Below, piece by piece: positions 1 through 38,182 of a stretch of 38,182 nt of DNA; the stretch's first letter is position 1; each line of letters opens with the position of its first letter. The DNA comes from Promicromonosporaceae bacterium. GTDB lineage: Bacteria > Actinomycetota > Actinomycetes > Actinomycetales > Cellulomonadaceae. Under the pieces are notes generated by a model, which was given only the letters and a program-made list of their open reading frames with translations, ran no database searches and was not told the DNA's origin. The translations under genes were made by a program, and so were the position numbers. The stretch lies in the NCBI GenBank assembly GCA_009783295.1, contig WRHK01000037.1, positions 1-38,182 of the forward strand, in the 5' to 3' direction.

Positions 1-115
1 CCCCCCCGGGAGCAAGAACGACCGCCGGCGAGAGAGCCCCCCCCCCCGGGAGAACCGGCGCGCGGCCCGCTCTCTCCCGGGGGCGGGGGCTCTATCTCGC
101 GGGCAGTAGTACGGG
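1..115. repeat. Contig-edge GC hairpin and short direct repeat
   Basis: This gene-free edge holds a large inverted repeat. The left arm (28-53) pairs with the right arm (73-100) over 26 positions, with one C:C mismatch and a two-base bulge (93-94), around a loop of about 19 bases. The arms contain an 11-C run facing GGGGGCGGGGG. The 12-mer CCCCCCCGGGAG occurs at both 1-12 and 41-52. The hairpin lies just past the stop of the minus-strand phosphatase gene, so it could be its terminator, although no T-run follows. The low complexity and the position at the very end of the sequence also fit an assembly-edge artefact. Confidence 0.6.
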
Positions 116-889
116 TCAGACCAGCTCGATCAGGTTCGCGATCGAGTCCACCACGCGCGACGGCCGGAACGGGTACTTCTCCACGTCCTGCGGACGCGTC
201 GACCCCGTGAGCACCAGGAACGTCGTCAGCCCCGCCTCGATCCCGCCCACGACGTCGGTGTCCATGCGGTCGCCGATCATCGCGGTGCTCTCGCTGTGCG
301 CGCCGATCCGGTTGAGCGCCGAGCGGAACAGGATCGGGTTGGGCTTGCCCACGTAGTAGGGCTCCCGCCCGGTGGCCGACTGGATCAGCGCGGCGACGGC
401 GCCCGTGGCCGGCAGCGGCCCCTCGAGCGACGGACCGGTGGTGTCGGGGTTCGTGGCGATGAACCGCGAGCCGCCCTTGATGAGGCGGATCGCCTTGGTG
501 ATCGCCTCGAACGAGTAGGTGCGGGTCTCGCCGAGCACCACGTAGTCGGGGTCGGACTCCGTGAGGGTGTACCCGGCCTCGTGCAGCGCCGTCGTCAGCC
601 CGGCCTCGCCGATGGCGTACGCGGAGCCGCCGGGGATCTGGTCGTGCAGGAACTGCGCGGTGGCCAGCGCCGACGTCCAGATGTTCTCCTCCGGCAGCTC
701 GATGCCCGACGTCGCCAGGCGGGCCCGCAGGTCGCGCGGCGTGAAGATCGAGTTGTTGGTGAGCACCAGGAACGGCCGCTCCGCCTCGCGCAGCGACTTG
801 ATGAACTCGGGGGCGCCGGGGATGGCGTGGCCCTCGTGGACCAGGACGCCGTCCATGTCGGTGAGCCAGGCGTCGATCGTGCGGGTCAT
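116..889 (-). CDS. HAD-IIA family (NagD-like) phosphatase
   Basis: A 257-residue cytosolic HAD-superfamily hydrolase of subfamily IIA, whose members (NagD, AraL, PGP-like) dephosphorylate small phosphometabolites. All four HAD motifs are visible. Motif I is DMDGVL near residue 11, carrying the nucleophile Asp. Motif II is TNNS near 45. The motif III Lys lies in GKPN near 180. Motif IV is GDRMDTDV near 205. The C2-type cap lies between motifs II and III, as expected for IIA. Length is normal for the family. The ATG at 889 follows a GGGAGA-type ribosome site and begins immediately before the conserved core. The gene lies 23 bases downstream of the dedA-like gene on the same strand, so the two are probably cotranscribed. 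The substrate cannot be told from sequence. Confidence 0.9.
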   Translation of the reverse strand: MTRTIDAWLTDMDGVLVHEGHAIPGAPEFIKSLREAERPFLVLTNNSIFTPRDLRARLATSGIELPEENIWTSALATAQFLHDQIPGGSAYAIGEAGLTTALHEAGYTLTESDPDYVVLGETRTYSFEAITKAIRLIKGGSRFIATNPDTTGPSLEGPLPATGAVAALIQSATGREPYYVGKPNPILFRSALNRIGAHSESTAMIGDRMDTDVVGGIEAGLTTFLVLTGSTRPQDVEKYPFRPSRVVDSIANLIELV

Positions 890-912
890 CGTCGTGTCTC
901 CCAGGTGGGGGG

Positions 913-1704
913 TCAGCGGGCGTGCCGCGGCGGGTGGGTGCCGTCGTCGTCGAAGGTACCGGGCACGGCGTCGTCGCCCGATGCCGAGGCGCCCGACGTC
1001 GCCGCGCGCTTCTGCTTGCGGCGCTCGCGCAGCACCTCGACGACCATGGGGATCACCGAGACGAGCACGATGAGCACCACGAGCGCGTCGACGTTGTTCT
1101 TGACGAACGTGATGTTGCCCAGCAGGTAGCCGATCAGCGTGATCCCGGCGCCCCAGATCGCGGCGCCGAGCGCGTTGAACGCGATGAAGTGGCGGAACGG
1201 CATCTTGCCGATGCCCGACGCGACCGGGGCGTACGTGCGCACGATCGGCACGAACTGCGCGATGGTGATGGTGCGGCCGCCGTACTTGTCGAAGTAGGCC
1301 TGCGTCTGGTCGATGTACTTGCGCTTGAAGATGCGCGAGTCGGGCCGGTCGAACAGCCGCGACCCGAACACCCGCCCCAGCGTGTACCCGGTCGAGTTGC
1401 CCAGCACGGCCGCGCAGAACAGCACGATCATGACCACGGGCAGCGGCAGCGTCATGGCGTGCTGGGCCGTGAAGGCGCCGGCCATGAACAGCAGCGAGTC
1501 GCCCGGCAGGATCGGGAACAGCAGGCCCGTCTCGATGAAGATGATCACGGCGATCGCCAGGATGGCCCAGCTGCCGTAGTCCCGCAGGAACCCGTGGATC
1601 AGCGAGTCCGGGTTCATCCACCCGATCAGGGTGTGGACGGGGGCGGCGGTGGGCAGGTGCGCGGCGAGCCCGGGCAGGGCATCCGCGAGCGCAGTCGTCG
1701 TCAT
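913..1704 (-). CDS. DedA-family membrane protein
   Basis: A 263-residue integral membrane protein of the DedA/VTT family, which acts in membrane homeostasis and lipid-carrier or lipid scrambling in other bacteria. The family signatures are present: an acidic re-entrant segment reading [17 protein letters not shown] near residues 56-72, and an Arg-containing motif ([15 protein letters not shown]) near 150. Hydrophobic helices flank both. The C-terminus (about 30 residues) is charged and disordered-looking. I chose ATG 1704 because it leaves a normal N-terminus and 31 bases to the divergent purT start. A start at 1791 would run into purT. No Shine-Dalgarno precedes 1704, so the mRNA may be leaderless. 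The gene is probably an operon with the downstream HAD phosphatase gene. Confidence 0.9.
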
Positions 1705-1735
1705 GGTGCCGAGGGTAGTGGGGGAGGATGCGCGT

Positions 1736-2986
1736 ATGAGCGCGCGTCCCGGATCTACCGACCAGCCCTCCACCATTCCCGCACCGGGCACGCTGGGGAC
1801 GCCGCTGAGCCCTCACGCCACCCGCGTGCTGCTGCTCGGGTCCGGCGAGCTGGGCAAGGAGGTGGCGATCGAGCTCCAGCGCCTGGGCGCCGAGGTGGTC
1901 GCCGTCGACCGGTACGCCGACGCCCCCGCCATGCAGGTGGCTCACCGCAGCCACGTGGTCGACATGCTCGACGCCGACGCCCTGCGCGCCGTGATCGACG
2001 CCGAGCGCCCGCACGTGGTGGTCCCGGAGATCGAGGCGATCGCCACGCACGTGCTCGCCGACGTCGAGGCGGCCGGCGTCCGCGTGGTGCCCACCGCCCG
2101 CGCCACGCGCCTCACCATGGACCGCGAGGGCATCCGTCGCCTCGCCGCCGAGGAGCTGGGCCTGCCCACGTCGCCCTACCGGTTCGTCGACAGCCTCGAC
2201 GGCCTGCGCGAGGCCGTCGAGGCTGTCGGCCTGCCGTGCGTGGTCAAGCCCGTCATGTCGTCGTCGGGCCACGGCCAGTCGGTGATCCGGTCCGACGACG
2301 ACGTCGCCGCGGCCTGGGACTACGCGCAGACGGGCGGCCGCGCGGCGGGCCGTGGGGTGCGCGTCATCGTCGAGGGGTTCGTCCACTTCGACTACGAGAT
2401 CACCATGCTCACGGTGCGCTCCGTCGCGGGGACCGTCTACTGCCCGCCCGTGGGGCACGTCCAGGTGGACGGCGACTACCGCGAGTCGTGGCAGCCGGCG
2501 CCGATGAGCGAGCGGGCGCTGCACGCCGCGCAACACATGGCGTTCCGGGTCACCGAGGCCCTCGGCGGCTGGGGCATGTTCGGCGTCGAGCTGTTCGTGG
2601 TGGGCGACGAGGTGCTGTTCTCCGAGGTCAGCCCCCGCCCGCACGACACCGGGCTCGTGACGCTGGCGGGGCAGGACGTGAGCGAGTTCGGCCTGCACGC
2701 GCGCGCCGTGCTGGGGCTGCCCGTCGCGACGCCGTCGCCCGTGGGCGGCCCTGGTCAGGAGGCGTCGGCGTCGTGCGCCGTGCTCGCGGACGGGACGGGC
2801 GTTCCCGTGTTCCGTGGCGTCGACCGGGCCCTCGCGTACCCGACCGTCCAGGTGCGCCTCTTCGGCAAGCCGCGCGTCGACGGCCACCGCCGCGTCGCGG
2901 TCACGCTGGCCCGGGGCCGCACGGTCGACGAGGCGAGAAGGCTCGCGCGCCGAGCCGCCTCAGCCCTCGAGGTCGACCTTGCCTGA
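1736..2986 (+). CDS. purT: Formate-dependent phosphoribosylglycinamide formyltransferase
   Basis: A 416-residue ATP-grasp enzyme that converts GAR plus formate and ATP to formyl-GAR in de novo purine synthesis. An N-terminal Rossmann-like region opens with [11 protein letters not shown] (about residues 32-42). The PurT-specific EIEAIAT segment, which contacts GAR, follows near 99. The ATP-grasp core follows with [14 protein letters not shown] near 170-183 and a metal-binding [12 protein letters not shown] near 298-309. Length is close to the usual 390-400 plus a short disordered N-terminal tail. ATG 1736 has a GGGGGAGG ribosome site eight bases upstream. The gene overlaps the next (SPOUT methyltransferase) by eight bases, implying translational coupling. 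It is the first of several purine genes in the window. Confidence 0.95.
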
Positions 2987-3623
2987 CGTGCACGCCGTCG
3001 GCGTCGGGCCCTGGATCGGCGACTGGCCCGTCGGCCCGCAGTGGGACCCCCACCTGCTCGAGAACGGCGACGCCCGCAACGTGCTCGACCAGTACCGCTA
3101 CTGGACCGTCGAGGCCATCGCCGCCGACCTCGACGCCCGCCGCGACCCCGGCCGCGCCCTCCACGTCGCCATCGAGAACTGGGCCCACGACCTCAACATC
3201 GGCTCCGTGGTCCGCACCGCGAACGCCTACAACGTCGCGGGCGTCCACATCGTCGGCCGGCGCCGCTGGAACCGGCGCGGCGCGATGGTCACCGAGAAGT
3301 ACCTGCACGTGCACCACCACCCGGACGCCGAGGCGCTCGCGGCGTGGGCGGCGGCGGAGGGGCTGCCGCTGGTCGGCATCGACAACACGCCCGGCTCGGT
3401 GCCGCTCGAGGGGCGGCCGCTGCCTGCGCGCTGCGTGCTGGTTCTCGGCCAGGAGTCCACCGGGCTCACCATCCCGATGCAGGCGGCGTGCGACGTCGTC
3501 GTGCACATCACGCAGCACGGCTCGACCCGCTCCCTCAACGCCGGGGCGGCCGGCGCGATCGCGATGTTCGCGTGGGCGCTGCAGCACAGCGCCGGCGGGG
3601 AGGGCCCAGGACCAAGGTCCTGA
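2979..3623 (+). CDS. TrmH/SpoU-family RNA 2'-O-methyltransferase
   Basis: A 214-residue SPOUT (trefoil-knot) methyltransferase, expected to put a methyl group from SAM on a ribose 2'-OH of tRNA or rRNA. Motif 1 is seen as [19 protein letters not shown] near residues 67-85. Motif 2 is [11 protein letters not shown] near 150. Motif 3 is [16 protein letters not shown] near 184, with the knot-forming Asn. I chose TTG 2979 because GAGG sits six bases upstream and this start overlaps the purT stop. GTG 2988 is the alternative. The short basic extension before the SpoU core may help RNA binding. The exact target nucleotide is unknown. Confidence 0.85.
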
Positions 3624-3728
3624 TGTGCGCCAGGGCATCTCGTGGACGGCCACCGGCATGACGGTCTGGCCACAGCCGTGGGAGGATGCCAGAGGCATAT
3701 CCCCCTTTTTCTGCTTGGAGTATCAACG

Positions 3729-4751
3729 ATGCCCATCGCAACCCCTGAGGTCTACGCCGAGATGATCGACCGGGCGAAGGCTGGCAAGTTCGCCTACCCC
3801 GCGGTCAACATCACGTCGTCGTCGACCGTCACCGCCGCCATCCAGGGCTTCGCGGAGGCCGAGTCGGACGGCATCATCCAGGTCTCCGTGGGCGGCGCCG
3901 AGTACGCGTCGGGCTCGACCATCAAGGACCGCATCGCCGGCTCGCTGGCGCTGGCCGCGTACGCGACCGAGGTCGCCAAGGGCTACAACGTCAACATCGC
4001 GCTGCACACCGACCACTGCGTCAAGAAGAACCTTGACTCGTGGGTGCGCCCGCTCCTCGCCCTCGAGGCGGAGCAGGTCAAGAAGGGCCTGAACCCGACG
4101 TTCCAGTCGCACATGTTCGACGGCTCGGACATCCCGCTGGACGAGAACCTGGTCATCGCCGCCGAGCTGCTCGAGCTCTCGCAGGCCGCGCGCACCATCC
4201 TCGAGATCGAGGTCGGCGTCGTCGGTGGCGAGGAGGACGGCCACGTCGCGGAGATCAACGAGAAGCTCTACACGACGGCTGAGGACGGCCTCGCGACCGT
4301 CCGCGCCCTCGGCGCCGGCGAGAAGGGCCGCTACCTGACGGCCCTCACCTTCGGCAACGTGCACGGCGTGTACAAGCCGGGTGCCGTCAAGCTGCGCCCG
4401 TCGATCCTGGCCGACATCCAGAAGGCCGTCGGCGACGAGATCGGCAAGGCCAACCCGTTCGACCTGGTCTTCCACGGTGGCTCGGGCTCGACGGCCGCGG
4501 AGATCGCCGAGGCGGTCGACAACGGCGTCATCAAGATGAACATCGACACGGACACCCAGTACGCGTACACGCGCCCGGTGGCCGACTGGATGCTCAAGAA
4601 CTACGACGGCGTCATCAAGGCCGACGGCGAGATCGGCAACAAGAAGCAGTACGACCCGCGCGCCTGGGCGAAGGCCGCTGAGGCCGGCATGGCCCAGCGC
4701 ATCGTCGAGGCCAGCCAGCAGCTGCGCTCGGCCGGTCAGAAGATGCGCTGA
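3729..4751 (+). CDS. fba: Class II fructose-bisphosphate aldolase
   Basis: A 340-residue zinc-dependent class II aldolase of glycolysis and gluconeogenesis, interconverting fructose 1,6-bisphosphate with DHAP and glyceraldehyde 3-phosphate. The metal and catalytic region LHTDHC lies at residues 92-97 (His93, Asp95, His96). Further metal ligands lie in NVHGVYK and VFHGGSGS. The substrate phosphate and Asp-containing segment NIDTDTQYA is near 277. ATG 3729 follows TTGGAG at a spacing of eight bases. The lower-GC, C-ending codon choice is that of a highly expressed gene. The gene stands alone: 105 bases separate it from the methyltransferase gene, and a strong terminator follows at once. Length and motifs match the actinobacterial class IIA enzymes. 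Confidence 0.97.
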   Translation: MPIATPEVYAEMIDRAKAGKFAYPAVNITSSSTVTAAIQGFAEAESDGIIQVSVGGAEYASGSTIKDRIAGSLALAAYATEVAKGYNVNIALHTDHCVKKNLDSWVRPLLALEAEQVKKGLNPTFQSHMFDGSDIPLDENLVIAAELLELSQAARTILEIEVGVVGGEEDGHVAEINEKLYTTAEDGLATVRALGAGEKGRYLTALTFGNVHGVYKPGAVKLRPSILADIQKAVGDEIGKANPFDLVFHGGSGSTAAEIAEAVDNGVIKMNIDTDTQYAYTRPVADWMLKNYDGVIKADGEIGNKKQYDPRAWAKAAEAGMAQRIVEASQQLRSAGQKMR

Positions 4752-4772
4752 CCTGGACCTCCAGGACAGACC

Positions 4773-4805
4773 GAAGGCCCGCACCCCCGAGGGGTGCGGG
4801 CCTTC
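4773..4805. terminator. Intrinsic terminator after fba
   Basis: A perfect 15-bp inverted repeat (4773-4787 with 4791-4805) around a three-base loop. The loop is CGA on the plus strand. It begins 21 bases after the fba stop and ends eight bases before the stop of the convergent STAS gene, so it can serve both strands. Only a short T stretch follows on either side, as is common at high G+C. Confidence 0.9.
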
Positions 4806-4813
4806 CGCATGTC

Positions 4814-5206
4814 TCAGTCCACGCCCTCGTCCTCGTCGACGATCTCCAGGAGCTCGCCGATCCGCGTGACCTCGAGCAGGAACTTCACCGTGGGCGGCGC
4901 CCGCAGGATGCGCACCCGGTGCGGCATCCGCGACGCGAGCCTGGCCAGGAAGGCCACGCCCGAGGAGTCCATGAACGTGATGTGGTGGGCGTCGATCTCG
5001 ACCGGAAGGCCCGTGGCCTCGGCCTCCGCCGTCGCCTCGCCGAGCTCGGCGCCGATGTCGGCGTCGATCTCGCCCGACAGGACGATCCTGGCGCGAGACG
5101 CGCCGACGATGAGATGGACGCTCGCGGGGTCGCCGAGCTCTGGCAGACCGTCGTGCGTGCCAGTCCCAGAGACGATGGCGGACGTCGGGTCCGATGTGTC
5201 GCGCAC
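4814..5206 (-). CDS. STAS-domain anti-sigma factor antagonist (first copy)
   Basis: A 130-residue RsbV/SpoIIAA-like protein. Such proteins bind an RsbW-type kinase when unphosphorylated and so free its target. The STAS fold starts at about residue 30 (IVLSGEIDADIGAELGEA) and carries the phosphorylation loop FMDSSGVAFLA near residues 79-89, with the expected Ser. The first 30 residues are a flexible extension and the tail is acidic (EIVDEDEGVD). The start is GTG 5206, preceded by AAAGGAG at four bases. No nearer in-frame ATG exists. It is divergent from the PAS/PP2C/HATPase gene, 109 bases away, and is probably one of that protein's substrates. Confidence 0.88.
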   Translation of the reverse strand: MRDTSDPTSAIVSGTGTHDGLPELGDPASVHLIVGASRARIVLSGEIDADIGAELGEATAEAEATGLPVEIDAHHITFMDSSGVAFLARLASRMPHRVRILRAPPTVKFLLEVTRIGELLEIVDEDEGVD

Positions 5207-5315
5207 GATGCTCCTTTCCGCGTTCCCGGCCTCGCGTGCTTTCGGGGACCACATTACGGTTAAGTGACCAGCAGGAACACCACCTGACCCCTCTCGAGCA
5301 CAAGGCGGAGGCCAT

Positions 5316-7550
5316 ATGGGCGATTTCCCCGGCCATGCGTCCGGGCCTTCCCCGGCCCTGTTCGCCGAGCTCGTCGAGGGGACCTCGCTGTGCATGTTCC
5401 TGACCGGCAGCTTCGACGACGGCCTGCCGCTGCTGTGGGTCAACGACGCGTTCCTGCGCAAGACGGGGGTGGGCGCGGGTGCGACCGCCCCTCCGGGCAC
5501 CCCGGGCCGTGCCTCGCTCGGCCCGCTGGAGCGTGTGCTGGTGGACCCGGCGTCGGGGGCCCTGGCGGTGCCTGCCCTCGCCTCGGGCGACGGCGGCACC
5601 TTCACCATGCAGTGCCGCAAGGCGTCCGGTGACACGTACTGGTCGCACGTGACCTTCACGCCGCGCCGTGACGACGCCGGCCGGCTGACGCACTACCTGG
5701 GCGTGTCGGTGGACGTGTCCGAGTACGTGGACGAGCACTCGGCCCAGCTCCAGACCCTCGCGGCGGAGCGCCGCCAGCGCGCCGACCTCGACCTGATCGC
5801 CCAGACCACCGAGCTGCTGGGCGACCTCGAGTACCCGTACGCCCTGCGCGACATCGCCGAGCTGCTGCGCTCCGTGGTGCCGTGGTCGGCGTTCTACCTC
5901 AACGACGACGGCCTGCTGTACGCGGAGGGCATCGACGTCGCCGCGCCGCCGCGCGGCCGCGGTCGCCGGCACGCGCGCTACGTCGTCGAGTCCGACGCGG
6001 ACCAGCTCGACCCGCAGGCGCCGATGCCGCTGCCCGGGCTGGAGGCGATCGACGCGGTCCAGGACCTGCTCGACGGCCTGGTCGACGGGCCCGTGCTGGT
6101 GCGCCTGGACGTCGAGTACCCGCCGTACTCCGCCTCGGGCTGGCTGCGCCGCGACCTGGTGCGCCGCGTCGTCGACGAGACGGGCGTGCGGCCCGGGTCC
6201 GTCGTGGTGCACGCCGTGGGCGGGCGGCGCCAGGTGCTCGGCCTGCTGGTCACGTGGAACGGAGACCAGGCCGGCGTCGGCGTGGCCGCCGACCCGTTCG
6301 CGATGTCGCTCGGTGAGCCCGACGACGTCCGCACCGTCGTCGAGGTGGTCGCCCGTCGTGCCGGCGCGGCGATCGACAACGCCCGCCTCTACGCGCGCGA
6401 GCACCGCCTCGCCGAGGCGCTCCAGCGGGCCATGCTCCCGGAGCAGGCCGACGTCACCGGCCTGGACGTGTGGACCTACTACGCCCCGAACGCCGAGCAC
6501 GCCCAGGTGGGCGGCGACTGGTACGACGTGCTCGACATCGACGGGTCGACCGTCGGCCTGGTGATCGGCGACGTCGTGGGGCACGACGTCGAGGCCGCCG
6601 CCGCGATGGGCCAGCTGCGCTCCGTGGTGCGGTCGTACGCGTACGAGCTGACCACGCCGGCCGTGGTGCTCGACCGCGTGGACACCCTGGTGCAGGGCAT
6701 GCGCATCCCGCGGTCCGCGAGCCTGGTCTACGCGACGCTCCGGCGCCGCGGCGGCGACGACGCCGACGGGCTCGAGCCCGACGCCGACGAGTCGTGGGAC
6801 ATGGAGTACACGCGCGCCGGCCACCTGCCCCCGCTGCTGCTGCGCAACGGGGAGGTGCGCCAGCTCGACGGCGCCGCCGGATCGCTGGTGGGCTTCGGTT
6901 TCGTGGAGCGGCGCACCGCCCACGAGGTGCTGCTGCCCGGCGACGTGCTGCTCTTCTACACGGACGGCCTCATCGAGCGCCGCGACCGCTCGCTCAAGGT
7001 GGGCCTCGACGCGCTGGTCGGCGCGTCCGCGCGGATCACCGCCCGCGACGCCGCCGGAGTGGGCGAGGAGCTCCTGTCGCGCCTCGCCGACGCGCCCGAG
7101 GACGACGTCGCGATCGTCGTCGTGCGGCTGCCCGACCCGGTCGCCGACGCGACGACGCCGTCGCTCAGCCCGCGCTCCCGGCGGTGGCTGCTGCCCAGCG
7201 AGCCGGCCTCGATCGGGCGTGCGCGGCACGCGGTGCTGCGCTCGTGCCAGGCGTGGGGGCTCGCGGACTCGGCGTCGGCGGAGCTGGTGGTGTCCGAGTT
7301 GGTGGCGAACGGCGTGCTGCACGGCTGGGGCAACATCTCGCTGCGGCTTTTCGACACGGGCGACGGCCTGCGCATCGAGGTCGAGGACGCCAACCCCGCG
7401 CCGCCCGTCACCACGGACGGGCACCCCAACCGGGTGGGCGGGTTCGGCATGCAGATCGTCGAGCGGCTGGCCGACTGGGGCTGGCGTCCCGCCGGGTCGG
7501 GCAAGCTCGTGTGGGCCAAGCTCAAGCAGCCGGTCCAGGTGGGCGGCTGA
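5316..7550 (+). CDS. PAS-GAF-PP2C-HATPase stress-response regulator
   Basis: A 744-residue soluble multidomain regulator. A PAS domain spans about residues 20-138 and ends in YLGVSVDVSEYV. A GAF domain spans about 165-355. A SpoIIE/RsbU-type PP2C phosphatase spans about 385-610, with metal motifs GGDWYD (399-404) and GDVVGHD (418-424) and later YTDGLIERRD. An RsbW-like HATPase spans about 630-740, with N-box SELVANGVLHG and G-box GGFGMQIVERL. The last two domains should respectively dephosphorylate and phosphorylate STAS antagonists, so opposing activities share one chain. The PAS domain ends like a LOV domain but lacks the GxNCRFLQ cysteine motif, so it should not be a blue-light sensor. ATG 5316 has an AAGGCGGAGG-type ribosome site. 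STAS genes flank it on both sides. No sigma factor gene is in the window. Confidence 0.92.
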   Translation: MGDFPGHASGPSPALFAELVEGTSLCMFLTGSFDDGLPLLWVNDAFLRKTGVGAGATAPPGTPGRASLGPLERVLVDPASGALAVPALASGDGGTFTMQCRKASGDTYWSHVTFTPRRDDAGRLTHYLGVSVDVSEYVDEHSAQLQTLAAERRQRADLDLIAQTTELLGDLEYPYALRDIAELLRSVVPWSAFYLNDDGLLYAEGIDVAAPPRGRGRRHARYVVESDADQLDPQAPMPLPGLEAIDAVQDLLDGLVDGPVLVRLDVEYPPYSASGWLRRDLVRRVVDETGVRPGSVVVHAVGGRRQVLGLLVTWNGDQAGVGVAADPFAMSLGEPDDVRTVVEVVARRAGAAIDNARLYAREHRLAEALQRAMLPEQADVTGLDVWTYYAPNAEHAQVGGDWYDVLDIDGSTVGLVIGDVVGHDVEAAAAMGQLRSVVRSYAYELTTPAVVLDRVDTLVQGMRIPRSASLVYATLRRRGGDDADGLEPDADESWDMEYTRAGHLPPLLLRNGEVRQLDGAAGSLVGFGFVERRTAHEVLLPGDVLLFYTDGLIERRDRSLKVGLDALVGASARITARDAAGVGEELLSRLADAPEDDVAIVVVRLPDPVADATTPSLSPRSRRWLLPSEPASIGRARHAVLRSCQAWGLADSASAELVVSELVANGVLHGWGNISLRLFDTGDGLRIEVEDANPAPPVTTDGHPNRVGGFGMQIVERLADWGWRPAGSGKLVWAKLKQPVQVGG

Positions 7551-7556
7551 CCGCCC
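7541..7556. terminator. Short hairpin between convergent genes
   Basis: GGGCGG (7541-7546) and CCGCCC (7551-7556) pair around a CTGA loop that contains the stop codon of the phosphatase/kinase gene. The convergent STAS gene ends at 7557. The stem is only 6 bp, so this is a weak terminator candidate. Confidence 0.4.
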
Positions 7557-7979
7557 TCAGGTGGCGTACGGGCTGGTGCGCTTGCGCTGCGGCAGCGGCG
7601 TGGTGCGGCGCTGCGCCGAGCCGGACTCCGGCCGGGTGAACGCCACGGCCCCCGTGATGGTGCCCTCGCACGAGTGGTCGCGGTCCACGCGGAACATCTC
7701 CAGCGCGCCGCACACCTCGAGCACGAACAGGTCGCGCTCGTCGGCGCCGCGCAGCACCGTGGCACCGCCGCGCTTGCGGCCGGCGTCGGCCAGCGAGATG
7801 AGGAACGCGGCGCCCGTGGAGTCCATGAACGTCACGCGGCACATGTCGATGACCAGCAGCTGACGGCGCAGGCCCACGACCCGGGACGCGATCTCCGGGA
7901 ACTGGTCGCGTTCGGCGAGATCGAGGTCACCGGTGATCACGAGGGTCGTCGTCGTCGGCGACGTCGCGATCTCGATCAT
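7557..7979 (-). CDS. STAS-domain anti-sigma factor antagonist (second copy)
   Basis: A 140-residue STAS protein whose domain begins at the N-terminus ([20 protein letters not shown]). The phosphorylation loop is [15 protein letters not shown] near residues 57-71, with the phosphoacceptor Ser in DST. A C-terminal extension of about 30 residues is basic and Ser/Thr/Arg-rich. It converges on the PAS/PP2C/HATPase gene with a six-base gap and is a second likely partner of that protein. Outside the DS[ST]G loop it differs clearly from the first copy, so the two are not a recent duplication. The start is set at ATG 7979 by the domain edge. ATG 8003 is an in-frame alternative and neither has a good ribosome site. 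Confidence 0.85.
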
Positions 7980-8027
7980 GCAGCCGAGGGTACGGCACTC
8001 CATCACGGCGGGAAGGTCAACTACGGG

Positions 8028-8033
8028 TAAACT
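8028..8033 (+). promoter_or_regulatory. Candidate -10 box upstream of purA
   Basis: TAAACT fits the actinobacterial TANNNT -10 pattern and lies about 72 bases before the purA ATG. No convincing -35 hexamer is seen 16-19 bases upstream. Similar TAGACT boxes precede purD, purS and purL. Confidence 0.45.
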
Positions 8034-8104
8034 GCCCACCGGCCCGGCCGACCCCGCACGTGGTGGCGCCGTGGTCCCCGTGCCATCCAAGGGAGAGGAT
8101 CCCC

Positions 8105-9397
8105 ATGCCAGCGGTCGTGCTCGTCGGTGCTCAGTGGGGCGATGAGGGCAAGGGCAAGGCGACAGACCTGCTCGGTTCCCGCGTCGACTACGTCGTGAAG
8201 TTCAACGGCGGCAACAACGCCGGTCACACGGTGGTCATCGGCGACGAGAAGTACGCGCTGCACCTGCTGCCGTCAGGGATCCTGTCCGAGGGCGTCGTCC
8301 CGGTGATCGGCAACGGCGTCGTCGTGGACATCGAGGTGCTGTTCGAGGAGCTCGACGCGCTCATCGAGCGCGGCGTCGACGTCTCGCGCCTGCTGGTGAG
8401 CAGCCAGGCGCACGTCATCACGTCGTACCACCGCACGCTGGACAAGGTGACGGAGCGGTTCCTCGGCAAGCGCCGCATCGGAACCACGGGCCGCGGCATC
8501 GGCCCTGCGTACGCCGACAAGATCAACCGGCTGGGCATCCGCATCGCGGACCTGTTCGACCCGAAGATCCTGCACGACAAGGTCGAGGGCTCCCTGGACC
8601 AGAAGAACCACCTGCTGGTCAAGGTGTACAACCGCCGCGCGGCCGACGTCGACGCCGTCACCGACGAGCTGCTGGCCTACGCCGACCGCATCAAGCCCAT
8701 GGTCGCGAACACGCCGCTGGTGCTGAACAAGGCGCTCGACGAGGGCAAGACGCTCCTCTTCGAGGCGGGCCAGGCCACGATGCTCGACATCGACCACGGC
8801 ACCTACCCGTTCGTCACGTCGTCGTCGGCCACGGCCGGCGGCGCGGTGACGGGCTCGGGCATCGGCCCCACGCGCATCGACTCCGTCATCGGCGTCATCA
8901 AGGCCTACACCACGCGCGTGGGCGAGGGCCCGTTCCCCACCGAGCTGTTCGACGCCGACGGCGAGTACCTGCGCAAGACGGGCGGCGAGTACGGCGTCAC
9001 CACGGGCCGCGCGCGCCGCACCGGCTGGTACGACGCCGTGATCGCCCGCTACGCCTCGCGCGTCAACGGCCTCACCGACCTGGTGGTCACCAAGCTCGAC
9101 GTGCTCACCGGCCTCGACAAGGTCCCGGTCTGCGTGGCGTACGACGTCGACGGCGAGCGGTTCGACGAGATGCCCGACGACCAGTCCGCGTTCCACCACG
9201 CCAAGCCGATCTACGAGGAGCTGCCCGGCTGGTGGGAGGACATCTCCGGCGCCCGCGAGATCAGCGACCTGCCCGCCAACGCGCAGGCCTACCTGCGGTA
9301 CATCGAGGACATCTCGGGTTCGCGCATCTCGGCCGTGGGCGTGGGCCCGCGCCGCGACGAGATCATCCCGGTGCACGACCTGATCCACAGCCGCTGA
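8105..9397 (+). CDS. purA: Adenylosuccinate synthetase
   Basis: A 430-residue enzyme that joins IMP and aspartate using GTP to form adenylosuccinate, the first committed step to AMP. The GTP-binding P-loop GDEGKGK is at residues 12-18 with the catalytic Asp13. His41 follows in NAGHTV. The IMP-binding segment [10 protein letters not shown] (about 128-137) and the aspartate loop region [11 protein letters not shown] (about 299-309) are present. Length is standard for bacteria. ATG 8105 follows GGGAGAGGA. It is transcribed alone: a perfect palindrome separates it from purD. The 5' leader is about 65-70 bases if the TAAACT box is the promoter. Confidence 0.98.
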
Positions 9398-9401
9398 CCT
9401 G

Positions 9402-9419
9402 GGTCTCGACGGTCTCGAC
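9402..9419. repeat. Dispersed repeat copy, downstream of purA
   Basis: On the minus strand this reads GGTCGAGACCGTCGAGACC, closely matching GGTTGAGCCCGTCGAGAC at 33089-33106 and the minus-strand GGTCGAGCCCGTCGAGAC near 20703-20720. A degenerate half copy in the other orientation (GTTGAGCCGCCCGAAAC) lies at 9479-9495, so the two flank the 34-base palindrome between them. Confidence 0.6.
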
Positions 9420-9425
9420 CACCGG

Positions 9426-9459
9426 CGACGGGCCCGGCCACCGGTGGCCGGGCCCGTCG
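9426..9459. terminator. 34-base perfect palindrome between purA and purD
   Basis: Bases 9426-9442 and 9443-9459 are exact reverse complements, with centre CCACCGGTGG. It lies 29 bases after purA and 60 before purD. As RNA it would form a very stable GC hairpin, so it is a likely purA terminator. There is no T-run. Confidence 0.75.
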
Positions 9460-9506
9460 GCGTCTCGCGGGGTCGCTCGTTGAGCCGCCCGAAACGGCCT
9501 TCCGCC

Positions 9507-9512
9507 TAGACT
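9507..9512 (+). promoter_or_regulatory. -10 box of purD, probable leaderless transcript
   Basis: TAGACT lies six bases before the GTG start of purD, so transcription should begin at or next to the start codon. TTGAGC at 9480-9485 is a possible but distant (21-base spacing) -35. No Shine-Dalgarno is visible before the GTG, which supports leaderless translation. Confidence 0.6.
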
Positions 9513-9518
9513 TCGCCC

Positions 9519-10805
9519 GTGAAGATCCTCGTCGTCGGGAACGGTGCCCGCGAGCACGCCATCCTCCACGCGCTGGCCGCCGAGGGCTCGCACGAGCTCC
9601 ACGCCGCCAACGGCAACCCGGGCATCGCCGCCGAGGCGACCCTGCACGCCGTCGACCAGAACGACGGGCCGGCCGTCGCCGCGCTCGCGACGTCGCTCGG
9701 CGTGGACCTCGTGGTGGTCGGCCCCGAGGCACCGCTCGTGGCGGGCGTGGCCGACGCCGTCGTCGCCGCGGGGATCCCTGCGTTCGGGCCGTCCGGCGCA
9801 GCGGCGCAGCTCGAAGGCTCCAAGTCCTTCGCCAAGGACGTCATGGCCGCCGCGGGCGTGCCGACGGCGATGGCGCACATCTGCACCACGGTCGACGAGG
9901 TGGCCGCCGCGCTCGACGCGTTCGGCGCCCCCTACGTCGTGAAGGACGACGGCCTGGCCGCCGGCAAGGGCGTGGTCGTCACGTCCGACCGCGACGCGGC
10001 GCTCGAGCACGCACGCGAGGCCCTGGCGGCGCGCGGCGCCGAGGGGCGCGTCGTCGTCGAGGAGTACCTGGACGGGCCCGAGGTCTCGCTGTTCGTCATC
10101 TCCGACGGCGCCACGGTCGTGCCGCTGGTGCCCGCGCAGGACTTCAAGCGCATCTTCGACCTCGACGAGGGGCCGAACACGGGCGGCATGGGCGCCTACT
10201 CGCCGCTCGACTGGGCACCGGAGGGCCTCGTGGACGAGGTCGTGGAGCGCATCGCCCAGCCGACCATCGACGAGATGGCGAGCCGCGGCACCCCCTTCGC
10301 GGGCGTGCTCTACGTCGGGCTCGCGCTCACGTCGCGCGGCACGCGCGTCGTCGAGTTCAACGCGCGGTTCGGCGACCCGGAGACGCAGGTCGTGCTCGCG
10401 CGGCTCCGCTCCCCGCTCTCCGCCCTGCTGCTGGCCTCGGCGACGGGCACGCTCGCCGAGCTGCCCGCGCTGCACTGGTCGCCGTCGCCCGTGGTCAACG
10501 TCGTGGTCGCCGCGCACGGGTACCCGGGCACGGTCCGCTCGGGCGACGCCATCACGGGCATCGAGGCCGCCGAGGCGCTCGACGGCGTGCACGTGCTGCA
10601 CGCGGGCACGGGCCTCTCCGGCGAGGGCACGCTCGTCGCCTCCGGCGGCCGGGTGCTCTCGGTCATCGCCGCCGGCGCCTCGCTCGACGACGCCAGGGCA
10701 CGGGCGTACGAGGGCGTCGCCCGGATCGGGCTCGACGGCTCGCAGCACCGCACCGACATCGCGCTCAAGGCTGCCCGGGGCGAGATCACCGTCCCGTCGC
10801 TCTGA
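9519..10805 (+). CDS. purD: Phosphoribosylamine-glycine ligase (GARS)
   Basis: A 428-residue ATP-grasp enzyme that ligates glycine to phosphoribosylamine to give GAR. The N-domain begins MKILVVGNGAREHA, a hallmark of GARS. VVVGPEAPLVAGVAD follows near residue 68. The ATP-grasp region includes VKDDGLAAGKGVVV (about 146-159), the PurD signature NTGGMGAYSP (about 222-231) and the metal site EFNARFGDPETQ (about 281-292). The start is GTG 9519, which gives the canonical N-terminus. It is followed after 18 bases by a convergent AAA ATPase gene. It provides the substrate for PurT, encoded 7 kb upstream. Confidence 0.97.
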   Translation: MKILVVGNGAREHAILHALAAEGSHELHAANGNPGIAAEATLHAVDQNDGPAVAALATSLGVDLVVVGPEAPLVAGVADAVVAAGIPAFGPSGAAAQLEGSKSFAKDVMAAAGVPTAMAHICTTVDEVAAALDAFGAPYVVKDDGLAAGKGVVVTSDRDAALEHAREALAARGAEGRVVVEEYLDGPEVSLFVISDGATVVPLVPAQDFKRIFDLDEGPNTGGMGAYSPLDWAPEGLVDEVVERIAQPTIDEMASRGTPFAGVLYVGLALTSRGTRVVEFNARFGDPETQVVLARLRSPLSALLLASATGTLAELPALHWSPSPVVNVVVAAHGYPGTVRSGDAITGIEAAEALDGVHVLHAGTGLSGEGTLVASGGRVLSVIAAGASLDDARARAYEGVARIGLDGSQHRTDIALKAARGEITVPSL

Positions 10806-10823
10806 CGGGGCGGCTCTCCCGGC

Positions 10824-12248
10824 TCAGAGCATCGGCTCCAGGCCGGGAGCGAAGCCGAGCAGCGTGCGGGTGATCGACTCGGCGTCCGCGGTCAGCTCCG
10901 CGACGGATGCTCGCAGGTCGGCGTCGGTGAGTGCGTGGTCCTGCTCCGCTGCCCGCAGCACGGCCCGGCGGATCGCCTCCTTGACGAACGACGCGATGGT
11001 GCCGGCGGTCGCGTCGGCCGCCGCATCGAGAGCCTCGGGAGTGAACGGGAGCGACCGCGCGTAGAGCCGGAACAGGCGCCGCCGCGCGCCGTCGTCGGGG
11101 AGCGGGACCTCGACTGCGAGGTCCACGCGCCCCGGGCGTTGCGCGAGGGCTCGCTCGAGAAGGTCGGCCCGGTTGGTCGTGAGCACGAAGGCCACGTCGG
11201 CGTCGGCGGCCAGCCCGTCCATCGCGTCGAGCACCTCGAACAGCAGGGGCTGCGGCTCGCCGTGGAAGGAGCGGTCCTCCGCGATCAGGTCGCAGTCCTC
11301 GAGGACGACGATCGCGGGCTGCATGGCCCGTGCGGTCTCCGCCGCGAGCCCGACGAACCGCAGCGTCCCGCCGCTGAGCACGACGACGGTGGTGCCGTCC
11401 GCCGCGCCGACGAGGTGGCGGACGGTGTGCGTCTTGCCCGTCCCGGGCGGCCCGTACAGGAGTACGCCCCGCTTGAGGTGCTGCCCCGCGCGACGCAGCG
11501 CCTCCCGGTGGCGAGCCACGCCCAGCACCTGCCCGGCGACTCGGTCGAGCGTGCCGGGCGGCAGGATCACGTCGCAGGCCGGGACTGCAGCGCGGCGCAG
11601 GAACGTCACTCCCGCGTTGCCGGGCGAGTAGGGGTCGCCGGTGAACGCGACGACCTGTCCTCGCAGCACCGAGTGGGTGAGCATCGCCTCGCGCACCTCG
11701 GCGAGCAACGCGAGCGTCGTCTCCTCGCGTGCACACATCACCTCGATCGCCGCCGTCTGGCCGAAGCGTGGTGACGACGTCCGCTGCAGCACGGCGACCG
11801 GCTCGCCGTCGACGGCGAACAGGTGCAGGCCGAAGGCCACGACCCGGCGTACCGAGTCCGGACCCGTCGCCGTGCGCGTGTAGTCGACCGCGCCGACCGG
11901 GAAGTGGTGGAACTGCGCGGCGCGGTCGACGAGCTCCGAGAACGACTGGTGCATCCGCTGCTCGCCGCCCCCGACCCCGACGAGCCGGCCGCCGCCGTGC
12001 GCCGCCACCACGACCTCGAGCGCGACGTCGGCGTCGACCTCCCGCAGCGGGATGATCTCCTCACGGACCACGGGCAGCCGCCGGGGGTCGGCGCCCAGGT
12101 GCTCGCGGAGCACGTCGGCGACCGACGGACCGTCGTCGTCGCCCGCGGCCTGCTGCAGCAGCTGTTGTGCGGCCTCGGCGATCTGGGTGAACGCGCGGAG
12201 GAACGCGGGCAGGTTCAGTGTCTGGGGTGCGACGTCGTCGTCCGGCAT
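10824..12248 (-). CDS. Orphan AAA-family ATPase
   Basis: A 474-residue protein with a single C-terminal classic AAA module. Walker A is GPPGTGKT (266-273), Walker B lies in IVVLEDCDLI (313-322), sensor 1 in LTTNRAD (356-362), and arginine-finger candidates are Arg371 and Arg374 in AQRPGRVDL. A helical lid follows to about residue 450. The first 240 residues match no domain I recognise. They contain a helical start, then mixed alpha/beta sequence with several basic residues and no membrane segment. The fold suggests a CDC48/ClpX-like remodelling or unfolding role, but no partner is encoded nearby. It sits alone on the opposite strand between purD and purC and has its own promoter. Start ATG 12248 has no Shine-Dalgarno and is seven bases from a -10 box. 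An in-frame start at 12299 would overlap purC. Confidence 0.85.
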   Translation of the reverse strand: MPDDDVAPQTLNLPAFLRAFTQIAEAAQQLLQQAAGDDDGPSVADVLREHLGADPRRLPVVREEIIPLREVDADVALEVVVAAHGGGRLVGVGGGEQRMHQSFSELVDRAAQFHHFPVGAVDYTRTATGPDSVRRVVAFGLHLFAVDGEPVAVLQRTSSPRFGQTAAIEVMCAREETTLALLAEVREAMLTHSVLRGQVVAFTGDPYSPGNAGVTFLRRAAVPACDVILPPGTLDRVAGQVLGVARHREALRRAGQHLKRGVLLYGPPGTGKTHTVRHLVGAADGTTVVVLSGGTLRFVGLAAETARAMQPAIVVLEDCDLIAEDRSFHGEPQPLLFEVLDAMDGLAADADVAFVLTTNRADLLERALAQRPGRVDLAVEVPLPDDGARRRLFRLYARSLPFTPEALDAAADATAGTIASFVKEAIRRAVLRAAEQDHALTDADLRASVAELTADAESITRTLLGFAPGLEPML

Positions 12249-12255
12249 GGATGGG

Positions 12256-12261
12256 ACACTA
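12256..12261 (-). promoter_or_regulatory. -10 box of the AAA ATPase gene, leaderless
   Basis: On the minus strand TAGTGT (TANNNT) is seven bases before ATG 12248, predicting a leaderless mRNA. The divergent purC GTG is at 12268, so only 19 bases separate the two start codons and both promoters must overlap. Confidence 0.5.
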
Positions 12262-12267
12262 GGCGGC

Positions 12268-13242
12268 GTGACCGAGACGCGCGATGCTTTCGAGCCCACC
12301 GACGCCTTCGCAGGCGGACCCCTCGACCTGCCCGGCTGGCGGCACGTCTACTCCGGCAAGGTCCGCGACCTGTACGAGCCCGACCTGCCCGCGCTCGGCG
12401 GCGCGCACCCGCTCGGCGACGTGGTGCTGGTGGTCGCGTCCGACCGCGTGTCGGCTTTCGACCACGTGCTGCGCCCGGGCATCCCGGACAAGGGCGTGGT
12501 GCTCACCCAGCTGAGCCTGTGGTGGTTCGACCAGCTGGCCGACCTGGTGCCCAACCACGTGGTCAGCACCGAGGTCAGCGCGGAGCCGTTCGACGGGCTG
12601 GTGCCCGACGTCGTCGCCGGGCGCGCCATGATCTGCAAGCGCCTGGAGATGTACGCCGTCGAGTGCGTGGCCCGCGGGTACCTCACCGGGTCGGGGCTGG
12701 CGGAGTACCGCGAGTCCGGGTCGGTCACCGGCATCGCGCTGCCGGACGGCCTGGTGGACGGCTCGCGGCTGCCCGAGCCGATCTTCACGCCGGCCACTAA
12801 GGCCGAGGTGGGCGAGCACGACGAGAACGTGTCGTTCGACGTCGTCGCCGGCTCGATCGGGGAGCAGGCCGCCTCGACGCTGCGCGACCTGACGCTCGCC
12901 GTCTACTCGCGCGCCGAGCAGATCGCCCGCGAGCACGGCGTGATCCTCGCGGACACCAAGCTGGAGTTCGGCGTCGACCCGACGTCGGGCGCCGTGGTGC
13001 TCGGCGACGAGGTGCTCACCCCGGACTCGTCGCGGTTCTGGCCGGCCGACGAGTGGGAGCCGGGCCACGCCCAGCCGAGCTTCGACAAGCAGTACCTGCG
13101 CGACTGGCTGACGTCGCCGGAGTCGGGCTGGGACCGCAAGCAGGACACGCCGCCCCCGGCGCTCCCGGCCGACGTCGTGGAGCGCACGCGGGCCCGCTAC
13201 CTGGAGGCGTACGAGCGCCTGACGGGCGCCCCTCTCCTCTAG
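12268..13242 (+). CDS. purC: SAICAR synthetase
   Basis: A 324-residue phosphoribosylaminoimidazole-succinocarboxamide synthase joining CAIR and aspartate with ATP. Diagnostic motifs are YSGKVRDLYE near residue 29, VVASDRVSAFDHV near 58, the family signature ILADTKLEFG near 230, and DEVLTPDSSRFWP near 250. The length matches the longer monofunctional form of actinobacteria. The start is GTG 12268 (protein begins VTETRDAF). No strong ribosome site precedes it, only GGCGGC, and its start is 19 bases from that of the divergent AAA gene. A 40-base palindrome terminates it. The symbol rests on clear full-length family features. Confidence 0.97.
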   Translation: MTETRDAFEPTDAFAGGPLDLPGWRHVYSGKVRDLYEPDLPALGGAHPLGDVVLVVASDRVSAFDHVLRPGIPDKGVVLTQLSLWWFDQLADLVPNHVVSTEVSAEPFDGLVPDVVAGRAMICKRLEMYAVECVARGYLTGSGLAEYRESGSVTGIALPDGLVDGSRLPEPIFTPATKAEVGEHDENVSFDVVAGSIGEQAASTLRDLTLAVYSRAEQIAREHGVILADTKLEFGVDPTSGAVVLGDEVLTPDSSRFWPADEWEPGHAQPSFDKQYLRDWLTSPESGWDRKQDTPPPALPADVVERTRARYLEAYERLTGAPLL

Positions 13243-13257
13243 CCCTGACACGCACGT

Positions 13258-13297
13258 GTCCGGCCCACCGCGGTGCATGCACCGCGGTGGGCCGGAC
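13258..13297. terminator. 40-base perfect palindrome after purC
   Basis: Two 20-base arms (13258-13277 and 13278-13297) are exact reverse complements, with centre GGTGCATGCACC. It lies 15 bases after the purC stop and 16 before the stop of the convergent ABC permease gene, so it is well placed as a bidirectional terminator. Confidence 0.8.
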
Positions 13298-13313
13298 GAC
13301 ATCCGAGAAGGGG

Positions 13314-14060
13314 TCAGGCGCGGGGCCGGTTGTACGTACGGATCGCCAGCACGTACGCGATCGCGCCGATGCCGACCAGCCAGGCCAGGGCGATCCAGAT
13401 GTCGTTGCCGACCGGGTCGCCCTCGACGAGAGCACGCATGCTCTGCACCACCGCGGTGACCGGCTGGTTCTCGGCGAACCAGCGGATCGGGCCGGGCATG
13501 GTGGCCGTGGGCACGAACGCCGACGACAGGAACGGCAGGAAGATCAGCGGGTAGCTGAACGCCGACGCCCCCTCCATCGACGACGCGGTGAGGCCGGGGA
13601 TGACGGCCAGCCAGGTGAGCGCGAGCGTGAACAGCAGCAGCACGCCCACGAACCCGAGCCACCCGCCGATGCCGGCGTGCGGGCGGAAGCCCATCGCGAA
13701 CCCGACCGCGACGATGATGGCGGCGGTGACCATGTTCGAGACCACCGAGGTCACGACGTGCGACCACAGCACCGCGGACCGGGAGATCGGCATGGTCTGG
13801 AAGCGGGCCGTGATGCCCTTCTGCTTGTCGGTCCAGATGCGCAGCGCGGTGTACGCGACGCCGGAGCCGACAGTGATGCACAGGATGCCGGGCAGCAGGT
13901 AGTTCGTGTAGTTGCCGTCGGACTGGATGGCCCCGCCGAACACGTACCGGAACAGCAGGAACAGGGCCAGCGGCGTGATCGCCACCGTGACGATGGTGTC
14001 CGGGGAGCGCAGGATCTGCTTCATGAGGCGGCCCGTGAGGGCGCTGGTGTCGCGGAACAT
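13314..14060 (-). CDS. ABC-2 type transporter permease (DrrB-like)
   Basis: A 248-residue integral membrane protein with about six hydrophobic helices, the first being TIVTVAITPLALFLLFRYVF near residues 22-41. The family signature region EGASAFSYPLIFLPFLSSAF (near 155-174) followed by FVPTATMP and the AENQPVTAVVQSMRAL segment is typical of daunorubicin-resistance-type (DrrB) exporters. ATG 14060 lies two bases beyond the stop of the ATPase gene and has a perfect AAGGAGG inside the end of that gene. The pair should form one exporter at the cell membrane. Cargo is unknown: drugs, lipids and peptides are all possible. Confidence 0.92.
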   Translation of the reverse strand: MFRDTSALTGRLMKQILRSPDTIVTVAITPLALFLLFRYVFGGAIQSDGNYTNYLLPGILCITVGSGVAYTALRIWTDKQKGITARFQTMPISRSAVLWSHVVTSVVSNMVTAAIIVAVGFAMGFRPHAGIGGWLGFVGVLLLFTLALTWLAVIPGLTASSMEGASAFSYPLIFLPFLSSAFVPTATMPGPIRWFAENQPVTAVVQSMRALVEGDPVGNDIWIALAWLVGIGAIAYVLAIRTYNRPRA

Positions 14061-14062
14061 GG

Positions 14063-14821
14063 TCAGGCCTCCTTCGTGGTGGAGCCGGTGATGGCGAGGA
14101 AGATCTCCTCGAGGGTGGGCTGCTTCTCCACGTACTCGACCGTGGCCGGCGGGAAGAGCGCCTTGAGCTCGCTGAGCGTGCCGTTGGCGATGATCACGCC
14201 GCCGTGCAAGATGGCGATGCGGTCGGCCAGGGCCTCCGCCTCGTCGAGGGTCTGCGTGGTGAGCAGGATCGTGGTGCCGCCGTCGGCGAGCGCCTTGACC
14301 GTCTTCCACACCTCGAGGCGTCCCTCGGGGTCGAGGCCGGTGGTGGGCTCGTCGAGGAAGATCACCTCGGGCGTGCCGACCAGGCTCATCGCGATGTCGA
14401 GACGACGCCGCATGCCGCCCGAGTAGGTGGAGGCGCGCCGGTCGGCGGCGTCCGCGAGCCCGAACCGCTGCAGCAGCCCGGTGGCGACGTCGCGCGGCGA
14501 CGCCTCGCGGCGCAGCGTGGCGATCAGCTCGAGGTTCTCGCGGCCGGTGAGGATCTCGTCGACGGCGGCGAACTGGCCCGTCAGCGAGATGGCCCGGCGC
14601 ACACCGGCGGCGTCCGTGGCGACGTCGTGCCCTGCGAGGGACGCCGTGCCGCCGTCGGCCTTGAGCAGCGTGGACAGGATGTTGATCGTGGTGGTCTTGC
14701 CGGCGCCGTTCGAGCCGAGCAGGGCGAAGATCTCGCCGCGCTGCACCTCGAACCCGACGCCCTTCAGGACGGCGTTGTCGCCGAACGACTTGCGCAGGTC
14801 GGTGACCTGGATGGCGTGCAT
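14063..14821 (-). CDS. ABC transporter ATP-binding protein (DrrA-like)
   Basis: A 252-residue ABC ATPase. Walker A is GSNGAGKTT (36-44), the Q-loop lies in [11 protein letters not shown] near 80, the signature is [10 protein letters not shown] near 132, Walker B with the catalytic Glu is [13 protein letters not shown] near 153, and the switch region is [10 protein letters not shown] near 185. The Gln of LTTQ replaces the usual switch His at this point, as in DrrA-type proteins. The C-terminal segment [19 protein letters not shown] is also DrrA-like. It is shorter than DrrA (about 330 residues) because the C-terminal extension is reduced. It is third of four genes in a tight minus-strand operon with an RHH regulator, a DUF4097-like protein and the permease. 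Confidence 0.94.
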
Positions 14822-14868
14822 GGTGGGTCTCCTTCGTGCGTGCTGGAAGTGCGGGGGAGTGCGGTGGG

Positions 14869-15747
14869 TCAGACCCCGGTGAACGGGGACGTCGACTCCG
14901 GGCGGCGCACGAGGACGTCGCCGTAGGAGGTGGAGGCGTGGATCTCGGCCGTGGGGCCACCCTCGTCGGTGGCCGGGGCGGCCGACGGCGTGAGCTTGTT
15001 GCGGACGTTGCCGAACGTGGTGGACGCGTCGACCCAGGCAGCGGTGCCCTCGGGCACGCCCACCTCGACCGAGCCATAAGCCGTGCGCAGGGTGGCGGAG
15101 CCCGAGTCGAGCGAGTCCACCCGAATTCCGCCCGAGGCGGTCTTGAGGTTGACGGTGCCGCGCACGCGCCCGACGACGATCTCGCCGTGGGCGCCCGACA
15201 CCGTCAGGGACCCGCCGACCGAGCCGACGGTGACGTCGCCGGCGGACGACTTGATCTGCGTGTCGCCGAGCAGCTCGCGGATGCGCACCGACCCGGCGGA
15301 CGAGCGGACGTCGGCCGGCCCGGTGACGCGGCCGACCACGACGCTGCCGGCCGAGGCCTTCACGTCCAGGCGCGCGGCCTGCTCGATGGTGCCGTTGCCG
15401 GCGGACAGCGTGACGTCGACGACGCCCAGCGGCCCCTCGGTGTACAGCGGGCCGAAGGCGAGCTTGCCGCTCAGGTCCGACCCGGCGGGCAGCTCGACCG
15501 TGACGGTGACGGCGCCCTTGGGGCCGATCACCAGCCGGCGCAGCGAGGGCGGCGAGCCGATGGTCAGGACGTTGTTGGCGAACGCGACCGTCGTCTCCTG
15601 GGCGAGGCGGGCGTCGGCGGCCTTGCCGGGGTTGGCGGGCAGCACCGTGACGACGACGTCGTCGCGCTCGCTGGCGGCCACCTGGAGGGTGCCGACCACC
15701 TGGTCGACGACGACGGTGATCGGGGCGGGGGCAGGGAAAGTAGGCAT
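14869..15747 (-). CDS. DUF4097-like beta-strand repeat protein
   Basis: A 292-residue protein made almost wholly of short repeated beta-strands. The motif SSAGSVRI / ASAGSVVV / SSAGDVTV / TASGGIRV / TAYGSVEV / TSYGDVLV recurs about every 18-20 residues from residue 130 to the end. This predicts a right-handed beta-solenoid of the DUF4097 (adhesin-like) type. There is no signal peptide, lipobox or membrane helix, so it should be cytosolic unless exported unusually. Genes of this type are often next to ABC-2 exporters, but their molecular role is not established. ATG 15747 is preceded by AAGGAGCAACC. It lies 42 bases after the RHH gene and 47 before the ABC ATPase gene. Confidence 0.85.
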
Positions 15748-15781
15748 GGTTGCTCCAAGGAGGGTGGGTCTGCGGGTCGGC

Positions 15782-15800
15782 GGGTGCGCTCAGCGCACCC
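15782..15800. other. Perfect hairpin with a stop codon in its loop
   Basis: GGGTGCGC (15782-15789) and GCGCACCC (15793-15800) pair exactly around the three bases that form the TGA stop of the RHH gene. It could lower read-through or translation of the three downstream genes, or stabilise the 3' end of the regulator message. Confidence 0.45.
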
Positions 15801-16314
15801 ACCCGGTGACGTGGGTGCTGCCGACGGCGCGCGTGACCAGGCTGGTGATCGCCTCGGCGGGGGACGGCGCGAGCGCCGCGGTGACCGCGCGCACGAGCCA
15901 CGTGTTGACCGAGACGCCGTCGCGGGCGGCGGCGACCTCGACCTGGGCCTTGAGGGAGTCGGGCAGGCGGAGCGTGGTGCGGGTGGTGGCGCCCTCGTCG
16001 GCGTCGGGCAGCGCCGTGCTCGCCGGGGTGGGGAGCGGCGCGGCGGCCGCCTCGGCGGGCTTCGCGGTGGCGGGCGGGAGAGCGACGACGAACTCGGGCT
16101 CGCCGCCGCGGAGGCGCACGTCGACCGAGCCGGGCGCGAGGTCCGTGGAGATCTCGCCCGCGGCGGCCGACAGCGCGTCGAGCAGCACGAGGCGCACGGC
16201 GGCGTCGAGCGGCGCGGTGAGGCGCTGCGCGAGCTGCTGGGCCTCGGGGCCCCCGGCGTCGGCGGCCTGGGCGAGCCGCTGCTGGAGGTCGTCGACGTAA
16301 CGCGTGATGTCCAT
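15790..16314 (-). CDS. Ribbon-helix-helix (HicB/Arc-like) regulator
   Basis: A 174-residue protein with a helical N-terminal region (residues 1-60), a Pro/Ala-rich linker (80-108) and a C-terminal ribbon-helix-helix domain at about 111-148. The beta ribbon is [11 protein letters not shown] and the helices are [19 protein letters not shown] and its continuation VRAVTAAL. The strand followed by GVSVNTW is typical of HicB/Arc/MetJ-type DNA binders. No HicA or other toxin gene is adjacent, so an antitoxin role is unsupported. As first gene of the RHH-DUF4097-ABC operon, and with two palindromes just upstream of its start, it most likely represses its own operon. The effector is unknown. ATG 16314 gives a full domain. 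Confidence 0.85.
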
Positions 16315-16325
16315 GACGCCACTAT

Positions 16326-16342
16326 GACACCATCATGGTGTC
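16326..16342. promoter_or_regulatory. Operator 1 of the RHH-DUF4097-ABC operon
   Basis: GACACCATCATGGTGTC is a perfect odd-length palindrome (8-base arms, one central base). It starts 12 bases upstream of the RHH start codon, where it would overlap the promoter or the mRNA start. Its half-site ACACCA recurs in operator 2. Confidence 0.75.
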
Positions 16343-16348
16343 GTGACA

Positions 16349-16364
16349 ACACCAAATCTGGTGT
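16349..16364. promoter_or_regulatory. Operator 2 of the RHH-DUF4097-ABC operon
   Basis: ACACCA and TGGTGT are perfect inverted half-sites spaced by AATC. With operator 1 this gives four copies of the ACACCA half-site in 39 bases. That is typical for RHH proteins, which bind as dimers of dimers. The two dyads have different internal spacing (5 and 4 bases between the six-base half-sites). Confidence 0.7.
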
Positions 16365-16398
16365 CATCGGTGATGCTGCAGGTCAGGGCGCAAAAAGA

Positions 16399-16428
16399 GA
16401 CCCGCCTCCTGGTCTCAGGAGACGGGTC
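16399..16428 (-). terminator. Intrinsic terminator of the DUF4190-like gene
   Basis: A 13-bp stem with one mismatch (16399-16411 with 16416-16428) around a four-base loop. On the minus strand it is followed by TCTCTTTTT, a clear T-run. It stands 21 bases past the stop of the small membrane protein gene and insulates it from the RHH operon. Confidence 0.88.
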
Positions 16429-16449
16429 GGGGGCGCTCTGGGCCCCGGT

Positions 16450-16716
16450 TCAGCCGCCCTGGGTGAGCTGGGGCATCACGGACAGCGCCGCCACCACGAA
16501 GGCCACGCCGAACAGCAGCGAGACGACGCCGATGCCCATCGCCACGTACGCGAGCACCCGGCCGCCCTGCCCCGAGCGGCGGATCCGGCGCAGGGAGACC
16601 CCGCCGAGGATGATCGGGACGATGCCGAAGAGGCACGTGATGATCGCGGCGATCGCGAAGCCGTCGACCCCCTCGCTGCGAGGGGCGGGCGCGGAGAAGG
16701 AGCCGTAGCTGGACAT
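16450..16716 (-). CDS. Small two-helix membrane protein (DUF4190-like)
   Basis: An 88-residue protein with a short Ser/Pro-rich N-terminus and two hydrophobic segments. The first is [20 protein letters not shown] near residues 20-39 and the second is [20 protein letters not shown] near 54-73. They are joined by a basic loop ([12 protein letters not shown]). The arrangement matches DUF4190 proteins, whose function is not known. ATG 16716 has GGGAGG about ten bases upstream. It is transcribed alone and divergently from purS, 139 bases away. Confidence 0.75.
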
Positions 16717-16799
16717 GCCTCGATCCTCCCAGAGACATCGGGCGACGGTGGCGCGGTGCGCTCCCCGAGACGGCGGGCCGGCGGGCCGCCCCGCCCCGG

Positions 16800-16805
16800 T
16801 AGACT
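16800..16805 (+). promoter_or_regulatory. -10 box of purS-purQ
   Basis: TAGACT fits TANNNT and is identical to the boxes before purD and purL. It gives a leader of about 44 bases that contains the DNA palindrome CTCTCGCGAGAG (16826-16837), a possible operator. No -35 hexamer is evident. Confidence 0.5.
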
Positions 16806-16855
16806 GACCGCGCACACCCCCCTTCCTCTCGCGAGAGATACACCGAGGAGCCCCT

Positions 16856-17116
16856 GTGGGACGCGTCGTCGTCGAGGTCATGCCCAAGCCCGAGATCCTG
16901 GACCCCCAGGGCAAGGCCGTCGTCGGGGCGCTGCCGCGCCTCGGGTTCACGCAGTTCACCAGCGTGCGCCAGGGAAAGCGGTTCGAGCTGGAGGTCGAGG
17001 GCGACGTCACGCCCGAGGTCCTCGCCGCCGCGCAGGAGGCAGCCGAGACGCTGCTCAGCAACCCCATCATCGAGGACGTCGTCAACGTCTTCGACGCGTC
17101 GCAGGTCGACGCCTGA
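16856..17116 (+). CDS. purS: FGAM synthase subunit PurS
   Basis: An 86-residue small subunit of the three-part FGAM synthase (PurS-PurQ-PurL). It bridges the glutaminase PurQ and the synthase PurL and helps channel ammonia. The sequence [19 protein letters not shown] at the N-terminus and [11 protein letters not shown] near the end are typical for PurS. The start is GTG 16856 with GAGGAG five bases upstream. The stop overlaps the purQ start by one base (TGATG), so the two should be translated in a coupled way. Its presence shows that PurL in this genome is the short PurS-dependent form. Confidence 0.96.
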
Positions 17117-17832
17117 TGGCTGCCGAGCTGGACGGCGCGCGGATCGGCGTCATCACCTTCCCCGGCACGCTCGACGACCGTGACGCGCAGCGCGCGGTCC
17201 GCCTCGCCGGCGCCACCCCCGTGGCGCTGTGGCACGCGGACGCCGACCTGCACGGCGTGGACGCCGTCGTGATCCCCGGCGGGTTCAGCTACGGCGACTA
17301 CCTGCGCGCGGGCGCCATCAGCAGCTTCGCCGCCGCGATGACGTCCGTCGCCGACGCCGCCCAGGGCGGCATGCCGGTGTTGGGCATCTGCAACGGCTTC
17401 CAGATCCTCACCGAGGCGCACCTGCTGCCCGGCTCGATGATGAAGAACGACCACCTGCACTTCATCTGCCGCGAGCAGGTGCTGGTCGTCGAGAACAACA
17501 CGACCGCCTGGACCAACCGGTACGAGCTCGGGCAGCGCATCACCGTGCCGCTCAAGAACCAGGACGGCCAGTACGTCGCCGACGAGCGCACGCTCGACGA
17601 GCTCGAGGGCGAGGGCCGCGTCGTGTTCCGCTACGACGGCTGGAACCCGAACGGGTCGCGTCGCAACATCGCGGGCATCACGAACGAGCGCGGCAACGTC
17701 GTCGGCCTCATGCCGCACCCGGAGCACGCCGTCGAGGCCGGCTTCGGCCCCGACTCGTCCGACGGCACCCGCCAGGGCACGGACGGCCTGACGTTCTTCA
17801 CGTCGGTCCTGTCGACGCTGCTCCACGCCTGA
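17116..17832 (+). CDS. purQ: FGAM synthase glutaminase subunit PurQ
   Basis: A 238-residue class I glutamine amidotransferase that supplies ammonia to PurL. The triad is visible: Cys92 in LGICNGFQ, and His201 and Glu203 in MPHPEHA. The oxyanion region [14 protein letters not shown] is at about 53-66. Length is typical. ATG 17116 overlaps the purS stop. The partner purL is not next door but begins at 36709, so purSQ and purL are transcribed separately here. A 24-bp hairpin ends the operon. Confidence 0.97.
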
Positions 17833-17843
17833 CGGTTCCTTCT

Positions 17844-17907
17844 CGTTGTGGGTCCCTGGGACTCCGGTCATCGCGGCCGACAACCGGAGTCCCAGGGACC
17901 CACAACG
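17844..17907. terminator. 24-bp perfect hairpin between purQ and the radical SAM gene
   Basis: Bases 17844-17867 and 17884-17907 are exact reverse complements around a 16-base loop. It starts 11 bases after the purQ stop and ends just before the TAG of the convergent radical SAM gene (17909-17911). The arm contains GGTCCCTGGGACTCCGG. The length and perfection exceed a usual terminator, so it might also be a mobile REP-like element. Confidence 0.8.
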
Positions 17908-17908
17908 T

Positions 17909-19039
17909 CTAGTGGGCGTGGTGGCGTGAGCCCGGGACGTACGGGCACAGCGGGTCCGACTCCAGCGGGTCGCCCGTGTGGGCGTACGCCCGCGCGCGGC
18001 TTCCGCCGCACCACAGGTGGTACTCGCAGTCGCCGCAGCGGCCCTTGAAGCCCTCCGGGTCGCGCAGGGCGCGCATCGTCGGGTGGTCCCGGTAGAGGTC
18101 CACGAGCGGCGTCGTGAGCACGTTGCCCACCGGCAGCGGCAGGAACCCCGACGGCGTCACGTCGCCCGTGTGCGACACGAACACGATGCCGTTGCCGTCG
18201 CGGATGCCGAACCCGCGCGCGAACGGCATCGCCTCGATCTCCTCCGCCGACCTCCCGGCCTTCTCCATCCGCGCCGCCGCGATGCGCCGGTAGTGCGTCG
18301 CCTCGGTGGTGCGCACCATGAACGGCGCCTCCCGGCTGATCCCGCCCAGCCAGCGCATGAGCTTCTCCGCGTCGCCGGGCGTCGGCTCGGTGAGCTGCGT
18401 GCCGCGGCCCGTCGAGATGAGGAAGAACAGGCTCCACGTCATCAGGGTGCGCGTGCGCAGCAGCTCGTAGACGGCGGGCATGTCGGGCAGCGTGTCGGCC
18501 GTGACCAGCGTGTTCACCTGCACTGGCACGCCGACGTCGGCGGCCATGTCGAGTGCGGCCATCGTCGCGTCGAACGTGCCCGGCACCTGCCGGACGCCGT
18601 CGTGCAGCGCCGACGTCGACCCGTCCAGGCTCAGCGAGATCGCCTGGACCCCGGCGTCGCGCAGCACCTCCAGGCGGTTGCGGCTCAGCAGCGGCGTGAC
18701 GGCCGGGGCGAGCGAGACGCCGATGCCGCGCTCGTGGGCGGCCGCGATGAGGTCGTCAAGGTCGATGCGACGCAGCGGGTCGCCGCCCGTCATCACGACG
18801 TGGGGCAGCGGGTCGCCGAACTGCGTGATCTGGTCGAGCACGCCGATCGCCTGGCGGGTGGTCAGCTCGCCCGGCGCGGGCTGGCGCACGGCCTCCGCGC
18901 GGCAGTGACGGCACGCGAGCCCGCACGCCGTCGTCAGCTCCCAGTACACGATCATCGGCGCGCGCTGGTAGGCGAACCCCTCGTGGCGGACGGCGCCGAT
19001 CGCCGTCGGGGTCGAGGGGTGCGGCGGTGCGATGGTCAT
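17909..19039 (-). CDS. Radical SAM/SPASM domain protein
   Basis: A 376-residue radical SAM enzyme. The cluster-binding motif is CGLACRHC (Cys39, Cys43, Cys46), followed by the SAM-contact VMTGGDPLRR near 97-106 and SLSLDGSTSALHD near 147-159. The C-terminal SPASM region has CGDCEYHLWCGG and a last Cys in SDPLCPYVP, enough ligands for an auxiliary Fe-S cluster. The overall pattern, including WSLFFLISTGRG and FMVRTTEATHYRR, resembles the family I recall as TIGR04053 (heme-related AhbC/AhbD-like group), but I cannot confirm this. The substrate is unknown and no precursor peptide gene is seen nearby. ATG 19039 follows AAGGAG. TAGCCT (19074-19069, minus) could be its -10. Confidence 0.88.
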   Translation of the reverse strand: MTIAPPHPSTPTAIGAVRHEGFAYQRAPMIVYWELTTACGLACRHCRAEAVRQPAPGELTTRQAIGVLDQITQFGDPLPHVVMTGGDPLRRIDLDDLIAAAHERGIGVSLAPAVTPLLSRNRLEVLRDAGVQAISLSLDGSTSALHDGVRQVPGTFDATMAALDMAADVGVPVQVNTLVTADTLPDMPAVYELLRTRTLMTWSLFFLISTGRGTQLTEPTPGDAEKLMRWLGGISREAPFMVRTTEATHYRRIAAARMEKAGRSAEEIEAMPFARGFGIRDGNGIVFVSHTGDVTPSGFLPLPVGNVLTTPLVDLYRDHPTMRALRDPEGFKGRCGDCEYHLWCGGSRARAYAHTGDPLESDPLCPYVPGSRHHAH

Positions 19040-19152
19040 CGGCCGGCTCCTTGGTCGGGGTGCCACCGAGGCTAGCCACGGGCCGCGCCGCGGGGCTCGG
19101 GCCGTGCGCTGGGCGATCGGTCGGGCCGCCGGTCGGGGTGTCCGGTGTGGCG

Positions 19153-19587
19153 TCAGGCGCGGGGGAGGGGCCCGTCGAGCACGCGGGCGCGGTACGCCTC
19201 GGGCGTCAGCCCGGTGGCCTTGACGACCGCCCGGTGCAGCGCGGAGGCGGACGCGTACCCGGCCAGCGTGGCGACGTCGTCGACCGGGCGGTGCGCCAGG
19301 CGCGGGTCGCGCAGCAGGCCGAGCGCGAGGTCCAGGTGGGCGTGCGCGATGTGGCACGTCACGCTCATGGGGCCGTGCTCGAACAGGCGGTTCAGCGTGC
19401 GCAACGAGATGCCCTGGTCCGCGGCCAGACGCGCGGGCGTGAGCTCCGGGTCGTGGGCCTGGGCCGCGATGTCGGCGACGACGCGCGCCCGCAGCTCGGT
19501 GTGCGAGCGGTCGAGCAGCGGCGGACGGTGCCGGCCGAGCGCAGCAAACGGCCTCGACGGGAGTCTGAAGGCGACCTGCGCTGGCAT
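19153..19587 (-). CDS. Short AraC-family transcription regulator
   Basis: A 144-residue protein that is essentially only the C-terminal AraC DNA-binding domain. The first helix-turn-helix is LTPARLAADQGISLRTLNRL (about residues 49-68). The second is DVATLAGYASASALHRAV (about 103-120), followed by the conserved LTPEAYRAR. About 40 Arg/Pro-rich residues precede it instead of a ligand-binding domain. No in-frame extension with ATG or GTG is evident. It could be naturally short or the remnant of a longer gene. It lies upstream of the radical SAM gene on the same strand, 113 bases away. A regulatory link is possible but unproven. Confidence 0.8.
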   Translation of the reverse strand: MPAQVAFRLPSRPFAALGRHRPPLLDRSHTELRARVVADIAAQAHDPELTPARLAADQGISLRTLNRLFEHGPMSVTCHIAHAHLDLALGLLRDPRLAHRPVDDVATLAGYASASALHRAVVKATGLTPEAYRARVLDGPLPRA

Positions 19588-19595
19588 GTCCCGAT

Positions 19596-19611
19596 GATCC
19601 GCGCGCGGATC
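19596..19611. promoter_or_regulatory. 16-base palindrome upstream of the AraC-type gene
   Basis: GATCCGCGCGCGGATC is a perfect palindrome nine bases upstream of ATG 19587. Its position suits an operator, perhaps for autoregulation. It may also arise by chance at this G+C. Confidence 0.4.
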
Positions 19612-19648
19612 GGCGCGACGCGCGGCCAGGGCGCTGGATGTCCGACAG

Positions 19649-19670
19649 GTCGGCGCCGGATGGCGCCGAC
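19649..19670. terminator. Hairpin after the acidic coiled-coil gene
   Basis: GTCGGCGCC (19649-19657) and GGCGCCGAC (19662-19670) form a perfect 9-bp stem with a GGAT loop. It lies nine bases past the stop of the minus-strand gene at 19679. No T-run follows. Confidence 0.6.
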
Positions 19671-19678
19671 CCGCGCTG

Positions 19679-20899
19679 TCAGTCGCCCGACGGGGCGTCA
19701 GACGGCTCGTCGCCGTGCTTGAGCCAGCCGCTGACCTCCTGCGGCAGCGGCGCGACGACGGCGTCCGTCAGGAGCGAGCGGATCGACGTCAGCTGCTCCT
19801 CGAGCTCCGTCTTGCGCGTCGCGAGCTCGGCCAGCTCCGTGCGCGCCGAGGCGAGCGTGCGCGACGTCTCCGCGTGCGTGCGCGCAAGCAGCGCCTGGGC
19901 GTGCTCGTCGATCTCCGCGCGCAGCTCGGCGACCTCGTCGCGCACGCGGCGGCGCATCTCGTCCGCCTCCTGGCGGGCCTCGGTGACCACCTGCTCCGCC
20001 TCCTGGCGGGCGCGCTGGGCAGCGGCAAGCTCGTCGTCGCAGCGACGCTGCGCGGCGGCCACGAGCTCGGCGGCCTGGCGCTGGGCCGCGGCGATGGTCT
20101 GCTCGGCGTCGAGGCGCGCGGTCTGCGTGAGCTGCGCGGCCTCCTGCTCGGCGTCCGACCGCGTGTTCTCGGCCTCGGTGACGGCCGCGGCGATCAGGCG
20201 CTCGATGCGCTCGCCGAAGCCCGTGCCGAGCTCGGCCACCGGGGTGGGGATGTCCTCGAGGGGCTCGTCGTCGGCGGGGTGCTCGACGGCGGGCTCCTCC
20301 TCGGCAAGCTCTGCGGCGGGCTCCTCGACCGGAGCGGGCTCCTCGGCGGGAGCAGCGTGCTCGGCCGGCTCGAGGGTCTCGGTCGGCGTGAGGTCCTCGG
20401 CCGGTGCGGCGTCCTGGGCGGGGGTCTCCACCTCGGGGGCCTCCTCCGGGGCAGGCTCCTCGGCGGGGGCGAGGTCGTCTGCCGGGGCGGCCTCCTCGTG
20501 CTGCTCCGGCTCCGTGGCCGGCTCGTCGAGCACGTCCTCGTCGGCCAGGCGGAAGACGGGCAGGTACGCGTCGGGCGAGGTGGCCGGCGGGATCGACGGC
20601 GGGATCGACGGCGGCAGGGTGGTCGCGGCCGGAGCCGCGCCGAGCACCGTCCGGCGCACCGGGGCCTCCGGGGCGAACGCCGCCGGGGCGAAGGCGTCGG
20701 GGGTCTCGACGGGCTCGACCACCGGTGCGGCCGAGGCCGCCGGTGCGGCGGGCGCGACGGGCGCCCCGCCGATGATCGTGTCGAAGCCCGGCTCGCGCGG
20801 GGGCACCCCGGCGGCGTCGGGCGTCTCGTCCCACCACGGGCGCGAGGTCTCGGCGCCCGCGGGGGCGTCGTCCTGGGGGTGGTTGCGGAACCAGCGCAT
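19679..20899 (-). CDS. Acidic Pro/Ala-rich protein with C-terminal coiled coil
   Basis: A 406-residue protein of two halves. Residues 1-225 are low-complexity and strongly acidic, rich in Pro, Ala and Glu (runs such as PAEEPAPEEAPEVETP), and probably disordered. Residues 226-385 are a long heptad-rich coiled coil that starts GFGERIERLIAAAVTEA and is dense in Ala, Glu, Gln and Arg. There is no membrane segment or signal peptide. The layout resembles DivIVA/Wag31 or Streptomyces cytoskeletal proteins in a general way, so a scaffold role in growth or division is a guess. The ATG overlaps the stop of the upstream coiled-coil gene by one base. VEPVETP at 61-67 comes from a dispersed DNA repeat. 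Confidence 0.8.
   Translation of the reverse strand: MRWFRNHPQDDAPAGAETSRPWWDETPDAAGVPPREPGFDTIIGGAPVAPAAPAASAAPVVEPVETPDAFAPAAFAPEAPVRRTVLGAAPAATTLPPSIPPSIPPATSPDAYLPVFRLADEDVLDEPATEPEQHEEAAPADDLAPAEEPAPEEAPEVETPAQDAAPAEDLTPTETLEPAEHAAPAEEPAPVEEPAAELAEEEPAVEHPADDEPLEDIPTPVAELGTGFGERIERLIAAAVTEAENTRSDAEQEAAQLTQTARLDAEQTIAAAQRQAAELVAAAQRRCDDELAAAQRARQEAEQVVTEARQEADEMRRRVRDEVAELRAEIDEHAQALLARTHAETSRTLASARTELAELATRKTELEEQLTSIRSLLTDAVVAPLPQEVSGWLKHGDEPSDAPSGD
20703..20720. repeat. Dispersed repeat copy inside the acidic coiled-coil gene
   Basis: On the minus strand this reads GGTCGAGCCCGTCGAGAC and is translated as VEPVET within PVVEPVETP. It matches the copy at 33089-33106 at all but one of 18 bases. 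Confidence 0.65.
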
Positions 20900-21672
20900 C
20901 ACCGCTCGTCTCCTTCGTGCGTCTCGCCGGCGGGGGCCGGTGCGGTGACGGCGCCCAGGCCGAGGGAACGGCGCAGCGCCTCGAGCTGGACGGCGATCTG
21001 GTCGCGGCGCTGCACGAGCTCGCGCGTGCTGCGCTCGGCCTCGGCGCGTACGCGCGCGATCTCGGCCTGGGTCTCGGCCAGCAGGCCGGCGGCGTGGGCC
21101 TGGGCGGTGGCCGCCTTCTCCTCGGCGTCGGCGTGGGCGTGCCGGCGGATCTCCTCCGCCTCGGTGATGGCCTCGGCCCGGAGGGTCTCGGCCTCCTCGC
21201 GCATGGCTTGGGTGCGCGCCTCGATGCGGGCGGCCTGCGTGCGGGACTCCTCGACCACGCGGTGCGCCTTCTCCTCGGCGTCGGCGATCGTGCGGGCGGC
21301 GTCGTGCTCGGCGCGGCGGCGCTCCTCGCCGGCGGCGTGCGTGGTCTCGCGCACCAGGGTGTCCGCGGCGGCGGCCGCCTCGCGGCGGGCCTCGGCGGCG
21401 TCGTCGCGGGCCTCGGCGCGCAGGCGGTCGGCCTCGGCGCGGGCGGCGGCGATCGTCGTCGTCGCGTGCACCTGGGCCTCGGTGACGGTGGTGTCGGCGT
21501 CGCGGCGGGCGTCGGCGAGCAGCTCCTCGGCCTTCGCGCGTGCGCTGCTGACGGCCTCGGCGGCCTCGGTGGCCGCCAGGGCCACCATGCGTTCCATCCG
21601 CTCGCCGTACCCGTGGGCTCCCGTCCGCGGTGCGACGGGCTGCGGGGGACTGGCGATGAACCCGTCGGTCAC
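20899..21672 (-). CDS. Long coiled-coil protein (DivIVA-like appearance)
   Basis: A 257-residue protein. After about 20 flexible residues it has GYGERMERMVALAATEA (21-37), then an almost unbroken Ala/Glu/Arg coiled coil to about residue 240, and a Pro-rich tail. There is no membrane segment. The start is GTG 21672, with GGGAG five bases upstream. TTG 21684 is an in-frame alternative, but that position lies within the ribosome-site region. It forms a translationally coupled pair with the following acidic coiled-coil gene, and the two share the GER[IM]ER[LM] motif at the start of their coils. Coassembly is plausible. The family is not one I can name with confidence. Confidence 0.82.
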   Translation of the reverse strand: MTDGFIASPPQPVAPRTGAHGYGERMERMVALAATEAAEAVSSARAKAEELLADARRDADTTVTEAQVHATTTIAAARAEADRLRAEARDDAAEARREAAAAADTLVRETTHAAGEERRRAEHDAARTIADAEEKAHRVVEESRTQAARIEARTQAMREEAETLRAEAITEAEEIRRHAHADAEEKAATAQAHAAGLLAETQAEIARVRAEAERSTRELVQRRDQIAVQLEALRRSLGLGAVTAPAPAGETHEGDER

Positions 21673-21975
21673 TCGTGCTCCCAAGTCGAACGTGCCGGGT
21701 TTCCGGCGACAAGAGAACGCTACCCGCCGCGGGCAGGGCCGAGCGCCGGGTGTCCGCCCCGTGAGGGTGGCACCGACGCCCGCCCGGATCGTGTAGCGGG
21801 TCCGGCGACGCGCTGTCCAGGGAGATGGCCGCGAACCCTGGTGGTCACGTCGCGAGACGGTCTACTCATTCGGGTGCCGAACGCCACTTACGGTGGCACG
21901 GTCTGACCACGAACTGGCCGCGGGATACCCCAGCATGGGGGCAGCTCCCCCCGCTCGCCGAAGAAGGGCACACCT
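21673..21975. other. Intergenic region, divergent promoters expected
   Basis: These 303 bases separate the divergent coiled-coil operon and the unrecognised gene at 21976. I see no gene. A small hairpin GCCAC/GTGGC lies near 21884-21898, and TCTACT near 21860 is a weak -10 candidate. Nothing else stands out. Confidence 0.5.
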
Positions 21976-22638
21976 ATGACGCTCATCGACCAGCCGAGGG
22001 CGGACGTCGATGTCGTCGTCGACGCCCCCTACGTCGCTCCCCGCCTCGAGCTGACGGCGTGCCCGCGGACCCTCAACACCTTCGACGGGTTCCAGGTGTC
22101 CGGCCGGGCGTTCGGCTCGGAGGTCGAGGGCGCGGAGGTCGAGGTCACCGTCGCCGGCGTGGTGCGCACGGCGCGCGTGCACGACGGCTCGTGGGCCGTG
22201 CAGTTCGAGCCGCAGGCCCTGTCCATGCGGCACGCCGGCGTCCGCTCGGCGACCGGCCGGGTGGTCGACGCCTGGTTCAACACCGCGCAGGCCACCGAGT
22301 GGGTCACGATCGACGAGTTCGTCGACGGGTTCGTCCACGTCGACTCGCGGCACGACCTCGCGTCGGACGACGCGCACCTGGTCGCGTCCGGCGAGCTCGG
22401 CCTGGGCTCGCACGACCGCGGCCGCGAGCTCGTCGTGCTGCTGGTGCGCGACGACGTCGAGGGCGTCGTCGTGGCGACCGGCGTCGTGGAGCCCGGGTGG
22501 CACCACGGCGAGTGGTTCGCGCGGCTGCCGCTGGCGGGCGTCACCGCGGGCTCCTACCGGGTGCGGGCGCTGCTGACCGACGAGGCGTGCGCGGGGCTGA
22601 CCCGCCTCGCGGTGGGCCGCCCCTTCACGCTCGCCTGA
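21976..22638 (+). CDS. Unrecognised protein, probably two Ig-like beta domains
   Basis: A 220-residue protein that I do not recognise. It has no signal peptide, lipobox or membrane helix. Alternating hydrophobic strands suggest two beta-sandwich modules. The first covers about residues 20-80 (VSGRAFGSEVEGAEVEVTV then DGSWAVQFEP). The second covers about 130-218 (LVASGELGLGSHDRGRELVV then GEWFARLPLAGVTAGSYRVR). The parallel order of a graft-like G[RE], a long strand and a W-containing strand hints at internal duplication. ATG 21976 follows AAGAAGGG at eight bases. The gene converges on metZ with a 16-base gap and no visible terminator. A role in binding or surface structure is only a guess. 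Confidence 0.7.
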   Translation: MTLIDQPRADVDVVVDAPYVAPRLELTACPRTLNTFDGFQVSGRAFGSEVEGAEVEVTVAGVVRTARVHDGSWAVQFEPQALSMRHAGVRSATGRVVDAWFNTAQATEWVTIDEFVDGFVHVDSRHDLASDDAHLVASGELGLGSHDRGRELVVLLVRDDVEGVVVATGVVEPGWHHGEWFARLPLAGVTAGSYRVRALLTDEACAGLTRLAVGRPFTLA

Positions 22639-22654
22639 CCGGACCCGTCGGGGC

Positions 22655-23932
22655 TCAGCGCGCGGCGAGCGCCTGCTCGACGTCCTCGATGATGTCCGCC
22701 GGGTCCTCCAGGCCCACCGACAGGCGCACCGTCGTCTCTGCGATGCCCACCTTGGCGCGGCCCTCGGGGCCGAGCTTGCGGTGCGTCGTGGTCGCGGGGT
22801 GCGTGACCATCGACTTGGCGTCGCCGAGGTTGTTGGAGATGTCGACGATCTGCAGCGCGTCGAGGAACTGGAAGGTGCGCTTCTTGGCATCCTCCGGGTC
22901 GGTGCCGGCGGGCACGTCGAGGTCGAACGTCACGACCGTGCCGCCGCCGGTCTGCTGCGCGACGGCGAGGTCGTGCTGCGGGTGCGACCTGAGGAACGGG
23001 TAGCGCACCACCGAGAGGCCCGGCAGCTGCTCCAGCGCCGTCGCCACCTCCAGCGCCGCGTCCGTCTGGGCTCGCACGCGCAGGTCCAGCGTCTCCAGGC
23101 CCTTGAGCAGCACCCACGCGTTGAACGCGCTGAGCGACGGCCCGGTGTTGCGGATGAAGGTCTGGACGGGCCCCTCGAGGAACTCGCGCGAGCCGAGGAT
23201 GGCCCCGCCCAGCACGCGCCCCTGCCCGTCGATGTGCTTGGTCGCCGAGTAGACGACGACGTCGGCGCCCAGCTGCAGCGGCTTCTGCAGCACCGGCGTC
23301 GCGAACACGTTGTCGACGACGACGACCGCCCCGGCCGCGTGGCCGAGCTCGGCGACGCGGCGCACGTCCACGAGGTCCTGCATGGGGTTCGACGGCGTCT
23401 CGAAGAACACGACGTCGGCGGGGCGGCTGAGCGCCTCCTCCCACTGGGACAGCACGTGACCGTCGACGTAGTCGACCGTGACGCCCCACTTGGCGAGGAT
23501 CTCCTCGTAGATGACGTTGGTGGAGCCGAACAGCGCGCGGGCCGACACGATGCGGTCGCCCGCCTTGACCAGCGCGGCGAGCGTGGTGAACACGGCGCTC
23601 ATGCCCGTCGAGGTGGCGTAGCAGGCCTCGGCCTCGGGGCCCTCGACCAGGCGCAGGCGCTCCTCGAACGCGTGCACCGTCGGGTTGCCGTAGCGCGAGT
23701 ACACGAACCGGGACTGCTCGCCCTTGAACGCCGCCTCCGCGTCGGCGGCCGAGTCGTACACGTAGCCCTGCGTGAGGAACACCGGCTCGGAGGTCTCCTG
23801 GAACTCCGTGCGGCGGTGGCCGCCGCGCACCGCGAGGGTGCGGGGGCGGGCGCTCGCGGGCAGCGGGCCGCGGCCCGAGCCGCCGGGCCGTCCGGCGTCG
23901 GCGACGGGGCCGGTGATGGACGGGATGCTCAT
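22655..23932 (-). CDS. metZ: O-succinylhomoserine sulfhydrylase
   Basis: A 425-residue PLP enzyme of the Cys/Met-metabolism (cystathionine gamma-synthase) family that makes homocysteine from O-succinyl- or O-acetylhomoserine and sulfide. The PLP lysine is Lys232 in YSATKHIDGQG. The following GQGRVLGGAI is characteristic of MetZ rather than MetB. Other sites are SRYGNPT near 79-85 and VVVDNVFATP near 204-213. The N-terminal 30 residues are a flexible extension. The start overlaps the stop of the rhodanese gene by ATGA, so the two are translationally coupled. A SAM-responsive leader upstream of the rhodanese gene would control both, which fits methionine biosynthesis. Confidence 0.93.
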   Translation of the reverse strand: MSIPSITGPVADAGRPGGSGRGPLPASARPRTLAVRGGHRRTEFQETSEPVFLTQGYVYDSAADAEAAFKGEQSRFVYSRYGNPTVHAFEERLRLVEGPEAEACYATSTGMSAVFTTLAALVKAGDRIVSARALFGSTNVIYEEILAKWGVTVDYVDGHVLSQWEEALSRPADVVFFETPSNPMQDLVDVRRVAELGHAAGAVVVVDNVFATPVLQKPLQLGADVVVYSATKHIDGQGRVLGGAILGSREFLEGPVQTFIRNTGPSLSAFNAWVLLKGLETLDLRVRAQTDAALEVATALEQLPGLSVVRYPFLRSHPQHDLAVAQQTGGGTVVTFDLDVPAGTDPEDAKKRTFQFLDALQIVDISNNLGDAKSMVTHPATTTHRKLGPEGRAKVGIAETTVRLSVGLEDPADIIEDVEQALAAR

Positions 23933-24411
23933 CGGGCGTCGCCCGCGGGAGCGCCGTCGGCGAACGTGGTGCGCCACGGCAGCCCGGCGACCTTCCAGCC
24001 GTCGCGGTCGCGCACGCCGTCGTAGCCGGGCGCGCCCTCGAAGCCCTGCAGCACGTTGTACGACGGGCCGAGGCCGGCGCCCGTGGCGAGGCGGGCCGCG
24101 CCGATGGAGCGCTGGCCCGAGCGGCACAGGAACACGATCGTGGCGTCCGGCCCGGCGCCCACCTCGGCGAGGCCCGCCTTGAGGTCGGCCAGGAACGCAG
24201 GGTTGGGCGTGCCGTTGTTCAGCACCCACTGCGTGAACACGGTGCGCTTGCCCGCGCTCGCCAGGTCCGGGACGCCGATCTGCTCCCACTCGCCCTGCGT
24301 GCGCACGTCCACGAGGACGGCGGCGGGGTCGGTGGTGAGCAGCTCCCACGACTGCTGCGGGGTGATGTCGCCGGCGTAGCCGTCGGCGGGCTGTGCGGTG
24401 ATGTCGCTCAT
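23929..24411 (-). CDS. Rhodanese-like sulfurtransferase
   Basis: A 160-residue single-domain rhodanese. The family signature VLVDVRTQGEWEQIG lies near residues 32-46. The active-site loop CRSGQRS is near 94-100 with the persulfide-forming Cys. An insertion (VFTQWVLNNGTPNPAFLADL) before the active site is typical for the group found with MetZ. It probably hands sulfur to, or shields it for, homocysteine synthesis. ATG 24411 has GGAGGAG about seven bases upstream. This lies directly against the end of the predicted SAM-binding aptamer, so SAM could mask translation of the rhodanese-metZ operon. Confidence 0.92.
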   Translation of the reverse strand: MSDITAQPADGYAGDITPQQSWELLTTDPAAVLVDVRTQGEWEQIGVPDLASAGKRTVFTQWVLNNGTPNPAFLADLKAGLAEVGAGPDATIVFLCRSGQRSIGAARLATGAGLGPSYNVLQGFEGAPGYDGVRDRDGWKVAGLPWRTTFADGAPAGDAR

Positions 24412-24424
24412 GAGTGCTCCTCCA

Positions 24425-24493
24425 TCGGTCGTGGCGGAAGCACCCTGCGCGTCAGGGTTGCTGCGGTGTCGTCGTGCCACGTCACTCGACCGC
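24425..24493 (-). ncRNA. SAM riboswitch, probably the SAM-I/IV variant class
   Basis: Read on the minus strand, the leader of the rhodanese-metZ operon has a closing stem CGGTCG (24492-24487) with CGACCG (24431-24426). It encloses GGCACGACGACACCGCAG, then GCAACC, a hairpin CCCTGACGCGCAGGG, then GTGCTTCCGCC. GCAACC...GGTGCT..CC is the SAM-binding core shared by the SAM-I and SAM-IV clan. The short layout suits the actinobacterial SAM-I/IV variant. The closing stem ends two bases from the GGAGGAG ribosome site, so control is likely translational: SAM stabilises the stem and hides the site. Class assignment rests on memory of the consensus. Confidence 0.72.
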
Positions 24494-24510
24494 TCGGGAT
24501 GGTCGGCGCG

Positions 24511-24516
24511 ATCGTA
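24511..24516 (-). promoter_or_regulatory. Candidate -10 box of the rhodanese-metZ operon
   Basis: TACGAT on the minus strand fits TANNNT and would start transcription about ten bases before the aptamer. No -35 hexamer is clear. Confidence 0.45.
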
Positions 24517-24543
24517 CGACCTCGCCGGTGTGCGGGCAGCCAT

Positions 24544-24575
24544 GGTCTCGCATGCTGGTTCCGCATGGTGAGACC
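24544..24575. repeat. Inverted repeat between the two riboswitch leaders
   Basis: GGTCTCGCATG (24544-24554) faces CATGGTGAGACC (24564-24575). GGTCTC/GAGACC and CATG/CATG pair, with a small bulge. It is a possible operator or upstream promoter element shared by the divergent operons. Confidence 0.4.
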
Positions 24576-24625
24576 GTGGCGCGCTGGCGTTGACCGAGCG
24601 GTTCCGCACCCGTCAGGGTTGACTC

Positions 24626-24734
24626 CGGTCAAGAGCGCCAGCGACAAGCCCCGGCTCGCTGGCCGGCAACCCTCCCTCCGCGGCGGGGTGCCCCGGGTGA
24701 CGACCAGGCCGCGCGGTCCCGCGCGGCAAGCGCC
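24626..24734 (+). ncRNA. SAM-IV riboswitch
   Basis: The leader of the class V aminotransferase gene closely follows the actinobacterial SAM-IV consensus. In order it has GGTCAAGAGCGCCAGCG, ACAAGCCCCGGCTCGCTGG, CCGGCAACCCTCC, CGCGGCGGGGTGCCCCGGG and TGACGACC, which closes P1 with the opening GGTC. A perfect 8-bp hairpin follows (24708-24715 with 24720-24727). GGCAAGCGC then follows, as in known SAM-IV RNAs, where it forms the pseudoknot. It ends against GAGAGGAG, the ribosome site of the gene at 24749, so binding of SAM should block translation. This is one of the strongest non-coding calls in the window. Confidence 0.92.
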
Positions 24735-24748
24735 GAGAGGAGATACCC

Positions 24749-26182
24749 ATGACCGCTGTCGCCGAGCAGGCCAGCCCCACCTACGCCCCCGCCCGCGTGG
24801 ACGACGTCGCGCCGGTGCTGCCGGTCGTCGGCGCCTCGACGCTCGTGCCCCTGGTCGACGGGCGGTCCGTGCCGTACGCGAACCTCGACGTCGCGGCGTC
24901 GGCCCCCGCCCTCGAGGCCGTCGAGGAGCGCGTCACGCGCGTGCTCCCGCTCTACGCCTCCGTGCACCGCGGGGCCGGGCACCTGTCGCAGGTGTCCACG
25001 GCCCTGTACGAGCAGGCGCGCACCACGATCGGCGCCTTCGTCGGTGCCCGCGAGGACGACGTCGTCGTCATCACCCGCAACACCACCGACTCGCTCAACC
25101 TGCTGGCCGGCTGCGTGCCCGCGGATGCCGCCGGGCATCCCGGGCGCGTGCTCGTGCTGGACGTCGAGCACCACGCCAACCTGCTGCCCTGGCAGCGCGA
25201 CCTCGACGCCACGGTGCTGACCGGCGGGGCGTCCGTCGCCGCGACCGTCGCCGCCGTGCGCGACGAGCTCGCCGACGGCGTCGAGACCGGGGCGCCCTAC
25301 GCGCTCGTCGCGATCACCGGCGCCTCGAACGTCACCGGCGAGGCGCTGCCCGTCGCGGCCGTGGTCGAGGCCGCGCACGCCGCCGGGGCCCGCGTGGTGC
25401 TCGACGGCGCCCAGCTGGTGCCCCACCGCCCCTTCTCGCTGGCGGAGTCGGGCGTCGACTACGTGGCGTTCAGTGGGCACAAGACGTACGCGCCCTTCGG
25501 CGCGGGCGCCCTCGTGGGCCGGCGCGACTGGCTCGACGCCGGCACCCCCTACCTGGCCGGCGGCGGGGCGGTGAAGCGCGTGCGCGTCACCGAGACGCTC
25601 TGGCACGACGGCCCCGCCCGCCACGAGGCCGGCTCGCCCAACGTGATCGGCGCCGTGGCGCTCGCGGCCGCGGCCGAGGCGCTGTCCGCCGTCGACCCGC
25701 TGACTCTCGCCTGGCACGAGGCGACGCTGCGCGCGCGGCTGGTCGCGGGGCTCGAGGACATCGACCGCGTGCGCGTGGTCCGGGCGTGGGACGACGCCGT
25801 CGACCCGGTGGGCGTCGTGACGTTTACGGTCACCGGCTACGACCCCGGCCTGGTCGCCGCCTACCTCTCGGCCGAGCACGGCATCGGCGTGCGCGACGGC
25901 CGCTTCTGCGCGCACCCGCTGCTGGGCCGCCTGGGCTTCGACGCCGGCGCGGTGCGCGCCTCGGTGGGCGTCGGTACGCCGGGCTCCGACGTCGAGCGGC
26001 TGCTCACCGCGGTGCGCGCGCTGGTCGAGGTGGGCCCCCAGGCGCAGTACGACGTCGTCGACGGCCTGTGGGTGGTGGTGGGCGACCCGCGCCCCGTGCC
26101 CCAGGGGCTGGGCCTCACTGGGCTGCTCGCCACGGCCGCCCTCGGCGACCCGACGGGGTGCACGCCGCTCGTCGCGGGCTAG
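24749..26182 (+). CDS. Class V aminotransferase, cysteine-desulfurase-like
   Basis: A 477-residue PLP enzyme of aminotransferase class V, similar in layout to SufS/CsdA. The PLP lysine is Lys245 in FSGHKTYAPFG, with the cofactor Asp in VVLDGAQLVPH near 217-227. Cys387 in RDGRFCAHP occupies the place of the SufS catalytic Cys, so removal of sulfur from cysteine is possible. The N-terminal 40 residues and the C-terminal 60 (after QAQYDVVDGLWVVVGD) extend beyond SufS. No suf or isc genes are next to it. The SAM-IV leader and the divergent rhodanese-metZ genes point to sulfur amino acid metabolism. The actual substrate is inferred only. ATG 24749 follows GAGAGGAG. Confidence 0.88.
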   Translation: MTAVAEQASPTYAPARVDDVAPVLPVVGASTLVPLVDGRSVPYANLDVAASAPALEAVEERVTRVLPLYASVHRGAGHLSQVSTALYEQARTTIGAFVGAREDDVVVITRNTTDSLNLLAGCVPADAAGHPGRVLVLDVEHHANLLPWQRDLDATVLTGGASVAATVAAVRDELADGVETGAPYALVAITGASNVTGEALPVAAVVEAAHAAGARVVLDGAQLVPHRPFSLAESGVDYVAFSGHKTYAPFGAGALVGRRDWLDAGTPYLAGGGAVKRVRVTETLWHDGPARHEAGSPNVIGAVALAAAAEALSAVDPLTLAWHEATLRARLVAGLEDIDRVRVVRAWDDAVDPVGVVTFTVTGYDPGLVAAYLSAEHGIGVRDGRFCAHPLLGRLGFDAGAVRASVGVGTPGSDVERLLTAVRALVEVGPQAQYDVVDGLWVVVGDPRPVPQGLGLTGLLATAALGDPTGCTPLVAG

Positions 26183-26202
26183 CTCTAGCTCCCCGGCCGC
26201 GG

Positions 26203-27684
26203 CTACTCCGGCGGGCGGCGCTCCGGCCAGCGGAGCACCGACTCCAGCTGTGCCGCCAGCGCCAGCAGCGTGTGCTCCCCGCCCGGCCGGCCCACGAGCT
26301 GGATCCCCATCGGCATGCCGGCGGGCGCAGTCGGCGTCGGGTCCGTCCACAGCACCGGCACGGTGATCGCGGGCAGGCCGGCCACGTTGATCATCGACGT
26401 GTACGGCGTGAACCGGCACTGCTGCTCGAAGTTCAGCTCCGGGTCCTCCGCGTCGAACCAGCCGATCTCCGGCGGCACCATGCCCAGCCCGGGCAGCACG
26501 ACGGCGTCGTACGGGGCGATGCGCTCGAGCGTGGTGCGCTCGAACGCGGAGAGCGCCCGCAGGGCCTCCAGGAGCTCGCGCGCTGACACCTTGCGGCCCA
26601 CGCCCACGAGCCACTGGGTGAGCGGCTCGAGCAGGTCGAGGCGGTCCGGGTCGTCGATCGGCAGCGCCGACGCCCCCGCCATCCACAGGGTGCGGAACGC
26701 GGGGCCGTAGGCGGCGTCGGGCTCCCGGACCAGCGGCTCGAGGTCGTGGCCCAGCCCGGCGAGCGCCGCGACGCCGGCCTGGTGGGCGGCCAGGGCCTCG
26801 GGCGCGGGGGTGATGTCGTAGAACCCGTCCCACGAGCTGAAGGTGCTGACCCCGATGCGGAACGCCCCGGGCGCGCGGCCGGGCACCGCGCCGTCGAGGG
26901 CCGCCGCCAGGTAGGACCAGCGCGGCCCCACCGGCTGCCGGAGCGTGAACGGGTAGGCGGCCGACCCGTCGGGGTGCCGCGTGACCATCCCCTCGAGCAG
27001 CAGCGCGGTGTCCGCCGTCGTGCGGGCGATCGGGCCGTTGACCACCAGCCCGCCCGCGCTGTCGACGCCGCTGCCCGCGGCCAGCAGGCCGCGGCTCGGC
27101 TTGAGCCCGACGACGCCGCACGCGGCCGCCGGGATGCGGATCGACCCGCCGCCGTCGGACCCCGGGGCGAAGGGCAGCATGCCCGCCGCGACGGCGACGG
27201 CCGCCCCGCCGCTCGACCCGCCCGCCGTGCGCGTGGGGTCCCACGGGTTGCGTGCCGGCGCGAACGCGAGCCCCTCGGTGTAGGCGGGGAACCCGAGCTC
27301 GGGCGCCGCCGTCTTGCCCAGGCTGACCACCCCCATGGCGTCGAGCTGCTCCACGATGTCGGTGCTGATCTCGGGCACGTACGCGTGCCGGCCGGCGAAC
27401 GCGCGCGACCCGAAGCCCGTCGGCACGCCGGCGCGGTCCCACAGGTCCTTGTCGCCGGAGGGCAGGCCCCACAACAGCTCGCCGTCGCGGGGCTGCCCTG
27501 CGCCTTCCAGGGCTGTGGCCCGGGCAAGGGCGGCGTCGGCCGTGACGGTGGCGAACGCGCCAAGCCGGTCGTTGAGCGCGGCGACCCGCCCCAGGAAGTG
27601 CTCGGTCACCTCGACGGGCGACAGGGACCCGCCGAGCAGGCCCTCGCGCAGGTCGACGGCGGTCCGCTCGTGGATCTCGGTCAT
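26203..27684 (-). CDS. Amidase signature family hydrolase
   Basis: A 493-residue amidase. The Ser-cisSer-Lys triad is visible: Lys79 in SGDKDLWD, cis-Ser157 in TAGGSSGGAAV and nucleophile Ser181 in GSDGGGSIR. The 24-residue spacing between the two serines is the family norm. It resembles general amidases and 6-aminohexanoate- or indoleacetamide-type enzymes rather than GatA, as no gatB or gatC is near. It is probably cytosolic with no signal peptide. ATG 27684 has AAGGTGAGGG just upstream. It follows the luciferase-like gene by 31 bases in the same orientation and ends 20 bases from the stop of the convergent aminotransferase gene without a visible terminator. Confidence 0.93.
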   Translation of the reverse strand: MTEIHERTAVDLREGLLGGSLSPVEVTEHFLGRVAALNDRLGAFATVTADAALARATALEGAGQPRDGELLWGLPSGDKDLWDRAGVPTGFGSRAFAGRHAYVPEISTDIVEQLDAMGVVSLGKTAAPELGFPAYTEGLAFAPARNPWDPTRTAGGSSGGAAVAVAAGMLPFAPGSDGGGSIRIPAAACGVVGLKPSRGLLAAGSGVDSAGGLVVNGPIARTTADTALLLEGMVTRHPDGSAAYPFTLRQPVGPRWSYLAAALDGAVPGRAPGAFRIGVSTFSSWDGFYDITPAPEALAAHQAGVAALAGLGHDLEPLVREPDAAYGPAFRTLWMAGASALPIDDPDRLDLLEPLTQWLVGVGRKVSARELLEALRALSAFERTTLERIAPYDAVVLPGLGMVPPEIGWFDAEDPELNFEQQCRFTPYTSMINVAGLPAITVPVLWTDPTPTAPAGMPMGIQLVGRPGGEHTLLALAAQLESVLRWPERRPPE

Positions 27685-27715
27685 GCCCTCACCTTAGGTA
27701 CCCGCCGGCGGGCGG

Positions 27716-28519
27716 CTACCCGGCGAGCAGCGGCGCGACGTCCGTGCCCAGCCAGGCGGCGACGTCCTCCGCGTGCCCGTCGAGGGGCAGGACGGCGACC
27801 GTCGTGGCGCCCGCGTCGGCCCAGGCGCGCAGGTGGTCGGCCGTCGCCTCGGCGCCCCGCGCCCGCACCGGCGGGGGCAGCGGCACGAACGAGCACACCG
27901 TGAACGGCCCGCTGCGGCCCGCCGCCTCGCGGCCCTCGGCGATGAGCGCGAGCGCGGCCCGCACGCCGTCGGGCGTGGTGCTGCCGGTCAGCACGACCCC
28001 GTCGGCGACCTCGCCCACCAGCCGCAGCGTCTTGGGGCCCTCGCCCGCCGAGAGCACGGGCGGCGGCGACGCGGGCGGCCAGTCGAGGGCGACGTCGTCG
28101 AGCGTCACGTACCGCCCGCTCACCGTGACCCGCTCGCCCCTCAGCAGGGCGCGCAACGCCTCCACCTGCTCGCGCAGCAGGGTCAGCGGCGACGCGGCCC
28201 GCGCCCCGACCTGCCCCATCCATCCCTGCACCCCGTGCCCGAGTCCCGGCACGAGCCGCCCGGGGAACATCCCCTCGAGCGTCGCGAGCTCCATCGCGGT
28301 CAGGGCGACGTTGCGCAGCGGCGTGGGCAGCACGCCCAGCCCCACCCGGATGCGCGACGTCGCGGCCAGCACCGCCCCGGCCGCCGCGATGCCCGACTCC
28401 TTGAAGCAGTCCTCCCACAACCACAGCTCCTCGACCCCGGCGGCGTCCGCCGCGCGGGCGACCGAGAGGAACCTGTCCGGCGCGAGCTCCGGCGCCGCGA
28501 TGCACCCCAGCGTGACCAT
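27716..28519 (-). CDS. LLM-class flavin- or F420-dependent oxidoreductase
   Basis: A 267-residue luciferase-like TIM-barrel protein. Family landmarks are the N-terminal LGCIAAPELAPDRFLSVARA, the strand VEELWLWEDCF near residues 29-39, IRVGLGVLPTPLRNVALTA near 56-74, and the phosphate-binding LVPGLGHGVQGWM near 87-99. Length is slightly short for the family (300-340), with a reduced insertion region. F420 is common in actinobacteria but FMN cannot be excluded. Its gene lies 33 bases downstream of the maoC-like gene, so it may be the tail of the fatty-acid operon or start a unit with the amidase gene. Substrate unknown. Confidence 0.88.
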   Translation of the reverse strand: MVTLGCIAAPELAPDRFLSVARAADAAGVEELWLWEDCFKESGIAAAGAVLAATSRIRVGLGVLPTPLRNVALTAMELATLEGMFPGRLVPGLGHGVQGWMGQVGARAASPLTLLREQVEALRALLRGERVTVSGRYVTLDDVALDWPPASPPPVLSAGEGPKTLRLVGEVADGVVLTGSTTPDGVRAALALIAEGREAAGRSGPFTVCSFVPLPPPVRARGAEATADHLRAWADAGATTVAVLPLDGHAEDVAAWLGTDVAPLLAG

Positions 28520-28552
28520 GCGGCGACCGTACTGAACGGTGCCGCGGGATCG

Positions 28553-29527
28553 CTACCGCGAATGCAGGGGGGCGACGGTCCCCGCGAAGTGCCGCGACTG
28601 CCGCCCGGAGTTCCAGCCCACATAGGCGAAGCCGTGGTCGTCGGCGGTGATGGCGACGTCGACCGTGCTGGGCAGCAGCACCGGGCGGGAGAAGTCGACG
28701 GTCCACCGGTAGGCGGAGCCCCGCTGCGGCCCGACCTCCGCCAGCGCGCGGGCGGCCGTGTACATGCCGTGCGCGATGGCGCGGGGGAAGCCGAACGCCT
28801 TGGCGGACAGCGACGACAGGTGGATGGGGTTGCGGTCGCCGGAGATCGCGGCGTACGCCCGGCCGGTGCCGCCCGGCAGGGCCCAGCGGCCGGTGGGGAG
28901 CGGGGGCACCCAGTCGCCGCGGGGGGCGGGGTCGGCGGGCGCCTCGGCGGTCGAGGGCGCCTCGAACCCCTTGGCGAGGTACGTCGACACCCCGTGCCAG
29001 GCGAGCTCGCCGTCCGTGTGCACCTCGGCGACGAGGTCCACGGTGACGCCCCTGCGGTGCGCGCGCAGGTTCTCCGACCAGGCGCGCACCTCCAGCGGCT
29101 CGCCCACCGTGACGGGCCGCAGCAGCGACGCGTCGTTGGCCAGGTGCACCATGCCGAGCAGCGGCAGCGGGAAGTCGCCCCGCACCATCACGGCCGTGGC
29201 CAGCGGGAACGCCAGCACGTGCAGGTAGCCCGACGGCAGCGCGTCCGCGCCGGGCTCGTGCAGCAGCCGCTGGTAGTCGCGCAGGTGCGTGCGCAGCCCG
29301 GCGGTCTGCACGCCCGCCACGCGGTACGCGGTGCGCGGCAGCGCGAGCGGGGCGTCGTCGGTCGGCGCCGACGAGCCCAGGCCCGGGATCGCCGGCAGGG
29401 CGCGCCCCGCCGCGATCCGGCCCGCCGCCGCCGCACCCCGGGCATACAGCCCGCCGAGGCCCGGCACCGCGGGCAGGGACTCGACGTCCAGCGGCTCGCC
29501 CGTCGACGTGGTGAGCGCCGCCGTCAT
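28553..29527 (-). CDS. MaoC-like 3-hydroxyacyl-thioester dehydratase (HtdX-like)
   Basis: A 324-residue double-hotdog protein. The C-terminal half carries the hydratase-2 motif ISGDRNPIHLSSLSAKAFGF near residues 230-250, with the catalytic Asp and His, then RAIAHGMYTAARAL. The N-terminal half is a degenerate hotdog (LHVLAFPLATAVMV, then LVRGDFPLPLLGMVH-like strands). It resembles mycobacterial HtdX (Rv0241c), encoded beside fabG4. It should reversibly hydrate enoyl-CoA or enoyl-ACP. ATG 29527 overlaps the fabG4 stop by ATGA, so translation is coupled. It is third of three core genes in the minus-strand fad operon. Confidence 0.88.
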   Translation of the reverse strand: MTAALTTSTGEPLDVESLPAVPGLGGLYARGAAAAGRIAAGRALPAIPGLGSSAPTDDAPLALPRTAYRVAGVQTAGLRTHLRDYQRLLHEPGADALPSGYLHVLAFPLATAVMVRGDFPLPLLGMVHLANDASLLRPVTVGEPLEVRAWSENLRAHRRGVTVDLVAEVHTDGELAWHGVSTYLAKGFEAPSTAEAPADPAPRGDWVPPLPTGRWALPGGTGRAYAAISGDRNPIHLSSLSAKAFGFPRAIAHGMYTAARALAEVGPQRGSAYRWTVDFSRPVLLPSTVDVAITADDHGFAYVGWNSGRQSRHFAGTVAPLHSR

Positions 29528-30978
29528 CTGCCCACCATGTTCTGCCCGCACACGCGCAGCGTCTGCCCGCTGATGCCCGCCGCCAGCGGCGACGCCAGGA
29601 ACGCGATCGCCTCGGCCACGTCCACCGGCTCGCCGCCCTGGAGCAGCGACGACAGCCGCCGCGCCACCTGCCTTGTGGCGAACGGGATGTGCTGGGTCAT
29701 CTCCGTCTCGATGAACCCCGGCGCGACGGCGTTCGCGGTGCCGCCGTGCGGGGCCAGCAGCGCCGCCGTGGCGGCCGTGTGCCCCATGACGCCCGCCTTG
29801 GTGAACGCGTAGTTCGTCTGCCCGCGGTTGCCGGCGATCCCGCTCGTCGAGGCGAGCGACACGATCCGCAGCCCGTCCACGTCGCCCGCGGCGGCCGCCG
29901 CCAGCAGCGCCTCGTTGATGCGCAGCTGCGCCTCGACGTTGACCGCCACCACCGAGTCCCAGCGGGCGGCGTCCATGTTGGCCAGCAGCTTGTCGCGCGT
30001 GATCCCCGCGTTGTGCACCACGATGTCGAGCCGGCCGTGCCGCCCCCGGGCGTGCTCCAGGATCCGGGCGCCGGCGTCGGGCGCCGTGACGTCCACCTGC
30101 AGCGCCGTGCCGCGCACGGCGTTCGCGGTGCGGGCCAGGCCCTCGCCCGCGGCGGGCACGTCGACGCAGACGACGGTGGCGCCGTCGCGCGCGAGCGTCC
30201 GGGCGATGGCCGCCCCGATGCCGCGGGCGGCCCCGGTGACGACGGCGACCCTGCCCTCGAGGGGGCGGGCCCAGTACTCGGGGCCCGGGGCGTCGGCCGC
30301 CGCGCCCGTCGAGACGGTCAGCAGCTGACCGTCCACGTAGGCGCTCCGGGCCGAGAGGAAGAACCGCAGCGCGGCCTGGGCCGACGGGTTGTCGACGGCC
30401 GCGCCGTCGGCCAGCACGATCCCGTTACCCGTGGCCCCGGCGCGCAGCTCCTTCGCGACCGACCGCAGGAACCCGTCGACGCCCTGGCGCACGGCAGCGA
30501 GCGCAGGCGCGTCCCCGGGTGCGTGGGCCCGCGACACGGTGACGACCCGCCCGTGAGGCGCGAGCCGCTTGAGCGCAGGCCCGGCGGCGAGCACGGCGTC
30601 GGAGACGTCGGAGGGCCGGCCGCTCTCGGTGAGGACGAGCAGGATGGCGCCCCACCGGACGGGGGTCGTCTGCGCCGGGTCGAGGCCCTCGGCCGGTGTC
30701 GAGGCATCAAGCCCTCGACCCGAGCCGGAATCCTCGACCCCGCCGGCCGGGGCGCCGCCGCCGGAGCGCGCAACCTCCACCCCCCAGCCGGCCAGCACCC
30801 CCTCCAGGGCGTCCGCCGAGGCGGCGCTCGCGGCGTCCGCCAGCAGCAGCACCGGCCCCACGGTGAGCGGCGCGCCGGCCTCGAAGCGGCGCAGCAGGGC
30901 CGGGCGGGGGAGGCCCAGCCGCGTGGCGAGGGCCTTGGTGAGGCCCGTGTTGACGGCTCGTGTGTAGGCGTCGGTCAT
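29524..30978 (-). CDS. fabG4: FabG4-type 3-ketoacyl reductase with N-terminal extra domain
   Basis: A 484-residue high-molecular-weight FabG. The C-terminal short-chain dehydrogenase domain (from about residue 240) has the cofactor motif TGAARGIGAAIA, the NAG motif VVHNAGITRDK, and the catalytic Ser and Tyr-Lys in STSGIAGNRGQTNYAFTKAG. The N-terminal half is the non-catalytic flavodoxin-like domain found in mycobacterial FabG4 (Rv0242c). Between them an insertion of about 30 Gly/Ser/Pro/Asp residues (from SGGGAPAGGVEDSGSG) makes it longer than the 454-residue Rv0242c. It should interconvert 3-ketoacyl- and 3-hydroxyacyl-CoA. The gene starts four bases past the thiolase gene and overlaps the dehydratase gene. 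Confidence 0.9.
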   Translation of the reverse strand: MTDAYTRAVNTGLTKALATRLGLPRPALLRRFEAGAPLTVGPVLLLADAASAASADALEGVLAGWGVEVARSGGGAPAGGVEDSGSGRGLDASTPAEGLDPAQTTPVRWGAILLVLTESGRPSDVSDAVLAAGPALKRLAPHGRVVTVSRAHAPGDAPALAAVRQGVDGFLRSVAKELRAGATGNGIVLADGAAVDNPSAQAALRFFLSARSAYVDGQLLTVSTGAAADAPGPEYWARPLEGRVAVVTGAARGIGAAIARTLARDGATVVCVDVPAAGEGLARTANAVRGTALQVDVTAPDAGARILEHARGRHGRLDIVVHNAGITRDKLLANMDAARWDSVVAVNVEAQLRINEALLAAAAAGDVDGLRIVSLASTSGIAGNRGQTNYAFTKAGVMGHTAATAALLAPHGGTANAVAPGFIETEMTQHIPFATRQVARRLSSLLQGGEPVDVAEAIAFLASPLAAGISGQTLRVCGQNMVGR

Positions 30979-30981
30979 GGG

Positions 30982-32328
30982 TCAGGCCGACTCGATCAGC
31001 GCGGTCGCGCCCAGCCCGCCGGCGGCGCACACCGAGATGAGCGCCCGCACGGGCTCGCCCGTCGACGCCGCGCGCTGGGCCACCAGCTTGGCGGCGGTGG
31101 CGAGGATGCGCCCGCCCGTCGCGGCGAAGGGGTGCCCGGCCGCGAGCGACGACCCGTTGACGTTGATCCGGGCCCGGTCCACCTTGCCGAACGCGCCGTC
31201 GAGCCCGAGCTCGGTGCGGCAGTACTCGTCGTCCTCCCAGGCCGCGAGGGTGGTCAGCACCGTGGAGGCGAACGCCTCGTGGATCTCGAAGAAGTCGATG
31301 TCGTCCACAGTCAGCCCGTTGCGGGCCAGCAGGCGCGGCACCGCGTGGACGGGGGCCATGAGCAGCCCTTCGTGCCCGTGGACGAAGTCGACGGCGGCGG
31401 TCTCGGCGTCCACGAACCGCGCGAGCACGGGCAGGTCGTGCTCCTGCGCCCACTCGCGGGAGGCGAGCAGGACGGCGGACGCGCCGTCGGTCAGCGGGGT
31501 GGAGTTGCCGGCCGTCATGGTGGGCTCCGCGGTGCCCGCGAGGGCCTTGCCGAACACGGGCGCGAGCGCGGCGAGCTTCTCGGAGGAGGTGTCGGGGCGC
31601 AGGTTGTCGTCGCGGGTCAGGCCGTGGAACGGCGTGACCAGGTCGTCGAAGAACCCCTCGTCCCAGGCGCGGGCGAGGTGGCGGTGCGAGGCGAGCGCGA
31701 CGTCGTCCTGTGCCTGCCGCGTGATGCCCCAGCGGGCCGTGGTGATGGCCTGGTGCTCGCCCATCGACAGGCCGGTGCGGGGCTCGTCGGTGACGGGGGT
31801 GAGCGGCTTGAGGTCGGCGGGGCGCAGCTTGGCGAGCGCCTTGAGGCGGCCCTGGAGCGTCTTGGCGTGCGTCGCCTCGAGCAGCACGTGCCGCAGCCCC
31901 TCGCTCACGGCGATGGGGGCGTCGGAGATGGTGTCGGTGCCGCCGGCGATGCCGGAGTCGATCTGGCCGAGCCGGATCTTGTTGGTCACGGCGATGGCGG
32001 CCTCGAGGCCGGTCGCGCAGGCCTGCTGGACGTCGTAGGCCGGGGTCTGCGGCGAGAGCGACGAGCCGAGCACGCACTCGCGCACCAGGTTGAAGTCCCG
32101 CGAGTGCTTGAGGACGGCGCCGCCGGCCACCTCGCCCAGCCGCTCGCCCTGCAGCCCGAACCGGGCCACCAGGCCTTCGATCGCGGCGGTGAGCAGCTCC
32201 TGGTTGGAGGCGTCGGCGTACTTCCGGCCTGCTCGGGCGAAGGGGATCCGGTTCCCGCCGACGACGACCGCGTCGCGCGGGCCGGGCGGGGAGGTACGGG
32301 GAGCATCGGGCTGCGGCGACCGTGACAT
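30982..32328 (-). CDS. fadA: Acetyl-CoA C-acyltransferase (thiolase, FadA-like)
   Basis: A 448-residue thiolase that cleaves 3-ketoacyl-CoA to shortened acyl-CoA plus acetyl-CoA. The nucleophile Cys is in VQQACATGLEAA near residue 108. The two other catalytic sites are His in IHEAFAS near 368 and Cys in ISVCAAGGLGA near 434. NGSSLAAGHPFAATGGR (near 395-411) is the thiolase signature. It is longer than classical thiolases because of a loop insertion, as in FadA2 (Rv0243). It is first in the fadA-fabG4-maoC operon, whose start faces the divergent tetR gene across a 69-base regulatory region. ATG 32328 is chosen by the conserved start of the domain. Confidence 0.92.
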   Translation of the reverse strand: MSRSPQPDAPRTSPPGPRDAVVVGGNRIPFARAGRKYADASNQELLTAAIEGLVARFGLQGERLGEVAGGAVLKHSRDFNLVRECVLGSSLSPQTPAYDVQQACATGLEAAIAVTNKIRLGQIDSGIAGGTDTISDAPIAVSEGLRHVLLEATHAKTLQGRLKALAKLRPADLKPLTPVTDEPRTGLSMGEHQAITTARWGITRQAQDDVALASHRHLARAWDEGFFDDLVTPFHGLTRDDNLRPDTSSEKLAALAPVFGKALAGTAEPTMTAGNSTPLTDGASAVLLASREWAQEHDLPVLARFVDAETAAVDFVHGHEGLLMAPVHAVPRLLARNGLTVDDIDFFEIHEAFASTVLTTLAAWEDDEYCRTELGLDGAFGKVDRARINVNGSSLAAGHPFAATGGRILATAAKLVAQRAASTGEPVRALISVCAAGGLGATALIESA

Positions 32329-32332
32329 AGGA

Positions 32333-32362
32333 CACAGAGTACCTGATACTGTCGGTTCTGTG
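32333..32362. promoter_or_regulatory. Probable TetR operator between the fad operons
   Basis: CACAGAGTACC (32333-32343) faces GGTTCTGTG (32354-32362). CACAGA/TCTGTG and ACC/GGT pair, with two extra bases in the left arm. It sits between the divergent fadA and tetR starts, over likely -10 sequences (TACTGT on plus at 32347-32352). Binding by the adjacent TetR protein would repress both operons. Confidence 0.65.
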
Positions 32363-32397
32363 AGCCCGATCACGGGCTGCCGGGACCGGGAGACGCG

Positions 32398-33057
32398 ATG
32401 ACGCGAGACCAAGACGGACGATCGACGCGCTGGGACGACCACCGCGCTGCCCGCCGCGCCGAGCTGGTGAACGCCGCCCGCAAGGCCGTGCACCGGGGCG
32501 GCCCGGGGGTGTCGATGGAGGAGATCGCCGCCGCGGCGGGCACCTCGAAGTCGATCGTGTACCGGTACTTCGAGGACAAGGACGGGCTGCGCCTCGCCGT
32601 CGCCTCTGCCGTCGTGGCCGACATGCACGACGCCCTCGCCCGCGCCGCGAAGGACGCCCCGACGCCGCTCGGCGGCCTGCGCGCCATGGTGCGCGTGTAC
32701 CTCGAGATGATCGAGCACTCGCCGCGCGTCTACTGGTTCGTCACCCGCACGTCCATCGCGGGGGTCGAGGTCGACGACGTCGGCCCCGACGGCGCGCCCC
32801 TGTCGTCCTACCTGAACTCCGTCATCGACATCGTCGCGCGCCCCTTCGCGGAGGTCGCCGGCGTCTCCGGCGACGTCGCCGCGGTCTGGGCGGCCGGCGC
32901 CGTCGGGCACGTGCGCGGCGCCGGCGAGTGGTGGCTGGCCCACCGCGAGGCGGGCACGACGTCGATGACCCGCGAGGAGCTCACCGAACAGGTGACGCTC
33001 TGGCTCTGGCAGGGCCCCGTCGGGGTGCTGCACCACGAAACCGCAAGGGAGAGCTGA
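32398..33057 (+). CDS. TetR-family repressor of the fatty-acid oxidation genes
   Basis: A 219-residue TetR-type regulator. The N-terminal helix-turn-helix is VSMEEIAAAAGTSKSIVYRY near residues 38-57, preceded by the usual basic helix. The C-terminal domain contains a TetR_C-type helical core ending in VTLWLWQGPVGV. Such proteins beside acyl-CoA genes usually release DNA on binding a long-chain acyl-CoA. ATG 32398 has GGGAGA eight bases upstream. Its stop overlaps the acyl-CoA oxidase start (TGATG), so both are made from one message. The inverted repeat at 32333-32362 is the likely binding site. Confidence 0.92.
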   Translation: MTRDQDGRSTRWDDHRAARRAELVNAARKAVHRGGPGVSMEEIAAAAGTSKSIVYRYFEDKDGLRLAVASAVVADMHDALARAAKDAPTPLGGLRAMVRVYLEMIEHSPRVYWFVTRTSIAGVEVDDVGPDGAPLSSYLNSVIDIVARPFAEVAGVSGDVAAVWAAGAVGHVRGAGEWWLAHREAGTTSMTREELTEQVTLWLWQGPVGVLHHETARES

Positions 33058-35159
33058 TGACCACGACCGACGCCCCGGTGACCCCGGCGGTTGAGCCCGT
33101 CGAGACGCCGGCAACCACGCCGGCCGACCCCGCCGGGAGCACGCACGAGGTGGACGTCCCCGCGCTCCACGACGCCCTGCTGGGACGGTGGCCGCAGTGG
33201 CGGTCGGCGGCGCGCGCCCGTGCCGCGGAGCCGGAGTTCTGGAAGGACGAGTCGCTCTCGATGGAGGCGCACCGGGAGCGCGTGCTCGCGCAGTGCCGCG
33301 CGATGGCCGCCGACCCGGAGCACCAGACGTGGCTCGCGTTCCCCGAGCGCCTCGGCGGCGGCGACGCCCCCGGCGCGAACCTGGCCGGCTTCGAGGAGCT
33401 CGCCATCGCGGACCCGTCGCTGCAGATCAAGGCGGGCGTCCAGTGGGGCCTGTTCGCTGCGGCGATCCTGCAGCTGGGCACCCCGGAGCAGCAGGACCGC
33501 CTGCTGCCGGGCGCGATGGACCTGTCGGTGCCGGGCGCGTTCGCGATGACGGAGACGGGCCACGGCTCCGACGTCGCCGCCCTGGGCACGACGGCCACGT
33601 ACGACCCGGACACCCAGGAGTTCGTGATCCACACGCCGTTCCGCGCGGCGTGGAAGGACTACCTCGGCAATGCGGCCGCGCACGCGACGGCGGCCACGGT
33701 GTTCGCGCGGCTCGTCACGGGCGGCGTCGACTACGGCGTCCACTGCTTCTACGTGCCGGTCCGCGACGCGTCCGGCGAGTTCCTGCCGGGCATCGGCGGC
33801 GACGACGACGGCCTCAAGGGCGGCCTGCGCGGCGTCGACAACGGGCGGCTCTGGTTCGACCACGTCCGCGTGCCCCGCGAGGACCTGCTGGCCCGCTACG
33901 GCCAGGTCGCGCCGGACGGTACCTACACCTCCTCGATCGACAGCCCCGGACGCCGCTTCTTCACGATGCTCGGCTCGCTGGTGCAGGGCCGCGTCTCGCT
34001 CGACGGCGCCGCCGGGGTCGCGTCCCGCATCGGCCTCGCCATCGCCACGCGGTACGCGGCAGAGCGCCGCCAGTTCGCCGCCGCGACCCCCGACGACGAG
34101 GTGACGCTGCTCGACTACGCGACGCACCGCAAGCGCCTCATCCCGCGCATCGCCGAGACCTACGCGCTCGGCTACGCGCACGAGCAGCTGCTCGACCTGT
34201 TCGACGACGTGTTCAGCGGCCGCGGCGACACCCCGCAGCGGCGCGAGGACCTCGAGACGCTCGCGGCCGCGCTCAAGGGCACGTCCACGGACTTCGTGCT
34301 CGGCACCCTCCAGGAGTGCCGCGAGGCGTGCGGCGGGGCCGGGTTCCTTACCGAGAACCGGATCACGTCGCTGCGCGCGGACATGGACGTGTACGCCACA
34401 TTCGAGGGCGACAACACGGTGCTGCTCCAGCTGGTCGCCAAGCGGCTCGTCGGCGACTGCGCCAAAGAGCTCGGCAAGCAGGTGCGCACCGGCCAGGGCA
34501 AGGCCAAGTTCGTCGTGGGCCGCGCCGTCGACGCCGCGCTGCACCGCACGCCGCTGCGCCGAGCCGCGCAGACGGTGTCCGACGCCGTCACGCGCCCGGC
34601 GGACGGCGCGCTGTTCGGCGTCGACGACCAGCGGGAGCTGCTCGCGGGCCGCGTGCGAGCCAAGGTCGAGGCGGTCGCGCTGGGCATGCGCCCGGCCCAG
34701 AAGGCCGACCCGGTGACGGCCCAGCGGATCTTCGACCGGCACCAGGTGGCGATGATCGACGCCGCCCGCTCGTATGCCGAGAAGGTGCGCTGGGACGCGT
34801 TCACCGCCGCCGTCGACGCCACCGCCCACGCGGGCACGCGGACGGTGCTCGGCTGGCTGCGCGACGTCTACGCGCTCACGGTGATCGAGCGCGACCTCGG
34901 GTGGTTCCAGGCGTCGGGACGGCTCTCGGCCGGGCGGGCGCGCGCCGTCGACGCGGAGCTCGACGCCCTGCTGCGCCGGCTGCGCCCGCACGTGCTCGAC
35001 CTGGTCGACGCGTGGGGCCTGGGCGACGACCACCTGCGGGCGGCCATCGCGACGGGCGCCGAGCGCACCCGCCAGGACGAGGCGCGCGCCTACTACGCCA
35101 AGGAGCGCGCGGAGGGTCGCATGCCGGTCCCGGAGAAGTCGTTGCGCGCCGCGAGATAG
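33057..35159 (+). CDS. Acyl-CoA oxidase/dehydrogenase family protein
   Basis: A 700-residue flavoprotein with the layout of peroxisomal-type acyl-CoA oxidases rather than 380-residue dehydrogenases. The acyl-CoA dehydrogenase N and middle domains carry FAMTETGHGSDVAALGT (near residues 162-178). The C-terminal domain has EACGGAGFLTENRI near 423 and YATFEGDNTVLLQLVAK near 445-461. The Glu of FEGD is the expected catalytic base. A second C-terminal helical region reaches residue 690. It should introduce the first double bond of beta-oxidation and pass electrons to oxygen, producing peroxide. The first 30 residues are Thr/Pro-rich and include VEPVETP encoded by a dispersed repeat. It is translationally coupled to tetR. 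Confidence 0.92.
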   Translation: MTTTDAPVTPAVEPVETPATTPADPAGSTHEVDVPALHDALLGRWPQWRSAARARAAEPEFWKDESLSMEAHRERVLAQCRAMAADPEHQTWLAFPERLGGGDAPGANLAGFEELAIADPSLQIKAGVQWGLFAAAILQLGTPEQQDRLLPGAMDLSVPGAFAMTETGHGSDVAALGTTATYDPDTQEFVIHTPFRAAWKDYLGNAAAHATAATVFARLVTGGVDYGVHCFYVPVRDASGEFLPGIGGDDDGLKGGLRGVDNGRLWFDHVRVPREDLLARYGQVAPDGTYTSSIDSPGRRFFTMLGSLVQGRVSLDGAAGVASRIGLAIATRYAAERRQFAAATPDDEVTLLDYATHRKRLIPRIAETYALGYAHEQLLDLFDDVFSGRGDTPQRREDLETLAAALKGTSTDFVLGTLQECREACGGAGFLTENRITSLRADMDVYATFEGDNTVLLQLVAKRLVGDCAKELGKQVRTGQGKAKFVVGRAVDAALHRTPLRRAAQTVSDAVTRPADGALFGVDDQRELLAGRVRAKVEAVALGMRPAQKADPVTAQRIFDRHQVAMIDAARSYAEKVRWDAFTAAVDATAHAGTRTVLGWLRDVYALTVIERDLGWFQASGRLSAGRARAVDAELDALLRRLRPHVLDLVDAWGLGDDHLRAAIATGAERTRQDEARAYYAKERAEGRMPVPEKSLRAAR
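33089..33106. repeat. Dispersed repeat copy inside the acyl-CoA oxidase gene
   Basis: GGTTGAGCCCGTCGAGAC is translated as VEPVET within AVEPVETPATTP. It is nearly identical to the copy inside the coiled-coil gene at 20703-20720. Confidence 0.65.
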
Positions 35160-35163
35160 CAGG

Positions 35164-35493
35164 TCAGGCGGCTGCAGGCGTCGGCAGCACGGCCGGCGGG
35201 ACGGGCGGCGCGTCGGGGAGGGCCAGGTGGGCCGGGTGCGGGGCAGGCAGCACGTCCGGCTGCTCCGCCTCGGTCACGGGCTGGGGCTCCGGCGACGCCG
35301 GGATCCCCAGGGTGACGAGCGCGTGCTCGGGCTCCGGGGCGTCTGGGGTGAGCCACGCGCACACGACGGCGGCGGCGAGCCCCACGATGAGCGCTGCGGT
35401 GGCGGCGGCCTCCCGCCCGAGCGCCGTCGCGACGCCTAGCGCCGCTCCGTCCACGAGCGCGATCCCTGCCCCGGTCAGCAGCACGGCCTTCAT
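35164..35493 (-). CDS. Small membrane protein with Pro-rich tail
   Basis: A 109-residue protein I do not recognise. Two hydrophobic segments at about residues 4-22 (VLLTGAGIALVDGAALGVA) and 30-47 (AATAALIVGLAAAVVCAW) are followed by a Pro/Ala/Glu-rich tail of about 60 residues. The tail is probably cytosolic or wall-facing and disordered. ATG 35493 follows GGAGGGAG at six bases, a good ribosome site, which supports it as a real gene. It converges on the acyl-CoA oxidase gene, four bases away, and shares orientation with the next two small genes. Confidence 0.65.
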   Translation of the reverse strand: MKAVLLTGAGIALVDGAALGVATALGREAAATAALIVGLAAAVVCAWLTPDAPEPEHALVTLGIPASPEPQPVTEAEQPDVLPAPHPAHLALPDAPPVPPAVLPTPAAA

Positions 35494-35549
35494 GCGAAGC
35501 TCCCTCCGGTCACCACCTCCATGGGACGACGATCCGGCGCTTCTTGCAT

Positions 35550-35570
35550 CCGCAGGGCCTCCGCCTGCGG
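35550..35570. terminator. Hairpin after the DUF1851-like gene
   Basis: CCGCAGG (35550-35556) and CCTGCGG (35564-35570) pair around a seven-base loop, six bases beyond the minus-strand stop at 35577. It is a modest terminator candidate without a T-run. Confidence 0.5.
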
Positions 35571-35576
35571 GTCGGC

Positions 35577-36095
35577 TCAGCGGCTGACGGGGAACCAGGC
35601 GGGTGCGGCGCGCTCGGGAGCGGGGGCGGCCGGGGGCTCGGCGGTCCACAGCATCGGGCTCGGTGCGGGCGCCGCGGCGCGCAGCAGCTCGGCGTGCACC
35701 TGGCCGGCGAGGCTCAGTGCCAGCTCGAAGCGGAGCGGCGAGCACGACTGGGCCGCCAGGCGGCCGCCGGCCGCGGGGTGGGGGACGAACGCGTACACCT
35801 CGTCGTCGCGCAGCCACACGCAGGCGTCGAGCACCTCCTCGAGGATGTCCTCGAGCAGGATCTCGTCGCGGCCCTGGTCGGAGTCGAGCTCGGCGTACAG
35901 CTCGTCCAGGGTGCGCCAGCGGAGCGTGAGGGTGCCCTCGATCGTGTCGAGCAGCCACCAGCCCTCGGCGGACTCGAGGAACACGTCGCCGAACGTCGTC
36001 GTGAAGGCGGGTGTCTTGTCATGGAGCCCGAGCCAGGACCAGGCCGAGAGGCCGAACGCGTAGGCCTGCGGGCTGAAGCTCCGGAGCATCTGCAC
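35577..36095 (-). CDS. DUF1851/Tdi1-like protein, possible immunity-type
   Basis: A 172-residue soluble protein. The middle region (about residues 35-110) resembles the DUF1851 domain of the T6SS immunity protein Tdi1. It has [20 protein letters not shown], then [20 protein letters not shown], then a segment ending [14 protein letters not shown]. The rest is Ala/Pro-rich. No toxin or secretion gene is nearby, so an immunity role is unsupported and a housekeeping or regulatory role is equally likely. The start is uncertain: GTG 36095 and ATG 36089 are the only in-frame candidates and neither has a well-placed ribosome site. The neighbours are small membrane-protein genes in the same direction. 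Confidence 0.62.
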
Positions 36096-36164
36096 GTGCG
36101 CATCAAACCACTCCGTGATAGCGGAGGCGAACCTGCACGTCAGCCGCGGCGAGACGGCGTCTCG

Positions 36165-36506
36165 CTACTGCTCGGCCTCGTCCTCGGCCAGCACAGACAG
36201 GACGGCGAACGCCTCGCGGCGCAGCCGCACCCCAGCGAACGGGCGCACGGACTGCGCCAGCAGCCACGCCGCCGCGCACCCCACCAGCAGGGCCGCGGGC
36301 AGCGAGATCCCGGCCGAGACGGCGACGACGAACACCACGAAGAAGAGCAGGAACGCGCTCAGCAGCAGCAGGCCCACCCAGCTCGCGGGCATCGGGGACG
36401 GCAGTCGCAGCCGCCAGCGGACCCCGGGCACCCGGGTGTGCGTCACCAGTCGCGAGCGCGACGGCGTATCGCTCAGGCCCCAGCACACCTCGTCGGGGAT
36501 GGCCAT
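36165..36506 (-). CDS. Small two-helix membrane protein, unknown
   Basis: A 113-residue protein I do not recognise. A basic N-terminal 45 residues ([20 protein letters not shown]) precede two adjacent hydrophobic segments, [20 protein letters not shown] and [19 protein letters not shown] charged C-terminal tail follows ([20 protein letters not shown]). ATG 36506 has a perfect AAGGAGG eight bases upstream. GTG 36515 would lie directly on that site. It lies upstream of the DUF1851-like gene, 69 bases away, on the same strand, and is divergent from purL. Confidence 0.68.
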
Positions 36507-36655
36507 GGCGATCACCTCCTTGCGAAGCCGCCCGGGCGCTGCCCGGGGTGCCCATCATCGGCGACGGCGCGTTCCGACGGTACCCGTGGCGCTGCGTGCC
36601 CGACGGCGCCGCCGCGGCCTGTGGACGACCGGGCCGGTGCCTCGCCGTCCGCGGA

Positions 36656-36661
36656 TAGACT
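36656..36661 (+). promoter_or_regulatory. -10 box of purL
   Basis: TAGACT, identical to the boxes of purD and purS, predicts a leader of about 41 bases before the purL ATG. No -35 hexamer is evident. An upstream hairpin CCCGGGC/GCCCGGG (36531-36547) precedes it. Confidence 0.55.
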
Positions 36662-36708
36662 GTCCGGGCGCTCGACGCGCATCCCCAGTGCGAACCCGAG
36701 GGAGCTTG

Positions 36709-37228
36709 ATGACTGCCGCCTCCGCCGCCCGCCCGACGCTCGACACAGTCGAGAACGCCGCAGCCACCCCGGACGAGGTGCAGCCGTACGCGGAGCTCGG
36801 CCTCAAGCCGGACGAGTACCAGCGCATCCGCGACATCCTGGGCCGCCGCCCCACCGCGGCCGAGCTCGCGATGTACTCGGTCATGTGGTCGGAGCACTGC
36901 TCCTACAAGTCCTCCAAGGTGCATCTGCGCAAGTTCGGCGAGCGCGTCACCGAGGACATGAAGAAGCACCTCCTCGTGGGCATCGGCGAGAACGCCGGCG
37001 TCGTCGACATCGGCGACGGCTGGGCCGTCACGTTCAAGGTCGAGTCGCACAACCACCCGTCGTTCGTCGAGCCGTACCAGGGTGCCGCGACCGGCGTCGG
37101 CGGCATCGTGCGCGACATCATCTCGATGGGCGCCCGCCCGGTGGCCGTCATGGACCAGCTCCGCTTCGGCGACGTCGACCACCCCGACACCGCCCGGGTG
37201 GTGCACGGCGTCGTGAGCGGCGTCGGCG
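36709..37228 (+). CDS. purL: FGAM synthase PurL, N-terminal fragment cut by the join
   Basis: The first 173 residues of the large FGAM synthase subunit, about a quarter of the usual 740-770. Characteristic segments are [18 protein letters not shown] near residues 58-75, [20 protein letters not shown] near 95-114 with the ATP and metal region, and [35 protein letters not shown] follows. It proceeds normally to VHGVVSGVG, where PurL proteins continue GYGNC. Here it instead becomes [12 protein letters not shown] and stays open to 37512 in foreign sequence. ATG 36709 follows GAGGGAGC. With purS and purQ it would complete FGAM synthase. The remainder of the gene is missing from the window, most likely through misassembly rather than mutation. 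Confidence 0.95.
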
Positions 37229-37231
37229 CGG
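37225..37231. other. Probable chimeric join between two genomes
   Basis: Up to about 37,228 the sequence is high-GC actinobacterial purL. From about 37,229 it belongs to an unrelated gene. Base composition drops from roughly 73% to about 58% G+C by eye, and A/T-ending codons (ATA, TTT, TTA, GAT) become common at once. The reading frame is kept by chance. Confidence 0.88.
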
Positions 37232-37512
37232 ATAAGCGGGGCGCGAGGTACGAGCGCCATCCGCAGACCGGCGCTCACATCAGGGGGGCAATCATACCCT
37301 TCTGGCGGGAGGCGCTGAGCATGTGCGAGGAGGCCGCGTCGGTCGTGCCCCAGGTGCGCTATGTGGCGTGGGATGTCGCGATAACCCCTTCCGGTCCCGT
37401 GTTTATCGAGGGCAACAGTTTTCCCAGCCACGCGATACCGCAGTTCGCCGCTCATTTCCCGGATGGGATAGGCATACTGCCGCGCTACAAGGAGTTTATC
37501 GATCTAAAATAA
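37229..37512 (+). CDS. C-terminal fragment of an ATP-grasp-like protein (foreign)
   Basis: About 94 residues that form the end of a protein unrelated to PurL. The stretch [19 protein letters not shown] followed by [11 protein letters not shown] has the metal-binding Asp and Glu-x-Asn pattern of ATP-grasp enzymes. It resembles the sugar-transfer-associated ATP-grasp domain seen in surface-polysaccharide loci. The start of the gene is absent. The TAA stop at 37510-37512 and codons such as ATA and TTT are unlike the rest of the window. It is followed after 80 bases by nagB in the same direction, so the two could be neighbours in the donor genome. Confidence 0.7.
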
Positions 37513-37592
37513 TAAAGCTTTGCCGGGCGCGCCCGGTTAACGCGATAATTGCCGGTAAAGCGCTGCGCTTATCGGCGCAAGGAGGCTGTGAA
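37513..37592. other. Foreign intergenic gap with a 14-base palindrome
   Basis: CCGGGCGCGCCCGG (37523-37536) is a perfect palindrome, perhaps part of a weak terminator of the ATP-grasp-like gene. The AAGGAGG ribosome site of nagB is at 37579-37585. Confidence 0.45.
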
Positions 37593-38182
37593 ATGAAGAT
37601 CATCGTACGAAATACGGCGAAGGAGGCCGCGGCGACCGCCGCCGCCATCGTCTGCGCGCAGCTGACGCGCAAGCCGGATAGCGTACTCGGCCTGCCTACC
37701 GGCTCAACGCCCGTTGCCTTATACGCCGCGCTGATAAGCATGTATGAGGAGGGCCTCATCGATTTTTCAGAGGCGACGTGCTTTAACCTTGATGAGTACA
37801 TGGGCGTCGCCGCCGATCATCCGGCGAGTTATCGCAGGTTCATGCACGACCGCTTGTTCGCGCGCGTCAACGCCGAGCCCGCGAGGCTGCACATACCGGA
37901 CGGCATGGCGGCTGATCCGCAGGCGGAATGCGCGCGTTACGAGCAGGCCGTGACGAACGCTGGCGGCATTGATTTGATGATACTCGGCATCGGTCTGAAC
38001 GGGCACATCGGGTTTAACGAGCCTTCCGATACGTTCGCGATGCGCACGCACCTCGCGGTCCTGTCGGAAGCCACGCTGCGCTCGAACAAGCGCGATTTCA
38101 GCGCGGGCGAAGCGGTTCCGCTCCGGGCCTACACGATGGGCGTGGGCACGATTTTCCGCGCAAGGGAGATCATGCTGCTCGC
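37593..38182 (+). CDS. nagB: Glucosamine-6-phosphate deaminase, 3' end missing (foreign)
   Basis: The first 196 residues of NagB (usual length 240-270), open to the end of the window. It converts glucosamine 6-phosphate to fructose 6-phosphate and ammonia. Motifs are LGLPTGSTP at 32-40 (phosphate loop), FNLDEYMG at 64-71 with the catalytic Asp67, and GIGLNGHIGFNEPS at 132-145 with His138 and Glu143. The later VPLRAYTMGVGTIFRA is also typical. Asn136 stands where E. coli has Asp141, as in Gram-positive NagB proteins. ATG 37593 has a perfect AAGGAGG at seven bases. Composition and codon use match the preceding fragment, not the actinomycete. It probably comes from a mid-GC Firmicute-like genome. 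Confidence 0.93.
   Translation, partial: MKIIVRNTAKEAAATAAAIVCAQLTRKPDSVLGLPTGSTPVALYAALISMYEEGLIDFSEATCFNLDEYMGVAADHPASYRRFMHDRLFARVNAEPARLHIPDGMAADPQAECARYEQAVTNAGGIDLMILGIGLNGHIGFNEPSDTFAMRTHLAVLSEATLRSNKRDFSAGEAVPLRAYTMGVGTIFRAREIMLL

Follow-up and report, generated by a model that had tools for sequence, protein, structure and literature searches.

A contig end that is almost certainly misjoined

The end of contig C37 is almost certainly an assembly chimera: at 37,227/37,228 the host purL gene appears to have been misjoined to DNA of another lineage, and we infer from the sequences meeting there a fault of assembly rather than an event of biology. The window (the whole stretch of DNA analysed, 38,182 nucleotides) is the entire contig C37 of a high-G+C assembly of 3.98 Mb in 119 contigs, rated at 99.98% completeness and 2.11% contamination. 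Since the last ~950 bases of C37 look like DNA of an unrelated bacterium misjoined to purL, the 267-residue PurL/ATP-grasp "fusion" encoded across the join is no real feature, and gene annotation should leave it out. The parts of the contig end are as follows.

36709..37227, + strand: 5' part (173 codons) of host purL, phosphoribosylformylglycinamidine synthase subunit PurL (NCBIfam PRK01213/TIGR01736 to residue 173; DNA identity to the genus)
37227..37228, no strand: chimeric join, almost certainly (purL match ends here in relatives; composition switch)
37228..37512, + strand: foreign fragment of a sugar-transfer-associated ATP-grasp gene: its C-terminal quarter to third (94 aa and a stop codon), 5' part absent (PF14397, E 1e-20, profile positions 192-274 of 278; relatedness to a Clostridiales protein)
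37593..38182, + strand: 5' part of nagB (glucosamine-6-phosphate deaminase), foreign, cut at the contig end (TIGR00502/PRK00443; NagB relatives)

The homology break within purL

The open reading frame at 36709-37512 begins with ATG, encodes 267 aa, and reads as PurL as far as VSGVG, the final PurL codon ending at 37,227. Pfam placed an FGAR-AT linker at residues 24-67, an AIRS domain at 93-170 and PF14397 at 171-261, and the NCBIfam PurL models stopped at residue 173. Residues 32-173 correspond to positions 1-137 of PurL models TIGR01736/PRK01213, but relative to the full model length of 718-723 the frame lacks about four fifths, and its score is below the cut-off. Likewise the C-terminal end of the sugar-transfer-associated ATP-grasp domain PF14397 is present in the tail, but its first two thirds are missing. 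When the frame was tested as a fusion protein, both partners proved to have incomplete domains, AIRS at profile positions 1-80 of 112 and ATPgrasp_ST at 187-274 of 278 only.

The end of the window was used to search 38 relatives at the DNA level; a purL match was present in 31 and absent from 7. This match ended at 37,228 in 25 relatives, 37,226 in four, 37,214 in one and 37,233 in one. The overrun past the join is 5 bases in the last of these and 2–4 bases in a few other, weak matches. A separate 36-base match elsewhere in the G034 genome (query 510-545, E 3.5e-4) crosses the join, at chance level. In none of the 31 relatives with a purL match did it continue into the tail, and the same PurL/ATP-grasp junction was not found in any of the 38, where the remaining matches to the tail were short and weak, nagB giving the strongest. 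The join was placed at 37,227/37,228 because base 37,228 is likewise compatible with purL. The purL part itself shares 90–92% DNA identity with five same-genus genomes and 83% and 77% with two more of the genus; it is also 92% identical to G013, a genome of another genus.

The open reading frame, the Pfam and NCBIfam profiles and the match ends in relatives thus agree with an earlier note, made from the sequence alone, that PurL is normal to VSGVG and then becomes the tail of another protein. That note's observation that both partners are broken stands as well, purL lacking its 3' end and the ATP-grasp gene its 5' part.

Gene order upstream of the join

Before the join, C37 carries fba, purA, purD, purC, purS and purQ, then the first 519 bases of purL. 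Four same-genus genomes share this gene order largely, with some insertions and unmatched stretches, and in all four the locus is continuous, running from purL to a PHB-depolymerase-type esterase gene to icd. A second DNA-level copy of the window's fba, purA, purD or purC was not found when the assembly was searched.

These results bear on the idea that all of C37 is a contaminant, with its end the natural sequence of some other organism. The assembly does contain two purL starts, as that would predict. But the window and the four same-genus genomes are largely collinear as far as 37,228, the purine genes of the window occur only once in the assembly, and purL never runs on into the tail among the 31 relatives with a match. 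We rejected C37 as a whole-contig contaminant on its single-copy purine genes and shared gene order, and consider the idea exceedingly improbable.

Some repeats were noted in the window. An inverted repeat rich in C-runs and G-runs lies at 18-110, at the other end of the contig, with an opposite-strand self match of 79%; it may be the reason the contig starts there. A repeat of ~64 bases at 17844-17907, probably an intergenic palindromic element, recurs in either orientation across many of the genome's contigs at 80–92% identity. Window positions 17924-19062 match positions 8,299-9,438 of contig C95 of the same genome at 79% DNA identity, by which the C95 segment is a related copy of the window gene at 17909-19357.

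Composition across the join

Third-position G+C was 0.971 in the purL part and 0.949–0.977 in six other window genes, falling to 0.755 in the ATP-grasp tail and 0.796 in nagB. Codons rare in the host numbered 3 of 173 in the purL part, 21 of 94 in the ATP-grasp tail and 41 of 196 in nagB. Overall G+C in the host part of the window is ~67–79%, taken in 500-base steps. A fourth-order Markov score trained on host DNA had a window mean of 0.27, a standard deviation of 0.05 and a minimum of 0.15; the two halves of the tail scored -0.15 and -0.02, values near the latter also being seen elsewhere in the assembly, and the drop was located at the join. A change of G+C and codon use at the join had been claimed beforehand, and these measures bear it out: third-position G+C goes from ~0.97 to 0.76–0.80, rare codons rise and the Markov score declines.

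Origin of the tail

The ATP-grasp fragment was used as a protein query against genomes chosen for their NagB (46 of the 80 nagB loci described below) plus the host. It matched nine of the 47 genomes, one match being the host's own C37. The best was a G077 protein (Clostridiales, 375-aa frame) at 64% identity, and seven other genomes gave 31–50%. Seven of the homologues sit in frames of 341–375 aa, whose C-terminal end aligns with the fragment. Against the 80 nagB loci the fragment gave no E-value under 0.08, and the two genes were not found adjacent there.

The tail nagB is cut at residue 196 of ~260. Its residues 1-196 correspond to positions 1-202 of 259 in the NagB model TIGR00502, but the gene ends with the contig, and it scores 217.5 bits against a cut-off of 236.9. 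The host's own NagB is intact (260 aa, on contig C1, above the curated cut-off) and shares 43% identity with the tail protein. Among the best 80 of at least 590 loci, identities to the tail NagB were 45–54%, and 60 of these 80 are from Bacillota; the top E-value belonged to an Eggerthellaceae record (48%), the top identity, 54%, to the Clostridiales record L092, whose genome is G077. A tree of 82 NagB rows (60 Bacillota, 8 Pseudomonadota, 3 Actinomycetota, 3 Verrucomicrobiota, 4 with other labels and 4 without a group) left the window protein in an open group outside any supported clade, bootstrap values being unsettled.

At the DNA level, the tail matched 70 of 396 genomes of the order of G077, the best stretch being 82% over 165 bases in the ATP-grasp part. 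Both tail genes were matched as a single block by no genome among the matches listed for these 396.

Relatives of the tail thus lie mainly in Bacillota, chiefly Clostridia. The donor would be Clostridia-like, an uncertain assignment given the top E-value of Eggerthellaceae and the unplaced position in the tree, and it may lie outside Clostridia. As judged by these comparisons, the two sides of the join belong to different lineages, purL resembling the host genus and family, the ATP-grasp and NagB parts mainly Clostridia/Bacillota. The tail had been called foreign and unrelated to purL, and the recommended search of it against genomes upholds this, with relatives mainly in another phylum; the exact donor was not found.

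The second purL on contig C42

The recommended look for an intact purL start and end in the same assembly turned up a complete gene that is itself probably misjoined. An intact PurL query hit two places only: the C37 fragment and contig C42, which encodes a PurL of 764 aa, full model length, that scores above the curated cut-off. The purL starts of C37 and C42 are 85% identical. Downstream, C42 carries the purL 3' part, a PHB-depolymerase-type esterase gene and icd, as in four same-genus genomes, and an assembly search (for icd, at the DNA level) found no copy of the purL 3' part or of icd other than that on C42. A repeat of ~120 bases at ~6,980-7,120 of C42 matches contigs C2, C5, C19 and C26 at 76–83%, and relatives give only weak matches of 70–72%.

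In a scan along its purL, C42 was unusually divergent over the first ~786 bases and typical of the genus beyond that point. Of the sites at which four genus members are identical, C42 alone differed at 61 of 666 ahead of position 786 and at 30 of 1170 past it; beyond ~786 its match to the genus consensus (96–98% of sites) was about that of the genus members themselves. Third-position G+C along the gene was 0.867, 0.921 and 0.976 in turn, and the first part in five genus members was at 0.948–0.983. None of 2000 shuffles, applied to C42 only and not to the controls, gave a change-point as strong. The change-point score was 18.7 for C42 and 3.1–15.5 for eight control genes, which came from the four genus members and four outgroups (G013, G020, G017, G023); in this alignment the purL of G004 and of the outgroups stops at the end of the fetched locus. 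All eight controls were more divergent toward the 3' end, the reverse of C42.

On this evidence C42 is likely a second misjoin, in which the start of another bacterium's purL, with the likewise unusually divergent genes ahead of it (C42 1 to ~3,985, with the join near purL position 786), would have been attached to the end of the host's. The genus-type 3' part of C42 from ~786 on would then be the continuation of the host purL; the stretch from ~520 to 786 is absent from both pieces.

A rival account of C42 alone, under which the C37 tail is still a misjoin, is that the contig belongs wholly to a related species, or is a fast-evolving region, and that the host purL 3' end was left unassembled. 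The divergence of C42 fits this: genes at its start are 67–74% identical to the genus, against 75–82% for the window's copies, and there is the 85% identity between the two purL 5' parts. Rate variation alone, moreover, gave control change-points up to 15.5. Weighing against it are the single copy of purL 3' and icd in the assembly, the genus-like consensus agreement after ~786, and a direction of rate change opposite to that of all eight controls. Identity of the C42 icd is 87–90% with five genomes of the genus and does not exceed 83% with the other-genus genomes listed; over the icd region, four more genomes placed in the genus gave only 65–74%. In a family-wide search the first 3,950 bases of C42 showed 85–87% identity to five genus members and 86–87% to the best of two other genera, and because the C37 purL part likewise reaches 92% to another genus, the genus comparison does not discriminate for C42. 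The control change-points and this undiscriminating comparison led us to raise our estimate for a plain contaminant at C42 somewhat, from a low chance to one we still call rather unlikely.

Could the C37 junction be real?

Two points count to a degree against a misjoin on C37: the assembly's ratings of 99.98% completeness and 2.11% contamination, and the complete purL on C42, given which a cell could survive with the C37 copy truncated. A real horizontal insertion or rearrangement could have struck this purL copy and been tolerated through the complete gene in the same cell; the intact 764-aa product, above its curated cut-off, and the open fusion frame both suit such an event. The foreign stretch, however, begins inside one gene, breaks off inside another and reaches the contig end, the locus is continuous in four same-genus genomes, and the genus-type 3' and unusually divergent 5' parts of C42 make the C37 5' and C42 3' pieces look like one host gene. 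Mobile-element families were searched for in the two tail frames, and in these two only, with NCBIfam and Pfam profiles; there was no match, so we thought a mobile-element insertion unlikely. A similar foreign end on contig C31 (below) speaks the same way. For a real insertion, purL would have to be duplicated, the invading DNA would have to have left no recognised mobile gene behind, and the other copy would have to be odd for unrelated reasons; we regard this as very improbable. A biological junction in its full form, in which a strain with two purL loci had one invaded by Clostridia-like DNA and expressed a 267-residue hybrid, seems extremely improbable.

The misjoin reading, as originally proposed, is supported by the exact homology break, the cutting of both partners mid-gene, the composition switch and the other-phylum relatives, and further by the place of the tail at the extreme contig end, the host's own nagB elsewhere and the rest of purL on another contig.

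Other contig ends

We surveyed composition at 40 ends, 2.5 kb each, of 20 other contigs between C30 and C51. Foreign-looking composition was found at one, the end of C31; the starts of C30, C39 and C49 had low-normal scores. Rfam searches of these four ends gave one tRNA and no ribosomal RNA. On C31, a DNA match to G028 stops at 41,901, inside a glycosyltransferase-like frame (its Pfam score just below the cut-off), and the host side of this join is shared with only one of 13 relatives, G028. Past it lie ~3.2 kb (~41,901-45,109; L191 15902-19110) containing an autotransporter beta-domain gene and a YdjC-like gene, with 60–62% G+C at ~43,000-44,500. Autotransporters are of Gram-negative outer-membrane type. 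The C31 end is a probable second foreign contig end in this assembly, on the end of the G028 match, composition and gene content.

Proposed course of the misassembly

The host chromosome, that of an actinobacterium, would have been read correctly to purL base 519. There the assembler, whose input was probably a mixed sample (we infer a metagenomic origin), would have stepped onto unrelated Clostridia-like sequence. From a point inside the donor's ATP-grasp gene it would have continued as far as the donor's nagB, in which the contig stops. C42 would carry what is left of the host purL together with the esterase gene and icd; it would be misjoined within purL, at its 5' side, to a related bacterium, and ~265 bases of host purL (positions ~520–786) would be missing. 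One cause would suffice, the assembly having broken in conserved purL and then made wrong joins on C37 and C42, with a similar fault on C31.

Misassembly into chimeric contigs is a known error, described as relatively rare in the GUNC paper (PMC8201837). Such rarity lowers the prior for a misassembly, but does not outweigh the evidence here. As in the metagenomic chimeric contigs treated in that paper (PMC8201837), unrelated lineages meet in one contig, and marker-gene estimates, 2.11% in this assembly, do not reveal the chimerism. Nothing essential distinguishes the present case, in which two contigs are broken in the same conserved gene, purL.

Significance

The significance of the finding is that of a data-quality flag only. 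Left in place, the join would put the 267-residue frame into databases as a novel fusion protein, give the host a spurious second nagB in gene counts, and make it seem to have two purL genes, one of them broken. Further wrong joins are probable in the assembly, on C31 and C42, and claims about the gene content of this organism, or about gene transfer into it, call for care.
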